Part shown: positions 1 through 64,000 of the stretch, one piece after another
Numbering within the stretch: the stretch's first letter is position 1
How the letters are laid out: every line of letters starts with the position of its first letter
Source of the DNA: Verrucomicrobiaceae bacterium
Lineage (GTDB): Bacteria; Verrucomicrobiota; Verrucomicrobiia; Verrucomicrobiales; Verrucomicrobiaceae
Length of the DNA: 64,000 nt
Direction of reading: 5' to 3'
NCBI GenBank assembly: GCA_019694165.1
Contig: JAIBCL010000007.1
Coordinates: 62,001 to 126,000, forward strand
Made by a program: the position numbers and the translations under genes
The notes under the pieces: generated by a model
Told to the model about the DNA's origin: nothing
The model's database searches: none
Seen by the model: the letters and a program-made list of their open reading frames with translations, nothing else

Positions 1-1
1 C

Positions 2-379
2 GAGCACCGGCGCGGCAATCGCGCACTGGTCGATGCGATGGAGTCCGGCCTTACCCTTCGCGGCCTCTCCGAGGGCGGCGTGCTGCGGGATCCGCAGGGC
101 GACGTGTTCCGCCTCGATCTTCAATACCGGCTCGGCGCCGAGGCCGTGGCGTACATCGACTCCCGCTGGGGCACAGCCAGGCTGACGGAACTCTACCGCG
201 CCTTCTCGCTCGAGTTTCCCGATGCCTGGCACGGACCGTTCGGCGTCGATTACGAAAACGAAGACGGCGCAGCCAAGCGGCGCGTGCGCATCGACCTGAC
301 GCAGAAAATGCTGCGCCGCGTGCTTGGCACCAGCCTCGATGAGATCGAGGCCGCGGTTTTGAAGCGATTGCGACGGTGA
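2..379 (+). CDS. C-terminal part of a peptidase-MA-like (gluzincin) protein, cut by the window edge
   Basis: The reading frame is open from base 2 to the stop at 377-379, so this is the 3' end of a gene that begins outside the window; the internal ATG at 38 is not a credible start. The visible part has a Tyr/Arg-rich helix (AYIDSRWGTARLTELYRAF) followed by a helix ending GTSLDEIEAAVLKRL. This order resembles the tail of peptidase-MA-like metallopeptidases, where a 'repeat visitor' helix is followed by a G-x-S-x-x-E-x-E motif. The HExxH motif would lie upstream and cannot be seen, so the family call is an inference from weak similarity. Confidence 0.5.
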   Translation, partial: EHRRGNRALVDAMESGLTLRGLSEGGVLRDPQGDVFRLDLQYRLGAEAVAYIDSRWGTARLTELYRAFSLEFPDAWHGPFGVDYENEDGAAKRRVRIDLTQKMLRRVLGTSLDEIEAAVLKRLRR

Positions 380-452
380 GGGGAGGAGGCGATCCCGCGC
401 TTCCGTCCGCACCGTGCCTGATCTGGGCCGCAGCTTCCGCCGCCCCCGGTGC

Positions 453-594
453 CAGGGCTTACGTATGAACCGAAAGCGAAAGCGTCAAATCTACGATTTG
501 CCCCGCAGATTCAGATGGAGTCAAAAGAAGTCCAATCCGTGGTCGTCCTCAATCCGTGGGAATTCACTCAGAAGCAATTCATACGCAAGCCCCG
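453..594. repeat. Dispersed element with terminal inverted repeats, copy A
   Basis: This 142-bp stretch is closely similar to 55750-55901 in the same orientation. Its ends form an imperfect inverted repeat (17-nt arms at 453-469 and 578-594). It contains a perfect internal hairpin around 485-499 (caaatc-tac-gatttg) and two copies of AATCCGTGG near 534 and 551. It lies 54 bp upstream of the start chosen for the next gene. No transposase is nearby. It could be a MITE-like non-autonomous element or a structured RNA or leader. Confidence 0.8.
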
Positions 595-647
595 CCCCGG
601 TGCAGCTTTGTTTGAGAGGACCGCCCTGCTGCCGCCGATCTATTCCC

Positions 648-2159
648 ATGGACCGACGCGATTTCATCAAAACGAGCAGCGTGGCCGCCGTCACGGGGCG
701 CGCGCTCCTGGCACCCGCTGCTGCCGCTCCTGCGCCACGCCAGCCCGATCTCATCAAGACGGAGAACGCACGGGCCGGCGCCAGCTTCCAGCTCACGCGC
801 ATGAAGCCAGACGATGCGAAGTCTTACCGCACTTCGCTCATCGAGGGCTACTGCTCACGGCAATCGGTGAAGGCGGGCGAAAAGCTGGACATCTTCGTCA
901 GCACGAAACCCGCGGCGCGATTCACCATCGACATCTTCCGCCTGGGATACTACGGAGGTGCCGGTGCGCGCTTGATGACCACGCTCGGCCCCTTCGACGG
1001 CAAAACGCAGCCCGTCCCCGAGATGGGCGAGCAGCGGATCCGCGAGTGCCAATGGGAGGCCAGCACCACGCTCACAATTCCCGCCGACTGGCCCAGCGGC
1101 GTGTATCTCGGCCGGCTCAACACCTTGCCTGATGCAGCTGACAAGCCGTACTGGCAGAGCTACGTCATCTTCGTCGTCAAAGACGACCGCCCCGCCGACA
1201 TTCTGTTCCAGTGCAGCGACAACACATGGCAGGCCTACAATCGCTGGCCCGTGAATGAGTCCCTCTATACCGATCCGCGCGCGGCGCACGCACCCGGTGT
1301 GAGCGTCAGCTTCGACCGCCCCTACGGCAAATACGTCCAGATCTTCGACAACCCCCAGAGCGTCGGCAGCGGCGAATTCTTGCTGTGGGAATATCCGCTC
1401 TGCTACTGGCTCGAGAAGGAAGGCTATGACGTCACCTACTGCTCGAACTCCGACAATATCGAACCCGCCAACCTCGCGCGCGCGAAGACGATGATCAGCG
1501 CCGGTCACGACGAGTATTGGGACATGCGGCAGTACAACAACGTGAAGCAGGCCATCGCCGACGGCCTCAGCGTCCTCTGGCTCTCCGCGAACGACGTGTA
1601 CATGGTCACGCCCTTCACGCCGAACGCCAAGGGTGACGCCTGCCGCCGCATCACCCGCGAGACGTGTTACGGCGAGTTTCGTGAAACCGAGCGGGAGGCA
1701 TATTCGAAAATCCTCGGCCCCTTCGAAAACCCCGGTCCCGACGAGCGCGACATCATCGGCGCGCGCACCATCGTGCCCTTCAACGGCGGAGGCGACTGGA
1801 CCTGCGCCCTGCCCGACCACTGGCTCTTTGCCGGCACGGGCATGAAGAAGGGCGAGAGCATCCCCGGCCTCGTCGGCTGGGAGTATCATGGCGAGCCGGA
1901 CACCGCCCGCCCCGGTCTCGAAGTCGTCGCCGATGGCAACGTCTGGGCCGGAGGCACCCGCCTCGGCAAGTACGCTGCGACCATTTTCGAAGGTCCCAAG
2001 AAGAACATTGTCTTTAACGCCACCACAATCTTCTGGGCACAGGGCCTGAGCGATCCCCCCGGCCACATGATCCCGTGGTCCCACTTCTCCCGCCCCCATG
2101 GACCGGACGAGCGCGTGCAGCAGATCACGCGTAACGCTCTGAAGCGGGCGATTGGTTGA
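648..2159 (+). CDS. Tat-exported protein with N,N-dimethylformamidase beta-subunit-like domain
   Basis: A 503-aa protein that starts with a twin-arginine signal (MDRRDFIKTSS) and an Ala-rich hydrophobic stretch, so export in folded form is expected. The start at 648 is preferred over the upstream frame, which runs through repeat DNA. The mature part begins with a beta-sandwich-like region containing FRLGYYGGAGARLM. It continues into the large C-terminal domain named after the beta subunit of N,N-dimethylformamidase, with the characteristic AGHDEYWD segment around residues 280-290. Many exported proteins with this domain have no known substrate, and the small alpha subunit of true DMFase is not seen nearby. 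The amidase activity is therefore unproven. Confidence 0.75.
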   Translation: MDRRDFIKTSSVAAVTGRALLAPAAAAPAPRQPDLIKTENARAGASFQLTRMKPDDAKSYRTSLIEGYCSRQSVKAGEKLDIFVSTKPAARFTIDIFRLGYYGGAGARLMTTLGPFDGKTQPVPEMGEQRIRECQWEASTTLTIPADWPSGVYLGRLNTLPDAADKPYWQSYVIFVVKDDRPADILFQCSDNTWQAYNRWPVNESLYTDPRAAHAPGVSVSFDRPYGKYVQIFDNPQSVGSGEFLLWEYPLCYWLEKEGYDVTYCSNSDNIEPANLARAKTMISAGHDEYWDMRQYNNVKQAIADGLSVLWLSANDVYMVTPFTPNAKGDACRRITRETCYGEFRETEREAYSKILGPFENPGPDERDIIGARTIVPFNGGGDWTCALPDHWLFAGTGMKKGESIPGLVGWEYHGEPDTARPGLEVVADGNVWAGGTRLGKYAATIFEGPKKNIVFNATTIFWAQGLSDPPGHMIPWSHFSRPHGPDERVQQITRNALKRAIG

Positions 2160-2266
2160 TCCCAAACTTCCTTCCCGGACCACCTTTAGTATCGCTGGCG
2201 ACGACTCCAGCAGGGTAGCACAATCCGACTATTCGACCCGGGCTTGTGGGCGCGTAGAATTTGGTG

Positions 2267-3931
2267 ATGCTCGACGAGCACCTGCCACACGTGACGCGCC
2301 AGCCTACATCGACAGCGAGAGCAAAGCTGAGCCGCCGGCACGGCGCGCACGCGCGGATGGCGGCGATCGGGCTGCTCGCGGGCTTGGTCTTGTCAGGCGG
2401 CGCGGGTGCGCAAACGGAGCCGGCATCGCCGCGGCTCGTCACCGTGGCGGAAGCGAAGGCGCTGCGCGGCAAGGGCGAGCGAGTGCGGATGCGCGGCACG
2501 CTGCTCTACGAGACGGGCACCGGCTGGTTCTGCATACACGACGGCACAGGCGGCATCCGCGGCCAGATCGACGATCCCATCGCCATGAAGGCGGGCGATC
2601 TGATTGAGATCACCGCCACACCCACCGACAGCAACGGCTTCCCCTGGCTCTGGAAAAGCGCGGCGAAAAATCTCGGGCCAGGCGTGCTGCCAACGCCGCA
2701 GCCGTTCAGCGCGCCGACGGCTTACCTGAGCCAGGCGCAGCGTGACAAGCTCGACGCACAGTTCGTGACCGTGCGCGGCCGTGTCGTGCGCACGGCACGC
2801 GAGAGTCCCAGCTATCCGGTGCGCAAGAAGCGGCTGCTCTTCCCGATGGACGTGTTCTTCATCGACGACAGCGGCACGGAGGTGAAGGTGCTGCTCACGC
2901 CTGGCATCGCCTTGCCGCAGCCGCTTCTGGCGGATGCGCTGGTCGAGGTGACCGGCGCGTGCCGGCTCGACTCGAAGCTGCCGACGGATCAGCCCGGCTC
3001 GATCCAGCTCACTGTCTCGAGCGCGGACCGTGTGCGGGTGCTGAAGTGGCCGCCGTTCTGGACGTGGCCTGGGTTTCAGCGCTGGGCGGGCATCGTCTCG
3101 GCGGCGGCGGCCGCGCTGTTCGCCATCGCCGCGGTTTGGCTCTGGATGTACCGGAAGAAGGTCAAGCTGGTCCGCGCAGCCGAGCGCAATGCCGAGCTGG
3201 AACGCGCGCTGGCAAAGGAGCGCGAGCTCGGCGAGATGAAGTCGAACTTCGTCTCGCTCGTCTCGCACGAGTTCCGCACGCCGCTCGGCGTGATCATGTC
3301 ATCGACCGAAGTGCTGCAGGAGTACTTCGACCGCCTGCCGGCCGAGCGGCGCCAGCGGCAGCTCGACATGATCTTCCGCAGCACGAAGAACCTGGCGAAC
3401 CTCATCGAAGAGGTGCTGCTGCTCGGCCGCGTCGATGAGGGGCGGATGCAGTTTGCCCCCGCGCCGCTCGAGCTGGAGAAAATCTGCCGCTCGCTCGCCG
3501 ACGAGGCCGTGTCGGCCACCGGCGGTGCGTGCCCCATTCTCTTCACGCCCGACGGGCCGCTCACGGGCGCGTCGAGCGATGAATCCTTGCTGCGCCACAT
3601 TTTGAGCAACCTGCTCTCCAACGCCGTGAAGTACTCGCAGCCCGGCGCGGCGGTCGATTTCACCGCCGCGCGCAAGAACGGCAGCGTCGTCTTCACCGTG
3701 CGCGACCGCGGCATCGGCATCCCACCGGAGGATCAGGCGCGGCTCTTCACCTCCTTCACGCGCGGCAGCAACGTCGGCAACCGCCCCGGCACCGGCCTCG
3801 GCCTCGTGCTCGTGCAGAAATGCGTGCGCCTCCACGGCGGCACGCTCGATGTGCAAAGCGCCCCCGGCGCCGGCACCACCGTCACGGTCACGCTGCCCGT
3901 GTTCGGGGCGAAGTTGAGGGATGAGAGTTGA
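2267..3931 (+). CDS. Membrane sensor histidine kinase with periplasmic OB-fold-like input domain
   Basis: A two-component sensor of about 554 aa. The N-terminal hydrophobic segment (MAAIGLLAGLVLSGGAGAQ) acts as signal or anchor. A roughly 200-aa extracytoplasmic region follows with two similar beta-rich units (VRMRGTLLYETGTGWF and VTVRGRVVRTA), resembling OB-fold-like repeats. One transmembrane helix lies near residues 270-290. The cytoplasmic part has a HisKA domain with phospho-acceptor His334 in VSHEFRTPLG, then the HATPase N box (NLLSNAVKYS), G1 (RDRGIGIP) and G2 (GTGLGLVL) motifs. The start is uncertain: TTG 2261, ATG 2267 and ATG 2357 are in frame and none has a clear ribosome-binding site. 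The partner regulator lies 94 bp downstream. Confidence 0.85.
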   Translation: MLDEHLPHVTRQPTSTARAKLSRRHGAHARMAAIGLLAGLVLSGGAGAQTEPASPRLVTVAEAKALRGKGERVRMRGTLLYETGTGWFCIHDGTGGIRGQIDDPIAMKAGDLIEITATPTDSNGFPWLWKSAAKNLGPGVLPTPQPFSAPTAYLSQAQRDKLDAQFVTVRGRVVRTARESPSYPVRKKRLLFPMDVFFIDDSGTEVKVLLTPGIALPQPLLADALVEVTGACRLDSKLPTDQPGSIQLTVSSADRVRVLKWPPFWTWPGFQRWAGIVSAAAAALFAIAAVWLWMYRKKVKLVRAAERNAELERALAKERELGEMKSNFVSLVSHEFRTPLGVIMSSTEVLQEYFDRLPAERRQRQLDMIFRSTKNLANLIEEVLLLGRVDEGRMQFAPAPLELEKICRSLADEAVSATGGACPILFTPDGPLTGASSDESLLRHILSNLLSNAVKYSQPGAAVDFTAARKNGSVVFTVRDRGIGIPPEDQARLFTSFTRGSNVGNRPGTGLGLVLVQKCVRLHGGTLDVQSAPGAGTTVTVTLPVFGAKLRDES

Positions 3932-4009
3932 GTGTTGAGAGCACCATCCAAACACCGGCATCATCTTCATCATCGCGCATTTCCCTTTCAGACTCTCAAC
4001 ACTCAACTC
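3925..4009. repeat. Perfect 17-nt inverted repeat between sensor kinase and regulator
   Basis: The arms GAGTTGAGTGTTGAGAG (3925-3941) and CTCTCAACACTCAACTC (3993-4009) are perfect complements separated by 51 nt. The left arm overlaps the kinase stop codon. The low-complexity CTCAAC vocabulary recurs within signal-peptide codons at 4911-4940 and 6131-6160. It could act as an intercistronic attenuator or simply be a copy of a simple repeat family. Confidence 0.6.
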
Positions 4010-4025
4010 CAAACCCTCAACCCTC

Positions 4026-4646
<621 letters not shown>

Positions 4647-4841
4647 AAGGCCGGCCTGCGGACGGCGGCGAGCTACTGCCGTAGGGCGTGACGGTGCGGT
4701 GTGATGATGCGTTTGCCCGCGGCTTGGTGTCCGCGCCTCACACAGCCGCAACGCTCGATTCGGTGCGTAGCAGCTTCCGACTATTTCGTGATGCGGCGCG
4801 TGGCCGCAGAATGCGCGTGAACTCAAACGCATCCACCACGC

Positions 4842-6029
4842 ATGAAAACACCCGCACACCGCCTCCGCATCATCACCGGCGCACGATCAACCATCGCGGC
4901 GCTGCTGCTCCTCTCAACTCTCAACCCTCATCTCTCAACCAGCGCCCAAGCGCAAGGCGGCAGCCTCACGCCGCCAGCGGGCGCGCCGGGGCCGACCATG
5001 AAGACGCTCGATCAGGTCGAGGCGCGCACTCCGGCGGTGGCCGGTGCGCCGGGCGTGTCCATCCTGCCATCGGGCACCATCGTGCTGGCGCAGTCGCGCA
5101 GCTATTACCTCACCTACAATGTGGGCGTCTCGCAGGCGGGCGCGCACGGCATTCACATCCAGGCATCGAATGTGACGCTGGACCTCAACGGCTTCGGCAT
5201 TTACTCCGTCGGCAATGCCGTGCTGGGCAATGCCATCGAGATCGGCGCGAATGTGAACGTCCACATCCGCAACGGAAGCATCGTCAGCGGATCGACATAC
5301 GACTACGTCACGGGCGTCGTCACAAAGCTTGGATTCGCCTTCGGCATCAACGCCACGGGACGACCGGTGAGCGTGAAGGACCTCACGATTCAAGGCACGC
5401 GGGACACGGCCATCAAATTGAACGCCATAATCGGCGCGCTGGTTTCTGACTGCACCGTGATCGTCTCCGGCAACGGCGGCATCAAGGCGGGCAGCATCCG
5501 CGACTGCCAGGCGGACTTCTGCCTGGGCGATGCCATCCACGGGCGAATCGTCACGAATTGCGAAGGGCTGAGCATCGGAACTGGCGGCGGGGTCATCGCT
5601 GATGCAATCGTGGCAAACTGCAATGGCGTTGCGAACGGAAGCTCCGCCACATGGGGAGTGCATGGCGCATACGTCGTTCACAATTGCCACGGCTATTCGC
5701 CCAATGGCGCGGGAGTGAGCGGGATCTCGATCTCCAATTCTTACGGTGAGAGCCTGGCGTCCACGGGGATCGACGGGGAAACCGTGGTGAACTCGTACGG
5801 CGACAGCCTCGATGGCAACGGACTGGTGGCGGCGACCGCGACGAACAGCATGGGCTACTATCGCGGCAACGCGGGCACGGCCAAAGGCATGCTCATCGAT
5901 GGCACGGCAAGTTTCTGCCGCGGGTTTGCCAATGCCGGGGCCAATTCCATCCAGGCACCCATCGCCATCGGCTGCACTTCCATCAACGGACCCATTTCAT
6001 CGGCCAGCAAACATCTCGGCACGCCGTGA
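4842..6029 (+). CDS. Secreted right-handed parallel beta-helix protein (paralog 1)
   Basis: A 395-aa exported protein. A basic N-terminus and hydrophobic core (STIAALLLLSTL) are followed by an AQA-type cleavage region and a low-complexity GGSLTPPAGAPGPTMK segment. The rest is made of short beta-strand repeats typical of parallel beta-helices (ASNVTLDLNGFGI, VHIRNGSI, VKDLTIQGTRDTAI, ISISNSYGE). Such folds occur in polysaccharide lyases, NosD-like proteins and adhesins; no catalytic residues can be assigned. The first ~110 residues closely match the next gene, indicating tandem duplication. The start is ATGAAAAC, as in the two genes that follow. Confidence 0.8.
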   Translation: MKTPAHRLRIITGARSTIAALLLLSTLNPHLSTSAQAQGGSLTPPAGAPGPTMKTLDQVEARTPAVAGAPGVSILPSGTIVLAQSRSYYLTYNVGVSQAGAHGIHIQASNVTLDLNGFGIYSVGNAVLGNAIEIGANVNVHIRNGSIVSGSTYDYVTGVVTKLGFAFGINATGRPVSVKDLTIQGTRDTAIKLNAIIGALVSDCTVIVSGNGGIKAGSIRDCQADFCLGDAIHGRIVTNCEGLSIGTGGGVIADAIVANCNGVANGSSATWGVHGAYVVHNCHGYSPNGAGVSGISISNSYGESLASTGIDGETVVNSYGDSLDGNGLVAATATNSMGYYRGNAGTAKGMLIDGTASFCRGFANAGANSIQAPIAIGCTSINGPISSASKHLGTP

Positions 6030-6070
6030 GCACCGCGCAAAACATCCATTCACTTCAATTCCATGACGCC

Positions 6071-7450
6071 ATGAAAACACAACGTTCCAACAACTTCACC
6101 AGCACCCGCGCCTCGCCCGCGGTGCTGCTGCTCCTCTCAACTCTCATCTCTCATCTCTCAACCAGCGCGCACGCGCAAGGCGGCAGCCTCACGCCGCCGC
6201 CGGGCGCGCCGGGGCCGGTGATGAAGTCGCTCGCGCAGATCGAGCCGCGCACCGATCTGGCCAATGTCGCCGGCGATGCGAACTACCATCACATCATCAC
6301 CGCGCCGGGCAGCTATTACTTGTCTGGCAACGTCGATGTCACGAAGAGCAACGGCATCTATGTGGATGCGTCGAACGTGACGCTCGACTTGAACGGCTTC
6401 AGCGTCCGCCGCACTGCGGGCAGCGGCGGCGGCGGCATCTTTGTCAACGGCAGCCAGACACATCTGGCGATCCGCAATGGCACCGTCTCCGGCTTCAACT
6501 CCGGCATTGCCGCCGTGACCGCGACCGGTGCCAGCCTGACTGACATCACCATCAGCTCCTGCTCCTATCGCTGTGTGCTGGCAGGCCAGGGTTCTCGTCT
6601 GAAAAACATCCGCGCGGTCGCCAATTTCCCCAGCAGCCTGGATTTCTATGCATTCGTGATCTGGACGGATTCCGTGCTGGTCGATTGCATCGCCAGCGGC
6701 AATTCCCACTCGGGCAGCGCCACCTCGTGCGGCTTCTATTTGTATGACCGGTGCAAGGTGACGCGCTGCACCGCCAGCGGCAATACCGCGGCTTCCGGCG
6801 CGCTGTTCGGATTTCAGGCATTGAACGGCTGCACGTTCACCGACTGCACGGCTTCCGGCAACGAGTCCATGTCAGCTTCCTGCACGGGCATCGAGGCTGG
6901 CAGCAACTGCACGCTGACGGGTTGCGTGGCCGACTCCAACACCAGCGGCACGAGCATCTGCCATGGCATCAAGCTGCTGGACGCGGGCACAGTGATTCAT
7001 TGCTCGGCAAGATCGAACACCGGTGTCAATGCCGGCGACACCTCGCTGTCGGGAGTGGGCATTTCGGGTCAAAGCCAGTGCGCGATCACTGACTGCTCCG
7101 TGGTGGCGAACAAAGGCGACGGCATCAGGCTCACGAGCAAAGGCCTGGTGCGAGGCTGCCTCGCGGAGGGCAATGGCGCCGGCACCACAGGAGCGGGCAT
7201 TCACACCACCCAGATCAACAACCAGATCGACGGCAACAAGCTCACCGGCAACACGACCGGCCTGCGCGCCGACACCACCGGCTCGCTCATCCTCCGCAAC
7301 ACGGCCACCGCCAACACCACGCATTTCATCCTCGCCACCGGGAATCACGTCGGTGTGATCGTTGCGACACCCGCCAGCAGCGCCATCAGCGGCAGCACTG
7401 GCGGCGCGGGCATGGGCACGACCGATCCGTGGGCAAATCTAGCCTATTGA
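6071..7450 (+). CDS. Secreted right-handed parallel beta-helix protein (paralog 2)
   Basis: A 459-aa paralog of the preceding protein. It shares the signal region (LLLLSTL...HLSTSAHAQGGSLTPP) and the motif ASNVTLDLNGF at the first coils. The helix body has many Cys-containing coils of the form CTASGN (for example TRCTASGNTAAS, TDCTASGNESMS, TGCVADSNTSG). The regular Cys spacing suggests a Cys ladder or disulfides along the helix. It ends GMGTTDPWANLAY. The ATG at 6071 is chosen because the upstream in-frame ATG at 6026 overlaps the previous stop codon and adds a non-signal-like leader. Function is unknown; a surface carbohydrate-binding or adhesive role is inference. Confidence 0.8.
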   Translation: MKTQRSNNFTSTRASPAVLLLLSTLISHLSTSAHAQGGSLTPPPGAPGPVMKSLAQIEPRTDLANVAGDANYHHIITAPGSYYLSGNVDVTKSNGIYVDASNVTLDLNGFSVRRTAGSGGGGIFVNGSQTHLAIRNGTVSGFNSGIAAVTATGASLTDITISSCSYRCVLAGQGSRLKNIRAVANFPSSLDFYAFVIWTDSVLVDCIASGNSHSGSATSCGFYLYDRCKVTRCTASGNTAASGALFGFQALNGCTFTDCTASGNESMSASCTGIEAGSNCTLTGCVADSNTSGTSICHGIKLLDAGTVIHCSARSNTGVNAGDTSLSGVGISGQSQCAITDCSVVANKGDGIRLTSKGLVRGCLAEGNGAGTTGAGIHTTQINNQIDGNKLTGNTTGLRADTTGSLILRNTATANTTHFILATGNHVGVIVATPASSAISGSTGGAGMGTTDPWANLAY

Positions 7451-7490
7451 TCTCCATCGTTCTTTTTTGCTCACCTCATCCTCCACGATC

Positions 7491-8405
7491 ATGAAAACAC
7501 GTCCCTCATCCCACTGGCTGCCCGCGCTTCTCATTTCTTCATTCGCCATTTGTCATTCGTCATTCGTCATTGCCCAATCCACCATCTCCGCCGCCAATCC
7601 TCACGCCTGGTCCGCCAACACCGGCTTCATCACCTTCCGCCACGGCAGCCCGGTCGCGGACAGCGGCATCGTCATCGGTGACGCGGTGCTCAGCGGCAAA
7701 GCCTGGAGCGCGAACTGCGGCTGGATCGATTTCGGCGACGGCACGCCCGCAAACGGTTACTTCTACGGCAACGGCAACAACACCGACTACGGCGTGAACC
7801 ACTTCGCCGGCGGCGCGCTCAGCGGCCTCGCGTATGGCGCAAACATCGGCTGGATCAGTTTTGGATATGGCATCGCGCTCGACAGCCCGAATCATCCGCG
7901 CGTGAACTACCTCACCGGCGAGCTCACCGGCTATGCCTGGAGCGCGAACTGCGGCTGGATCAATCTCGCCAGCAATGGTCTGCGCGCCGCCACGATCAAA
8001 TACGTGGACACCGACAACGATGGCATCGCCGACGCGTGGGAGATCGAAAACTTCGGCAACCTCGCCGCCGCCAGTGCAACGAGCGACGCGGACGGCGATG
8101 GCGTGAGCGACAAGAACGAATTCATCGCCTTCACCGACCCCTTCGATGCCGAGAGCAAGCTGCGCATCGTTTCACTCAGCGAGAACGCGGCGCTCCACCG
8201 CACGACGCTGGAGTTCACCACCAGCCCCGTGCGCATGTATCGCATCGAGACGACGACCGACCTCGCGAACTGGGCCGCCTTCTCGCCCGCGCTCAATTAC
8301 TTCGCGCCCGTGCCCAACGTCGCCTCCACCACCGTTGTGCTCGATCACGGCGCGGACGCGCGCCGCTTCTACCGCCCCGTGGCCGTGCTGCCACTGAGTC
8401 CGTGA
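7491..8405 (+). CDS. Secreted protein with AWSANxGWI repeats and C-terminal type-3-like calcium motifs
   Basis: A 304-aa exported protein. Its signal peptide (LPALLISSFAICHSSFVIAQ) is encoded by low-complexity CATTCGTCATT repeats. The mature protein has four related units: AWSANTGFITF, AWSANCGWIDFGDG, AYGANIGWISFGYG and AWSANCGWINLAS. A Ca-binding-like stretch (DTDNDGIADAWE, SDADGDGVSDKNEF) follows. The C-terminal beta domain (RMYRIETTTDLANWAAF) recurs at the ends of verrucomicrobial secreted proteins. It is third in a row of secreted genes starting ATGAAAAC. No enzyme is recognised. Confidence 0.75.
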   Translation: MKTRPSSHWLPALLISSFAICHSSFVIAQSTISAANPHAWSANTGFITFRHGSPVADSGIVIGDAVLSGKAWSANCGWIDFGDGTPANGYFYGNGNNTDYGVNHFAGGALSGLAYGANIGWISFGYGIALDSPNHPRVNYLTGELTGYAWSANCGWINLASNGLRAATIKYVDTDNDGIADAWEIENFGNLAAASATSDADGDGVSDKNEFIAFTDPFDAESKLRIVSLSENAALHRTTLEFTTSPVRMYRIETTTDLANWAAFSPALNYFAPVPNVASTTVVLDHGADARRFYRPVAVLPLSP

Positions 8406-8427
8406 CCCCGTGCGGGCCAAGCAGCCG

Positions 8428-8455
8428 CGCCCGGCTCAGTCCCGCGAGCCGGGCG
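8428..8455. terminator. Hairpin between convergent genes
   Basis: A perfect 9-bp GC stem (cgcccggct / agccgggcg) with a 10-nt loop overlaps the 3' end of the minus-strand peptidase gene and sits 22 bp after the plus-strand stop. There is no clear U-tract, so bidirectional terminator function is only inferred. Confidence 0.4.
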
Positions 8456-11390
8456 TGATCTTCATCTCCACTTCTTTGCCATCGCGCTGGACTTTGATCG
8501 TCGTCTCGGTGCCGATCTTCAGATCGCCCATGACGTAGGTGTAGTCGTAGATGTTCGTGATGTCCTTGCCGCCGAGTTTGATGATGATGTCGCCGCCTTT
8601 CACGCCGGCTTTTGCCGCAGGGCCGATCGGCGAGACGCCGGAGAGCTTCACGCCTTTGATGTCGCCCTGCGCGTAGTCGGGGATGGTGCCGAGATAGGCT
8701 CTCATGCCACCGCGCGCGCCTTGGTTTTTTGGCGCTTCCATCGCGATGTAGGTCGGATTCTCCTGCGAGGTGGCGACGCCGCGCGCGATGAGTCCCATGA
8801 GCTTTGCGATCTGCGCGGCTTTGTCGTAGTCGATCTTCTCCGCCGTGTCAGTCGGCATGTGGTAGTCCTCATGCGCGCCGGTGAAGGCGTTCAGTGTCGG
8901 GATGCCGCGCAGATAAAACGTGGTGCTGTCAGTGGGCAGGTGCGCGTCGTTCTGCGTCGTGATCGGCAGACCGATCGGCGCATTGCGTTTCTCGATCTCC
9001 TTCGGCCACCAAGCGCTGGATCCCACGCCTTGAAGCACGAGCGTTTTGTTGAAGCGGCCGATCATGTCCATGTTCAAGCACGCGGCGATCATGCCTTTGA
9101 GCGATGCGTCGGGTTTGCCGGTGATCATCTTCGCGAGGTCTTCGACGAAATGATTCGAGCCGAGCAGGCCAAGCTCTTCACCCGACCACGCCGCGAAGAT
9201 GACATCGCGCGTGAGCTTGAGCTTGCCCTGCTTCTTCTGATCGGCGAACCACTGCGCGATCTCCAGCACGCCCGCCGTGCCGCTCGCATTGTCGTCGGCA
9301 CCGTGATGAATCTTGTGAACGTCGTCGCCTTTCGCACGTGAGTTGCTGCCGCCGTTGCGGCCGAGGTGATCGACATGCGCGCAAACGATCAGCGGCGCGG
9401 TGTGGCCGTCGGGCTCGGTTCCGTGCGGCAAGACGGCCAGCACATTGCGCCCCGTCTTCTTTTCCTGCTGGATGACGATGTTGGCGGAGAGCTTGAAGCC
9501 CTTGCAGTCGATGCCGCCCATGAGATCGCCTTTGTCGAGCTTGTCCTGCAGCTCCTTCAGCGTCTTGCCTGCGCCTTTGAGCAAAGTATCCGCCACCGCA
9601 TCGGTCACGCTGATCGCCGGAATGCCGGACGACGCGAGCGAGGCGTCAAAGGTCATCGTCACGAGTTGCTCGACCACTTTGCTGTTCGGCCCGCTGGCCA
9701 CGATGATGCCCCGCGCGCCCTTTTGCCGCGCGGTCAGCGCCTTGTAGCGGAGACTGGAGTAGCGGATGAGTTCGTTCCGCCGCTCGGTCGTGATAGCCTC
9801 GGGAAGGTAGCGCAGCACGAGCACCCATTTGTCCTTCACTTCGAGGTGCGCGTAGCTGCTGTAGGGTTCGATCTTCTTTCCATCGGCACCCGTCGCTTCA
9901 TCGGGCGTCTCCACGCCGTAACCGGCGAAGACAACATCGCCAGCCGCAGCTTTGCCCGTCTGCGAGAATGACAGCGGCCGCCAGTCTTTGTCCGGTATGA
10001 AGGCGCTGGCACCCGTCAGACGGTCATCGTGAAAAAGAAGTGTATTCCCCTCACCAAGCGCCACACCTGCGGTGAATTCGAAGTTCTCGAACCACGCGTC
10101 CTTGTCGCCGAAGGGCAGCAGCCCGCTCTTTTCAAAAACTCGCGCCACATACTCCGTCGCCAGCTTTTCGCCCTCGGTGCCGGTGAGGCGGCCATCGAGC
10201 GCATCGCTCGCGAGATACTCGACGTGCTGCCGCATGTCCTCGGGGCGAATCTCGGCCGTCGTCTTCGCAAAATCGGGCTCCGCGGGTTTCGCGACTGTCG
10301 GTGGCGCTTCGGTCTTCTTCGAGGCACCGAGCGCAGCCAGCGCGTGATCGTGCGACCAGTCGGCGATGAAAATCTGCGACGCCCCACCAGCCGTGCGGCC
10401 GCTGGTCCACGCGAGTTTTTTGCCATCGGGCGAGAACACGGGCAATCCGTCGAAACCATCCGTCGTCGTCACGCGCACCGGCTCGTGCGTTCCTGCCGCA
10501 TCGACGATGTACAGTTCGAAGTTGGCGAACCCATTCAGGTTCGTGGTGAAGATGAGATAATCGCCGCTCGGATGAAAATACGGTGCCCAGCTCATCGCAC
10601 CGAGCTTCGTGAGCTGCTTCTGATCGCTGCCGTCGGCGTTCATCGTCCACACCTCGGCGATGTCGCCCTTCGGCGTAAAGCGACGCCAGCAAATCTTCTT
10701 CCCGTCGCGACTGAAGAACGGCCCGCCATCGTAGCCCGGCACATCGGTCAGCCGTTTCACGTTCGAGCCGTCGGCATCCATCACGTAGATGTCCATGAAG
10801 TACTGCTTGTCGATCTTCAGCCGCTCCTCGTCTTCCTTGCTCAGCTTGCCTTCATAAGCCGCGCGATTGCTCGCGAAGACGATCTGCTTCCCATCCGGCG
10901 ACCACCCGCCCTCTGCGTCGTAACCGCGAGTATGCGTCAGGTTTTTCATCGACTTGTCCGCGAGCGAGTACTCCCAGATGTCGTAGTGCTCGTCGTAGTC
11001 CCACGAGTAGCGGCGCACCTTGCTCTCCGCGCGCTCCTTGTATTCCTGCGCCTGCAGATCCTTCGACTTCGGGTCCGTGTGCGTCGAGGCAAAGAGCACC
11101 CGTTTGCCATCCGGATGAATCCACGCGCAAGTCGTCTTCCCCAAGCCCGGCGACACGCGTTCCTGATCGCCTGTTTCGAGGTCCATCAGGTAGATTTGGT
11201 AAAACGGATTCCCTTCCTCCCGCTCGCTCTGGAAGATCATCTTAGTCCCGTCCGCATTGAAGTAGCCCTCGCCCGAGCGTTTCCCCTCGAACGTGAGCTG
11301 GCGGATGTTCGACAAGAAATCCGCCTCCTTCTGGCCGAAGGCGGTTGTGACCAGGAAAAGCAGGGCAGGCAGAAGATGGAGCGGGCGCAT
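8436..11390 (-). CDS. Exported TolB-type beta-propeller / M28 zinc peptidase / PDZ protein
   Basis: A 984-aa exported protein starting with a clear signal peptide (MRPLHLLPALLFLVTTAFGQ). Residues ~30-370 contain PD40/TolB propeller repeats (FNADGTKMIFQS, WSPDGKQIVFAS, FSPDGKKLAWTS). Residues ~390-860 form an M28 aminopeptidase-like domain with zinc-site motifs CAHVDHLG, GADDNASGTAG, SGEELGLLG, NMDMIGR and HEDYHMPTD. The C-terminal ~100 residues are a PDZ domain (YLGTIPDYAQ, GPAAKAGVKGGDII). It is probably a periplasmic peptidase cutting peptides or protein N-termini. The propeller could bind substrate or limit access. It is convergent with the preceding gene and divergent from the peptide transporter operon, which fits peptide use but does not prove it. 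Confidence 0.9.
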   Translation of the reverse strand: MRPLHLLPALLFLVTTAFGQKEADFLSNIRQLTFEGKRSGEGYFNADGTKMIFQSEREEGNPFYQIYLMDLETGDQERVSPGLGKTTCAWIHPDGKRVLFASTHTDPKSKDLQAQEYKERAESKVRRYSWDYDEHYDIWEYSLADKSMKNLTHTRGYDAEGGWSPDGKQIVFASNRAAYEGKLSKEDEERLKIDKQYFMDIYVMDADGSNVKRLTDVPGYDGGPFFSRDGKKICWRRFTPKGDIAEVWTMNADGSDQKQLTKLGAMSWAPYFHPSGDYLIFTTNLNGFANFELYIVDAAGTHEPVRVTTTDGFDGLPVFSPDGKKLAWTSGRTAGGASQIFIADWSHDHALAALGASKKTEAPPTVAKPAEPDFAKTTAEIRPEDMRQHVEYLASDALDGRLTGTEGEKLATEYVARVFEKSGLLPFGDKDAWFENFEFTAGVALGEGNTLLFHDDRLTGASAFIPDKDWRPLSFSQTGKAAAGDVVFAGYGVETPDEATGADGKKIEPYSSYAHLEVKDKWVLVLRYLPEAITTERRNELIRYSSLRYKALTARQKGARGIIVASGPNSKVVEQLVTMTFDASLASSGIPAISVTDAVADTLLKGAGKTLKELQDKLDKGDLMGGIDCKGFKLSANIVIQQEKKTGRNVLAVLPHGTEPDGHTAPLIVCAHVDHLGRNGGSNSRAKGDDVHKIHHGADDNASGTAGVLEIAQWFADQKKQGKLKLTRDVIFAAWSGEELGLLGSNHFVEDLAKMITGKPDASLKGMIAACLNMDMIGRFNKTLVLQGVGSSAWWPKEIEKRNAPIGLPITTQNDAHLPTDSTTFYLRGIPTLNAFTGAHEDYHMPTDTAEKIDYDKAAQIAKLMGLIARGVATSQENPTYIAMEAPKNQGARGGMRAYLGTIPDYAQGDIKGVKLSGVSPIGPAAKAGVKGGDIIIKLGGKDITNIYDYTYVMGDLKIGTETTIKVQRDGKEVEMKITPGSRD

Positions 11391-11557
11391 GACGGACTGA
11401 GAACATACGAAGCGCCCCCCCGGCTCTGCAAAACAGTTTTTTCCGTCCTGAGCCGGTCCGCCCTCGGTGAGAATGTGGCAAAGAACGCCAAACGTGGATT
11501 GGCGGAAGTTGTTGAGCGCAGCGGCGTATTGTCGCAGACTTCCCGCTCTTCTCCGCG

Positions 11558-12811
11558 ATGCGCGACTACTTCATTCGACGATTCCTCCTCATCCTCCCGA
11601 CCCTGATCGGGGCGACGATGGTCGTCTTTGGCATCACGCGGATCACACCGGGCGGCCCGCTGGAGAAAGCGATGCAGCAGGCGCTGATGAACGAGAAGAC
11701 CAGCGGCAAGAATGCCGGCGCATCGCTCAGCGAGGAGCAGCGTGAGGAACTGGCGGCCTACTACGGCTTCGACAAGCCTTTCCTGCCCGCCTACTTCACC
11801 TGGCTGGGTGTGTGGCCGCGCGAGGAATCGAAGCAGTTCGTGAAGTTTGAGGATGGCAAAAACGACATGCCGGTAACGCTGAAGGTGCTGCTGCCGAAGG
11901 CGGAGTGGAAGCCGAACAACGCCTACAAGCTGACGCCAGCCACGGTGACTCGCGAAGGCAAACTGTCCGCCAGCGACGCAGCGGCGCCCGATGGATGGAA
12001 GACGCGCGCGGAGCCTGACAAGAAGCGGGTGGTCATCTTCCGACCGAAGCTCAACGGCCTGCTGCAAGGCAACTTCGGCACCTCGACGAGCTACAACCTT
12101 CTCGTGCTCGACATGATCCTTTCGAAGATGCCCGTGTCGCTTTTCTACGGCCTGCTCACGTTCATCCTCAGCTACGTGGTTTGCATTCCGCTCGGCATCT
12201 TGAAGGCCATCAAGCACCGCACGGTGATCGATAATGTGACTTCACTGCTGATTTTCATCGGCTACGCGATCCCGGGCTTCCTGCTCGGCAGCTTGCTGGT
12301 GGTGTATCTCGCGGCGCGGCTGGGCTGGTTTCCGACGGAAGGATTCACCAGTGAAAATTTCGCGTCGCTCAGTCTGGCGGGAAAAATCTGGGACGTGCTT
12401 CATCACGCCGTGCTGCCGCTGGTTTGCTACATGGTGGGCAGTTTCGCCTTCATGACGATGCTCATGAAGAACAACCTGATGGACAATCTCGCCTCCGACT
12501 ACGTGCGCACCGCCATCGCGAAGGGCTCCAGCTACCGCCACGCCGTGCTCGGTCACGCGCTGCGGAATTCGCTCATCCCCATCGCCACCACGCTCGGCGG
12601 CATCACGCTCGTCTTCGTGAGCGGCTCCATCTTGATCGAGCGCATTTTCCAGATCGACGGCTTCGGCATGTTGATGATGCAGAGCATCACGGACCGCGAC
12701 TACCCACTCGTCATGGGCATCCTCACCTTTGACGTCGTGCTCATCATGCTGGGGAACATCCTGTCGGACTATTTCGTCGCGCTGACTGATCCGCGCGTGC
12801 GCTTCCATTGA
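11558..12811 (+). CDS. yejB: Peptide ABC transporter permease, YejB-like, with periplasmic insertion
   Basis: A 417-aa inner-membrane permease. The N-terminus RRFLLILPTLIGATMVVF...TPGGP and the C-terminal half (IGYAIPGFLLGSLLVV, the EAA-like region YVRTAIAKGSSYRHAVLGHALRNS, ending LTDPRVRFH) match the YejB branch of DppB/OppB permeases. E. coli YejB is about 360 aa. The extra length is a segment around residues 88-170 (between YFTWLG and LLQGNFG) in the first periplasmic loop. First gene of an operon with yejE, yejA and two ATPase genes. Probable substrate: oligopeptides, possibly microcin-like or muropeptides as for YejABEF. Confidence 0.88.
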   Translation: MRDYFIRRFLLILPTLIGATMVVFGITRITPGGPLEKAMQQALMNEKTSGKNAGASLSEEQREELAAYYGFDKPFLPAYFTWLGVWPREESKQFVKFEDGKNDMPVTLKVLLPKAEWKPNNAYKLTPATVTREGKLSASDAAAPDGWKTRAEPDKKRVVIFRPKLNGLLQGNFGTSTSYNLLVLDMILSKMPVSLFYGLLTFILSYVVCIPLGILKAIKHRTVIDNVTSLLIFIGYAIPGFLLGSLLVVYLAARLGWFPTEGFTSENFASLSLAGKIWDVLHHAVLPLVCYMVGSFAFMTMLMKNNLMDNLASDYVRTAIAKGSSYRHAVLGHALRNSLIPIATTLGGITLVFVSGSILIERIFQIDGFGMLMMQSITDRDYPLVMGILTFDVVLIMLGNILSDYFVALTDPRVRFH

Positions 12812-12813
12812 TC

Positions 12814-14325
12814 ATGTCGCCGCGCACCACTGGATACACCTTGATCGGCTTCGGCGTGGCAGCGACCGCGCTTCGCCTGGCGCGTCTGAATCCGCCAGTG
12901 TTCAAGATTCCTTTCCTCGCGGGCAACACCGTCGGCTACGTGCTCGCAGCGCTGATCGTCGCGATCGGTGTGTGGCTGGCGGTCAAAGGCGGCGCGCAGT
13001 GGAATGTGACGCCGCTCACTCTGAAGAAGCTCCAACGCTTCCGCGCGATTCGTCGCGGCTACGTTTCCTTTCTCGTGGTGCTGCTGCTCATCGGCGTCGC
13101 CTCGCTCGACAGCCTGCTCGTGGGCAAACGCGCGCTGATCGTGCATCACGAAGGCAAATGGCATTTTCCGTTCATGACGGAGGTGATCCCGGGCAAGACG
13201 TTCGGTCTCGGATATGATGCGGAGACGGACTACCGCGACCTTCAGGCGAAGTTTCGCACGGAAAACAAAGGCAACTGGGTGCTGATGCCACCCGTGCCGT
13301 ATGCGTCGGCGCTCGATTCGCCGGCCATCATCGAGACGCTCGAGGAGCGCGATGGCAAAATTTTCCGCGCGGGCGAGTCGAAGCCGTTCAATGGCATCGC
13401 CTACACGGTCTTCGCGTCGAATCAGGAGCAGAAGCGGCAGGAGTTTCAGTATCGCAATGGCCTTCGTCACGGTGACTTCCGCGGCTGGAATGATGCGGGC
13501 GATCAGATTGAGAAGGGACGCTACGAAGCGGGCAAGCGCGCCGATTACACCGACTTCACGAATGGCAAAGCGGCTGCATTCGAGTCGCAGGCCTTCGCGG
13601 AATTGAAGCGCGCGGTTTATCCGCCGTCGCCGCCGTCGATGCGGCATCGTCACTATCTCGGCACGAATTCCACCGGCATCGACGTGCTGGCGATGCTCTT
13701 CGGCGGCCTGCAGCAGGCGGTGATCGCCGCCGTGCTCTACATCGTGTGCGTCTTTGCCGTGGGTGTGTTCATTGGCGGCTCGCTCGGCTACTTCGGCGGC
13801 AAGCTCGACCTGCTCGGCCAGCGATTGATCGAGATCTGGTCGGTGCTGCCGTTTCTCTTCGTCGTGATGATCATCAGTTCGCTGATCAGTCCCACGCTGA
13901 CCGTGCTCGTCGCCTTGCTCGCGGCCTTCGGCTGGATGGGCTCCACGAGCTACCTGCGCACGGCCACTTATAAAGAACGCGAACGTGACTACGTCGCTGC
14001 AGCGCGTCTTCTCGGAGCGAGCACACCGCGAATCATCTTCCATCACGTGCTGCCAAACGTGATCGCCATCCTCGTCACGCTCGCGCCGTTTGAAGTCGCA
14101 GGCGTGATCACTTCGCTGGCCGCGCTCGATTTCCTCGGCTTCGGCCTGCCGCCGGATGAGCCGAGTTGGGGCCGCCTCCTGCACGAGGGCGTCGATAACT
14201 TTGCCTACCCCTGGATCGTCACCAGCGCCTTCGTCGCCATGGCCACCGTGCTGATGCTTGTCACCTTCGTCGGCGAAGCCGTGCGCGAGGCGTTTGATCC
14301 GAAGAAGTTCACCACCTACGAATGA
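12814..14325 (+). CDS. yejE: Peptide ABC transporter permease, YejE-like, with MORN/YwqK-like repeat insertion
   Basis: A 503-aa inner-membrane permease. It has two extra N-terminal hydrophobic segments, then the YejE core: RRGYVSFLVVLLL, a periplasmic stretch with KWHFPFMTEVI, then HYLGTNSTGIDVLAMLFGG. The EAA-like region is YVAARLLGASTPRIIFHHVLPN, with LDFLGFGLPP and a C-terminus GEAVREAFDPKKF closely like E. coli YejE. Compared with YejE (~340 aa) the periplasmic loop carries an insertion with YRNGLRHGDFRGWNDAGD and EKGRYEAGKRADYTDF, resembling MORN/YwqK beta-hairpin repeats. The ATG at 12814 lies 2 nt after the yejB stop; a TTG at 12808 is also in frame. Confidence 0.88.
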   Translation: MSPRTTGYTLIGFGVAATALRLARLNPPVFKIPFLAGNTVGYVLAALIVAIGVWLAVKGGAQWNVTPLTLKKLQRFRAIRRGYVSFLVVLLLIGVASLDSLLVGKRALIVHHEGKWHFPFMTEVIPGKTFGLGYDAETDYRDLQAKFRTENKGNWVLMPPVPYASALDSPAIIETLEERDGKIFRAGESKPFNGIAYTVFASNQEQKRQEFQYRNGLRHGDFRGWNDAGDQIEKGRYEAGKRADYTDFTNGKAAAFESQAFAELKRAVYPPSPPSMRHRHYLGTNSTGIDVLAMLFGGLQQAVIAAVLYIVCVFAVGVFIGGSLGYFGGKLDLLGQRLIEIWSVLPFLFVVMIISSLISPTLTVLVALLAAFGWMGSTSYLRTATYKERERDYVAAARLLGASTPRIIFHHVLPNVIAILVTLAPFEVAGVITSLAALDFLGFGLPPDEPSWGRLLHEGVDNFAYPWIVTSAFVAMATVLMLVTFVGEAVREAFDPKKFTTYE

Positions 14326-16292
14326 GCACAGAGCTGAGAGCGAAGAGCCGCGAGGCGAAAAAATCACCCTGCGTGATCGCGCTGGCGATGACTCTCTGCT
14401 CTGTGCTCTCCGCGCTCAGCTCGTTCGCCGACGACCGCTTCCCGCCCTACGACAACACCGCCGAGGTCGAAGCCGCGTGGAAGGCGAATCCGGAGCTGTA
14501 TCAGTTCAAAACCATCGCCGATCTGCCGCCGAACCTGAAGTGGGAGAAGGGCGATGATCTGCCGGAGTTGGGCGATCCAGCGGCGAAGAAGGGCGGAACG
14601 TTTTACACGGTGACACCGAATTTTCCGCCGACGCTCCGTTTCCTCGGCCCTGATGGCGGCAACACCTTCCGCAGCGAGCATTGGGACAATATCGAGATGG
14701 CGCTCGTGAATCGTCATCCGAACGAGGACAAATGGATCCCGTGCATCGCCAAAGAGTGGGCCGTGAGCGAGGACCGGCTGACGGCTTTCTTCCGCCTCGA
14801 TCCTGACGCGAGCTACTCCGACGGCGTGAAGGTCACGGTCGAGGACTTCTTCATGCTCTTCTACATGTCGCTGTCGAAGCACATCAAGGACCCGTTTGCG
14901 AACGACTACTTCGCGAAGGAATTCAAGACGATCACGAAATACGACGACCGCACGCTCTCGATCACGATGCGCGAGCTGAGCCCTGATCCGATCTTCAAGG
15001 CAAACTCCGGCCCGATGCCGCGGCATTTCTTCCGCGAATTCGGCGATGACTTCCCTGCCCGCTACCAATGGCGCAAGATGCCGACCACGGGCGCCTACGA
15101 CATCGCGCCGGAAGATGTGAAATTTGGCCGCAGCATCACGCTGCATCGCGTGAAGGACTGGTGGGCGCGCGACAAGAAATACTATCGCTACCGCTACAAT
15201 GTGGACCGCATCGTCTTTCGCGTCGGTGGCACGATGGACACAGAGTTTGAGTTGCTGCGGCAGGGCAAGCTCGACTTTTTCACCACGAGCGCGCAGCTCA
15301 CGCCGCCGACCTATTGGTATGACAAGGGGGACATACCCGAGATCCTGAACGGCTACATTGAGCGCTACTCGTTCTACAACGTGTATCCGCGCATCCCGCG
15401 TTGCCTTTACATCAATCAAAGCAAGCCGCTGCTCGACAACCTCGACGTGCGCATCGGCGTCAGCTACGCCTTCAACATCGACAAGGTCATCTCCGTCGTG
15501 CTGCGCGATGACGCCGTGCGGATGCAGAGCGGCTTCTCCGGCTTCGGCCGCTTCACGAGCCCGAAGCTGCGCGCGCTGCCCTACGATGCCGTGAAAGCGC
15601 GCGAGCATTTCGCGAAGGCGGGCTTCACCAAGGCTGGCGGCGATGGCGTGCTCGTGAATGCGGACGGCAAGCGGCTCTCCTTCACACTGAGCATCGGCAA
15701 CATGCCGCTCTATACGCAGGCCGCGCTCATCTGGAAAGAGGACGCGCTCAAAGCTGGCCTGGAGATCAAGATCGAGTCGCTCGACTTCACGCAGCTCTTC
15801 AAGAAAGGCGACCAGAAGCAACACGACATCATCCTCGCCGGCTTCGGAGCGACTCCGCCCTATCCGCACATGTGGGAGTTCTACCACAGTGACAATGCGT
15901 GGGAGAAACAGCCCGATGGCTCGAAGAAAGTGAAGACGGACACGAACAACTTCACCATGACCGCCGTGCCTGAACTCGACGTGCTCGTCGATCAGCAGCG
16001 CAAGGCTCCGAACGAGGACGAAATGCAGCGCCTGTGCTGGCTCATCGAGGAAAAGGTGCAGGATCTCGCCTGCCAGATTCCCACATGGGAGGTGCCGCTC
16101 TACCGTTACTTCCACTGGCGCTGGATGCGCTGGCCGAAGGATGGCAATTGCAAGATGACCCGCGAAGCGATCGACGCCTTTGTCTGGTGGATCGACGAGG
16201 ACATCAAAGCGGAGACCAAGAAAGCGATGAAGGACGGCAAATCGTATGGCGAGGTGTCGCGCGTCTTTGAACAATATCGCGAGAAGCCATGA
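14322..16292 (+). CDS. yejA: Peptide-binding protein of ABC transporter, YejA-like (family 5)
   Basis: A 656-aa exported solute-binding protein. Its ATG overlaps the yejE stop by 4 nt. The signal region ([20 protein letters not shown]) is preceded by a long basic n-region, so cleavage near SSFAD is likely; there is no lipobox Cys. Family 5 features are [43 protein letters not shown] and a C-terminal half with [23 protein letters not shown]. The length is in the range of YejA-type proteins. It would deliver oligopeptides in the periplasm to the two permeases. Its coding start contains an inverted repeat (gagcacagag 14324-14333, ctctgtgctc 14399-14408). Confidence 0.88.
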
Positions 16293-17995
16293 GTGACGCG
16301 ACCTCCATCCTTCAAGTGCGCGATCTCGTCACGGGTTTCGACACCGACGCGGGCCGCGTTATCGCCGTTGATGGCGTGAGCTTTGATGTGCCGCGCGGGA
16401 AGACGCTCGGAATCGTCGGCGAGTCGGGCTGCGGGAAAAGCGTCACCGCCTTTTCGATCACGCGACTGCTACCTCAGCCGCACGGGAAGATTCTCGGCGG
16501 CAGCATCCGCTTTGAAGGCAAGGAACTCTCTTCCCTGCCGCATGAAGAGATGCGCAAGCTGCGCGGCAACGACATCTCGATGATCTTCCAGGAGCCGATG
16601 ACCGCGCTGAATCCGGTGCAAACGGTCGGCAAACAGCTCGGCGAGGCGATTCTCCTGCACACCGAGTGCCCGAAGAGCGAAGTCCTCGCCCGCAGCATCG
16701 ACATGATGAAAAAGGTGCGCATCCCCGCGCCCGAAACTCGCGTCCACGAGTATCCGCATCAGCTCAGCGGCGGCATGAGACAGCGCGTGATGATCGCGAT
16801 GGCTCTCATCAACACACCGAAGCTGCTCATCGCCGACGAGCCGACCACCGCGCTCGATGTGACGGTGCAGGCACAGATTCTCGAACTGATCAAAGACCTC
16901 CAGCACGACCTCGGCATGAGCGTGATCTTGATCACGCACGATCTCGGCGTCATCGCGGAAACCTGTGACGAAGTCGCCGTGATGTATGCCGGCCGCATCG
17001 TCGAGCGCGCGCCGGTGCATGAGCTTTTCGCCAATCCCCGCCACGCCTACACCCGCGGCCTCCTCGACTCGATCCCGCGCCTCGAATCGACACCGAAGAC
17101 CAAGCTCCCCGCCATCCCCGGCAACGTCCCCTCCATCGAGAGCCTTAAGCCCGGCTGCCGCTTCGCCGAGCGTTCTCACCGCGAACACACGGCCGAGATG
17201 CTGAATGTGCGGCCAGCTTTTGAACAACGATCACCCGGCCACTGGGTGGAGGCTTGTCCGGCATGCACGGATTCGGATGTTGTCGGCACCAATGCTTCTG
17301 TTACACTCATAGAAACAAAGAAATCCAGCCATGAACCAGATCGCGGAACGCCTTCGTCAAGCTCGCTTGAATCAGCCATTCGTCACCTCCGCTCAGGCGC
17401 GTGCGCAAGTGAAACGTCACCAGACGGTGAGAGCCGCGAGAGCGAGTGCCAAAACCAGTTCCGACACCTCGCCTCGTGGGCAAAAAGTGCTGGCAAACTG
17501 ATTTCGCCGGACGCTTTTCAGCAACCCACCACCCTCGGTGCTGAGCATCGAGTTTTTCATGACGAGGAACGCGGCTGTGCCATCAAGGTCACCAACACCG
17601 GGCGCTGTGGAATGACCTATGCCGACGGGGAACCGGTTTCCGCCCTTCCGCTCGAATACCTGGAGCGATGGGAAGCACAGAACCTTCTGTTTGGCGACAC
17701 AGCAGACTTTGAAGGCGTGATGGAGACGCCCAGTGGACTCAGCCTCGTGGTGTCGCAACGCTGGATTACGGGTGATGTCCCCACAGAAGATGAGATCGAC
17801 AACCTGATGTGGAGTGCTGGTTTCGAGTCAACCAATCTTACCGAGTGCTACTTTCGGAGATCGGACAACCTCGCCGTCATGGACTGCCACGATGGAAATT
17901 TCGTGAAGATTGATGACGGGCTCGTGATTCCCATCGACGTGATCGTGGTGAAAGCGGATGAAGGACTTCTGCAGAAGATGGGGGTGGCGTCATGA
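16289..17995 (+). CDS. ABC transporter ATPase fused to a polyvalent-protein-type kinase domain
   Basis: A 568-aa reading frame. Residues 1-~335 are a complete OppD/YejF-N-type ATPase with Walker A GESGCGKS (44-51), signature LSGGMRQR (~160) and Walker B LLIADEP, through the usual closing motif [12 protein letters not shown]. Translation then continues through a low-complexity linker into a ~165-aa domain. That domain begins [19 protein letters not shown] and has a Lys motif (GCAIKVT), DCHDGNF and VIPIDVI, as in the kinase-like domain of polyvalent proteins from phages and mobile elements. No in-frame ATG, GTG or TTG opens the kinase part, so it is either a true fusion or the product of an indel. 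ATGA overlaps join it to its neighbours on both sides. Confidence 0.75.
17331..17501 (+). CDS. Possible small out-of-frame gene (56 aa) overlapping the ATPase-kinase linker
   Basis: In the +1 frame relative to the ATPase, an ATG at 17331 opens a 56-aa basic peptide ([20 protein letters not shown] ... ending RGQKVLAN). It spans exactly the low-complexity linker of the fused frame and stops where the kinase similarity begins. It may be the original N-terminus of a separate kinase gene that was frameshifted into the ATPase frame, or a chance frame. The upstream sequence has no strong ribosome-binding site. Confidence 0.3.
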
Positions 17996-18963
17996 GTCTC
18001 CTCGTCGTCAAAGACCTCAAACAGCACTTCCCTGTCCGAGGCGGCGTGCTCATGCGCGCCGTCGCATCGTGCAAGGCGGTGGATGGCGTGTCCTTCGAAC
18101 TCGGCAAGGGCGAGACGGTCGGACTCGTCGGCGAATCGGGCTGCGGGAAAACCACGCTCGGCAAAGCCATCGTGCGCCTGCTGAAGCCGACGGATGGAAA
18201 AATCGTCTTCGATGGAAGCGACATCACGCATGAAGGCATCGGCGCGCTGCGGCCGATTCGCCGGAACATGCAGATGATCTTCCAGGATCCCGCCGAGTCG
18301 CTGAATCCGCGCCACACCGTGCGCGACATTTTGGAGGAGCCCTTCATCGTGCAGAAGATTGGCTCGCGCGACGAGCGCCGGAAGTGGGTGGCCGAGTTGC
18401 TCGACAAGGTCGGCCTCAGCGCGACGGCGGCGGATCGATTCCCCTTTGAATTCAGCGGCGGGCAACGCCAGCGCATCGGCATCGCGCGTGCCATCGCACT
18501 CAAGCCGAAGCTCATCGTCTGCGATGAACCCGTGAGCGCGCTTGATGTCAGCGTGCAGAGCCAAGTCTTGAATCTCCTGCTCGACCTCCAGCGCGAGATG
18601 GGACTGAGCTACCTCTTCATCGCGCACGGCCTCAGTGTCGTGAAACACATGAGCGATCGCGTGGCGGTCATGTATCTCGGGAAGATCATGGAACTCGCGC
18701 CAGCCGAGCAGTTGTATCGCAATCCGCGCCACGCCTACACGAAGGCGCTGCTCGACGCGATCCCCGTGCCTGATCCATCGAAGCGACGCGAGCGCAGACT
18801 TCTGCAAGGCGACGTGCCCTCGCCGATCAATCCACCCGACGGCTGCGCATTCGGCCATCGCATGAAGCATCCGAAATGGGAACAAAGCGTGGGCATGGAT
18901 CTCTCGCTCAAAGAGGTGTCGCCGGGCCATTGGGTGCAGCCATGTCCGTGTTGCGCAGCGTAA
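17992..18963 (+). CDS. Peptide ABC transporter ATPase, OppF/YejF-C-like
   Basis: A 323-aa ATPase and the last gene of the operon. Walker [10 protein letters not shown], signature [14 protein letters not shown], Walker [13 protein letters not shown] and the switch His ([10 protein letters not shown]; Gly replaces the usual Asp after the His) are present. The C-terminal oligopeptide-transporter domain ends [12 protein letters not shown], with Cys residues typical of this family's peptide-importer ATPases. In E. coli the two ATPases are one YejF chain; here they are separate genes with the kinase domain between them. The start ATG overlaps the previous stop (ATGA). Confidence 0.9.
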
Positions 18964-18965
18964 TG

Positions 18966-18981
18966 CGGACACTCGTGTCCG
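18966..18981. terminator. Hairpin just after the transporter operon
   Basis: A perfect 7-bp stem with a 2-nt loop (cggacac-tc-gtgtccg) begins 3 nt after the last stop codon. It may end the operon transcript, but there is no U-tract. A related hairpin lies at 19030-19049, which argues that both belong to a dispersed hairpin family. Confidence 0.4.
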
Positions 18982-19003
18982 TGATCCATTCGGCGACGTC
19001 CCG

Positions 19004-19344
19004 CAGTCGATGGACGCGAAGACAACGGCGGCGGACAGGAGTGTCCGCCGTATCAGGTTCCCGGCTGGCGATGACCGCAAGGCGGCGGAGTGGGTGCTCT
19101 CGGTCGGTGGCAAGGTGCAAATCCTCAGCGGCAAACAACTTCTTGTTCTGAGCGATGCTGCCGCGCGGCCTGTTCTTCGCGTCACCCACGCCATCCTGAC
19201 GCACATCGCCAAGCTGCGTTCCTTGGAAAAATGCTGGACGTTGCCAACTGCACCAACCTCACCGACGCCGCCATCACCGCCTTCAAGAGAGCACGCCCGG
19301 AGGTGACGTTGGGCAAAGCGAGACTCGAATGCCGCAGACGTTGA
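19004..19344 (+). pseudogene. Frameshifted remnant of an LRR-domain protein
   Basis: Two frames together spell a degraded leucine-rich-repeat module. The frame of base 19010 gives RKAAEWVLSVGGKVQIL, closely matching REAAEWVLSRGGVLEIS at the start of the LRR region of the large kinase at 31083-36279. Near 19225-19235 the similarity switches to the frame of base 19090, reading MLDVANCTNLTDAAITAF and ending at the stop at 19342-19344; compare LDLNWCPNLTGASLQHL in the kinase. The middle repeats are missing. The intact relative may have been a stand-alone LRR protein or the tail of a kinase. A hairpin (19030-19049) sits in its 5' part. Confidence 0.65.
19030..19049. repeat. Perfect hairpin ggcggaca-ggag-tgtccgcc
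   Basis: An 8-bp perfect stem with a 4-nt loop lies inside the remnant gene region. It shares the GCGGACA/TGTCCGC vocabulary with the hairpin 50 bp upstream. Confidence 0.6.
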
Positions 19345-19419
19345 CCTCAGGACTCGATCATTCACCCCGGGGCATGAGGATCAACGCCGGATCAGACGAC
19401 CGGACCACCCACCATCCGC

Positions 19420-20154
19420 TCAGACCGAAGGCCAGAATCCCTTGTAAAACAGCGCACCGATGATGCCGCCGATGACGGGGCCGACGACCGGCACCCACGC
19501 GTAGCCCCAATCGGAGCCGCCTTTGCCAGCGATGGGAAGCACGAAGTGAGCGATGCGCGGACCCAGATCGCGCGCGGGATTGATCGCATAACCCGTCGGC
19601 CCGCCGAGCGAGAGGCCGATGGCCCACACGATGACGCCGACGAGTACGGGGCTGAAGCCTTTGGCAAAGTCGGAACCGGGGACGAGATTCGCGGGCGAGA
19701 CGATGGCGAGCACGCCGAGCACGAGCATAAAGGTGCCGATGATCTCGGTGACAAGATTTGCAGTCGCATTCCGGATCGCGGGACCGGTGCAGAAGACGCC
19801 GAGCTTGTCCGCCTTGCTCTCCGTGACGCTCCAGTGCGGCAGATACGCCAGCCACACGATCACACCACCGAGGAATCCACCCGCCATCTGCGCGGCCACG
19901 TAGTCCGGCACGGCGCCCCACGAGAATTTTCCGATCGCGGCGAGCGCAACGGTCACCGCCGGGTTCAGGTGCGCGCCGCTGATGGCGCTCGTACAATACA
20001 CCGCGAACGTGACGGCGAAGGCCCAGCCCGCTGTGATCACGATCCAGCCGGCACTATTGCCCTTGGTCTGCTTGAGGACGACGTTTGCCACGACGCCGTC
20101 GCCGAGGATGACGAGGAGCATCGTGCCGATGAGTTCTGCGAAGGCGGGGGACAT
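19420..20154 (-). CDS. glpF: MIP-family channel, aquaglyceroporin-like
   Basis: A 244-aa integral membrane channel with six hydrophobic segments and the two signature half-helix motifs: HLNPAVT near residue 63 and NPARDLGPR near residue 190. The Asp directly after the second NPAR is typical of glycerol facilitators rather than strict aquaporins, so glycerol, water or other small uncharged solutes are likely. The N-terminus (MSPAFAELIGTMLLVILGDG) aligns well with GlpF and supports the start. No glycerol kinase is adjacent. It is divergent from an aldo/keto reductase, with 133 bp between the starts. Confidence 0.9.
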   Translation of the reverse strand: MSPAFAELIGTMLLVILGDGVVANVVLKQTKGNSAGWIVITAGWAFAVTFAVYCTSAISGAHLNPAVTVALAAIGKFSWGAVPDYVAAQMAGGFLGGVIVWLAYLPHWSVTESKADKLGVFCTGPAIRNATANLVTEIIGTFMLVLGVLAIVSPANLVPGSDFAKGFSPVLVGVIVWAIGLSLGGPTGYAINPARDLGPRIAHFVLPIAGKGGSDWGYAWVPVVGPVIGGIIGALFYKGFWPSV

Positions 20155-20287
20155 GGTTGAAGCAAGTGCGCGGCTGGTTTGGAATTACGTGAGGCTAGCA
20201 GGAGCGCCCACGCCGTGTCGAGAACAGAAAAATCTCCTGTTCATCACCACAATCCCGCACAATTCTGTGCGCCCGTTTCCACACCCC

Positions 20288-21199
20288 ATGACACGCACCC
20301 GAATCGCACCTGACGGCCCCGAATTCTCACGCCTCGTCTTCGGCACTTGGCGCGTGCTCGACGACAAGGAAAGCGCCTCGCCACAGCAACTGCTCCAGCG
20401 TCTCAAGCTCTGCGCCGACCTCGGCATCACCACCATCGACACGGCTGAAATCTACGGCCTCTACCGCGTGGAGGAGGCCGTCGGTGCCGCGCTCAAACTC
20501 GATGCGAGCCTGCGCGCCAAGCTCGAGATCGTCACGAAGTGCGGCATCTACGTGCCGTGCGAGTTTCATCCTCAGCGCAAGACCGCGCATTACAACGTCA
20601 CCGCCGCGCGCATCATCAAGAGCGCGGAGAAGTCGCTGCGGCTCATGGGCATCGATCACATCGACCTGCTGCTCGTTCACCGCCCCGACTGGCTGACCAG
20701 CGCCGACGACACCGCCGAGGGCCTGAACAAGCTCCTCAAGGATGGCAAGATTCGCAGCGCTGGTGTCTCGAACTACAACGTGCACCAGTTCGACCTGCTG
20801 AACTCGCGCATGGACCGTCCGCTCGTCACGAACCAGGTCGAGCTGAGCCTCCTGCACATGGACGCCATCTACGACGGCACGCTGGATCAATGCCAGCGCC
20901 TGCGGGTGAAGCCGATGGCCTGGTCCCCGCTCGGCGGAGGCCGTCTCTTCAACCTAGAGCTGGCCGCCACCAAACGCCTGCACGCGACGATGGCCGGGCT
21001 GGCGTCGAAGTACGGAGGCGCCACCGTCGAGCAGTTCGCCCACGCCTGGGTGCTCGCCCATCCTTCGCAGCCCCTCTCCGTCATCGGCACGAACAAGCTC
21101 GATCGCATCCGCGACACCGCGAAGGCTGACGCCATCACACTGGAACGCGAAGACTGGTACGCCCTCTGGGAGGCTGCGCAGGGCCGGCAGATACCTTAA
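20288..21199 (+). CDS. Aldo/keto reductase
   Basis: A 303-aa NAD(P)H-dependent oxidoreductase with a TIM barrel. The catalytic tetrad is visible as Asp51 and Tyr56 (IDTAEIYG), Lys84 (VTKCG) and His131 (LLVHRPD). The C-terminal cofactor region reads SPLGGGRLF ... VIGTNKLDRI. The sequence resembles the YdhF branch, which reduces small carbonyl compounds; the substrate is not predictable. The ATG at 20288 begins the conserved barrel strand (FSRLVFGTWR). The long open frame upstream crosses the divergent gene and is not credible. Confidence 0.92.
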   Translation: MTRTRIAPDGPEFSRLVFGTWRVLDDKESASPQQLLQRLKLCADLGITTIDTAEIYGLYRVEEAVGAALKLDASLRAKLEIVTKCGIYVPCEFHPQRKTAHYNVTAARIIKSAEKSLRLMGIDHIDLLLVHRPDWLTSADDTAEGLNKLLKDGKIRSAGVSNYNVHQFDLLNSRMDRPLVTNQVELSLLHMDAIYDGTLDQCQRLRVKPMAWSPLGGGRLFNLELAATKRLHATMAGLASKYGGATVEQFAHAWVLAHPSQPLSVIGTNKLDRIRDTAKADAITLEREDWYALWEAAQGRQIP

Positions 21200-21337
21200 C
21201 CGGCGCTTCCCGCCTCATGTTTGATCTCCTGACCTCGTCTCGGGGCGTCACGGCATTGACACACCTCTGTCGCAGCGCAACGAGAAGGCGAACGGAAGGA
21301 ATCCGGCCAGGTCGCTTCACGGCGACAATACAACGGT

Positions 21338-22210
21338 TCACGCCTGCGGCAGACCCGGCACAAAAAACGGGCGCGCACCTGCGAATCCCTCCACCTCGCA
21401 TTCGTCAATCCTCCATGTGAGCACGCCGATCTCCTCGGCTGCTGTCTCGCTGAAAAGCACGGGCTGTCTCAAGCGCGCGGCCACCTTTTCCATGCGGAAG
21501 GCGAAGTTCACCTCCGCGCCGTGCAGGTTCACCTCCGCCATTGTCGGCACGCTGCCCACAGCGGCTTCGCCGTAATGCACGACGATGCGGAACGGCGGCG
21601 ATTTCTTTTCCTGCATCGACTTGAGGGCATCGAGCACGGTGCGCAGCTGGGCGGACGATTCTGGACCGGCGATCCAGTAGCAGAAGAAACCATCGCCCAG
21701 GTACTTCATCACATGGCCGCCGTGCGCGTCGATGATCTCGCGGCATTCCTTGAACCAGCCGCCGGTGATGCGCGGCAGCTCCTCGGCGCTCATCTGCTGC
21801 GCCAACCTCGTCGAGCCAATGATGTCGGCCATCAGCATCCAGCACTGCGCCGTCTTCACCGTGAGAATTGTGGATTCCAGCAGGCCGGAGGCCGACGGAT
21901 GATCAGCTTTGATCCGCTCGGAGCCAAAGCGCAGCCGCACGCCCGACAGCTCGATCACATCTCCCGCTTTCAATTCCACCGGCTGTGAGATGCGGCGCTC
22001 ATTCACCCAGCAACCGTTCGCACTGCCGAGATCGACGAGCCAGAATTCGCCTTCACCCTGTGCCTGGATGAGCGCGTGGCGGCGGGAAACTTCCTTTCCC
22101 GCGAGCGCCAGCGCGTTTTCCGAAGCACGTCCCACCGTCGTCGATCCGCGCAGATCAAAGCGCGAGCCGTCGGGGAGTTCGAGCCAGGAGAGTGAGAGTG
22201 CGTCGCTCAT
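21338..22210 (-). CDS. FHA domain plus class III nucleotidyl cyclase
   Basis: A 290-aa soluble protein. Residues ~1-95 form an FHA phosphothreonine-binding domain (GRASENALAL, SRRHALI, DLGSANGCWVN). Residues ~120-290 form a class III adenylate/guanylate cyclase catalytic domain. Its metal-binding Asp residues are in MLMADIIGSTRL and KYLGDGFF, and the motif VNFAFRMEKVA is present. cAMP is the likeliest product, but the base is not certain. ATG 22210 is used because AGGGTGAG lies 10 nt upstream; a GTG at 22225 overlapping the previous stop is also possible. It follows a DUF4058 gene and a Ser/Thr kinase in one orientation, so the FHA domain may read the kinase's output. Confidence 0.88.
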   Translation of the reverse strand: MSDALSLSWLELPDGSRFDLRGSTTVGRASENALALAGKEVSRRHALIQAQGEGEFWLVDLGSANGCWVNERRISQPVELKAGDVIELSGVRLRFGSERIKADHPSASGLLESTILTVKTAQCWMLMADIIGSTRLAQQMSAEELPRITGGWFKECREIIDAHGGHVMKYLGDGFFCYWIAGPESSAQLRTVLDALKSMQEKKSPPFRIVVHYGEAAVGSVPTMAEVNLHGAEVNFAFRMEKVAARLRQPVLFSETAAEEIGVLTWRIDECEVEGFAGARPFFVPGLPQA

Positions 22211-22221
22211 GCCTGGTTGGC

Positions 22222-23016
22222 TCACCCTGTCAGTCCGGCGGCTTTGAGCCGCTCAGTGACCCACGTCATCTCGTCCTCGGGCAGCGCGGGATCGGGCACG
22301 TTTTGATAATCGGCATCCCAATAGCCGCCCATGCGGTGGGCGCGGTCCACCAGCGGCTGCATGGCGAGCACCACGTCCTTGTCCGTTTTGCGCAGCGGGA
22401 TGGAGATGTTCGGCAGCGGATCGCGCAACGAGGAGACATAGACCTCGAGCCGCGTGGAGTTCGACGCACGAAAGACACTGGTCAGATAGAATGAGCCAGC
22501 GGGTTTCTCAAAAGCATCTGCAGGCACGACGAGCGAGTGCATGCCGCCGCGCAGCAGGTCGATCTCCACCAGATTCACGCGCGCATGGATGTAAGTGTCC
22601 TGCCGCGCGATGTAGTTCGCGCGCTCCTTGCCCTTGTTCGCGGGGCTGAGCACCTCGATCACCGTGATGAGTTCGCCATTCCGGTCCGTGATTTCGATCC
22701 AGCGCTCCGTCTCTTCGGACAAGAGCACGATTTGCGGCTCGGTTGCGATGATGACGTCGTCCTTTTTTGGCTCCGGCTCCCATTGTGGAGGCACGCCGCG
22801 CTTCCACGACTCCACCACAGCCACGTCCGCGCGCGGGTTAGATTTTTTTCCTTCCGAGTCATGCAGCGTCACGCGCTCCTCGCTGCGCGCCTTGAGTTCC
22901 GGCGGCAGTTGATCCGCGATCGAGTCGCGGATGTAGCCGATCAATGCCGTATGCACGTCGTACCAGTGCCGCTCCAGAAACAGATTCATGCCGGGGAAAG
23001 GATTGTCTCTCGTCAT
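22222..23016 (-). CDS. DUF4058 family protein
   Basis: A 264-aa protein with the family hallmarks: NPFPGMNLFLE...W near the start, the IRDSIADQLPPELKARSEERV stretch, and a core with ELITVIEVLSPANKGK. That last motif resembles the E-V-x-S-P-x-N-K pattern of restriction-endonuclease-like folds. The function of DUF4058 is not established; it is common in Planctomycetes, Verrucomicrobia and Cyanobacteria. The gene lies 54 bp after the kinase gene, and its stop is within 15 nt of the cyclase start, so the three genes are probably cotranscribed. Confidence 0.85.
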   Translation of the reverse strand: MTRDNPFPGMNLFLERHWYDVHTALIGYIRDSIADQLPPELKARSEERVTLHDSEGKKSNPRADVAVVESWKRGVPPQWEPEPKKDDVIIATEPQIVLLSEETERWIEITDRNGELITVIEVLSPANKGKERANYIARQDTYIHARVNLVEIDLLRGGMHSLVVPADAFEKPAGSFYLTSVFRASNSTRLEVYVSSLRDPLPNISIPLRKTDKDVVLAMQPLVDRAHRMGGYWDADYQNVPDPALPEDEMTWVTERLKAAGLTG

Positions 23017-23070
23017 GGCCGCATTTTAGCCTCCGGACACGAGGTTGCAATCAAGGCGACGGTATGCGTG

Positions 23071-26000
23071 TCACGGCGCGGGAATCTCGAGCACGCATCG
23101 AAAACCGTACGCGGAATCGTGCTTGTCGGGGACCTCGCTCCAGCGGCCTGCGAGGCTGAGCTGCGACTTCTCCGTACACCACCAGCAGCCACCTCGGAGC
23201 GCTTTCTTGCTGGTTCCATTGCCGTAGGCATCCTCGGTCCACTGCCACAGGTTGCCGCCCATGTCGAAGAGGCCGTACCGGTTGGCCTTGTAGCTGCCAA
23301 CGGGCGAGGTGCCGCCCCAGCCGTCGGCGTAGCCGTCGATGATTCCCATCTTGAGTCCCGTCTTTTCCTTTTTCAGCAGCCGTGCGAGGCTGGTGTCAGC
23401 GTAGTTGCCGGAATGGTTGGGCGGCGGCCAGCGTGTGCCCCACGGGTACACATCCTTGAGTTTGTCGTGACGCTGCGAGGGTGAGGCGTTGGAATTTTCT
23501 TGGTCGCCAATGCCCGCCGCGAAGCTCCATTCCAGATCGCTCGGCAGGCGGTATGTCAGACCTTCTTTTGCGCTCAGCCACTTGCAGAACGACCGCGCTT
23601 CGTTCCAGTTCACGGCGGAGACCGGCATGGACTGGGTGTCGGGCTTGTCCACTTCCCAGGTCTTCTTCAGATCATCGCCCGCCTGCATCGCGTTTGCGTA
23701 TGCAAGGAAATCACTCCGGCGTGTGAGGTAAACGGAAAAGAGAAGCTTCGTCCCCGGCACGGGCACGAACTTCATGCCGAGGGTGTTCACGAAGGGCTGA
23801 GGAACGGTCGCGGATTTCAAATCAACTGCCGGCACGGATGAAGCGTTCGCGCTTGAAGGAGGGCTTTTCGTTGTTGTCGGTGCCGAGGCGCTTGCAGTGC
23901 CGCCGGGTGGCGTGGTCACCAGCACGCAGCGGAATCCAAAGTCATGCCGACGTTGCAGCGGTCGGTCGTGATAGCGATAGGATGACCAGAAATCCGTCGG
24001 CCCCTTGCGCATCCACGAGCTTCCGCGAAGAACATGGTCCTCACTATTGTTGTTCCAACGATCTTCGCACCACTCCCAACAGTTGCCGGCCAGGTCGTAT
24101 AGGCCGAGCGCAGTCGGTCGGAAGCTCATCACGGGGCTTGTGGTCACAAATCCGTCAGTGTAGTCGGCATTGTAGGAATTCGTGGGAAAGTTCTTGATCA
24201 GCGCCGTGTCGGCTACGTTGGCCGTGCCCGGAGGTGGCCATTCCTTGCCCCACGGAAACACGTCTTTGATTTTGCTGTGCAGGTTTTCAGGCGAGTCGAA
24301 GCCTTCGCGATCACCGATCCCAGACGCCCAGCTCCACTCACGATCAGTCGGCAACCGGTAGGTGCGGCCCTCCTGCTTTCCGAGCCAGTCACAAAATGCC
24401 TTGGAATCCTCCCAGTTCACATTCGCCACCGGATGAAGGTCTTCTTCGCCGGGCTTCGGTTCGACGGCGACCTGCCGCTTCCACTCGCCATTCGCGCTCG
24501 GCACTTGAAGTGCATACGCAGCGTAATCCTTGCGACGCGTCTCGTGGATGCAGAACAGCACGTCCGTTCCCGGCACGGGCACAAACTTCATGCCGAGCGT
24601 GTTCACAAACGGCTGATCAGCGGTCGCCGTTTTCGGGTCGGCGATGGTGGCGGGCACCTGGGTCGATCCCGATGAAGCCGGGGTCGAAGCTCCGCCAGTT
24701 TCGAGACTGGCGGCTGAAACCACGCAGCGAAAACCGATCATGCTGTAACGAGCATCTGGCGCGTAGGAATAGCGATAGGCTGAAGCGAGCAGAGGCCGCG
24801 TCGAACTGCTGTAGGAGCCGCCGCGCAGAATGCGCGCGGTCTTGGCTGCATCCTGCCATCCATCACACCACTCGAGGACGTTGCCGCCCAGGTCATGGAT
24901 GCCCAGCGCGTTGGGTTTGAATTGCATCACTGGAGCCGTGGCGGGAAAGCCATCGTCAAACCCGGCGATGTACTCATCGCCGGTTCGCGGTGTTTGGTTC
25001 TTCCGGCTTTGGTCCGAGTAGTTTCCCGCGCCCGGCGGTGGAGGCCACTCATTGCCCCACGGAAACTCCGTCCGTGCATTGGCGCCCTTGGCATTCGTTG
25101 ATCGTACTTCTTCTGCCGCGCTGCTCCACTCCTCATCAGTCGGCAGCCGGTAAGTCTTGCCCTCCTTCCGGCTCAACCACGCACAGAACGCCCGGGCATC
25201 CTCCCAGTTCGTGCGCATCACGGGATGGTCGCTCGCGCGATCGTTGATCAAAAAAATGCCATGCTTCTGAGTCTTCCAGCTCATGTCCACGCCAGGATTC
25301 TCATTTGCAAAGGCCGCGTAGTCCCGATGGCGCGTTTCATGGATGCAGAACAGTACCTTCGTTCCCGGCACCGGCACGAACTTCATGCCGAGGGAGTTCT
25401 CAAATGGAGTCGCCGCGCTGAACTGCGGATCATCCGTCGGCCCGGCTAGGCTCTCGCGATAATCACGCACCGCCTTCGCATCGGTGATGCGCTTCGCCTT
25501 CGTCAAATCCGTCTCCAGCGTCTTGAGCCGCACGGAGAGCGGATCGGTGAGCGTTTTCAGATTCGCCGCGCGTGCGGACTCGAGCTTGGCAAACGCCGCG
25601 CGATAAGTGGCGCGCAGATTTTTCACGGCGGCTTTGGTTTGGGCGTTGTCCGTCGCGGGCACGGGCTGTTTTGCTGCGAGCAGCTTCTTCTCCTCCTCCA
25701 GCGCCAGCACGCCATCGAGCCGCCCGGCGGCGCGCTCCTTCGCGATGTCACGGTCGATGCCGCCGAGGTAGCTGGTGTTCAGCTTCGCCACGTCCGCGTC
25801 GAACACAGCGGTTACTCGCTCGGCCTTCAATTGCAGAAACTGTTTCTGCAGTCCCGCCAGTTCAGCCGGGACATTCTCGGCAGACGGAGCAGACGTGCTT
25901 TCCAATTCTTTGGGGTTGCCGACGATTTTCTCGTTTGGACCTAAGTCTGGCAGACCGCGCATGGCGGCTCGGACAAACGTTATCGACTGATTGGAGCCGA

Positions 26001-28425
26001 CCTGCGCATGAGTTGTGCCGAAATCATTCGGCCAGGACGAACTCTTCGAAAATCGATTCCTAGGGCCGTGATAGGTAGCAACGATCTTTGCGTCAAGGTA
26101 AAGACAGAGATCGACGTCTTCGCCCGCGCGCCGCACCTCCACGCGGACGACATAGCGTTTACCAAGCTCGAAGCGAAGCGGTGAGTAGAACGTCTTGTCT
26201 GAATACAGCCATGGGTCTTTGTGGTCGATATTGCCGAGGCCGGCCACCGCCTTGTCTCCAGCCAGCCAGCAGGTCGCGAGCGTTCGGTCGCCTAGGGGCA
26301 CGAGCATGCCTACTCTTGCCTTCGGATCATCGCACCTGAACTCCAGTTCGAGCGCATGACTCGGAGGAGGCATTGCTGGTATGTCAAAACTGCCGCAATA
26401 AGTCGGCGTGCCGTCATTGCCTTGCCATTGGATGCCGTCAGCAGTGCGCCGCCAGGTGGAATGTGAACTCGCGTGTTTGACTGGATCGACGAGTGAAAGC
26501 ACGTCCGACCAAGGCGTTTCTACAGACATGGATGAAGCTGTTTGATTGCCGGTTGCTGCTGGAGTGGCAGCAGGCGTTGCCGCCTTGGCAGACAAGTCAG
26601 CATACTCGAAGCGCTCGATCACCACGCCCTCATGGCCATAGAAAGAGGGAAAACCCTGCGGGATGCGGGCATCGGTCAGACTGTCGAGTGTCTGCCCGTC
26701 GAGGATGATCGTCAGTGTCGTGCCCACCGCGCGGAACTCGAGCGTGTGCGGTGCGCTCCAGTCAAACGATGCGGGCCACGGATATAGCCTGTTCACCACA
26801 GATGACTTGTGAACGACGTTGAACGCAAACCGCACCCCCTTCTGCTCCTTTCGGCAATCCAAACCGTAGGCACGGTCGTCGGTGCCGGGCACTGTTCGCT
26901 CCTCGCGGAGGTCGATGCCCCATGACTCACCACGGGCAGTCAATCGCGCGGCTTGATCGGTCAATGGCGACGCCAATCCTGCCGGGTAATGCCGTCCGGC
27001 ATCACGAAGGACGCGAACCGATCTGCCGTCGGCTTCGCGGGCGAAATTCCTGGCGGCGTCCGGCTCTGAGAAAAGTCCCGGAAGACCGTCCACCCAATTG
27101 GTGATGGGCGCTGGCGCCTTCATGCTCTTGGGTTCCGACACCGCGCCCCCATCAATGCTTGCACTGACACTGGGTGATGCTGCGCTCTTGCCGGACGGCG
27201 CGGGATTGACCGGTGGGCTGGCCGGAGAAGCGGCAGGCGGCATCGCGGCATCGGCTCTGGTTTTGTCCGCTTCCATCTTTGACCGGTTCAAGAAGAACCA
27301 TGCCGCTGCTCCAGCGATCACCACCAGCGCCACCCAAGGCAGCGCGGACGTTTTCTTCTCCGGCTGCTTTGCGACGCGCGATCGCGCAGCGCCTTGCGGT
27401 GGACGGAAGGGCTGGCCCGGCTGGCGTTGCGGGCGTGCTTCGGTCGGCAAGGCGGCGGGCGCTTTCGCGGCATCGGCCTCCACTTTGATCACCGGCTGCG
27501 TGAGGATGCTGTCGAGATCGGAGCGCAGCTCGCGCACGCTTGGGTAGCGGAGGTTGCGGTCTTCACGCAGCGCTTTGGTGATGATGCCGTCGTAGCGCGG
27601 ATCGAGACCGGGCACTTGCAGGCTGGGCATTTCAAAGAGGCCCTGCGGCAGCTTGCCGGTGAGCATTTGGTAGAGCATGACGCCCACGGCATAAATATCG
27701 GCGCGGTGATCGACGGCGGTGCCGAGCGTGAGCGCCTCGGGCGCCATGTAGTGCAGCGTGCCCATCATCTGGCCGCTCTGCGTGAGGCCGGTGGTCTGCC
27801 CGGCGTGATTGATTTTCGCGAGGCCGAAGTCGGCCACCTTCACCACGCCATCGTAGCCGACCATGATGTTCGCGGGCTTGATGTCGCGGTGAATGATGCC
27901 GCGCTCGTGCGCATACGCGAGCGCATCACACACGTGCGCGGTGATCGCCATCGCGTGCTCGGAATGCAGCCGCCCCTGCTCGACGATCATGCGCGCCACA
28001 TCGGTGCCCTCGATGAACTCCATGACGATGTAGAGAAGCCCATGGTGGGGCGGGCTGTCCCCAGCCCGCCGTTCTCCAGACGGCGCTTCGGGGACGAAGC
28101 GCCCTACCCCAGTCTCTCCGCAATCATGCACGGTGACGATGCCGGGATGCGCGAGCCGCGCCATCGCGCGCGCCTCATTCTTGAAGCGCTCGGCGTAGCC
28201 CATGTTCCGCTCATCGAGATCGACGGGCAGAATCTTGATGGCCACGCGGCGGTCGAGCGCGATCTGCCTGCCTTCATACACCGCGCCCATCCCGCCGCGG
28301 CCGATGAGGCGCGTGATCTCGCAGTCGTGAATGAGCGATCCTAGCTCCTCCGGCGCGGGCGGTTGCCACGATCGCCCTTTCCCCGCAGATTGCGGCGGAT
28401 CGGGACGATCGGGAGAGGAATTCAT
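23071..28425 (-). CDS. Receptor-type Ser/Thr kinase with three SUMF1-like domains
   Basis: A 1784-aa single-pass membrane protein. A cytoplasmic Hanks-type kinase (~32-308) has GRGGMGAVYEG, AIKIL, HRDIKPANIM, DFGLAK and MAPEAL. One transmembrane helix (~360-380, WVALVVIAGAAAWFFL) leads to a huge outer part. That part has a laminin-G/DUF1080-like region (~640-830), a helical or coiled-coil stretch (~850-990) and three SUMF1/FGE-type modules starting near 1010, 1270 and 1543, each opening (E/V)N(S/T)LGMKFVPVPGT. The Cys pair of active formylglycine enzymes is not seen, so ligand binding is likelier than catalysis. A ~23-residue insertion in the kinase comes from repeat DNA (28041-28110). Start ATG 28425 is chosen over an upstream in-frame codon. 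Confidence 0.88.
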   Translation of the reverse strand: MNSSPDRPDPPQSAGKGRSWQPPAPEELGSLIHDCEITRLIGRGGMGAVYEGRQIALDRRVAIKILPVDLDERNMGYAERFKNEARAMARLAHPGIVTVHDCGETGVGRFVPEAPSGERRAGDSPPHHGLLYIVMEFIEGTDVARMIVEQGRLHSEHAMAITAHVCDALAYAHERGIIHRDIKPANIMVGYDGVVKVADFGLAKINHAGQTTGLTQSGQMMGTLHYMAPEALTLGTAVDHRADIYAVGVMLYQMLTGKLPQGLFEMPSLQVPGLDPRYDGIITKALREDRNLRYPSVRELRSDLDSILTQPVIKVEADAAKAPAALPTEARPQRQPGQPFRPPQGAARSRVAKQPEKKTSALPWVALVVIAGAAAWFFLNRSKMEADKTRADAAMPPAASPASPPVNPAPSGKSAASPSVSASIDGGAVSEPKSMKAPAPITNWVDGLPGLFSEPDAARNFAREADGRSVRVLRDAGRHYPAGLASPLTDQAARLTARGESWGIDLREERTVPGTDDRAYGLDCRKEQKGVRFAFNVVHKSSVVNRLYPWPASFDWSAPHTLEFRAVGTTLTIILDGQTLDSLTDARIPQGFPSFYGHEGVVIERFEYADLSAKAATPAATPAATGNQTASSMSVETPWSDVLSLVDPVKHASSHSTWRRTADGIQWQGNDGTPTYCGSFDIPAMPPPSHALELEFRCDDPKARVGMLVPLGDRTLATCWLAGDKAVAGLGNIDHKDPWLYSDKTFYSPLRFELGKRYVVRVEVRRAGEDVDLCLYLDAKIVATYHGPRNRFSKSSSWPNDFGTTHAQVGSNQSITFVRAAMRGLPDLGPNEKIVGNPKELESTSAPSAENVPAELAGLQKQFLQLKAERVTAVFDADVAKLNTSYLGGIDRDIAKERAAGRLDGVLALEEEKKLLAAKQPVPATDNAQTKAAVKNLRATYRAAFAKLESARAANLKTLTDPLSVRLKTLETDLTKAKRITDAKAVRDYRESLAGPTDDPQFSAATPFENSLGMKFVPVPGTKVLFCIHETRHRDYAAFANENPGVDMSWKTQKHGIFLINDRASDHPVMRTNWEDARAFCAWLSRKEGKTYRLPTDEEWSSAAEEVRSTNAKGANARTEFPWGNEWPPPPGAGNYSDQSRKNQTPRTGDEYIAGFDDGFPATAPVMQFKPNALGIHDLGGNVLEWCDGWQDAAKTARILRGGSYSSSTRPLLASAYRYSYAPDARYSMIGFRCVVSAASLETGGASTPASSGSTQVPATIADPKTATADQPFVNTLGMKFVPVPGTDVLFCIHETRRKDYAAYALQVPSANGEWKRQVAVEPKPGEEDLHPVANVNWEDSKAFCDWLGKQEGRTYRLPTDREWSWASGIGDREGFDSPENLHSKIKDVFPWGKEWPPPGTANVADTALIKNFPTNSYNADYTDGFVTTSPVMSFRPTALGLYDLAGNCWEWCEDRWNNNSEDHVLRGSSWMRKGPTDFWSSYRYHDRPLQRRHDFGFRCVLVTTPPGGTASASAPTTTKSPPSSANASSVPAVDLKSATVPQPFVNTLGMKFVPVPGTKLLFSVYLTRRSDFLAYANAMQAGDDLKKTWEVDKPDTQSMPVSAVNWNEARSFCKWLSAKEGLTYRLPSDLEWSFAAGIGDQENSNASPSQRHDKLKDVYPWGTRWPPPNHSGNYADTSLARLLKKEKTGLKMGIIDGYADGWGGTSPVGSYKANRYGLFDMGGNLWQWTEDAYGNGTSKKALRGGCWWCTEKSQLSLAGRWSEVPDKHDSAYGFRCVLEIPAP
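28041..28110. repeat. Two-hairpin repeat inserted in frame in the kinase domain
   Basis: Two perfect hairpins lie side by side: 28049-28070 (ggcgggct-gtcccc-agcccgcc) and 28082-28103 (ggcgcttcg-ggga-cgaagcgcc). The segment encodes about 23 residues between the kinase motifs HDCGE and YIVMEF. The paralogous kinase at 31081-36279 has only DSGEMPDGTLYFVMEF at the same place. Confidence 0.8.
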
Positions 28426-28504
28426 GGCGGTATCGTATGCAGGTGAATCCAGCGTCAAGAAAGAAGGCGGACCCAGGCATGGCTGTCTTCGCTTCGCAAG
28501 GTTT

Positions 28505-28573
28505 CTACCTGCTCCGCCCGATCACCGCGATCACCACGCCCGCAAGCAGCAGCAGCGCGGCAAGGATGCGCTC
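28505..28573 (-). pseudogene. 3' remnant of an EamA/DMT transporter gene
   Basis: Read on the minus strand from 28573, the codons give ERILAALLLLAGVVIAVIGR then Ser-Arg and a stop at 28505-28507. This closely matches the C-terminus of the intact EamA-type transporter at 41122-42024 (RIAAALLLLGGVVVAVIGR, Ser-Arg, stop). No other part of such a gene is present. It is fused directly to the truncated SHD1 gene upstream, in another frame, which points to a deletion or recombination that joined two genes. Confidence 0.7.
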
Positions 28574-28761
28574 AGCTTCACGAGCGGCACTGCAAACGCT
28601 TCGGCGTCCTTCTCGATCACGACGGACTCCCCATCGAGCTCGATGAACTTGGCCTGGATCACGCGGCCATCGCTGGCGGTCCATGTTTCCAGGTCGGTGG
28701 TTTGCGCCAGCGTGCAGGTCGCTGCGAGCGTCAGCAGGGCGAGGATGGCTTTGGTGCTCAT
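28531..28761 (-). pseudogene. Truncated secreted SHD1-domain protein
   Basis: A 76-aa frame with a signal peptide (MSTKAILALLTLAATCTLAQ) and most of an SHD1 domain (LETWTASDGRVIQAKFIELD, VPLVKLSA). Similarity to the neighbouring SHD1 proteins ends at about base 28574. After that point the frame reads an unrelated SLPRCCCLRAW tail, because the DNA is the 3' end of a transporter gene in another frame. It may still be translated and exported as a minimal SHD1 protein, but it looks like a broken gene. Confidence 0.6.
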
Positions 28762-28804
28762 GGTGAGCAGTCAGCCGGTGAAAATCATCTGTCGATTCAG
28801 GAGG

Positions 28805-30280
28805 TTACTTTTGGCGGCCGTCCGGCACGAGCGCGGGGTCGATGGTGCCGGTTTGCTCGCCGAGGGTGAAGTCGTGCCAAAGATCGTGCCTTGGCAGGCT
28901 GCTGGTCATGCGGCCATTCATCTCGCGTAGAGCAGCGGAGTTGAAGAAGAAATATGGCTTGGATGACCATCCGATCAGGATGAGTCGGATTGAATCGCCG
29001 GGCTTCCTGCCCAGCTCAGCCAACGGAATGAGGTAACTGTCCACACGGACTTTTTTGCCGTCCGCCGCAGGTTCGAACCGCACGTCTCCCCGGCCTTGAG
29101 AATCGTCCTTCTGATCGGAGGATGGCTTGTCGGCGAGCACTCTGTAGGATAGCCCCGGCTTGGTGCTTGCCCCGTCGGCGGCGGTTTCAAGACGGTAGAA
29201 GCGATCGAGACCGGGCGTGTCCTTGCGGTCTGCATCAAGGTCGAGGAAGAGTGTCGAGAAGTCGCCGGTCTTGGGCAGATTCGCCGCCTCCCCGTCCGCC
29301 CAGATCACCGCCTGCACATAGAGCCACTCGGCATTGCTCCAGACGCTGAGGCGGAACTCCTTTTCGTCCCGCAGCACTTTTGCCGAGGCCTGAGGGAAAC
29401 CGAATGCTCCGTTCTTGCGCAGCTCGGGTGAGTCGTTGATGGCAAGCGGCGGCGCTGGTTTGGCGGTGCCGAACTTGATGTTTGGATCTTCAGAAATTTT
29501 CAGCGCATCCTCGTCGGGGTGCTGAAACCGTGGTGACCTCGTTTTGCTGCTTTCCGCCGAGGTCCAGTAAGCCACGAGGTTGCCTTTGATACCGCTCACC
29601 GATTGGCTGATGCCCGGCTCCGTGGGCAGTGGATCGTCCCATGATTCGTTGGGTTCTTTTGGGCCGCGCGCTTTGGCCGCAGCCTTTGCTGCGTCCAGGG
29701 AACTGTAGCCGGTGCTGATTTTCGCACCGTCCTTTGCCAGGCCGAGTTTGGCAAACACCTCGCCCATCGTTTTCAGCGTGCCCTTGGGGAAGTAGCAGAT
29801 CACCGAGTTCACCGTGGTGGGGACAGGTCCGGACATGCTGCCCTCCGGCAGGCGCTCCAGCTTGATGCGTGAGATGCCCGGCACGGAGGATTTGTAGTAG
29901 CGCGCGAAGGAGCGCCACTGACCGTCGGGTTCCTCGACCTTCTCCGGCTTGCCAAGCACGGCCTCGCATTGCTCGAAGGTCTTGCCTAACCAGGAAACAG
30001 GATCGTTGGCCTTCACATCGCCTTTGACAGGAGGAGCATCCGCCACACCTGCGAGCTTCTTCGCCAGCGCGACGCTCTCGGGAGAAAGTTTGCCGATTGG
30101 GAAAACAAATTCCCGCCCATTCACGTCCAAGGTCACACTATCGCCTTGGAGCTTGATGAATTTCGCCTGGATGACTTTGCCTTTGGTGTCGGTCCAGGTT
30201 TGCAGGTCGGAGGATTGCGCAAGCGCGAGGGTGGCGAGGCTCAAAGAGAACAACAGGGCGATGGGTGTGGATGTCTTCAT
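28805..30280 (-). CDS. Secreted SHD1-domain protein with C-terminal DOMON/CBM9-like domain
   Basis: A 491-aa exported protein with signal peptide MKTSTPIALLFSLSLATLALAQ. An SHD1 domain (~23-75: LQTWTDTKGKVIQAKFI, FVFPIGKLSPESV) is followed by a central region of unknown type (~95-230, with FEQCEAVLGKPEKVEE). The C-terminal ~220 residues are a beta-sandwich (FRLSVWSNAEWLYVQAVIWA, LFLDLDADRKDTPG) resembling CBM9/DOMON sugar- or heme-binding domains. SHD1 was named after yeast Sla1, and its bacterial role is unknown. It is one of three SHD1 genes in tandem between two kinases, one of which also carries SHD1. Confidence 0.75.
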   Translation of the reverse strand: MKTSTPIALLFSLSLATLALAQSSDLQTWTDTKGKVIQAKFIKLQGDSVTLDVNGREFVFPIGKLSPESVALAKKLAGVADAPPVKGDVKANDPVSWLGKTFEQCEAVLGKPEKVEEPDGQWRSFARYYKSSVPGISRIKLERLPEGSMSGPVPTTVNSVICYFPKGTLKTMGEVFAKLGLAKDGAKISTGYSSLDAAKAAAKARGPKEPNESWDDPLPTEPGISQSVSGIKGNLVAYWTSAESSKTRSPRFQHPDEDALKISEDPNIKFGTAKPAPPLAINDSPELRKNGAFGFPQASAKVLRDEKEFRLSVWSNAEWLYVQAVIWADGEAANLPKTGDFSTLFLDLDADRKDTPGLDRFYRLETAADGASTKPGLSYRVLADKPSSDQKDDSQGRGDVRFEPAADGKKVRVDSYLIPLAELGRKPGDSIRLILIGWSSKPYFFFNSAALREMNGRMTSSLPRHDLWHDFTLGEQTGTIDPALVPDGRQK

Positions 30281-30353
30281 GATGCAAGGGAGTCGGTGGA
30301 TGTTGGGTGTGTTCTTGGTGGTGGGAACAAAGTTGATTCAGGGCATGCCGGTG

Positions 30354-31031
30354 CTACAGCCCGGGCGGATGGCGTTCCGTCCACTCGGGGCCGCCGCGCA
30401 GGAACGTGCTCCAGCGTGGTCCGGCGGGGCCGATGCCGCCGCGGCCACCGGTATCCAGCCGCAAACCGCAGAGCGTGATGAACACATGGCCGGGCCGGGT
30501 GTGAATGGTGATCCACTTTCCGGGGCCGGGATCGCCGAAGGTGGCGAAGGTCTGCGAGGTCCGCGGTTCGTCGAGAAGGCCGGCTTTGATCAGCATGTAA
30601 GACACCGCGCCGGAGCAGTCGTAGCCGGTGTCTTCGAGAGTGTCGCGCCCACCGCCGACCTTGTAGCCCTTGGTTTGCAGGGTGTTGCCTGCGCTGATCG
30701 CTCGGGTGACTGGCTCGGGTGCACCTTCCGGCGCGGTGGCGATGGTGCCATGCAGCACCGCATCATGCACGACCGGAGCGTGAGGCGCTTTGGCTGCGGC
30801 TGCTTCTCCCATTTTGCGCGCCTGCACCATGCTGGCCGGGCTGAGTTTTACCAATGGCACCGTGAAGGCCACTCCGTCCTTCTCGATCACCACGGCGTTG
30901 GTTTCGTAGCGGACGAACTTCGCCTGGATGATGCGACCATCGCTGGAGGTCCAGGTTTGGAGATCGGAGGTTTGCGCCCAAGTCAGCGTGACGCTGGCGA
31001 GCAGCAGGCAGGTTGTAACTTCGAATTTCAT
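30354..31031 (-). CDS. Secreted SHD1 / NlpC-P60 fusion (probable peptidoglycan peptidase)
   Basis: A 225-aa exported protein. A signal peptide (to about AQ20) is followed by SHD1 (LQTWTSSDGRIIQAKFVRYE, VPLVKLSPASM). Residues ~110-225 form an NlpC/P60-like cysteine peptidase domain. Cys139 in GYDCSGAVSYML and His182 in RPGHVFITL are the likely catalytic pair, and it ends GPRWSTF...RHPPGL. P60-family enzymes cleave peptidoglycan stem peptides in the periplasm, so a wall-remodelling role is reasonable. SHD1 may localise the enzyme; that is inference. All catalytic landmarks that I can see are intact. Confidence 0.8.
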   Translation of the reverse strand: MKFEVTTCLLLASVTLTWAQTSDLQTWTSSDGRIIQAKFVRYETNAVVIEKDGVAFTVPLVKLSPASMVQARKMGEAAAAKAPHAPVVHDAVLHGTIATAPEGAPEPVTRAISAGNTLQTKGYKVGGGRDTLEDTGYDCSGAVSYMLIKAGLLDEPRTSQTFATFGDPGPGKWITIHTRPGHVFITLCGLRLDTGGRGGIGPAGPRWSTFLRGGPEWTERHPPGL

Positions 31032-31080
31032 GCTGCAGCAAATGAGTTTGTCCCGAGGTAGTTGCTGGCCTCCGAGTCGC

Positions 31081-34000
31081 TCAACGTGTGATTTTCAGCG
31101 CGGGGTTCGCGGCCTGAAGCGCCGCGACGCCAGAGTCAGTGACCCGTGTGCCTGCCAGATGAAGACTCCTCAGCGTTTTCATGCCCTGCAGGGTCTTCAG
31201 TCCCGAATCCGTGAGTTGGGTGTTGTTCAATCGCAAGGTTTCGAGTGTGGCAAGCGTCGCAATATTGGCCATTCCTGCGTCAGACACCGCCTTGTTGCCT
31301 TCCAAGGTGAGTTCCTTTAGCCTGCTAATACGATCGAGTTTCTTCAGACCCTTCTGAGTGATCTCTACGTTCGTGAGGTCGAGTACTTCCAGGTCCTGGA
31401 GTGCGCCGAGGTGGTCCATGGCGGCATCTCCCATCTTTGGCATGCTGCGCAGGCTGAGATTGCGGAGCTTCGCCAGTCCTGTGAGATGCTGGAGGCTGGC
31501 ACCGGTCAAGTTTGGGCACCAGTTCAGATCCAGCGCTTCCAGCTCCGGCATGCTTGCGAGGTGCTTGAGCGCGTTATCTGAGATCGGCTGGGCGGGGAGT
31601 TTCAGAATTCTTAGATCAGTGAAAGCAGTCAGTTTGGACAAGTCCGCATCCTTGATAGAAGCGTTATTGCGCGCGTCCAGTCTGATGGTTGTCACCTTGA
31701 GATCATCCGTAGGCAGATCGGCTGACTTGCTGATCACGCGAGTTTTGCCATTCTCCGAGATTTCCAATACGCCGCCTCTGCTCAGTACCCACTCAGCGGC
31801 CTCACGCGTCGAGCGGGCAGCTACAGGCTCGGGAGTTGATTTGCCCGCTGACGCTGTGGGCGCATCCCACTCGACCAGATAGCCCTGCGTGAAATCACGC
31901 CACTGGGGGTCGGACTCCGAGATGTCATTCCAGCCCATGCGTGTCCCCGGCCTTGAGTAATAAGCCAGCATGTAAGGTGGTGTCGCTTTCGGGCCGGTCG
32001 CCTTGGCGTTGTTCGGCTCAGACGCAGCCCACTGTGTGAAGTCGAACTTCTCGCCGCTGACCCACGCCCATGGAAGGTTGGGTTTCTCCTGAATGCCGCC
32101 GATCCAGAAGGTTTTTCCCGGAGCGATCCTGGTTTGAAACTGGCTGACCACCCAGTTGTCTTCGGCGGCGCTGGTGATCGTCGCAAGATGGCCGCCGAGT
32201 GCCTCGGCTTTCTCCTTGGCCTCCTTCCATGTGATCGCGCCTGAAAACCATGCGTAGCGCGATTTGCCAAAACTCAAGGCATCGGCGGGAATCTGCGATG
32301 GTGCCGGTGCACCCGACGCCGTATCCGCTGCAGGGCCGGCCTGCCGCTGATACTCCTGCGCCAGTTTCTGGCTCTCGGGTGAGAGTGTGTTCATCGCCAC
32401 GGGCGTGACCTTGCCGGCTATCTCCAGCAGCACCTTGTCTCCGTTGGTGCCCTTGTATGCCGCCGTGATGCTGCGGCCTTTGGTATCCGTCCAAGTTGTA
32501 TTCGCAGAAGCTGTCGAGGACTGGTAAGGGAAAGGTCGGATGACTGCTTTGTGGAATACGATGGCGCTACCTGTTGCGCCCAGTCCCAAGTTGTCTCCTT
32601 CCTTCCAGTTCTTGGCACGCATCGGGAAACGCGCGACATCGCCTTTCCAGTCCTTCACCGTCTGTTTGTTGAGCAGCCCTGTCAGCGCGCCCTTGCGGAC
32701 TTGAACGATCGAGCGGTAGCGCGTTCCCTTCACCAAGTGCCCTCCCTTGAGCCTGATCGTTGCTTCGGTGTCATGCCCGTAATTGTCCAGATTGATGAAT
32801 CCATAAACTGGATTGGTGAACTGCGCCTGGGTCTGCATGGTCCAGTCAATCGTTCTTCCTTCCGCTGTGAAGAGTTGATGGACATCACCGATATTCTCAG
32901 TCTGGAGTGAGAACTCGATTTCGAAATCATACTCCGGCGGCAGTTGCAGCGGCATGCTCAGGGAAAGGAATCCGGAGCCTTTCTCAAGAAGCAGGCCCTC
33001 TGGAGTCATGCGCCAAGTTCCCCTGACTGATTGCTTTGCAGGGTCGATCAAAGGCATGAGGTCGGTGACCTTGGCTGTGGTGTTGGGCGGAGCGGAGGAT
33101 GTTGGAGCTGACGTGCTTGCAGCGTTCGGTGGCTGCGAAGACGGTGTTGGTGAAGTTGATGTTTTCGTCTCTTTGGTTTGTAGGCTCGCTAACTCGACCA
33201 CGCAACGAAAGCCCGTGCTGCCTCCTCGCCGTTCATTGTCCCTCACTTGTGGATAATTCCGATGGGACGACAGCAAGTTGGACATTACTCCGCCAAACCA
33301 CGCATCACCTCGGAGATACCAGACTCCAGAATTGGTGACCAATTCGGAAATGTTACCTCCGAGATCATAGATGCCGAGAGGGTTGGGCTTGAAACTCATC
33401 ACGGGAGCGGTGGCAGGATAGCCGTCGTTCAGGCTGTCAATCGCACCCATCGTTGGCCCTTTGAATCCTGTTTTGAAGGCCGCGTCTCGATAGTTGCCGT
33501 CGCCAGCCACAGGCGGCCAATAGTCCCCCCAAGGATACCTTCCGGTGAGCTTCTCGTTCAGGGACTCCGGGGTGGCTTTCTCATCTTCATCTTTGGCGAT
33601 CCCGACCGCCCAGCTCCATTCGCGATCTGTCGGCAGACGGTAGGTTTTGCCATCCTTCTTGCTCAACCACTCACAGAACCCTTTGGCTTCATCAAACAGG
33701 ATGTTGCTAACGGGATGATCACCCTCCGTGGGAAGCTTGAAGCCGTTGTAGGCCTTGGGCGTTTTCCAAGCAGGATCAAGCGAAGGCGTCTCCGCTGCAA
33801 AGGCCGCGAAATCAATTTGGCGCGTCTCGTGAATGCAGAAGAGCACTTCCGTTCCCGGCACGGGAACGAACTTCATGCCGAGGGTGTTGGTAAAGGGGGC
33901 TTCTTTGGTGGTGGCGGTTGTGACCGTTGCTGATGGAGGGGCGACTGCGGTATTCGCCTCCTTGGTTTGCAGGCTGGCAGTCTCGACGACGACGCGGAAG

Positions 34001-36279
34001 CCGTAGTTGCTGTAGTGAGCGGAGGCGATGGCACTGATGCGGCGGGATGAGAGCAGCCACTCGGGTGTGCCGCACTTCCAGCAGGCACCGCGCACCACGC
34101 GCTCCTTGTGCGCGCTGTCGATCCAGTCTCCGCACCATTCGCGCACGTTGCCCGCGAGGTCATGGATTCCGAGCGCGTTCGGCGCAAATGTCATCACGGG
34201 CGCGGTGTGCGCCCAGCCGTCGGTGTAGTTGGTCATGGGGGTGACGTCTGATGCCTTGCCGATGACGGAGGTGTCGGCGTAGTTCTCGAACCGCGTGGGC
34301 GGCGGCATGGAGCTGCCCCAGGGAAAGACGTTGGCGAGCTTCATGCTCAAATCCGCTGGTGAAGCCGTGGCAGACTCGCGGTCCGCAATGCCGATGGCGG
34401 TGCTCCATTCACGATCCGTGGGCAGGCGATACACCCGGCCTTCCTTCGCGCTCAGCCAAGCGCAGTAGGCATCGGCGTCTGCCCAACTGACGTGGACGAC
34501 AGGGTGATCGTCACTTGGGATGACAATCTGTGCGGTGCCTTTGACCTCGACCTTCTGGCTGGCCCAGAGATTGCCGACGGGGTGATCCTTGGCAAAGGGG
34601 GCATAGTCAGCCTTCCGCGTCTCATGGATGCACATGAGGATCCTGGTGCCCGGCACAGGAACGAATTTCATGCCGAGGCTGTTGGTGAAGGGGGCTTCTG
34701 TGGTGGCAGAGCTGGCGGGAGCATTGGCCGATGAGGGAGCGGGCACTGGTTGTGGTCTCGCAATCGCGATTCTCGACAGGATGCCGACCATGCTGACGGT
34801 CTTCACCTTGATGAACTGAACGTCAGCGGTGTTGGCGCTGGTGAAGTTGATGAGGAAGTAGAAGCCGCTGGTGTCGAGGGTGGTGACTTTGAGCGCAGCG
34901 CCACCTTCCTCGATGCTCCACGTCGCCTGTTGCTGACCGCCCACGGAGGCGAACTTCACCACCTCGTTGCCCGTGCTCTTGAACTCCAAGGTGTCGTAAC
35001 GCGAATCGTTGGTGTAGTGCGTGCGCCATGAGGTGCCGAGTACATTTGCCTTCATGAAGGCATCGTCGATTTTGATAGTAGCAGTGGATGACTCGCCGCC
35101 TGCAATGGTCGGTGGTGTCGTCGCTGGCGCTGGAGCAGCCGCAGTTGTCGCGTCATCCTTCGTCTTTGCATGATCCCAAAACATCCAAGCCGCCGTCGCG
35201 CCGAGCGCGAGGACCAAGAGCCACACCAGCGCCGAGGTCTTCTTCTCATACTTCACCACTACTTGTGGCTGCGGCGGACGAAAGGGCTGGTGCGGTGAGC
35301 GTTGCGGACGCGCCTGGGTGGGCAGCGCGGCGGGCGGTGGTGCGGCTGCATCTGCGGGCTGGGCTTGCACTTTGGCCACTGGCGCAGTGAGGATGCCATC
35401 GAGCGCGAGCCGCATTTCGCTGATCTGCTGGTAGCGCTGCTCGCGGCTGTCGCGCAGCGCCTTCGTGATGATGGCATCGTAGCGCGGATCAAGGCCGGGC
35501 ACTTGCAGCGAAGGCATCTCGAACATGCCCTGTGGCAGCTTGCCGGTGAGCATCTGGTAAAGCATGACGCCCACCGCATAGATGTCCGCGCGATGATCCA
35601 CCGCACTGCCCAGCGTGAGCGCCTCGGGTGCCATGAAGTGGAGCGTGCCCATCACCATGCCGCTGCGCGTAAGACCCGTCTCACCGGCCACGCTGGTTTT
35701 TGCCAGGCCAAAGTCCGCCACCTTCACGCGGCCATCGTAGCCGACCATGATGTTGGCCGGTTTAATGTCGCGATGGATGACGCCGTGCTCGTGCGCATAC
35801 TGGAGCGCATCGCAGACGTGTGCGCAGATGGCCATCGCGTGCTCGGAATGCAGTCGGCCCTCGATGGCGACCATCTGCGCCACGTCGGTGCCCTCGACGA
35901 ACTCCATGACGAAGTAGAGCGTCCCGTCCGGCATCTCGCCGGAGTCATAGACGGCGACGATGCCCGGATGGTTGAGCTGCCCCATGGCGCGTGCCTCCTG
36001 CTTGAAGCGCTGGGCAAAGTTTTCGTCCGCGATCTGCAATTCAGGCGGCAGAATCTTGATGGCGACCACGCGGCCGAGCGAAGTTTGCGTGCCGCGATAC
36101 ACCGCGCCCATGCCGCCGCGCGCGATGAATTTCTCCACGGTGTAACCCGGCAGCATTGCCTGCACGGCCTCCACGGTCGGCGGCACCCATGCGGCTTTTC
36201 TCTCCGGCGTGGTGCTGGGGGTGAGCAGCAGGTCACGCATCTGCTGCGTCGGTGTCTTGGGTGCGGGATCGTCTGGCAT
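31081..36279 (-). CDS. Receptor-type Ser/Thr kinase with SUMF1, LamG-like, SHD1, C-type lectin and LRR modules
   Basis: A 1732-aa single-pass membrane protein. The cytoplasmic Hanks-type kinase (~50-320) has ARGGMGAVYRG, VAIKIL, HRDIKPANIM, DFGLAK and MAPEAL. A transmembrane helix follows near 357-377 (VWLLVLALGATAAWMF). The outer part contains two SUMF1-type modules (from ~528 and ~795, each opening FTN(S/T)LGMKFVPVPGT) and a LamG-like region (~1068-1248). An SHD1 domain (~1258-1311), a C-type-lectin-like domain (~1331-1468, with WKEAKEKAEALGGHLATI and WNDIS) and a C-terminal leucine-rich-repeat region (~1490-1732) complete it. It looks like a multi-ligand sensor. The three SHD1 genes lie immediately downstream. 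Confidence 0.88.
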   Translation of the reverse strand: MPDDPAPKTPTQQMRDLLLTPSTTPERKAAWVPPTVEAVQAMLPGYTVEKFIARGGMGAVYRGTQTSLGRVVAIKILPPELQIADENFAQRFKQEARAMGQLNHPGIVAVYDSGEMPDGTLYFVMEFVEGTDVAQMVAIEGRLHSEHAMAICAHVCDALQYAHEHGVIHRDIKPANIMVGYDGRVKVADFGLAKTSVAGETGLTRSGMVMGTLHFMAPEALTLGSAVDHRADIYAVGVMLYQMLTGKLPQGMFEMPSLQVPGLDPRYDAIITKALRDSREQRYQQISEMRLALDGILTAPVAKVQAQPADAAAPPPAALPTQARPQRSPHQPFRPPQPQVVVKYEKKTSALVWLLVLALGATAAWMFWDHAKTKDDATTAAAPAPATTPPTIAGGESSTATIKIDDAFMKANVLGTSWRTHYTNDSRYDTLEFKSTGNEVVKFASVGGQQQATWSIEEGGAALKVTTLDTSGFYFLINFTSANTADVQFIKVKTVSMVGILSRIAIARPQPVPAPSSANAPASSATTEAPFTNSLGMKFVPVPGTRILMCIHETRKADYAPFAKDHPVGNLWASQKVEVKGTAQIVIPSDDHPVVHVSWADADAYCAWLSAKEGRVYRLPTDREWSTAIGIADRESATASPADLSMKLANVFPWGSSMPPPTRFENYADTSVIGKASDVTPMTNYTDGWAHTAPVMTFAPNALGIHDLAGNVREWCGDWIDSAHKERVVRGACWKCGTPEWLLSSRRISAIASAHYSNYGFRVVVETASLQTKEANTAVAPPSATVTTATTKEAPFTNTLGMKFVPVPGTEVLFCIHETRQIDFAAFAAETPSLDPAWKTPKAYNGFKLPTEGDHPVSNILFDEAKGFCEWLSKKDGKTYRLPTDREWSWAVGIAKDEDEKATPESLNEKLTGRYPWGDYWPPVAGDGNYRDAAFKTGFKGPTMGAIDSLNDGYPATAPVMSFKPNPLGIYDLGGNISELVTNSGVWYLRGDAWFGGVMSNLLSSHRNYPQVRDNERRGGSTGFRCVVELASLQTKETKTSTSPTPSSQPPNAASTSAPTSSAPPNTTAKVTDLMPLIDPAKQSVRGTWRMTPEGLLLEKGSGFLSLSMPLQLPPEYDFEIEFSLQTENIGDVHQLFTAEGRTIDWTMQTQAQFTNPVYGFINLDNYGHDTEATIRLKGGHLVKGTRYRSIVQVRKGALTGLLNKQTVKDWKGDVARFPMRAKNWKEGDNLGLGATGSAIVFHKAVIRPFPYQSSTASANTTWTDTKGRSITAAYKGTNGDKVLLEIAGKVTPVAMNTLSPESQKLAQEYQRQAGPAADTASGAPAPSQIPADALSFGKSRYAWFSGAITWKEAKEKAEALGGHLATITSAAEDNWVVSQFQTRIAPGKTFWIGGIQEKPNLPWAWVSGEKFDFTQWAASEPNNAKATGPKATPPYMLAYYSRPGTRMGWNDISESDPQWRDFTQGYLVEWDAPTASAGKSTPEPVAARSTREAAEWVLSRGGVLEISENGKTRVISKSADLPTDDLKVTTIRLDARNNASIKDADLSKLTAFTDLRILKLPAQPISDNALKHLASMPELEALDLNWCPNLTGASLQHLTGLAKLRNLSLRSMPKMGDAAMDHLGALQDLEVLDLTNVEITQKGLKKLDRISRLKELTLEGNKAVSDAGMANIATLATLETLRLNNTQLTDSGLKTLQGMKTLRSLHLAGTRVTDSGVAALQAANPALKITR

Positions 36280-36348
36280 GGTCGGTCAAAGTTTGGCGTG
36301 ATCTTGCGGCCGGGCGCTCCACATGATGCAGTCTCGGGCCAGCCAAGT

Positions 36349-37479
36349 CTATGCTCTCCTGCCCATCGCAATTTGGGTGGACACCGAACTGGCCGCGCTG
36401 TGCACGGCCCGTGCAATGCGGTCGGCGCTTTCCCGCATCGCCGTCTCCAGGCGGCTGGTTGAATCGTCGATCTTCTGGCAAATGCGGCTGACGGCCGAGG
36501 TGATCGTCGAGGCGAGGAGGCGGAATTCCTGCCGAATCACGTCCTGCGTGCGCACCAGTTCATTGAGGATCATCCGGCGCTGCAGCACGGCCACGAAATC
36601 CGGCGAGCGGTGCGCCTGCGAGAGGATGCCGGCAAACCGGGCGCGGAGAGTCCGTGTCTGATCGCTGACCTGATCGTGCCAGTCCGGCAAGACGGTGACC
36701 CAGCCCTCGACTTGACCGGTGATGCACCCGGTCAGCACATCGCCGCCCCCGTCGATCCGGTGCGCCACGAACACGGCCTGCACCACTTCCATTTGATCCG
36801 TGAGCTTGCCAAAGGCTTCGTCATGAAGCGCATGAAGATCCGCCAGACGGTCGATGCCTGCGGCTATTCCATCCAAAGACATGTGACACTTGTCCGCCTG
36901 ATCCCAGAACGCGATGAACTCGCCGCTCCTCAGCAGGCTCTCCAGATGATCGAGATAATCGGCGGTCTCATCAATGGTGGCAGGCAATTGCCGCCGCATC
37001 ACCATCACAGCCCGGTGGGATTCGGTGTAGGCGTTGGCCGCCGTCTTGAACGAGTTCCTGACATCCTCCACCTCAGTCTTCAAGTAATCGCACATCCAGG
37101 CATCGCGGTCCGTCTTCCACAAGCTGATCTCCCGGTGGAACTTGCTCTGGTTCTCATTCCTCAGCGTCCAATACTCAAGCAGGCGATAGGCGAACACGGG
37201 CACAGCCAGCACGAGGAATGTGGCCGCGCCCCATTTCACGGCCGCGCCCGCGGGCTGAAAAAGCGCGCAGGTCAGTCCGACCGCGCCGCCAATGACGAGC
37301 CACCGCGCCAGATGGAGATCATCAAGCGACGGGCTTAAAGGCTTGAAGGAGCCGGGAAAGCCGCGCTGCTCCGCGTGCAAGGGATCGAAGCCGATGTTGC
37401 AGACGACGAGGTCATTGTCAGACCGATCGCTGTACAGGAATCTTGGCGGAGAGATGGGTTCTGGGGACTTGTAGATCAT
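36349..37479 (-). CDS. Membrane protein of unknown function with long helical C-terminus
   Basis: A 376-aa protein that I do not recognise. A ~60-residue soluble N-terminus is followed by two closely spaced hydrophobic helices (WLVIGGAVGLTCALFQ and WGAATFLVLAVPVFAY). The remaining ~250 residues are predicted mostly helical, with possible coiled coils, ending in a charged helix (ISRICQKIDDSTSRLETAMRESADRIARAV). This shape resembles methyl-accepting or tethering proteins, but no signalling motif is visible. It lies 69 bp upstream of the kinase start in the same orientation and may be cotranscribed with it. Confidence 0.65.
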   Translation of the reverse strand: MIYKSPEPISPPRFLYSDRSDNDLVVCNIGFDPLHAEQRGFPGSFKPLSPSLDDLHLARWLVIGGAVGLTCALFQPAGAAVKWGAATFLVLAVPVFAYRLLEYWTLRNENQSKFHREISLWKTDRDAWMCDYLKTEVEDVRNSFKTAANAYTESHRAVMVMRRQLPATIDETADYLDHLESLLRSGEFIAFWDQADKCHMSLDGIAAGIDRLADLHALHDEAFGKLTDQMEVVQAVFVAHRIDGGGDVLTGCITGQVEGWVTVLPDWHDQVSDQTRTLRARFAGILSQAHRSPDFVAVLQRRMILNELVRTQDVIRQEFRLLASTITSAVSRICQKIDDSTSRLETAMRESADRIARAVHSAASSVSTQIAMGRRA

Positions 37480-37554
37480 GGGCTTTTGTTGTGCGGACTG
37501 GCCGGTTGCCAGGACTGCAGCGCTTCTTGTGCACGAAAGAGTTTTTCGATCATG

Positions 37555-38889
37555 CTAGAAACCGGTCTGCCCGTTCCTGGCAAGCTTTTGATTGGCGGAC
37601 TGGAGCATTTGATCCCGCTCATCCGATGCCGGGCACGCACGCAACCATGCCAGGGCGCACTGAGGGTCCGTGCTCATGATGCCTGCGGCAAAGGCCAGCT
37701 TTGCGTGCGCGGTGGCGGTGGTGCCCGGCTGGCGGACCAGCCACTCTGACGCGCGGACGGGATCGCGGGCGGCCCATGCGAGCATGGCTTCGCGGACGGC
37801 CTCTTGTTGATGATCCGCAGGCAACCCACAAGCCCAGGTCATGGCGGCGGCGGCATCCGTGCTGGCGTACGACTGCGCGACGCTGACGAGCGCGGAGTCG
37901 ATGGCGTCCGACGACGGTGCATCGCGAAGCATCTCGGTGAGCGCGCCGGCGGCGGCCTCGGGCGATGATTGCGCGGACTCTTTGATCAGACGCTCGGCAG
38001 CGGCCGCTCGTGCCGGACCTTGAAGCGTGCGCGCCCAGCGGTACGCATTCCCCTCATCTTCCATCATCAGCGCAGTAGCGATCTCGCCCGCGGCTTCGGC
38101 GCGACTGCTCTCATCACCACATGCGGAGAGAAGGCGGGCCAGGCTCGCGTCCGAAGAATCCGCCACCGCCTGCCGCACCGCCTCGGTGAGCGCGGCCTCG
38201 CGCACCTCTGGCGGAAGCCTGCCCGCCCATGCGACCGCGGCCATCGGCTCCCTCCGCGCCCACACGCCCGCGACGGCACGCCAAGCATCAGCGTTGTCAA
38301 AGCCCTGCATCGCCACAGCCTGCGCGGCGGCGAGAGGATTTGTTTCAGCCCATTCGCCAAGCACTGCGGTCGTGGCCGCACGCTCCATGCCGCCTGGGCC
38401 GAGACGCTCCAGTTCACGCCAGGCGCGCGCGGGGTCCGTCTTTGCGATGCTGCGCAATGACTCCACGCAGAGCATCTGCGCGATGCGGCCCGTGGGAAGC
38501 CGGAGCGCGAGGTCGAGGACTTCCGTCGGGCGATGTGCGGCGAGGCTGGGCGCAATGCTCTCCCAATCCATCCTCGCCAGTGATGCGAGCGAGCACTGGC
38601 CTGCGGCGGCGCGCTCGAGATGGCGGAGAATCGTGGCGGTGTCGCAGAGGGGCAATGCGCTCGCTGATTGCGTTGGCATTCTGGCGTCCATCGACCGCCG
38701 GTCACATTGAAGGGGCTCAATGTTCGAGCGTGTGTGAATCCGTGCTGCTGCTGCGGCATGAATGCCTGTCGGGGACTCGCCTGCTGTCCGCACCAACCGC
38801 ACCGGACTCTTGCACGATGCGGAAGCACCGATCCCTGCGGCAAAGCCCAGCAGTCCGCCGAAAGTGAAAAACAACGCCTTGGAGTTCAT
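37555..38889 (-). CDS. Exported or membrane-anchored alpha-helical repeat protein
   Basis: A 444-aa protein with an N-terminal hydrophobic segment (ALFFTFGGLLGFAAGIGASA). From residue ~110 it is built of ~35-residue helical repeats of the form (W)A-x-x-(D/N)P-x-x-A-x-x-W/A...LP, for example KTDPARAWRELERLGPGG, ETNPLAAAQAVAMQGF and RREPMAAVAWAGRLP. Such HEAT/TPR-like repeat proteins are frequent in Verrucomicrobia and usually of unknown function; protein-protein scaffolding is likely. It lies 29 bp downstream of another exported protein gene in the same orientation. Confidence 0.65.
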   Translation of the reverse strand: MNSKALFFTFGGLLGFAAGIGASASCKSPVRLVRTAGESPTGIHAAAAARIHTRSNIEPLQCDRRSMDARMPTQSASALPLCDTATILRHLERAAAGQCSLASLARMDWESIAPSLAAHRPTEVLDLALRLPTGRIAQMLCVESLRSIAKTDPARAWRELERLGPGGMERAATTAVLGEWAETNPLAAAQAVAMQGFDNADAWRAVAGVWARREPMAAVAWAGRLPPEVREAALTEAVRQAVADSSDASLARLLSACGDESSRAEAAGEIATALMMEDEGNAYRWARTLQGPARAAAAERLIKESAQSSPEAAAGALTEMLRDAPSSDAIDSALVSVAQSYASTDAAAAMTWACGLPADHQQEAVREAMLAWAARDPVRASEWLVRQPGTTATAHAKLAFAAGIMSTDPQCALAWLRACPASDERDQMLQSANQKLARNGQTGF

Positions 38890-38918
38890 TTAGATGAGAG
38901 TTCTGAGTGCGGCTCATC

Positions 38919-39605
38919 TCACTTGGGCGCCCCCACGACGAAGGCCCGATCCTCCGCGACAAGCATCTTCAATGGCAGGGTGAACCGCTGTCCCCGAATG
39001 GTCATCAAGGTGACCTTGGTCGCGTCATGTGCGATGAGCATGGCCACAAGCTCGCGGTTGCCCTGGTCTTTCCAGGTGCGAGAACGGGCGTCGAACCAAG
39101 TCCGCCATGCGCTGATCTGACCGGCCAGCGGATCGACCCAATGCGTCGAGGCCGTAAAGACGGTCAACGCGGCATCGAACTCCTTGTCCAGAGCATCCAA
39201 TCTTGCGTGGCGTCCGGCCGCTGTTTGCCCTTGCTCCGCCGTTGCCCCGCCGCCGTGCCGTGCGCCGCCGCCGGCAAAGGCTCCGGGCTGCATTCCCATC
39301 GCGCCCGCCTTGCCGGACTGTTCTTCGCCGTAGTCGCGCATCTTGCTGCTGGCGCGGGCCTGTGCGCCTAGCATGTCATCGGCGGCTTTGATTTGATTTT
39401 GCAAGGCGGCGCGCTGCCGCTCGATGCTGCGGAGATTCTCGTAGCACGTCTTCTGCTCGAGGGTCCATGACGCAATCGGACTGTCGGGGTATTGCAATGG
39501 CGTCAGGCGCGGAGGCACCGGCGGCATGGAATCAATGGCATGGATGGACTGAAGCGCGATCAGAGCTGCAACGAGCGGGCCGGGGAATTTGACCAGGGTT
39601 TTCAT
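38919..39605 (-). CDS. Exported protein with Gly-rich middle and SHD1-like C-terminus
   Basis: A 228-aa protein with a signal peptide (MKTLVKFPGPLVAALIALQS). A helical, Gln/Arg-rich region (YENLRSIERQRAALQNQIKA) is followed by a low-complexity Gly/Ala stretch (AFAGGGARHGGGATAEQ). The C-terminus (SRTWKDQGNRELVAMLIAHD, FTLPLKMLVAEDRAFV) follows the SHD1 pattern W-x-x-x-x-G-R-x-(I/V)-x-A ... P-L-x-x-L, though it is more divergent than in the genes at 28.5-31 kb. ATG 39605 is chosen because it directly begins the signal peptide; a start 14 codons upstream is possible. Confidence 0.6.
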   Translation of the reverse strand: MKTLVKFPGPLVAALIALQSIHAIDSMPPVPPRLTPLQYPDSPIASWTLEQKTCYENLRSIERQRAALQNQIKAADDMLGAQARASSKMRDYGEEQSGKAGAMGMQPGAFAGGGARHGGGATAEQGQTAAGRHARLDALDKEFDAALTVFTASTHWVDPLAGQISAWRTWFDARSRTWKDQGNRELVAMLIAHDATKVTLMTIRGQRFTLPLKMLVAEDRAFVVGAPK

Positions 39606-39675
39606 GGCGGCGGATGGGTGGAGGATGACGGCTGCCTCATTGCTCATTCAACGAGGCAGCCGGGATGGAAGCGGC

Positions 39676-40176
39676 CTATTCGATCTGCTCGATGACGACA
39701 TCCCCGGAGTCCGATCGCGCGATTCTTGGAAATGGGGGGACAGGGTTTGGCAAAGGCTCGAAGGCGATCTTGCCAGTTGCCCTGCCGTCGTAGTAATCCC
39801 GGATGTGCGTTGTCAGGCGGGTGCGTACGCCGTTCGCATCCACGGACACCAGGTAGCCGCTGCCAACTGCAAGACGCTTCACCTGCAGCCAGGCATCGAC
39901 GCCGGAGCCGGCATCACGACGAATGGTCACGGAAAATGTCTTCCGCAGCGCCAGTTCACCACCTGGCATGATCTCCGAGACTCTGACCGTGATGGTGGCG
40001 CGAGGTGGCGCGTCGAGGCCGATGTAGAACGGACTCCGCGTGACGATGATGGTCCGGCTGATCGCCAATGCTTCGCTGGTGACAACCTGCTCGAGTTGCG
40101 CGCGTTCATTTGCCACGGCAGGTGCGACCAGTGTGAGTGCGGTCACCGAGAGAAGGGCGTTAAGGATGGTTTTCAT
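39676..40176 (-). CDS. Secreted protein of unknown function
   Basis: A 166-aa protein with a clear signal peptide (MKTILNALLSVTALTLVAPAVANE). The mature part is predicted all-beta, with a motif ATITVRVSEIMPGGELALRK and a charged Pro-rich end (PLPNPVPPFPRIARSDSGDV). No family is recognised. It is first in a row of minus-strand genes and is divergent from an ECF-type sigma factor, with 152 bp between the two starts. Control by that sigma factor is possible but not shown. Confidence 0.6.
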   Translation of the reverse strand: MKTILNALLSVTALTLVAPAVANERAQLEQVVTSEALAISRTIIVTRSPFYIGLDAPPRATITVRVSEIMPGGELALRKTFSVTIRRDAGSGVDAWLQVKRLAVGSGYLVSVDANGVRTRLTTHIRDYYDGRATGKIAFEPLPNPVPPFPRIARSDSGDVVIEQIE

Positions 40177-40328
40177 GTTCGTGTCTTGGTTTGGTGTTGC
40201 GCCAGGTCAGTGCGCCTCGTTGGAGGCGCTGCAGCCTGGGTTCACGGTGGCGTTTGGGAGTCCGGCGCCGGGCGTTACACAAAAAGTGCAATTCTTTTTC
40301 GTTGGTCCATGCCAGGCGCTGGCGCATC

Positions 40329-41084
40329 ATGGCGGCATTCCTTCCCGTGCCCGCCGAGCCCGCCCCATCTCCGCGCTTCCTCACCACGCGCTGGTCGCTT
40401 GTGTCCAGCCTTCGGCACGAGCCGGACGAGGCGAGGCGCGATGCCGTGCTGGCCCAGCTCTGCCGCGCCTATTGGTTCCCGCTCTACGGCTACGCGCGCC
40501 GCTCCGGGCAGCCGCCGCATGACGCCGAAGACTTCACGCAGGCGTTCTTCATGCGCGCGCTTCGCAATGATTTGTTTGCCAAGGCCAACCGCGAGCAGGG
40601 CAGGATGCGCACCTTTCTGCTCACCGCCTTTCAGCGTTTCATGCGCGATGAATTCGAGAAGAACACTGCGGCCAAGCGCGGCGGCAGGGAGCGCACGCTC
40701 TCTCTCGACGCCATGGAGGCCGAGCAGCGCTACCAATGCGAGCCGCACGACATTGCCACGCCGGAGGATCTCTACAATCGGCGCTGGGCACGGGACTTCT
40801 TCGCCACGGTCAAAGAGAGGCTGCGGCGCGAATTCGCCACCGAGGGGAAGGCTGCGGTCTTTGCCGTGCTCGGGTCATGGCTGCCGCCGGGCGGCAGCGA
40901 GGGCGATCATGCTGCCGCTGCAGCCGAGCTCGGAGTGACCGACGGCAATTTCCGCGTGCTGCTGCAACGCTTTCGCAAACGCTACCGTGCGCTGTTCAAG
41001 GAGGCCGTGGCTGATACGCTGGAATCACCCGATGAAGAACAGGTCAATGCCGAGATTCGCGAACTGATTCGATTTGGGGCATAG
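40329..41084 (+). CDS. ECF-type RNA polymerase sigma factor
   Basis: A 251-aa sigma-70 family protein. Region 2 reads TTRWSLVSSL ... FPLYGYARRSGQPPHDAEDFTQAFF (DAEDFTQ being the conserved core-binding signature). The linker has KRGGRERTLSLDAMEAEQRY and region 4 AAAAELGVTDGNFRVLLQRFRKRYR. It is longer than usual ECFs and resembles the group in Planctomycetes, Verrucomicrobia and Acidobacteria whose genes often sit beside Ser/Thr kinases; two such kinases lie 4-17 kb away here. No anti-sigma gene is visible. ATG 40329 is chosen because the upstream in-frame extension is Arg-rich and unlike the family. Confidence 0.85.
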   Translation: MAAFLPVPAEPAPSPRFLTTRWSLVSSLRHEPDEARRDAVLAQLCRAYWFPLYGYARRSGQPPHDAEDFTQAFFMRALRNDLFAKANREQGRMRTFLLTAFQRFMRDEFEKNTAAKRGGRERTLSLDAMEAEQRYQCEPHDIATPEDLYNRRWARDFFATVKERLRREFATEGKAAVFAVLGSWLPPGGSEGDHAAAAAELGVTDGNFRVLLQRFRKRYRALFKEAVADTLESPDEEQVNAEIRELIRFGA

Positions 41085-41121
41085 CATTTCACCGGCAAAT
41101 CCGCCTTCCCAATTTGAAATC

Positions 41122-42024
41122 TCACCGGCTCCTCCCGATCACCGCGACCACGACGCCGCCGAGCAGCAGCAGCGCGGCGGCGATGCGAACGCCGTAGGCG
41201 CGGCCGGAGTCGTGACGCTCGCGGTTGCCGATGAGCGGCCCGAGAAGGGCGACAACCATCAGGCTCCAGAGACCGCGCGTGGCATAGACGACATTCACGC
41301 CGATCGCATCGCTGTGAAACGCCAGCGCCAGTCCCATGAGAAAGGATTGCGATGCGACGAGCACGCTTCCCGCCACGGACCATGCGGTGGCGCGGCTCCA
41401 CGGAATTGGCGGGCGGTTGAAGCCGAGCAGCATCACGGCGGCGGAGAGCAGGCCGTTGGTGCCCGACATCACGGCGAGAAACATTCTGCCGCCGAACTGC
41501 GGCGCGAACTTTTGCATCACCACGTCGGCGAGCGCGAAGAACGATGCGCTCACCAGCGCCATGCTCACGGGACCGGCGAGCCTGGCGCCGCGTGGTGTTT
41601 TGAAATCCGTGGCGCTCATCATGAAGATGCCGCCGGTGGTGAGCACGGCGGCGATCCACATCAGCGCCGACATGCCGCCCGCGATGAGGAGCGAGGTGGC
41701 CGCGGCGACGAAGACGACTTTGGATCCGAGCACCGGCGTCACCAGCGACACATCGCCGCGCTGCATGGCGATGAAGGTGAACCAGCTCCCCACAAAGAAC
41801 ATGATGCCAACGCCGACGGGCGCGATCCAGAGCGACCACGGCACCGTTTGCTTCTCAAGAAACCCGAGCGGGATGAAGACGAGCGTGCCGGCCCAGTTGT
41901 TGACGTGGAAGCAGGCCATCGGATGCGCGCCTTCGACGAGCGCTTGCTTGAGCAGCATCGAGGCGACGGCATAGATGAAAGCTGCCGCGAGGGGCAGCAA
42001 CAGGTAGAGCGGCAGGTGGCTCAC
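41122..42024 (-). CDS. EamA/DMT-superfamily transporter
   Basis: A 300-aa inner-membrane protein with ten hydrophobic segments in two related halves, typical of EamA (RhaT/YdcZ-like) drug/metabolite transporters. Landmarks are FIYAVASMLLKQAL in helix 1, QRGDVSLVTPVLGSKVVFVA ending the first half, and the C-terminal helix RIAAALLLLGGVVVAVIGR. The substrate is unknown; the family exports amino acids and other metabolites. It is convergent with the sigma-factor gene. Its last 21 codons have a degenerate copy at 28505-28573. Confidence 0.85.
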   Translation of the reverse strand: MSHLPLYLLLPLAAAFIYAVASMLLKQALVEGAHPMACFHVNNWAGTLVFIPLGFLEKQTVPWSLWIAPVGVGIMFFVGSWFTFIAMQRGDVSLVTPVLGSKVVFVAAATSLLIAGGMSALMWIAAVLTTGGIFMMSATDFKTPRGARLAGPVSMALVSASFFALADVVMQKFAPQFGGRMFLAVMSGTNGLLSAAVMLLGFNRPPIPWSRATAWSVAGSVLVASQSFLMGLALAFHSDAIGVNVVYATRGLWSLMVVALLGPLIGNRERHDSGRAYGVRIAAALLLLGGVVVAVIGRSR

Positions 42025-42073
42025 GGTGTCGGGGCCTCCATCCGCGGATGGTGAATAGTGGATGGCTGAGCCT

Positions 42074-42193
42074 GTTGCAAAACTTCAGAATTTGGAAGCC
42101 GGCCATTTTTTAATCCATTCTCCAGCCCCCATTCTTCTGTCATCGCCGTTCCAAATGACAGGAGAATGGGGGCAGGAGAATGAGTTTTGCAAC
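42074..42193. repeat. MITE-like 120-bp nested inverted repeat
   Basis: The outer arms gttgcaaaact (42074-42084) and agttttgcaac (42183-42193) are perfect complements. Nested inside are 28-nt arms at 42116-42143 and 42155-42182 with only two mismatches, separated by 11 nt. The full element could fold into one long hairpin. There is no coding sequence inside. It could be a non-autonomous mobile element or a strong transcript terminator for the transporter region. Confidence 0.7.
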
Positions 42194-42335
42194 TCGCCCG
42201 GGTGATGGTGGAACGTGTGCGTCACCGCAATGATGTGGCAGGGCCGGCTCAACGCATCCGACTTCAAAGACAACCGACCACAGTCACGGACGAGCGCGTG
42301 AACCTGAGGGACAGCGCATCTTCCCCAGAGCACAC

Positions 42336-42494
42336 GCGGCTGGAAGCCGCTGTGACGGACTGCGGCATAATGCCGCAGCCACAATGAGGCGCGCGCCATG
42401 CAGCGACCGCCGCAGGGCACCTGCCGCGGAGTGGCCGCCTTTGAGTGGCTGCGGTTTCCAACCGCAGTCCGTCCCAGGAGGCTTTGAGCCTCCT
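42336..42494. repeat. Pair of composite hairpin elements in inverted orientation
   Basis: Copy 1 (42336-42382) has stems gcggct-gga-agccgc and tgcggca-taa-tgccgca. Copy 2 (42444-42494), read on the other strand, has stems aggaggct/agcctcct and ctgcggtt-tcc-aaccgcag. Both share the core gacggactgcgg ... ccgcagccac. The first stems differ in sequence but keep full pairing. The rest of the 42025-42599 gap holds no gene that I can support. Confidence 0.7.
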
Positions 42495-42599
42495 CGATCC
42501 AAGCGTGCGGATTGAGCAGGCACCATCGGCCCCTCCTATGCCGGACCGGCCGCCATCGACGTCGTTCCGGCCACGCCGCCTGGTCACCCAGCGTACCGC

Positions 42600-43550
42600 T
42601 CACGGCACCGCGCCCTCCAGGCCGAGCAGCCGCATCCCGAAGGCGATCATCAAGGGCGTGGTGGCGAGGCTGACGACCGTGGTGGCGAGCACGACCTGCA
42701 CCGCCGTGGCTGCGTGTCCGCCGTAATGCCGTGCGAGCACGATGGCAAACACCGCCGACGGCATGCCCGCCTGCACGACGAGGATGCGCTTCAGATCGAC
42801 ACTCAACGGCAGCAGCATTCCCGCGCCGATGAAAAGCATCGGCAGCAGTGCCATGCGCAGCACGGGGCTGGCGATGGCGACACGCCAGTTGATCGGCTCG
42901 CGTCCCCACAGATCGTAGATCGACGCGCCGATCAGCAGCACGCACAGCGGAATCGCGCACGAGCCGAGATTTCCCATCACCGTATGAATCACCTTCGGCA
43001 CGATGGCGTTGAGATTGATCGCGTTGCCCGCGAGCGAAACGATGATCGCGATCACCGGCGGATTGAGCAGCAGCTTCCACGGTGCCTTTGACACGCCTGT
43101 GAGCACGCCCACGGCCACGGTCCACAGCGCGATCTCCACGCCGAGCGTGAAGGTGAACATCACGCCCACCGTCTCTCGTGGAAACAGTGCCTCGACCATC
43201 GGCAGCGCGACGTAGCCGTAGTTCTGCAATCCGCACGCGATGCCAAAGGTGCGTCGCCCGCCGCCCTGCCGCAGTCCGATCAGCGGCGCTGCAAAGTACG
43301 AAGTGAAAATGGAAACCGCGACCAGCGAAAAACCGAGCAGCGCGGCGATGAGCACCTGTTTGCCATCCATGAGCGCCGGATTGCCAAGGATGCGCTCGAT
43401 GATGAGGCACGGCGTGAGCAGGGAGACCGCGAGCTTCATCAAGCCGATGTCGAGATGGTCTCCAAGAATCTTGATCCGTCGCGCAGCCGCGCCCGCGGCC
43501 ATCGTGAGATACACTGGCAGCGTGGCATTGGCGACGGTGAGGTAGTCCAT
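42600..43550 (-). CDS. AEC-family (auxin efflux carrier-like) transporter
   Basis: A 316-aa inner-membrane protein with about ten hydrophobic helices in two halves. Recognisable features are LPVYLTMAAGAAARR at the start, GLQNYGYVALPMVEALF (the AEC N-x-G-x-x-x-x-P motif) and VLARHYGGHAATAVQVVLATTVVSLATTPL near the end. AEC proteins carry organic acids such as malate or other anions; the substrate here is unknown. The ATG at 43550 is used because the open frame upstream is Arg-rich, non-homologous and overlaps intergenic hairpins. Confidence 0.85.
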   Translation of the reverse strand: MDYLTVANATLPVYLTMAAGAAARRIKILGDHLDIGLMKLAVSLLTPCLIIERILGNPALMDGKQVLIAALLGFSLVAVSIFTSYFAAPLIGLRQGGGRRTFGIACGLQNYGYVALPMVEALFPRETVGVMFTFTLGVEIALWTVAVGVLTGVSKAPWKLLLNPPVIAIIVSLAGNAINLNAIVPKVIHTVMGNLGSCAIPLCVLLIGASIYDLWGREPINWRVAIASPVLRMALLPMLFIGAGMLLPLSVDLKRILVVQAGMPSAVFAIVLARHYGGHAATAVQVVLATTVVSLATTPLMIAFGMRLLGLEGAVP

Positions 43551-43731
43551 GAGCGGGGAGTGGCGAAGGACGGATTGATGGAGCGATGGAGCGGTGAAGG
43601 AAAGGGAGAAATGTCGAACCCGTCTGGCTGGAGCCGAATGCAGCCGGCGGCACCGGCGCGGCGGCCCGAAGACTGCAAACCCCGGGCCATTGACAAGTCC
43701 GGACAAACGTCCCCGGGGCCGGAATAGCGAA

Positions 43732-43774
43732 AAGCGCTGTGATGAGCGGCGGAGCCTTCTCAATCACAGCGCTT
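43732..43774. terminator. 12-bp perfect hairpin downstream of the cbb3 operon
   Basis: The arms aagcgctgtgat (43732-43743) and atcacagcgctt (43763-43774) pair perfectly around a 19-nt loop. The hairpin lies 49 bp beyond the ccoP stop in the transcription direction and 180 bp upstream of the AEC transporter start. A terminator for the oxidase operon is the simplest reading. Confidence 0.5.
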
Positions 43775-43822
43775 GACGGATGAAACGATGATCGCCTGAA
43801 AACAGGAGACCCGATGCAAAGG

Positions 43823-44554
43823 TCATGTGCCCGGAGGTTTCGCGGGCGTGGCAGCGGGCACGGGTGCGGGTGATGCGGGCACAGCAGCAGGTGCCGGCAC
43901 CGGAGTTGGGGCGGTGCCAGCCGGAGCGGGTGCCGCAGCGGAGGCGGGGACGGGCTGCGGTCCGCCGGGGCGCAGGGGGGAATCCGGCGCCAGGGTGAAG
44001 GGCTCGCCCTTCTCGTGCTTGCTAAGAATGAAGGCGAGCACTTCGATGGAGCGGTTGATCCCGAGCACGGGCTCCCATGCGGGCATGCCCTTCGTGGGGT
44101 CGGGCGCGCCTTTGCGGATGATGGAGAGCAACTGGGTGGGCTGGTTGCCATGCTTCCATTCCTGATCGTTCAACGGCAGCCCGGGCAGCTTCACGCCGCC
44201 GAGCTTTGCGGATAGGTCCGGCGCGTGACAGGCGACGCAGGTGCCGGTGAACGTGGCCTGCCCGGCGGCGACGACCTTCGCGTCCTTCGACATGGCCCAG
44301 AGCTTGTCGTCATCGACGCCGGAGAGTTCCTTCGACCGAGTGGCCTCGACGACGGCCATGGCCTTGTTGATCTTCTGGATGTCGGAGTCGCCGCTGCGGA
44401 ACTGATAGTAGAGCACCCAGGCGACGATGAACCAGATGATGCAGATGTACCAAGTGAAGAGCCACCAGTTCGGCAGCTTTTGATCGTACTCCTGGATGCC
44501 GTCATAGACGTGATCGCGGAGCGTGGGACCGGAGGGATTGTTGGAGTCAGGCAT
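43823..44554 (-). CDS. ccoP: cbb3 oxidase subunit III (CcoP), apparently mono-heme
   Basis: A 243-aa membrane-anchored cytochrome c. The N-terminus DHVYDGIQEYDQKLPNWWLFTW, followed by one or two hydrophobic stretches, is the CcoP signature. A single heme-binding site CVACH (Cys106, Cys109, His110) is present, with a probable axial Met in KGMPAWEP. Canonical CcoP has two cytochrome c domains, so one is missing here; instead there is an Ala/Pro-rich tail (~60 residues). It passes electrons to the CcoN-CcoO fusion subunit upstream. Last gene of the operon. Confidence 0.88.
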   Translation of the reverse strand: MPDSNNPSGPTLRDHVYDGIQEYDQKLPNWWLFTWYICIIWFIVAWVLYYQFRSGDSDIQKINKAMAVVEATRSKELSGVDDDKLWAMSKDAKVVAAGQATFTGTCVACHAPDLSAKLGGVKLPGLPLNDQEWKHGNQPTQLLSIIRKGAPDPTKGMPAWEPVLGINRSIEVLAFILSKHEKGEPFTLAPDSPLRPGGPQPVPASAAAPAPAGTAPTPVPAPAAVPASPAPVPAATPAKPPGT

Positions 44555-44615
44555 GGCGGATGGGAAACAGCAGAGTTCAGATTTCGGATTTCAGACGGGA
44601 CGCCAGGGGTGCCCT

Positions 44616-44771
44616 TCAGTCATCGAGAGGCATGCGTGACATGGTGTCGGCGTGCTCACGGCGCACGGCGAGCGCACGCGCGACGAAGGCGAGGAAGATG
44701 ACCGCCGTGACGGCGAAGGCCACGTAGGGCACCCAGTCGGCCCAGTTGTCGTAAGTGATGTGTTTGAACAT
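44616..44771 (-). CDS. ccoQ: Small CcoQ-like subunit (51 aa)
   Basis: A short gene in the 242-bp space between ccoNO and ccoP. It encodes MFKHITYDNWADWVPYVAFA followed by a single transmembrane helix (VTAVIFLAFVARAL) and a polar tail ending SRMPLDD. Size, single helix and position match CcoQ/FixQ, the small subunit that stabilises cbb3 oxidase. The start is 25 bp after the ccoNO stop. Sequence similarity alone would be weak at this length. Confidence 0.75.
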   Translation of the reverse strand: MFKHITYDNWADWVPYVAFAVTAVIFLAFVARALAVRREHADTMSRMPLDD

Positions 44772-44796
44772 GGCGGAGCGGATTGGGGCTGGCGGT

Positions 44797-47178
<2,382 letters not shown>

Positions 47179-47223
47179 AGAGAGGGGAACTGGAACAGAG
47201 TCGCATCAAGGCGCGGGGGCGGC

Positions 47224-47391
47224 TCAGGACTCCTTCTTCGTCGGCCGGGCCGGCGGCCCGTCATCGAGCGGGAGAAGGGCCATCTGCTCCATGCTCGCCC
47301 GGTCGCGCTGCGAGCGCTCGGCGAAGAACAACACGGCAAACAACACCGCGAAGATCAAGCTCATGAAGATGGTGACAGCAAAGACTTCCAT
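47224..47391 (-). CDS. ccoS: cbb3 oxidase assembly protein CcoS
   Basis: A 55-aa protein with one transmembrane helix (VFAVTIFMSLIFAVLFAVLFF) followed by a charged tail with DRASMEQMALLPLDDG. This matches the CcoS shape and the conserved short motif in which S-x-E-x-x-x-L-P-L-D-D is common. CcoS is needed for inserting heme/copper into cbb3 oxidase. Here it is the first gene of the structural operon rather than lying with ccoGHI. ATG 47391 is chosen; a longer in-frame start would add a non-membrane leader. Confidence 0.8.
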   Translation of the reverse strand: MEVFAVTIFMSLIFAVLFAVLFFAERSQRDRASMEQMALLPLDDGPPARPTKKES

Positions 47392-47407
47392 TGACGCACT
47401 GACTGCA

Positions 47408-47432
47408 TTGCAAAACCACAATGCTTTTGCAA
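47408..47432. promoter_or_regulatory. Palindromic TTGCAAAA-N9-TTTTGCAA site upstream of the oxidase operon
   Basis: A perfect 8-9-8 inverted repeat lies 17 bp upstream of the ccoS start, where an operator or promoter is expected. The half site TTGCAAAAC occurs again near 47518 and also forms the outer arms of the element at 42074-42193. It may therefore be a repeat-family end rather than a binding site. It does not fit the FNR consensus. Confidence 0.35.
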
Positions 47433-47524
47433 GCGCGATCACTAAGCCTCATGCACCCGCGCTGTTCTCTCCGCGAGTTGGTCAAGCGTGAGCTATTTTT
47501 GTGAGCACCCGCAGGATTGCAAAA

Positions 47525-47737
47525 CTAACCTGCGCCCGGCTGCGCGGATATTGCGCGCGCGGCCGGCATCTGATGCTGGAAACACGCGTCGATGTCCCGG
47601 CGACGCCGGCCGCGGACGAACGCGGGCCGGAATATCGCGAGGTGTTCGCCGGCCTTCGCGCGCGCCTCCTCGCCGCTCATCCCGCGCGCGATCAGCCAGT
47701 TCATGTAGGCGGCCCGTTCTCTCTGTGATTCCAGCAT
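47525..47737 (-). CDS. Possible small gene of unknown function (70 aa)
   Basis: In the 455-bp gap between the oxidase operon and the next gene, a minus-strand frame from ATG 47737 encodes MLESQRERAAYMNWLIARGM followed by SGEEARAKAGEHLAIFR and an Arg-rich tail. The first half has a plausible amphipathic helical composition; the second half is less convincing. No family is recognised. The gap also holds two hairpins, 47744-47761 (gcttccg-aaag-cggaagc) and 47786-47801 (agccgc-aaga-gcggct). Confidence 0.3.
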   Translation of the reverse strand: MLESQRERAAYMNWLIARGMSGEEARAKAGEHLAIFRPAFVRGRRRRDIDACFQHQMPAARAISAQPGAG

Positions 47738-47743
47738 CCGCCG

Positions 47744-47801
47744 CTTCCGAAAGCGGAAGCCGGTCTGCTGTTCAATGTTTTGCCAGCCGCAAGAGCGGCT
47801 C
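47744..47801. terminator. Two hairpins after the MFS/spermidine-synthase-like gene
   Basis: Perfect stems at 47786-47801 and 47744-47761 lie 46 and 86 bp beyond the stop codon of the minus-strand gene that ends at 47847. They may terminate its transcript. They are of the same short-hairpin style as the arrays at 42.3 and 61.7 kb. Confidence 0.4.
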
Positions 47802-47846
47802 CGGGCGACGAATGCAAATTCCGGCGTCCCATCGGCCGCCTCCTTC

Positions 47847-49889
47847 TCACCAGTTGCGCAAAATCTGAAACAGGTTGTGCCGGTGATCGGTCCACAGGGG
47901 CACGTCCACGGACTTCGCATACGGAGGGAGCACAGGCGGGTGCGCCTTGAGAAAGGTGTCGTCGCGAGTGAGCACCAAGTAGTCGGTGGGATAGCAGTCG
48001 CTGTCGGGTTCGGGCGCGCGGGCGATGCGCGTGGTGCCGAGCTGGAACTCGCGGGCCGCACGCTCAACGACGGGAGCAAGGTTCAGGTAGTGATTTGTGA
48101 TGTGGACGACGATGATGCCGCCGGGCTTCAGATGGCGCATGTAAAGGTCGAATGCCTCGCGCGTGAGCAGATGCACGGGCACGGAGTCGCCGCTGAAGGC
48201 GTCGAGCACGAGGGCGTCGAAGTTCTGCGGCGGCTCGTGCTCGAGCGTGAGGCGCGCGTCACCGAGGGCCAGCTCATATTTGGCACCGCGCGCTTCCATG
48301 TCCGCGACGAAACTGAAGTACTCCAGCGCAAACTTCACTGCGGTCGGATTCAATTCGTAGAAACGATACGTCTGCCCGGGCTCGGCGTAGCAGGCGAGAG
48401 TGCCTGCGCCCATGCCGATGATGCCCACCTTTGCGCCGCTCGTTGACTTGAGGCTTTCGAGCGCGATGCCCGCGCCCGTGTCGTGTGCGTAATAGGTGAG
48501 CGGATCGCGTCGCCTATTCGCTGCGAGGCACTGGCGCCCGTGCTTGGTGCTGCCGCTGATGAAGGCCCGGTAAACGGCGTGCTCGTCCACGTCCTCGCGC
48601 TCGGAAACGGAGAGCGTGCCGTAGAAGTCACGCGCGCGGGCGATGCGCGATCCCAAGTTCATCTCCCACTTGATCATCGGCAACAGCGCCACCAGCCCCG
48701 CGACTGCCCCGGCGATGCGCGCACCGCGGGACAGCTTCAAGCCCAGCAACGCGATGCAGGTGGCGAGCGCAAAGCCGATGAACAGCGCCAGCGACCACTC
48801 GAAAAACGTACGGAAAATCAGCGGCGCAAGGATGCTGACGACCAGACCACCGAGCGCACCGCCGGCGGACATGACAAGGTAGTACTCGGTCAGGTGCTTC
48901 GGGTCGGGTTTCAGGCGCGCCAGCTCGCCGTGGCAGATCACGCACACGCCAAACATCGCGCCGAGGTGTACGAGCAGCTCGGCGACGAAACCCGGATTCC
49001 AACTGCCGATCTCAGACATACCCGCGGCCAGAAAGAGCAGCACCATCGTCGGCAGCGCCCATGCGGCGCGCAGATACCAGCGCGGATGGTCGAAGCAGAT
49101 GATGAAGGAGGCGAGGTAGAGGCTCAGCGGTGCGACCCACAGGAAGGGGATCACGGCCACATCCTGGCAGACGTGGTTGGTCGTAGCGAGGAGCATCACG
49201 GAGGCGAAACCCGGGAGCAGCAACCAGCCGGCGCGCTGGAGCCATGTGGGATTTCCCATGTGCAGCCCGGCCAGCGGATGTGGATCACCCTCAGGCGTGA
49301 CTTCTTCCGGCCTCACGCGATTTGCAAAGGCGCACGCGCCCATGAGCAGGGCGAAGCCGCCAAATACAACCGACCAGACTTTCGTCTGCGTGAGCACGTC
49401 CCACCGTGGCTCGATCAGCACAGGATAAGAGAGCAGCGCGGTGAGAGAGCCGATGTTCGAGAGCGAGTACAGCCGCCACGGGTTGCGCTTCGGAAACTGA
49501 TGGGAGAACCACACCTGCACCAGCGGGCTCGTGGCGGCGAGCACGAAGTACGGGATCCCGACCGTGCGCAGGAGCAGCAGCAGGATGTTGCTCACCGGCT
49601 CGACTGAACCGGACGGCTTCAGCCCCGCATCCGGCGCGATGGGCAGGCACAGCGCGGCGGCGAGCAGGACAACGCCATGCACCATGGCCTGCGTCCGCGG
49701 CTTCCGCTTCGCCAGCAGGTGCGCGTAGCTGTAGCCGCCAAAGAGCATGACCTGGAAGAACAGCATGCAAGTCGTCCACACCCCAGGGCTGCCTCCGAAC
49801 CACGGCAGGATGAATTTGCTGATCACCGGCTGCACCTGAAAAAGCAGGAACGCACCGAGCAGGGAGACGAGGCAGAAGACGAGGTTCAT
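47847..49889 (-). CDS. Membrane protein with C-terminal spermidine-synthase-like domain
   Basis: A 680-aa protein. Residues 1-~420 hold about a dozen transmembrane helices, beginning LVFCLVSLLGAFLLFQVQPVISKFILPWFGG, a hallmark of the fused MFS/spermidine synthase family. The C-terminal ~230 residues form a Rossmann methyltransferase-like domain (VGIIGMGAGTLACYAEPG, FYELNPTAVKFAL, ALGDARLTLE, LVLDAFSGDSVPVHLLT) like SpeE. Whether it makes polyamines or transfers another group is unknown. ATG 49889 fits the family start; the open frame above it is translated repeat DNA. Downstream hairpins may terminate it. Confidence 0.82.
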   Translation of the reverse strand: MNLVFCLVSLLGAFLLFQVQPVISKFILPWFGGSPGVWTTCMLFFQVMLFGGYSYAHLLAKRKPRTQAMVHGVVLLAAALCLPIAPDAGLKPSGSVEPVSNILLLLLRTVGIPYFVLAATSPLVQVWFSHQFPKRNPWRLYSLSNIGSLTALLSYPVLIEPRWDVLTQTKVWSVVFGGFALLMGACAFANRVRPEEVTPEGDPHPLAGLHMGNPTWLQRAGWLLLPGFASVMLLATTNHVCQDVAVIPFLWVAPLSLYLASFIICFDHPRWYLRAAWALPTMVLLFLAAGMSEIGSWNPGFVAELLVHLGAMFGVCVICHGELARLKPDPKHLTEYYLVMSAGGALGGLVVSILAPLIFRTFFEWSLALFIGFALATCIALLGLKLSRGARIAGAVAGLVALLPMIKWEMNLGSRIARARDFYGTLSVSEREDVDEHAVYRAFISGSTKHGRQCLAANRRRDPLTYYAHDTGAGIALESLKSTSGAKVGIIGMGAGTLACYAEPGQTYRFYELNPTAVKFALEYFSFVADMEARGAKYELALGDARLTLEHEPPQNFDALVLDAFSGDSVPVHLLTREAFDLYMRHLKPGGIIVVHITNHYLNLAPVVERAAREFQLGTTRIARAPEPDSDCYPTDYLVLTRDDTFLKAHPPVLPPYAKSVDVPLWTDHRHNLFQILRNW

Positions 49890-50057
49890 CGCGGAGGTGG
49901 GGAGGGGGTTATGGGTTATGGGCTGCGGGCGACGATTTGCTTGAATCTGGATTTCCGCTGGATTGCTGCAAAAGCAGGCCATGCCGCCCTCCGCCCCAGT
50001 CTTCCTCGATCCATGACCCATCACTCGTAACCGATAACTCATCACCCGATTCCCCGA

Positions 50058-50525
50058 TCAGTAATACCTCTCCAGCTTCCGTCGGCTGTCCCGGTCCAGA
50101 TCTTCGACGTTCGGGATTAGGTAGCGTGTGTTGTGGTCGTCGATGATCACGAAGCGCGCGCCGCCGAGGGACTGGATGGCCTCGTCGTTCTCGGTGCGGA
50201 ATTTGGTGGGGCCGCGGTCGGTGGTGACCTGCCACTCGTGGCCGTCGGCGGCACGCGCGACGCGATGGATGGTGCGGATGACGGGGACGAAGTCGCGCTT
50301 GGCCAGTGCCATGCGCAGGGCCGTGAGCTGGGCTTCGCTGAGCTTCGAAGGGTCTTCAATGCAGCCGACTTCGCGGCCGGAGGCATCCTGGAGGGATATC
50401 CAGTGATTCGGTTCGGTGAGCGGGAACATGCGGAGCGGACGCACGTTCTGATGGCGCGTGCCCGCCGGATCGACAAACACGAGCCGTCCCGATGTGTCGG
50501 TGGAGAGATCGAAGGCGGCGCTCAT
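50058..50525 (-). CDS. DUF1854 family protein, cyanophycin-locus type
   Basis: A 155-aa soluble protein with DUF1854 landmarks: VRPLRMFPLTEPNHWISLQD, GREVGCIEDPSKLS, TDRGPTKF, and the end VIIDDHNTRYLIPNVEDLD. To my knowledge family annotation links DUF1854 proteins with an ABC transporter and cyanophycin synthetase, and all three are found here. Its start overlaps the end of the ABC transporter gene by 4 nt, so the two are translationally coupled. The biochemical role is not known. Confidence 0.85.
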   Translation of the reverse strand: MSAAFDLSTDTSGRLVFVDPAGTRHQNVRPLRMFPLTEPNHWISLQDASGREVGCIEDPSKLSEAQLTALRMALAKRDFVPVIRTIHRVARAADGHEWQVTTDRGPTKFRTENDEAIQSLGGARFVIIDDHNTRYLIPNVEDLDRDSRRKLERYY

Positions 50526-52804
50526 CGGTGTGTCACCTCCATCATGGCCTGGTGCAGCCGCGCGTATGTGCCGCTGTGCGCGAGCAGCACGTCATGCGTG
50601 CCGGTCTCGACGATGCGGCCGTCTTCCATCACGATGAGCCGGTTGGCCTTGCGCAGCGTGCCGAGGCGGTGCGCGATGGCTATGGTGGTGCGGCCTTTGA
50701 CGAGGTGATCCAGCGCCTCTTGTATCTCGCGCTCGGTTTCCGTGTCCACGGCGGACGTGGCCTCGTCGAGGATGAGCAATGCGGGATCGATGAGCAGCGC
50801 GCGCGCGATGCTGATGCGCTGGCGCTCGCCGCCGCTGAGCTGCTGGCCGCGCTCGCCGACCATGGAGTCGTAGCCGTCCGGCTGCTTCAAGATGAAGTCG
50901 TGCGCACGCGCCGCACGAGCGGCGGCGATGATCTCGGCGCGCGTGGCCTGCGGCTTCCCGTATGCGATGTTTTCCGCGATGGTGCCGAAGAAGAGGTACG
51001 GCTCCTGCAAAACGAGGCCGAGATTCCGGCGGTAGTCCTCGACATCGATCTCGCGGATGTCGGTGCCGTCCACGAGCACCGCGCCCTCGGTCACATCGAA
51101 GAAGCGGCACGCGAGATTCACGATGGTGGTCTTCCCGGCGCCGCTCGGCCCCACGAGGCCGATCATCTCGCCGGGCTGTATCTTGAGGTCGATGCCTTTG
51201 ATGACCTGACGCGAGCCATGGCGCAGCTTCACGCCCTTGAATTCGATCTCGCCGCGGATGCGGCCGATCTTCTTCCGCCCGTCGTTCACCGGCATGTCCG
51301 GCTGCACGTCGAGCACCTCGAAGATGCGGTGCGCGCTGGCGGAGGCGCGCTGCGCGGATGCCAGGAAGCGGCTCATGGACTCCAGCCGGCCATAGAAGCG
51401 GTAGATGTAGAACACGAAGCCGGTCAACACGCCCACCGTGATGCGATCATGCGCCACGGCCCATGCGCCGACGGCCCAGACGGTGATGAGGCCCGCGTCG
51501 GTAAGCAGCTCGATCATCGGCGTGAAAAAGGACCAGGTGCGGTTTACCCGGTCGTTCGTGTCGAAGATGTGCTTGTCGGCGGCGCGGAAGCGGTCGATCT
51601 CGCGCTGCTCCTGCGCGAACGCCTTCACCACACGCACGCCGGGGATCACGTCGGTGAGCACGCTGTTCATGGCGCTCCACGCGCGGCTGGCGGCGGCAAA
51701 CCCGCCGCGCAGATGCGTGCGGACCTTGTTCACGAGCCAGCCCACGACGGGCGCGGGTCCGAGCGCGGCGATGGCAAGGAGGGGATTCTTCCAGATGAGG
51801 ATGCCGGCCAGTGCAAAGAAGAAGAGAGAGTCGCTGAGGAACTCGATGAGATTGATGGAGATGAAGAGCGAGATGTGGTCGGTGTCCGAGCCGATGCGCG
51901 AGATGAGATCGCCGGTGCGCTTCTTGTTGAAATAGGTGAGCGAGAGCCGCTGGAGGTGCTCGAAGGTCTCACGCCGCATGCGGCTGGTGACGCGCTCTGC
52001 CAGACGCGCGACGACGAAGGTCTTGGCCCAGTTCAGCATCCAGGTGAGCACCGCCGCGCCGGCGAGGAAGGCGGCGAAGCGGTACACATGCTTGACGTGC
52101 ACGCGGTCGGTGGCGCTCTGCAGCGGGATCAGAACGTTGTCCACGAGGTCCATCGTGAGCCAGGGAGTGATCATTTGCGCGCCCACATGGGCGAGCGTGA
52201 GCAGGAAGCCGAGCACGAGCAGCGAGCGCCACGGCAGGGCGAACTTCAGCAGGCGGATGAGCGGACTGCCACGCGGCCCGGTGGTGGTGGCGTCGTCGTC
52301 GAATTCGTCCCCGCCGCCATTGCCATCGAGGGCCTTCTGCAAAGCGGCCGATTCACTGCGCAAGATGCGCTGCTGCTCCTTGAAGCGCGCCAGGAACGCA
52401 TCCGCCTCGCGCACGCGCCCTGTGATCACGCGCCAGGCGTACTCGAGCTCGCCAGCCTGCACGAGATGGACTTCCGCGGTGGCGCCCAGTTCCTCGAGCA
52501 CGAGGTCTTCCACGTCGAGCAGCCGCCACGACCGGAAGCTGATGTCCCGGTTCTTCGTGGCCTCGACGCTCAGCAGGCGCAGACTCGTGAGGATCACCAT
52601 CCCGCGATGGAAATGCAGGCTGGCATCGAGGTCGGTCTGCAGCCGCGCGATGGTGCGCTCGTTCGCGCTCAGGCGCGCCTCGGCGTGTTGGAGCAGTGTT
52701 TCGGTGCTGTCTGTTGTTGCGTGGCTGGGCAAGCGGTTCCGGGTGGCCCTGAAAATCAGGCGGTTCGCCAGATTGTAAAGGGCGCGCTGTGGCTGGACAG
52801 GCAT
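50522..52804 (-). CDS. ABC transporter (permease-ATPase), cyanophycin-locus type
   Basis: A 760-aa half-transporter. A ~170-residue N-terminal extension rich in helices (THATTDSTETLLQ, LQTDLDASLHFHRGMVILTS) precedes a type-1 exporter transmembrane domain (six helices, ~190-480). The ATPase has Walker A GLVGPSGAGKTT, signature LSGGERQR, Walker B ALLILDEATSAVD and the switch His in IAIAHRLGTL. It should work as a homodimer in the inner membrane. It is divergent from cyanophycin synthetase and coupled to DUF1854; a role in moving an Arg/Asp-containing product or regulator is inference. ATG 52804 is chosen because the upstream extension is repeat-like. Confidence 0.88.
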   Translation of the reverse strand: MPVQPQRALYNLANRLIFRATRNRLPSHATTDSTETLLQHAEARLSANERTIARLQTDLDASLHFHRGMVILTSLRLLSVEATKNRDISFRSWRLLDVEDLVLEELGATAEVHLVQAGELEYAWRVITGRVREADAFLARFKEQQRILRSESAALQKALDGNGGGDEFDDDATTTGPRGSPLIRLLKFALPWRSLLVLGFLLTLAHVGAQMITPWLTMDLVDNVLIPLQSATDRVHVKHVYRFAAFLAGAAVLTWMLNWAKTFVVARLAERVTSRMRRETFEHLQRLSLTYFNKKRTGDLISRIGSDTDHISLFISINLIEFLSDSLFFFALAGILIWKNPLLAIAALGPAPVVGWLVNKVRTHLRGGFAAASRAWSAMNSVLTDVIPGVRVVKAFAQEQREIDRFRAADKHIFDTNDRVNRTWSFFTPMIELLTDAGLITVWAVGAWAVAHDRITVGVLTGFVFYIYRFYGRLESMSRFLASAQRASASAHRIFEVLDVQPDMPVNDGRKKIGRIRGEIEFKGVKLRHGSRQVIKGIDLKIQPGEMIGLVGPSGAGKTTIVNLACRFFDVTEGAVLVDGTDIREIDVEDYRRNLGLVLQEPYLFFGTIAENIAYGKPQATRAEIIAAARAARAHDFILKQPDGYDSMVGERGQQLSGGERQRISIARALLIDPALLILDEATSAVDTETEREIQEALDHLVKGRTTIAIAHRLGTLRKANRLIVMEDGRIVETGTHDVLLAHSGTYARLHQAMMEVTHR

Positions 52805-52814
52805 CCGTTTTGTC

Positions 52815-52842
52815 CCTTCCGTCCCTTCAAAGAGACGGAAGG
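52815..52842. repeat. Hairpin in the divergent cyanophycin-locus promoter region
   Basis: A perfect 9-bp stem (ccttccgtc / gacggaagg) with a 10-nt loop lies between the start of the ABC transporter gene and that of cphA. It could be an operator for both promoters or another low-complexity repeat; only the pairing is visible. Confidence 0.45.
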
Positions 52843-52910
52843 AACACAAAGGACTGAACGGACTTTTGAAGGCGCCCACGCCCCATCTTTGCCCTTGACC
52901 GTGCGCCGTC

Positions 52911-55553
52911 GTGTGGGTTTGTCCGCGCTGCGCGCGCGCACCCTCGCCCACCTGCTTGTCAGACACATCCCACACCGAACTCCAGTCCACCTCGGAAATC
53001 CGCGTGCTCGCCTTGCGCGGACCCAACATCTGGTCCCGCGCCACCGCACTCGAATGCTGGGTGGAGTTTCACCCCGTCGCCAACCCGGCCCCGGGCTGGC
53101 GTGACTGGCTGCTCTCCTGGGTGCCCGCGATCGAACCCGTGCTGCGCGAGATCACCGCCGCGGACCCGCACTCGCTCGCCAGGCTGCTGAATCACGTCAC
53201 GCTCCATCTGCAAAGCCGCACCGATCTGCTGCTCGGCTTTCACAAGATCGTCGAGACTTCACAGCCCAACGTCCTGCGCATCATCACGCAATACGACGAG
53301 GAGAGCGTCGCGCGCCGCGCCTTCCAACTCGCCCGCCAGATGATTGATGCCGCACTCGCCGGCCGCACCTTCGACTTCCACAAGGAGCATACTGATCTCA
53401 AGGACCATGCCGATGACGTGTGCCTCGGCCCGAGCACGCGCTCGATGGTGAACGCCGCCATCGTCCGCGGCATTCCCGTGCGTCGTCTCACCGAAGGCTC
53501 GCTCGTGCAGCTCGGCTGGGGCCGCAAGCAGAAGAAGATACTCGCCGCCGCCACCAGTCAGACCAGCGCCATCGCGGAGGACATCGTGCAGGACAAGGAC
53601 CTCACCCGCATCCTGCTCCATCAGGTCGGCCTGCCCGTGCCGCGTGGTCGTCCGGTCAGAGATGCCGAGGACGCGTGGGCCGCCGCGCAGGAGATCGGCG
53701 TGCCCGTCGTGGTGAAGCCGCGTGATGGCAACCAGGGCCGCGCCGTCTCGCTCAATCTCTACAATCGCGAGCAGGTCGCCGCCGCCTTCGACGCCGCGCA
53801 TGTGGAGAGCGACTCGGTCATCGTCGAAAAGTTTGCGGAGGGCGATGACTACCGCGTGCTGGTCATCGGAAAACAATTTGTCGCCGCCAGCCGTCGCAAG
53901 CCCGCGCATGTCATCGGCGACGGCGTCCATACCATCAACGAACTCGTCGCCGAGGTGAACCTCGACCCGCGCCGCGCCGCCGAGCACGCGGCCGCGCTCA
54001 GCAAGATCCGTATCGACGCCGTGGCGCTTTCCGTCCTTGCCGAGCAAGGTGTCACGCCCGACACGATCCCCGCGAAGGGCCGCCAGATTCTCATCCGCCG
54101 CAATGCAAACCTCAGCACCGGCGGCACCGCCGTCGATGTCACCGACGACGTGCATCCCACGCTCAAGGCCGTGTGCATCGAGGCCGCGAACGCCGTGGGC
54201 CTCGACATCTGCGGCATCGACCTCGTCGCCACCGACATCACCGCGCCGCTCAGTGAGCGCAATGGCTGCATCATCGAGCTGAACGCCCGGCCCGGCCTGC
54301 GCATGCACTTGTATCCCAGCGAAGGCAAATCGCGCGATGTGGGCATGGCCGTCATCAACACCATGTTCGGCACGGAGGACCAGGGCCGCATTCCGCTCGT
54401 GGCCGTCACCGGCGTCAACGGCAAGACCACGACCACGCGCTTCATCGCGCATCTTCTCAGCCAGAAAGGCTGGACGGTCGGCCACACCAGCACGGACGGC
54501 GTCTTCGTCGGCGGTCGCATGTTGGACTACGGCGATTGCAGCGGCCCCGTCAGCGCCCGCAGCGTGCTTTCTTATCCGGTCACCGACGCGGCGGTGCTCG
54601 AAGTTGCGCGCGGTGGCATCCTGCGCGCCGGCCTCGCCTTCGATCATTGTGACGTGGCCGTCATCACCAACATCGGCGAAGGCGACCACCTCGGCCTGCT
54701 GGAAGTGAACACGCCCGAGGAACTCGCCGCCGTGAAGTCCGTCATCGTCGGCGCCGTGCCGGCCACCGGCACCGCCGTGCTGAACGCAGCCGATCCGCTC
54801 GTCGTGAAAATGGCCGAGACGTATCAGCGCCGCACGATTTTCTTCGCGAACGACGACGGCAACGACGTCATCCGCCGCCACTGCGCCACCGGTGAGCGCG
54901 CCATCTTCACCCGCAACGGCTCCGTCATCCTCGCCGACGGCACGAATGAAAAGGCGCTGATCGCCTTGTCCGAAGTGCCCATCACCCTCGGCGGCAAGAT
55001 TGGCTTCCAGATTGAAAACACCATCGCCGCCATCGCCGCCGCGTGGGCGCTTGGGCTGTCCGAGGAACTCATCCGCGCCGGCGTCCGCAGCTTCGCGCCC
55101 GGCTTCGAGCAGAACGCCGGCCGCTTCAACATCATCGATCTCAACGGCGTCACCGTCGTGTGCGACTACGGCCACAACATCGACGCCCTGCGTGCGCTGC
55201 TGAACTCGCTGCGCCATTTCTCGAACAAGCGCCGCCTCGTCGTTTACAGCTCCGCCGGCGACCGGCGCGACGAGGACATCATCGAGCAGGGCCGCATGTT
55301 GAGCACCGAGTTCGACGAAGCGTGGCTCTACGAAGGCGACTACGTGCGCGGCCGCCCGTCCGGACAAATCATGGAACTGCTCGCGAAGGGCCTCGAAAAT
55401 TCACCGCGCACCAAGCGGGTCGAGTCAATTCTGGGCCACCTCAAGTGCGTCGATCTCGCGCTCGAATCCGCGCTTCCCGGTGACCTCGTCATGATCCAGG
55501 CCGACACCGCCGACGAGACCGTCCAGCACCTGCGCGCGAAGTTGGACGCATGA
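52911..55553 (+). CDS. cphA: Cyanophycin synthetase
   Basis: An 880-aa cytoplasmic enzyme. The CphA N-domain (EIRVLALRGPNIWSR; DEESVARRAFQLARQMIDA) is followed by an ATP-grasp domain (~215-480, VPVVVKPRDGNQGRAVSLNL, IIELNARPGLRMHLYPSEG). The C-terminal Mur-ligase-like domain has its P-loop VTGVNGKTTTTRF near 497-509, EVARGGILRAGL, and NAGRFNIIDLNGVTVV. The length is normal for CphA1. It joins Asp and Arg into the storage polymer multi-L-arginyl-poly-L-aspartate, using ATP. No cyanophycinase is visible within the window. The start is unsure: GTG 52911, or TTG 52956 giving MSDTSHTELQ. Confidence 0.95.
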   Translation: MWVCPRCARAPSPTCLSDTSHTELQSTSEIRVLALRGPNIWSRATALECWVEFHPVANPAPGWRDWLLSWVPAIEPVLREITAADPHSLARLLNHVTLHLQSRTDLLLGFHKIVETSQPNVLRIITQYDEESVARRAFQLARQMIDAALAGRTFDFHKEHTDLKDHADDVCLGPSTRSMVNAAIVRGIPVRRLTEGSLVQLGWGRKQKKILAAATSQTSAIAEDIVQDKDLTRILLHQVGLPVPRGRPVRDAEDAWAAAQEIGVPVVVKPRDGNQGRAVSLNLYNREQVAAAFDAAHVESDSVIVEKFAEGDDYRVLVIGKQFVAASRRKPAHVIGDGVHTINELVAEVNLDPRRAAEHAAALSKIRIDAVALSVLAEQGVTPDTIPAKGRQILIRRNANLSTGGTAVDVTDDVHPTLKAVCIEAANAVGLDICGIDLVATDITAPLSERNGCIIELNARPGLRMHLYPSEGKSRDVGMAVINTMFGTEDQGRIPLVAVTGVNGKTTTTRFIAHLLSQKGWTVGHTSTDGVFVGGRMLDYGDCSGPVSARSVLSYPVTDAAVLEVARGGILRAGLAFDHCDVAVITNIGEGDHLGLLEVNTPEELAAVKSVIVGAVPATGTAVLNAADPLVVKMAETYQRRTIFFANDDGNDVIRRHCATGERAIFTRNGSVILADGTNEKALIALSEVPITLGGKIGFQIENTIAAIAAAWALGLSEELIRAGVRSFAPGFEQNAGRFNIIDLNGVTVVCDYGHNIDALRALLNSLRHFSNKRRLVVYSSAGDRRDEDIIEQGRMLSTEFDEAWLYEGDYVRGRPSGQIMELLAKGLENSPRTKRVESILGHLKCVDLALESALPGDLVMIQADTADETVQHLRAKLDA

Positions 55554-55678
55554 CGTAACGGACTTGGCCTGCCTCGGGGGAGCCTGCGATCAAGCCGGCG
55601 AATGTGAATACCCCCGCCCTGCGAGTGTCATGTCCAGAATCCCGGGCCTTTGATCGACACGAAATTTTGGCGCTTGCC

Positions 55679-55699
55679 AGTGTGCAGGAGAAGCACACT
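55679..55699. terminator. Hairpin downstream of cphA
   Basis: A perfect 7-bp stem (agtgtgc / gcacact) with a 7-nt loop lies 126 bp after the cphA stop. It may be a terminator; no U-tract follows. The remaining unique part of 55554-55749 shows no gene that I can support. Confidence 0.3.
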
Positions 55700-55749
55700 T
55701 GCAGCCAGGAGGACAAACGACTCTGGAGTTCGCGTCGGACGGGTGCGCG

Positions 55750-55901
55750 CAGGGCTTACGCATGAACCGAAAGCGCAAGCCTCAAATCTACGATTTGCCC
55801 CGCAGATTCAGAATTCCACAAATGGGTTCAGAAGAACTCCAATCCGTGGTTGTCCTGAATCCGTGGAAATTCACTCAGAAGCAATTCATGCGCAAACCCT
55901 G
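55750..55901. repeat. Dispersed element with terminal inverted repeats, copy B
   Basis: This 152-bp copy is highly similar to 453-594 apart from a ~10-bp insertion near 55813 and scattered substitutions. Its termini (55750-55766 and 55885-55901) pair over 15 of 17 positions. Where copy A has GTATG/CATAC in the arms, this copy has GCATG/CATGC, so the pairing is kept through a compensatory change. It ends 100 bp upstream of another Tat-exported protein gene, in the same orientation as copy A. Confidence 0.8.
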
Positions 55902-56001
55902 GGTGCGCGGTGCGGTCCAGGTTTGCTGATTGACCTTTCCAGGCAAATCCGGGACACTGCACAAGACTGTCCGCCGTCCCACCATCAACCTGGAGGTCGC
56001 C

Positions 56002-57552
56002 ATGAATGATCCGCACACCCGCCGCCGGTTCCTTGCCGAAGTAGGCAAAGGAACACTGCTCTCCACCATCGGCCCGGCGCTCGCGTCGGAGTTGGGCATC
56101 ATGCCTGCGGCCTTCGCCGCAGACAGGCCGGAGCCGCTGGATTTCGGCGACATGGAGCCGCTCGTGCGCCTCATGCAGGAGACCGAGGTGGCGAAGCTGC
56201 AGCCCGCGCTGCTCGCACGGCTCAAGTCCGGCGTGCCGCTGAAGAAGCTTCTCGCGGCGGGCGCGCTGGCAAATGCGCGCACTTTCGGCGGCGAGGACTA
56301 TGTGGGTTTTCACACGCTCATGGCGCTCACGCCCGCCATGCGCATGTCCGATGCCATGCCTTCGGGAGAGCAGGCGCTGCCGGTCTTCAAGGTGCTTTAC
56401 CGCAACAGCAACCGCATTCAGGAACACGGCGGCCGGACGGGTGAAGTGCTCCACGCCGTGGGCGCCACGCCGGGCGGGGCGACCGATGCGGCGCTCCACG
56501 CCGCGGTGAAGCGCAAGGACGAGGCCGCCGCCGAGGGCATCTTCGCCGCGCTCGTGAAGCAGGACACAGACGCCGCCTTCGCCGCTCTGCTCCACTGCGT
56601 GCAGGACGACACGGAGGTGCACCGCACCGTGCTGCCATATCGCGCTTGGGACCTGCTCGATGTCGTGGGCCACGAGCACGCGCTCACGCTGCTGCGCCAG
56701 TCCCTGCGCTACTGCCTCGCCGCCGAGGGTCGCCGCAGGCCCGAGTGGGACGAGCACTCCGACGTGCTCGCCCGGCTCCTCGACGAACACAAGCTCCTCG
56801 ACCGCGAGCCCGGCACGCGTGCCGCCGACGACGGCTTCATCGAGAAACTCAGCCAGACCATCTTCAACGGCACGCCCGCGCAGGCCGCGGGCGCGGTGGC
56901 CGCTGCGCTGGCGGTGGGATTCGATCCGCTCGAAGTCGGCGAGGCCGTCTCACTCGCCGCGAATCAACTGCTCCTGCACGATCTCGGCCGCCCGCCCGCA
57001 TGGGAGGCGCCGGGCAAGCCCGCCGGCAGCGTGCACGGCGACTCCATCGGGGTGCACGCTTGCGATTCCGCCAACGCGTGGCGCAATCTCTCGCGCGTCA
57101 GCCGCGGCGCTCACGTCCACGCCTGCCTCATCCTCGGCGCGTGGCAGATGGCGCGCGACACCGGCTCACGCCCCGACATTCGCAAATGGGACACTGTCCC
57201 CTCCGGTCAGCAGCTCAATGCCATCGCCGAAACCGATGCCCCTTCTCTTCTGGCCGCGCTCGACGATGCCATCCGCGGGAACATGCAGGGCCGCGCCAGC
57301 GCCGTCGCGCAGCGCTGCGGTGAGCGTGGCGTGCCGGCGGAAAAAGTCTTCGCCACGCTCCTCCGCTACGCCGTCAGCGAGGACGGGGCGCTCCACGCGG
57401 AGAAGTACTACCAGACCGTGTGCGATGAATTTCGAACCACGCGCCCCGCCTTCCGCTGGCGTCATGTCACCGCCCTCGCGCGGGTGACCGCCAGCGAGTA
57501 CGGACGCCCCGCCCCGGGACAGGCCGAGGCACGCGAACTGCTGCGCACATGA
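56002..57552 (+). CDS. Tat-exported protein of unknown function
   Basis: A 516-aa protein with a twin-arginine signal (MNDPHTRRRFLAEVGKG) and a good ribosome-binding site (TGGAGG) before ATG 56002. The rest is mainly helical. Notable motifs are EPLVRLMQETEVAKLQPAL, ANARTFGGEDYVGFHTLMAL, FKVLYRNSNRIQEHGG, a His-containing HRTVLPYRAWDLLDVVGHEHA and RVSRGAHVHACLILGAW. Several conserved-looking His residues could bind a cofactor or metal. Proteins of this type occur in Planctomycetes and Verrucomicrobia, but I know of no assigned function. The stop overlaps the next start (ATGA), so the two genes are coupled. Confidence 0.75.
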   Translation: MNDPHTRRRFLAEVGKGTLLSTIGPALASELGIMPAAFAADRPEPLDFGDMEPLVRLMQETEVAKLQPALLARLKSGVPLKKLLAAGALANARTFGGEDYVGFHTLMALTPAMRMSDAMPSGEQALPVFKVLYRNSNRIQEHGGRTGEVLHAVGATPGGATDAALHAAVKRKDEAAAEGIFAALVKQDTDAAFAALLHCVQDDTEVHRTVLPYRAWDLLDVVGHEHALTLLRQSLRYCLAAEGRRRPEWDEHSDVLARLLDEHKLLDREPGTRAADDGFIEKLSQTIFNGTPAQAAGAVAAALAVGFDPLEVGEAVSLAANQLLLHDLGRPPAWEAPGKPAGSVHGDSIGVHACDSANAWRNLSRVSRGAHVHACLILGAWQMARDTGSRPDIRKWDTVPSGQQLNAIAETDAPSLLAALDDAIRGNMQGRASAVAQRCGERGVPAEKVFATLLRYAVSEDGALHAEKYYQTVCDEFRTTRPAFRWRHVTALARVTASEYGRPAPGQAEARELLRT

Positions 57553-58622
57553 GCATCCTCGAAGAACTCGGCGTCGCGCTCGGCCTCGCCTCTCTGGCGG
57601 GCGTGAACCTCTATCTCACGGTGTTGCTCACCGGTCTGCTGGTGCGCTTTGACTGGCTGCACCTCGCCGCGAAGTACCAGCACCTCGAGGTCTTCGGCCA
57701 TCCCGCAGTGCTCGCCGTCGCCGGCGTGCTCTGCGTCATGGAATTCTTTGCCGACAAAATTCCGTGGGTGGACTCCCTCTGGGACAGCGTGCACACCGTC
57801 ATCCGCCCCGTGGGGGCCACGCTGCTGGCACTGCAAGCCCTCGGGCAGATGGACCCCTGGATGCAGGTCGTGGCCGCGCTCATCGCCGGTGGAGCGGCGC
57901 TCACCACGCACAGCGCCAAGGCCGGCGCGCGGCTCATGATCAACCACTCGCCGGAGCCGTTCTCGAACGTGGCCATGAGTCTCACTGAAAACATCGCCGT
58001 CGCCGGCGGCTCCGTGTTCGTGCTGTTGAAGCCCGTCATCGCGCTCGGCGTCTTCGCCGCCATCATCATCGTCATCTGGATGATCCTCCCGCGCATCTTC
58101 CGCATCATTCGCACGTCCCTGTGGCTCGTGTGGAACAAGCTGCGCATGCCCGGCCGCCGCGAGCCGCTCGCGGCGCCCGTCGCGCTCGCCGCGGAGACGG
58201 ATGGCCGCCTGCTCGCACTCCTCGCCGCGCAGGCCGCCACTTCGCAACACGAGATCGCGTGGACGGCGCACTGCATCACAGGCAAGTGCAAGGGCGTGCG
58301 CGGGCTGCGGCCGGACTTCCGTGCCGTCATCGTCGCAAAGAAAGATGCCGCCACGCTGCTCCTTGCCGTGGTCGGCGGCCTGCGTGACAGGATCATCGAG
58401 ATCGTCGTGCCCGGCGCCCGTATCGACGTGGACTCTCGTTTCCTCAGTGAAAACCTCGTCATCGAATCCTCCGGCAACACCATCGTCCTGCGCTTCCCGC
58501 GCGGGCGGGGCGACGAAGTGGAGACGATCTCCCTGCGGCTGCGGCAGATGGCCGCCCCCGCCGTTGTCGGCTCGCAGCCTGAATCGCCCGCGGAGGAACT
58601 CGCCCCAATGCCTGCCATCTGA
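57549..58622 (+). CDS. DUF4126 membrane protein
   Basis: A 357-aa protein whose first ~190 residues have five or six hydrophobic segments of the DUF4126 family (LGLASLAGVNLYLTVLLTGLL, VMEFFADKIPWVDSLWD, HSAKAGARLMINHSPEPFSN). A ~150-residue cytoplasmic or periplasmic C-terminal domain follows (HEIAWTAHCITGKCKGVRGL; DSRFLSENLVIESSGNTIVL), with a Pro-rich end. The C-terminal extension is not part of usual DUF4126 proteins and resembles nothing I can name. It is translationally coupled to the Tat-exported protein upstream, suggesting they act together at the membrane. Confidence 0.8.
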   Translation: MSILEELGVALGLASLAGVNLYLTVLLTGLLVRFDWLHLAAKYQHLEVFGHPAVLAVAGVLCVMEFFADKIPWVDSLWDSVHTVIRPVGATLLALQALGQMDPWMQVVAALIAGGAALTTHSAKAGARLMINHSPEPFSNVAMSLTENIAVAGGSVFVLLKPVIALGVFAAIIIVIWMILPRIFRIIRTSLWLVWNKLRMPGRREPLAAPVALAAETDGRLLALLAAQAATSQHEIAWTAHCITGKCKGVRGLRPDFRAVIVAKKDAATLLLAVVGGLRDRIIEIVVPGARIDVDSRFLSENLVIESSGNTIVLRFPRGRGDEVETISLRLRQMAAPAVVGSQPESPAEELAPMPAI

Positions 58623-58695
58623 TGTGTGACGACGGTGGCCTCACAGATGACATCGAGAGGCCGTCAACCATCCACCATCAACTCCGGGTTTGGGT

Positions 58696-59346
58696 TCAAC
58701 TCCACTCCAACGGCACCGGAAGCTCGCGCGCCGAATATTCGATGTGAAGCACACGACGACGTCTCTCCGCCGCCGTGGCACGGCCCGATGCGTGCAGCAG
58801 GAGCGGACGCATGAGCAGGGCGTCGCCTGCGCGCGCCGCGCACAGCACGGGCTGGGAGATGGAGCGCATCCGCTGGATCGCAGCGGCATCGAGGCGGCCC
58901 ATGATGTGCGTGCGCGGGATTACCTGCAGCGCACCGGTGCTCGCATCGCAGTCATCCAGATGCAGGCGGATGGCGAGCATCTGCTCGAGCATGGCGACCG
59001 GCGGCTGCACATGATGAATGCCATCCTTCACGCTCCACGGACCGTAGCCTTCGGCATCGGCGCGCTCTTTCACTGCAATGGTGAGATCTTGATGCCACGG
59101 GACAAGCCAGTTGGTGCTGGCGGATTTGTCGAAGAGAATTGCACGCACCAGCCGCGCTGGTCCGCCCAGATGACGGGACATGAGCGCGAGCATCTCCGGC
59201 GAACTTGCGAGATCACGCACCACGGGATCTGAGAGGGTCCCGCGCCAGCCTGCACCGGACGTGACGCAGAGGCGCGAGCGGAGCGTTGCGATCTGGTTTG
59301 TGTCGAGGACGGACGGGATGAGTTCAAAACCGTCGTCGGAGAGCAT
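58696..59346 (-). CDS. Phytanoyl-CoA dioxygenase family oxygenase
   Basis: A 216-aa Fe(II)/2-oxoglutarate-dependent oxygenase. The double-stranded beta-helix metal triad is visible as His85 and Asp87 (WHQDLT) and His185 (LLHASGRA). An Arg-rich strand after it (RRRVLHIEYS) supplies the 2-oxoglutarate-binding Arg. It is short for the family but the motifs are complete. PhyH-like bacterial enzymes hydroxylate diverse small molecules, and the substrate is unknown. It starts 72 bp downstream of an SGNH hydrolase gene in the same orientation. Confidence 0.85.
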   Translation of the reverse strand: MLSDDGFELIPSVLDTNQIATLRSRLCVTSGAGWRGTLSDPVVRDLASSPEMLALMSRHLGGPARLVRAILFDKSASTNWLVPWHQDLTIAVKERADAEGYGPWSVKDGIHHVQPPVAMLEQMLAIRLHLDDCDASTGALQVIPRTHIMGRLDAAAIQRMRSISQPVLCAARAGDALLMRPLLLHASGRATAAERRRRVLHIEYSARELPVPLEWS

Positions 59347-59417
59347 GGGCGGAAGCGCGTGGTGACCGGTGGCTTGTGGCGTGCTGAGCGCGCAAACCGC
59401 CCCTTTTCAAACGGGTC

Positions 59418-60569
59418 TTACTTCAGCGCGGCGCGCAGCACCGGCTCGAAGATGTCGGCCTGACGCATGAAGCCAAGATCGCTGGCGTGCGAGGCGTCGG
59501 TCGCGCCTTCGGTGTCGTCGCCGTAAAGGCTGTCGCCTTTGATGTAGCTGAGCTTCTTCACGCCGGCGGCGACGAGTTCGTCATACGCTTTCTTGAGAGC
59601 TGCGTGGTTCTCAGTGTGGAACTTGAACTTGTCTGGCGTGATCCAGTTGTTCGAGAAGCGGCGGTCTTCGACAAGGATGATCGGCACATCGGGCCTGGCG
59701 GCGCGGAGTTGTTTCACGAGCGGCATGCATTTCGCCGTCACATCGGCGGGACCCATGTTTGGCAGGCAATCGATCACATAAGCTGCGGCATCGAGTTCAA
59801 TGAGCAGATCGCCCACGGCCGCGTCCATTTTGCCATTGCCGGAGAAGCCGCAATTGATGACCGGCATGTCCAGACGGCGACCGAGGATGGCCGTATGAAC
59901 CATCCCGGGTCGCGAAGCGCATGCGCCGTGGGTGATGGAGGTGCCGTAGAAAACGATGGGCTTCGCGCGCGGGGCGAGTCCTTCGAGCTTCGCACCCTTC
60001 GGCACGCCGATCTCCAGCGACTCGATGCCGTTGTAGAGCGGCAGGTACGCCGCGTACTCGCGCTCGCCGGGCGCGAGGCCGGCGATGATCTGCTGCTCGA
60101 CGGTCTGCGCATTCGGCTTCGTCACCTGCACCCACTTCCATTTGCCGTCGGTGTCGCGCGCATAGAGATCCAGCCCGCTCACTCCGGTCGGAGGCATGTG
60201 CGGCATGCCGATGTTGCTCTTCGCGAGCTTGTAGCGCGCGTGGATCGCCGTCGCATCCGTCTTGAAGCGCACCATCATGCCCGCGCTGTCGCGGCTCAGG
60301 CTCCACACGGCCGGCGTGACTTTTCCTTCCGCTTTGGCGGGGAAGCGGTCGAACCAGCGCTTCCGTTCCTGATCGGCCCAGCCCCTGCCTTCCACGCCCC
60401 ACTTCGTCACGTCATGCCAGTCGAGGTTCACCGCCGCCTTCTTGTTCGTCCCCATGGCGGGGTCGAGCTTGGAGACGTCGTTGGTGGCTTTTGGCTTCGC
60501 AGGCGCCGCCGTTTGCGCCACGGCGGTGATGGAAACGAGGGCGATGGCAGCGATGAAACGCGGGATCAT
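59418..60569 (-). CDS. Exported SGNH/GDSL hydrolase
   Basis: A 383-aa exported enzyme with signal peptide MIPRFIAAIALVSITAVAQ. An N-terminal beta-sandwich (~50-190, WSLSRDSAGMMVRFKTDATA, VSGLDLYARDTDGKW) precedes an SGNH esterase domain. The nucleophile Ser is in FYGTSITHG, Gly and Asn blocks are NCGFSGNGK and DCLPNMGP, and the Asp/His pair is in DASHASDLGF near residue 360. This two-domain layout resembles SsfX3-like and carbohydrate-esterase-like hydrolases. Removal of acyl groups from polysaccharides is likely but not proven. It lies 30 bp after the DUF1080 gene. Confidence 0.87.
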   Translation of the reverse strand: MIPRFIAAIALVSITAVAQTAAPAKPKATNDVSKLDPAMGTNKKAAVNLDWHDVTKWGVEGRGWADQERKRWFDRFPAKAEGKVTPAVWSLSRDSAGMMVRFKTDATAIHARYKLAKSNIGMPHMPPTGVSGLDLYARDTDGKWKWVQVTKPNAQTVEQQIIAGLAPGEREYAAYLPLYNGIESLEIGVPKGAKLEGLAPRAKPIVFYGTSITHGACASRPGMVHTAILGRRLDMPVINCGFSGNGKMDAAVGDLLIELDAAAYVIDCLPNMGPADVTAKCMPLVKQLRAARPDVPIILVEDRRFSNNWITPDKFKFHTENHAALKKAYDELVAAGVKKLSYIKGDSLYGDDTEGATDASHASDLGFMRQADIFEPVLRAALK

Positions 60570-60599
60570 GGCGGGGACGGAGCTGGGAGTTGAAGACGA

Positions 60600-61580
60600 T
60601 TATTTCACCACGGGACGCAGCACCATGTTCCGGTAGTCCACGTTCGTGTGGTCGCCCTGGAGGTAGATGGGGCCTGGCTTGAACTCATCGCTGCTCATCG
60701 CGCCGCCGGTGCAGCCGAGCACGGGCTGATTGTCGATGATGGTCTTGCCGTTGAGGATCACGGTCAGGTGGCGGTCCACGAGCGTGATGTCGAGCGTCTG
60801 CCACTCGCCGATGGGCTTCTCGGCGGCCACGCTTGGCGTGATGCGGCTGTAGAGCGCACCCATGTGATGCGGATCGAGGGGCTGGCCAAAGCTCTCCATC
60901 ACCTGCACTTCATAAATGCCGCGCAGGTAGATGCCGCTGTTGCTGCCTTCCTGCGTGCGCACTTCCGTCTTCAAATTGAAGTCTTCAAACTCGGCATCGG
61001 TGCGCAGATTGCCGAAGTGCTTGTCCTTCGCCTTCACCACGCGGTTTTGCAGCACGCCATCGACGACGCTCCAGCCATTGTCCGCTTCCTTGAGCAAGCG
61101 CCAGCCAGTGAGGTCCTTGCCGTTCAGAAGAGCGACTGGATCGCCGAACTTCACCTTCGAGAGATCGGGCTTCGCCGGCATCGCGGGGATGCGTTTGCCG
61201 GTGAACTCGGCTGGCTGGCCCATCTGCTTGCCTTCGGGATTATGCTTCACAGTCGTGAGCTTCATCGCATCGCCGCTGAGCGTGGCAGTGATCGTCTCGG
61301 TCGTGACCTTGCCTTCCTTGTTTTTCTGGAGGCGGGTCACCAGGAGCTTGTCGCCTTCGATCTTCGTGCCGTCCGTCGGCAGCACGCTGCCACCGCCCCA
61401 CAAGACGCTGCTCGAGAGCTGGCCGCCCTTTTCTTCAACACCGAGCCATCCCGCGCCGCCGCCGGGAATGGTGAGAGCAAAGCGGCCGATGAACGGACTT
61501 TCGGCGACGGCGAGGCTGGCGGATGAAACGACCAGTGCGGCGATCGCGTGGCGGAGGCTGAGTGATGAGGGGCGGAGCAT
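60600..61580 (-). CDS. Exported DUF1080 (3-keto-disaccharide hydrolase-like) protein
   Basis: A 326-aa exported protein (signal ending SLAVAE). The ~110-residue N-terminal beta region (FALTIPGGGAGWLGVEEKGG) is followed by a LamG/glucanase-like DUF1080 domain. Its typical motifs are LLNGKDLTGWRL, WSVVDGVLQN, FEDFNLKTEVRTQEGSNSGIYLRG, MGALYSRITPS, GEWQTLDITLVDRHLTVILNG and GPIYLQGDH. DUF1080 enzymes act on 3-keto-glycosides, a route common in Planctomycetes, Verrucomicrobia and Bacteroidetes. With the SGNH hydrolase downstream it may degrade an acylated glycan. Confidence 0.88.
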   Translation of the reverse strand: MLRPSSLSLRHAIAALVVSSASLAVAESPFIGRFALTIPGGGAGWLGVEEKGGQLSSSVLWGGGSVLPTDGTKIEGDKLLVTRLQKNKEGKVTTETITATLSGDAMKLTTVKHNPEGKQMGQPAEFTGKRIPAMPAKPDLSKVKFGDPVALLNGKDLTGWRLLKEADNGWSVVDGVLQNRVVKAKDKHFGNLRTDAEFEDFNLKTEVRTQEGSNSGIYLRGIYEVQVMESFGQPLDPHHMGALYSRITPSVAAEKPIGEWQTLDITLVDRHLTVILNGKTIIDNQPVLGCTGGAMSSDEFKPGPIYLQGDHTNVDYRNMVLRPVVK

Positions 61581-61687
61581 GGATTGGGTTTGGTGGTTGA
61601 GTTGAAGTTGAAGTCAAACGCAGCCGTGCGGCCAACCTATCCCGCATGTTTGCGCCCCCGGCTTCCCGGCCCTGCAATAAGCCGGAG

Positions 61688-61869
61688 GTCAGGCTTCCAA
61701 GCCTGACAGCGGAGGACAGGTCGCTGACCTGTCAATGGACGGCGGGTTTTCCAACCCGCCGCATGTCGAAGGAGAGCCGCTCATTCGATTCCGGTCTTCC
61801 AAACTCGCCGATGCAGCCGCCGGGTTGAAAACCCGCCGCCCGCTGACAGACCGGAGGTCTGTCCTCCGG
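61688..61869. repeat. Array of short perfect hairpins
   Basis: In one 182-bp stretch there are hairpins at 61688-61707 (gtcaggctt/aagcctgac), 61715-61733 (gacaggtc/gacctgtc), 61741-61760 (ggcgggtt/aacccgcc), 61821-61835 (cgggtt/aacccg), 61845-61863 (gacagacc/ggtctgtc) and 61851-61869 (ccggagg/cctccgg). The last two overlap, so only one can form. Most sit in the 299-bp gap between the DUF1080 gene and the outer-membrane lipoprotein gene, which holds no gene. It is not a CRISPR array: the stems differ from each other. Confidence 0.75.
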
Positions 61870-61879
61870 CGCGGTGGTG

Positions 61880-63343
61880 CTACCAGCCGCCGCCGAGCGC
61901 CTTGATGAGCAGGACGGTCGAGAGGAATTGCTCGCCATTGATTCGCGTCAGCTCCTGCTCGGCCCGCAGCAGCGTGCGCTGGGCGTCGAGCACTTCATAA
62001 TAGGCGACGAGTCCCGCCGAGTACCGTTTCTCCGCGAGTTCGACGGTCTTTTGCGCGCCGGCGACGGTTTGCGCCTGCGCCGCGGCCTGGCGGTTCAGGA
62101 TCGAAATGCCGCTGAGTGCGTCCTCGACATCACGCACGGCCTTGAGCACGGTCTCGCGATACGATCCGGCCGCCTGGAGATACTTCGCGCGTTGGGCATC
62201 GGTCTCGGCGAGGCGCTTGCCGCCATCAAAAACAGGCCATTGAACATCGGGGCCGAGCCCCCACACGTGACTCGCGGCGTCGGCCAGTTTCTTGAGATAA
62301 CTGGTCTCGCCGCCGTTCGACAATCCGATCTTCACGCTCGGAAACACGGCGGCACGGGCCACGCCGATGAGTGCGTTCTGCTCGGCCATGGTCCGCTCGG
62401 CAGCGGCGATGTCGGGCCTGCGCTCGAGCAAGTCGGACGGCAGCGAGGTCGGCACGGACGGTGGCGTGCCTGAGAGCGGCGACGGCGCGTGCGAGAGCTC
62501 AGCGGGCGTCGTGCCCACTAGCAGCGCGATGGCGTGATCCAGCTCGGCGCGCAGCTTTTCCAAACCGATGGCCTCCGAACGGGCGGTGGCGAGTTCCGTC
62601 TCGGCCTGCGCCACGTCGAGCTGCGCGGTGTCGCCCTGCTTGAAGCGGGCCTTGGCGAGATCGACCGCCTTCTCGCGCAGTTCGATGGCGCGCTTGAGCA
62701 GGGCGATCTCGGCATCCTGCGAACGGAGCGCGAAGTAATTGAGAGCGATCTCGCCTTGCAGCGTCAGCAGCACGCTGCGGTGGTCCGCCTCGGCGGATTC
62801 GGCCTTGGAGTTCGCGGCGGCGGATTGATTTCTGAGCTTGCCCCAGAAATCGAGTTCGTACTCGAGATCGAGCGTGCTCTTGATTCGCGTGGTGGTCACG
62901 CCACCGGCAAAAGTGTTCGCCAGCGTGCCGGAACCGTGGCTCCGCTTCACCGAGGAATTCCATGCGACGAAAGGAAACAGCCCGGCGCGATCCGCGCGGG
63001 CCAGCGCACGTGCCTCATCGACCTTGTGCATCGCCACTTCGAGCGTGGGGCTGTTTGCTTCCGCGCGCTGCATCAGCGCGGTGAGCCGGCTGTCACCAAA
63101 CAAGCGCCACCAGTTGCCACGCGAGTCGTGGTCACCCGGTTTAGCCTGCCGCCAGGGCCCGCTGGTCTTGAAGTGCGAGGGCAGCGCGACGGCCGGTGGG
63201 TCGTACTTGGGAGCGAGATTGCAGCCGGCGAGTGAAATGACGAACGCAGAGTGCAGAATGACGAATGAAGAGGAGCGGCGCGATGGATTCCTCGATTTGA
63301 AGGCCGCGTCGGCTGGTTTTTCGTCTGGGGTTTTCTTTTTCAT
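61880..63343 (-). CDS. TolC/NodT-family outer-membrane efflux lipoprotein
   Basis: A 487-aa outer-membrane factor. The signal region (SSSFVILHSAFVISLAGC) ends in a lipobox with Cys41; its codons contain the CATTCGTCATT simple repeat found in other signal peptides here. Two OEP repeats follow (LMQRAEANSPTLEVAMHKVD, ALARADRAGLFPFVAWN; then LLERRPDIAAAERTMAEQNA, GVARAAVFPSVKIGLSNGG), typical of OprM/NodT channels. It should form the exit duct of an RND or similar pump; no pump gene is in the window, and any would lie elsewhere. The start is the only ATG before the signal. Confidence 0.92.
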   Translation of the reverse strand: MKKKTPDEKPADAAFKSRNPSRRSSSFVILHSAFVISLAGCNLAPKYDPPAVALPSHFKTSGPWRQAKPGDHDSRGNWWRLFGDSRLTALMQRAEANSPTLEVAMHKVDEARALARADRAGLFPFVAWNSSVKRSHGSGTLANTFAGGVTTTRIKSTLDLEYELDFWGKLRNQSAAANSKAESAEADHRSVLLTLQGEIALNYFALRSQDAEIALLKRAIELREKAVDLAKARFKQGDTAQLDVAQAETELATARSEAIGLEKLRAELDHAIALLVGTTPAELSHAPSPLSGTPPSVPTSLPSDLLERRPDIAAAERTMAEQNALIGVARAAVFPSVKIGLSNGGETSYLKKLADAASHVWGLGPDVQWPVFDGGKRLAETDAQRAKYLQAAGSYRETVLKAVRDVEDALSGISILNRQAAAQAQTVAGAQKTVELAEKRYSAGLVAYYEVLDAQRTLLRAEQELTRINGEQFLSTVLLIKALGGGW

Positions 63344-63463
63344 TAATTGTCTTTCGGCGCTCGTGACGCAGTGATCATCATCCTCATTCTCCGTCCCTGA
63401 GGCTCATTGGACTTCTTGCCCAGGTTCTACGGCCTGGCAGGACACATTTGTTGTCATTTTCCT

Positions 63464-64000
63464 TCACTCGAGAACCCGCTTCGTGATCGCCGCCTCCATC
63501 GTCTGCGCGAGCACCTCGCACAGGGCTTCACACGCGGCTGCGTCACCATCATGGAAGGCATTGGCTCCCTCCGTCAATTTCACGAGGGAGAAAACGCCTC
63601 GCTTTTCGCCGGCGCAGTAAAACGGCACCGCCACCATCGCATGGGTCGTCTTGCCGAGAATCTGGTCAATGGCCGTCGAGTGCTGCGGCCCGAGATCACC
63701 GGCATCAGCGGAACGAGCGACACAGATGGTTTGCTCGTTTTTGAAACACCAGCTCACGATGCCAGCGCGCAAGGACTGGAGCTGACCGATCATTGCCGGC
63801 TCAGTCGGATTGAAGACGGCCTTGAGCGACATGGTCGCCTCATCCAGCAGCCACAGCGTTCCTGCATCAGCACCCGTCTTTGCCAGAACGCTCTCGTGGA
63901 GGATCGCCTCACGGCTGCCTAGCAAGGCCGCCAGATCGTCGGGTCCATGCCACGCCACCGTGCGTGTCACGGCGCGCTTCAGCCGGCCACGCTGCCCCGC
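63464..64000 (-). CDS. GAF-domain protein, cut by the window edge
   Basis: The minus-strand frame is open from the window end at 64000 to its stop at 63464, so the N-terminus is outside. At least 170 residues fit a GAF domain: HESVLAKTGADAGTLWLLDE, GIVSWCFKNEQTICV, AMVAVPFYCAGEKRGVFSLVK, and a closing helix CEALCEVLAQTMEAAI. GAF domains bind small ligands and often precede kinase, cyclase or sigma-54 modules. Here the protein ends just after GAF, so any output domain would lie upstream. It is an intracellular sensor by family, with unknown ligand. Confidence 0.75.
   Translation of the reverse strand, partial: AGQRGRLKRAVTRTVAWHGPDDLAALLGSREAILHESVLAKTGADAGTLWLLDEATMSLKAVFNPTEPAMIGQLQSLRAGIVSWCFKNEQTICVARSADAGDLGPQHSTAIDQILGKTTHAMVAVPFYCAGEKRGVFSLVKLTEGANAFHDGDAAACEALCEVLAQTMEAAITKRVLE

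Follow-up and report, generated by a model that had tools for sequence, protein, structure and literature searches.

In bacteria, Ser/Thr phosphorylation and signalling by cyclic nucleotides tend to be viewed as two separate networks. The FHA proteins OdhI and GarA are switched when a flexible segment of the same protein is phosphorylated. Of the cyclases relevant here, GGDEF domains make c-di-GMP, whereas class III domains make cAMP or cGMP. The closest worked-out precedent for the locus described below is Bdellovibrio DgcB, an FHA-GGDEF diguanylate cyclase gated by its FHA domain (PDB 6hbz), whose kinase has yet to be identified (PMC6733907). In Myxococcus PKN2 one chain carries a class III cyclase domain as well as a kinase, and Ser/Thr kinases with FGE/NirV (DUF323) domains are also known, for example the chlamydial kinases (PMC1262709). 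Our search of literature available without subscription found no account of a relay that uses an FHA-class III cyclase. Given DgcB (PMC6733907) and PKN2 (PMC1262709), however, the statement in the preliminary description of this DNA that no system with such a layout had been described is too strong.

The locus lies in a 64,000-nt stretch from a Verrucomicrobiaceae bacterium (the window, to which all coordinates refer). Genes for a kinase, a DUF4058 protein and a protein with FHA and class III cyclase domains follow one another in that order, all on the minus strand. The gaps are exactly 54 bp (kinase to DUF4058) and 11 bp (DUF4058 to cyclase), and the open reading frames, Pfam domains and gap lengths all agree with the preliminary description of three co-directional genes so spaced. 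Co-transcription of the trio appears plausible from the sequence, since neither gap showed a terminator-like site and the single sigma-70-like match upstream of DUF4058 is weak and at chance level.

The last gene (21338..22210, minus strand) encodes a soluble protein of 290 aa (AlphaFold2 pLDDT 89) with Pfam matches to FHA (1.4e-20) and Guanylate_cyc (5e-10). ATG 22210 is supported as the start, since 17 of 18 orthologues share this Met; use of an in-frame GTG further upstream, at 22225, would bring the gene into overlap with the stop of DUF4058. The FHA domain (21947..22141, minus strand) carries the GR, S-x-x-H (here SRRH) and N-G residues of phosphothreonine-binding FHA domains, and G27, R28, S42, R43, H45, N65 and G66 are invariant in an alignment of 30 relatives, consistent with an ability to bind phosphothreonine. 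The cyclase domain (21467..21850, minus strand), identified by Pfam, key residues and Foldseek, has metal-binding D129 and D173, the purine-site residues K169 and N228, and N235 and R239 for the transition state. Both metal Asps and the transition-state Asn and Arg are kept in 16-17 of the 18 orthologues, as predicted for an active enzyme. With these phospho-binding, metal, Lys, Asn and Arg residues intact, the protein fits its initial portrayal as an FHA domain joined to an active-looking class III cyclase. A linker predicted to be disordered (21866..21904, minus strand; AlphaFold2 pLDDT <50 at residues 103-115) separates the two domains. Its Thr114 (119 in GTG numbering), kept in 17/18 orthologues, is a candidate phospho-site.

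DgcB 6hbz was the only solved structure among the Foldseek matches listed to align over both domains of the model. Like DgcB, the window protein has an N-terminal FHA domain, a short linker and a nucleotide cyclase, and by analogy a kinase-derived phosphothreonine signal would gate second-messenger synthesis. The window protein differs in having a class III domain in place of GGDEF, and in having candidate kinases adjoining its gene. The ligand of the DgcB FHA domain is the protein's own N-terminal tail; a self-binding tail of this kind is not supported for the window protein, whose N-terminal tail, at only about 20 residues, is too short, and the linker is the candidate instead. The window protein may work like DgcB, but it is not a DgcB. 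The kinase-cyclase pair also resembles PKN2 in coupling a Ser/Thr kinase with a class III cyclase domain, although PKN2 is one polypeptide with a different membrane layout and no FHA domain described. Finally, the FHA profile matches GarA/OdhI (E about 1e-20 to 1e-18), and the Thr in the flexible segment is conserved in the window cyclase's clade. Unlike the window protein, OdhI and GarA have no cyclase; in the window protein the flexible segment lies on the C-terminal side of the FHA domain, and the phospho-site there is a candidate.

The product of the cyclase is probably cAMP. It is uncertain because the purine-specifying pair is Lys169/Asn228, where a canonical adenylyl cyclase has Lys with Asp (or Thr). 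The pair varies among relatives, being Lys/Thr in the sister clade, while in Opitutae Glu is paired with Gly or Ser. Moreover, several FHA-cyclase relatives lack either the Lys or the transition-state Asn, so not every part of the family has conserved catalysis. Such divergence is what might be seen if the cyclase were gated but made a product other than cAMP, or if the protein were chiefly a phosphothreonine adaptor. We regard this as improbable for the window protein, which, like nearly all its orthologues, keeps the metal Asps together with the Lys, Asn and Arg, and whose top Foldseek matches (OaPAC, the best, at E=1e-11; also CyaC and CyaB) are active adenylyl cyclases.

The first gene (23071..28425, minus strand) encodes a transmembrane Ser/Thr kinase of 1784 aa. 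Its catalytic domain (residues 37-260; 27646..28317, minus strand; PF00069 E=3e-47) retains the G-loop, VAIK, HRD, DFG and APE motifs, including the catalytic Lys and the HRD and DFG Asps of Hanks-type Ser/Thr kinases. It is followed by one predicted membrane span (residues 361-379; 27289..27345, minus strand; hydropathy 2.16 over 19 residues). The SUMF1-like modules noticed at the outset were recovered by Pfam as three C-terminal FGE-sulfatase stretches (E=1.3e-87), placed at 24721..25344, 23923..24615 and 23092..23658 (all minus strand) by a PF03781 search of the protein's own genome. The union of a kinase with an FGE-sulfatase domain is shared with the chlamydial FGE/NirV (DUF323) kinases (PMC1262709); the window kinase differs in that FGE is present three times and that a long region lies past the membrane span. 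It belongs to a large paralogous set in its genome and has a tandem partner, the two copies being separated by decaying paralogues.

Since the genome holds about 51 kinase genes, adjacency of a kinase and a cyclase in this single genome is unremarkable by itself. Conserved three-gene synteny is rejected: neither the 18 orthologues nor about 106 further FHA-cyclase loci keep the trio, and the exact run was seen only in the window genome. None of the 18 orthologous cyclases from the same order has a kinase or DUF4058 adjoining; these are lone genes, with a kinase within 2.5 kb in 0/18, which indicates that within its own clade the cyclase can do its work with no kinase linked to it. The same result would be expected if the locus had arisen by chance or opportunistically, an ordinary and usually lone cytoplasmic FHA-cyclase that integrates the phosphothreonine signals of many kinases having moved, in this genome, to a site downstream of a kinase cluster prone to tandem duplication, where it is merely co-transcribed. 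The number of kinases in the genome, the recombining character of a region with a tandem pair and decaying paralogues, and the absence here of the MFS transporter and NUDIX genes that are conserved neighbours of the lone gene elsewhere all fit this account. We consider it a serious possibility, though one we would not favour: the gaps are short and free of terminator-like sites, and in the wider family kinase neighbours are enriched by a factor of roughly 18 to 30, suggesting that adjacency is a recurrent property of FHA-cyclases. The signal beyond chance comes from family-level enrichment in other genomes, not from this one locus.

This enrichment emerged from a survey of 41 FHA-cyclase loci in 16 other families of the class. 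A kinase domain lay within 400 bp at 9 loci (0.31 expected) and within 2.5 kb at 19 (0.85 expected), counts from loci that are not independent, many being from one family. Counted by family, the figures were 4 within 400 bp against 0.30 expected (P=2.6e-4) and 7/16 within 2.5 kb against 0.79. For Verrucomicrobiaceae relatives, the kinase density of the window genome stood in for their own counts. As an internal control, kinases occurred at 0.22 per kb at 0-500 bp and at 0.0125 per kb at 4.5-8.5 kb. Since kinase adjacency requires at least 7 gains or losses on the tree, it must have recurred. Five loci (L144, L145, L212, L214 and L219) have FGE-bearing neighbour kinases; L144 and L145, from Opitutae, are same-strand tandem pairs in which an FGE kinase gene and a cyclase gene directly adjoin, and at L219 the FGE kinases face the cyclase. 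Outside the window genome, most of the pairs are arranged divergently or convergently rather than as operons, and the neighbours vary in their sensor domains (FGE, WD40, Sel1). The idea of conserved synteny therefore fails for the three-gene layout and for direct orthologues, but holds family-wide for the kinase-cyclase pair.

Taken with the intact kinase, FHA and cyclase residues, the single membrane span and the DgcB precedent for an FHA-gated cyclase (PMC6733907), this recurrent proximity makes a two-part relay from kinase to FHA-cyclase, with DUF4058 as a bystander, the likeliest reading, at a little under even confidence. The membrane kinase, its FGE domains outside the cytoplasm, would phosphorylate itself or another threonine, either in a trans substrate or in the cyclase's own linker, as at Thr114. 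Through its FHA domain the soluble cyclase would dock on this phosphothreonine, and docking might join two class III cyclase halves or recruit the protein to the membrane, turning cyclic-nucleotide synthesis (probably of cAMP) up or down. Three proteins of the window genome with cNMP-binding domains are possible downstream receptors. We infer the phosphorylation, the docking, the direction of regulation, the product and the choice of this kinase as partner. Against the relay stand the unlinked orthologues, the many genomic kinases, any of which might be the partner, the mostly non-operonic geometry and differing sensors elsewhere, and the catalytic residues missing in several relatives.

If the two-part relay is correct, soluble phosphothreonine-reading cyclases beside receptor-type kinases would form a defined hand-over point between the two networks, and would hint at what some of the unassigned Verrucomicrobiota kinases act on, a numerous group (51 kinases in the window genome). 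More tentatively, FHA-gated class III cyclases, as a hitherto undescribed class widespread in Verrucomicrobiota, might read out membrane Ser/Thr kinases directly, having been paired many times with differing sensor kinases while the purine site drifted, so that some products may not be cAMP.

The direct path first proposed could also run through the middle gene, which encodes a DUF4058 protein of 264 aa (22222..23016, minus strand; PF13267 E=5.5e-53). The kinase-FHA-cyclase half of that path is upheld by family proximity and intact residues; the DUF4058 step is not. In a full three-part relay, the kinase would phosphorylate DUF4058, and phospho-DUF4058 would bind the FHA domain and activate the cyclase. 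The tight three-gene layout and the threonines in DUF4058 would suit such a scheme, which we nevertheless judge very unlikely. No DUF4058 was found within about 4 kb of the other FHA-cyclases examined, none of 22 DUF4058 loci examined had a kinase within 8.5 kb, and DUF4058 occurs in 16/77 relatives against 63/77 for FHA-cyclases. This absent linkage, together with a nuclease-like predicted fold, likewise lowers the case for DUF4058 as an adaptor or scaffold.

Concerning that fold, D64 and E121 are invariant, and the AlphaFold2 model (pLDDT 85) was placed with restriction-endonuclease-like proteins only by a VIA second look (VIA-align: 9y1l, Z 10.4; 6okh, Z 10.3; 3ijm, Z 7.5). Foldseek alone gave no significant match in the PDB, and a sequence profile search found no match. 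Since the hhalign match to Uma2 is weak (P 0.006, probability 6%), the assignment rests on the model. DUF4058 is best read as a predicted PD-(D/E)XK (Uma2-like) nuclease-fold protein rather than a relay part, and is probably functionally separate from the kinase and cyclase. It would resemble the Uma2 (DUF820) family at the structural level and differ in carrying an extra C-terminal part. Our search of literature available without subscription found no paper on DUF4058. As a possible parallel to the DUF4058 setting, Uma2 itself lies within 1.5 kb of an FHA-cyclase at 7 loci, five of which belong to one genus-level clade.

ORF and domain calls bore out the gene content and the one-directional run of the preliminary description at 21338-28425, and placed it on the minus strand. 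A Ser/Thr kinase of 1784 aa (23071-28425, minus strand), with all catalytic motifs present, is followed after 54 bp by a DUF4058 gene and, after a further 11 bp, by a gene joining an FHA domain to a class III cyclase. The kinase has a single hydrophobic span (residues 361-379), beyond which lie three FGE-sulfatase (SUMF1-like) domains. For the cyclase start we preferred ATG 22210 over GTG 22225, because its Met is conserved in 17 of 18 orthologues (members of the window's own cyclase clade). No terminator-like site was found in either gap, and the sole promoter-like match of the gap search, just upstream of DUF4058, was at chance level.

The preliminary description proposed a relay in which the kinase phosphorylates itself or DUF4058, the FHA domain binds and the cyclase is activated. 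When synteny was examined, the trio was found in no other genome examined, whereas the kinase-cyclase pair recurred. FHA-cyclases were present in 63 of 77 relatives and split into two clades: the window's own, whose orthologues share 43-60% identity, and a sister clade, where the figure is about 30%. We compared flanks reaching up to about 9 kb either side of the cyclase at 18 orthologous loci and at about 40 from the sister clade. DUF4058 was missing from the nearest 4 kb or so at every one of them, and no kinase lay within 2.5 kb of any of the 18 orthologous cyclases; many cyclases in this set were lone genes with an MFS transporter gene and a NUDIX gene as neighbours. Likewise, no kinase lay within 8.5 kb of any of 22 DUF4058 loci, and DUF4058 itself was patchy (16/77 relatives; 2/387 across a phylum sample). 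Together, these absences show that the three-gene layout is a feature of the window's genome only, as far as the genomes examined show. A three-part relay including DUF4058, suggested by the close spacing of the genes, is improbable.

A class-wide search of 384 genomes yielded 41 further FHA-cyclase loci from 16 families. With expected counts computed from the kinase count and size of each genome, and assuming uniform gene placement, a kinase domain lay within 400 bp of the cyclase at 9 of the 41 loci (0.31 expected; Poisson P 5e-11) and within 2.5 kb at 19 (0.85 expected), although many of these loci belong to one family and the kinase profile was built from few sequences. Counting once per family gave 4/16 within 400 bp (0.30 expected, P 2.6e-4) and 7/16 within 2.5 kb (0.79 expected, P 2e-5). 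An internal control pointed the same way: kinases numbered 0.22 per kb over the nearest 500 bp but 0.0125 per kb between 4.5 and 8.5 kb away. Of 40 sister-clade loci, 5 had a kinase at most 400 bp away, against 0.59 expected if kinases were as dense there as in the window's genome. In a maximum-likelihood phylogeny of 107 sequences, well-supported branches forced at least seven changes in tight adjacency, which has therefore been gained or lost repeatedly. Orientations were mixed (tandem, divergent and convergent), and the sensor parts of the neighbouring kinases differed (FGE, PEGA, WD40, Sel1). We read this proximity as a soft functional association, not a fixed operon. In two Opitutae MAG loci (L144, L145), which came from a scan of genome contigs, the FHA-cyclase is followed within about 70-110 bp by a same-strand kinase with PEGA and FGE domains. 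In three other Opitutae loci, a small gene resembling an ECF sigma factor by eye lies directly 3' of the FHA-cyclase (L147, 10002-10571; L149, 9993-10553; L150, 9944-10504); a kinase comes next in one.

The FHA residues that hold phosphothreonine were invariant across 30 relatives. The window cyclase keeps metal Asps 129 and 173, Lys169, Asn235 and Arg239. At the second of the positions that specify the purine it carries Asn228; Thr occupies this site in the sister clade, and Asp or Thr in canonical adenylyl cyclases. The Opitutae cyclases (L144, L145, L147, L149, L150) keep the metal Asps but differ at both purine positions, with Gly or Ser instead of Lys at the first and Glu at the second, a possible sign of altered nucleotide specificity. 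Some relatives lack the transition-state Asn. AlphaFold2 modelled two well-formed domains (mean pLDDT 89) joined by a disordered linker (103-115), at whose edge Thr114, kept in 17/18 orthologues, is a candidate phosphorylation site. The best solved structural matches to the catalytic part were a photoactivated adenylyl cyclase, CyaC and CyaB; Bdellovibrio DgcB was the sole match spanning both domains among the solved structures listed.

The likeliest mechanism, which we favour tentatively, leaves DUF4058 out: the kinase would produce phosphothreonine, which the cyclase's FHA domain would read to set cyclase output, the relay running without DUF4058. The layout, the motifs and the family-level proximity are observed, and the phosphorylation, the binding, the regulatory sign and the product are inferred. 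Ranked second, and somewhat less probable, is an opportunistic neighbourhood in which the cyclase reads phosphothreonine made by other kinases. In its favour, the window's genome (7.8 Mb, Verrucomicrobiota) encodes about 51 protein kinases; the family-level enrichment counts against it. The genome also holds 32 FGE-domain stretches, five class III cyclase domains, two FHA-cyclases, two DUF4058 genes and three cNMP-binding domains, which are candidate receptors. Named relatives of the window cyclase are Opitutae/Verrucomicrobia MAGs.

The favoured relay would vary on known systems, since DgcB, an FHA-GGDEF protein, is gated by its phosphorylated tail (PMC6733907), Myxococcus PKN2 joins a kinase and a cyclase, and kinases bearing FGE/NirV domains have been described (both PMC1262709). 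In DgcB the FHA domain is joined to GGDEF, whereas in the window protein it is joined to a class III cyclase. The interest lies in the recurrent family-level kinase-cyclase link rather than in the window operon.

DUF4058 is probably a PD-(D/E)XK-fold protein, judging from comparison of its predicted structure. An alignment of 19 sequences has invariant Asp64 and Glu121, the latter in a T-x-x-E-x-x-S-P motif. Foldseek gave no significant match to it; VIA-align gave its highest scores, by a clear margin, to restriction-endonuclease-like proteins (9y1l, Z 10.4; 6okh, 10.3; 3ijm, 7.5), followed by BsaWI and EcoRI (Z 4-5). DUF820 (Uma2) counts among the recognised PD-(D/E)XK families (PMC1913061), and its profile matched DUF4058 weakly (P 0.006, probability 6%) with the D and E motifs in register. 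A literature search found no paper on DUF4058. In one genus (L038, L041, L043, L045, L049), the lone FHA-cyclase has a Uma2 (PD-(D/E)XK) gene on the opposite strand, about 1.1-1.4 kb upstream; in the window, the Uma2-like DUF4058 adjoins the same cyclase.

A second Ser/Thr kinase (31081-36279, minus strand; 1732 aa), with two FGE domains, a C-type lectin domain and leucine-rich repeats, is a tandem duplicate of the 23071-28425 kinase with different outer modules; their catalytic parts are 63-70% identical. Between them lie three minus-strand paralogues (28531-28761, 28805-30280 and 30354-31031), the first a decayed fragment in the gap before the 23071-28425 kinase, so that this is a region of duplication. 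The two longer paralogues had no Pfam match. All three have a common N-terminal module (DLxTWT..G..IQAKF......V......F..P..KLSP), and a similar module also occurs inside the second kinase.
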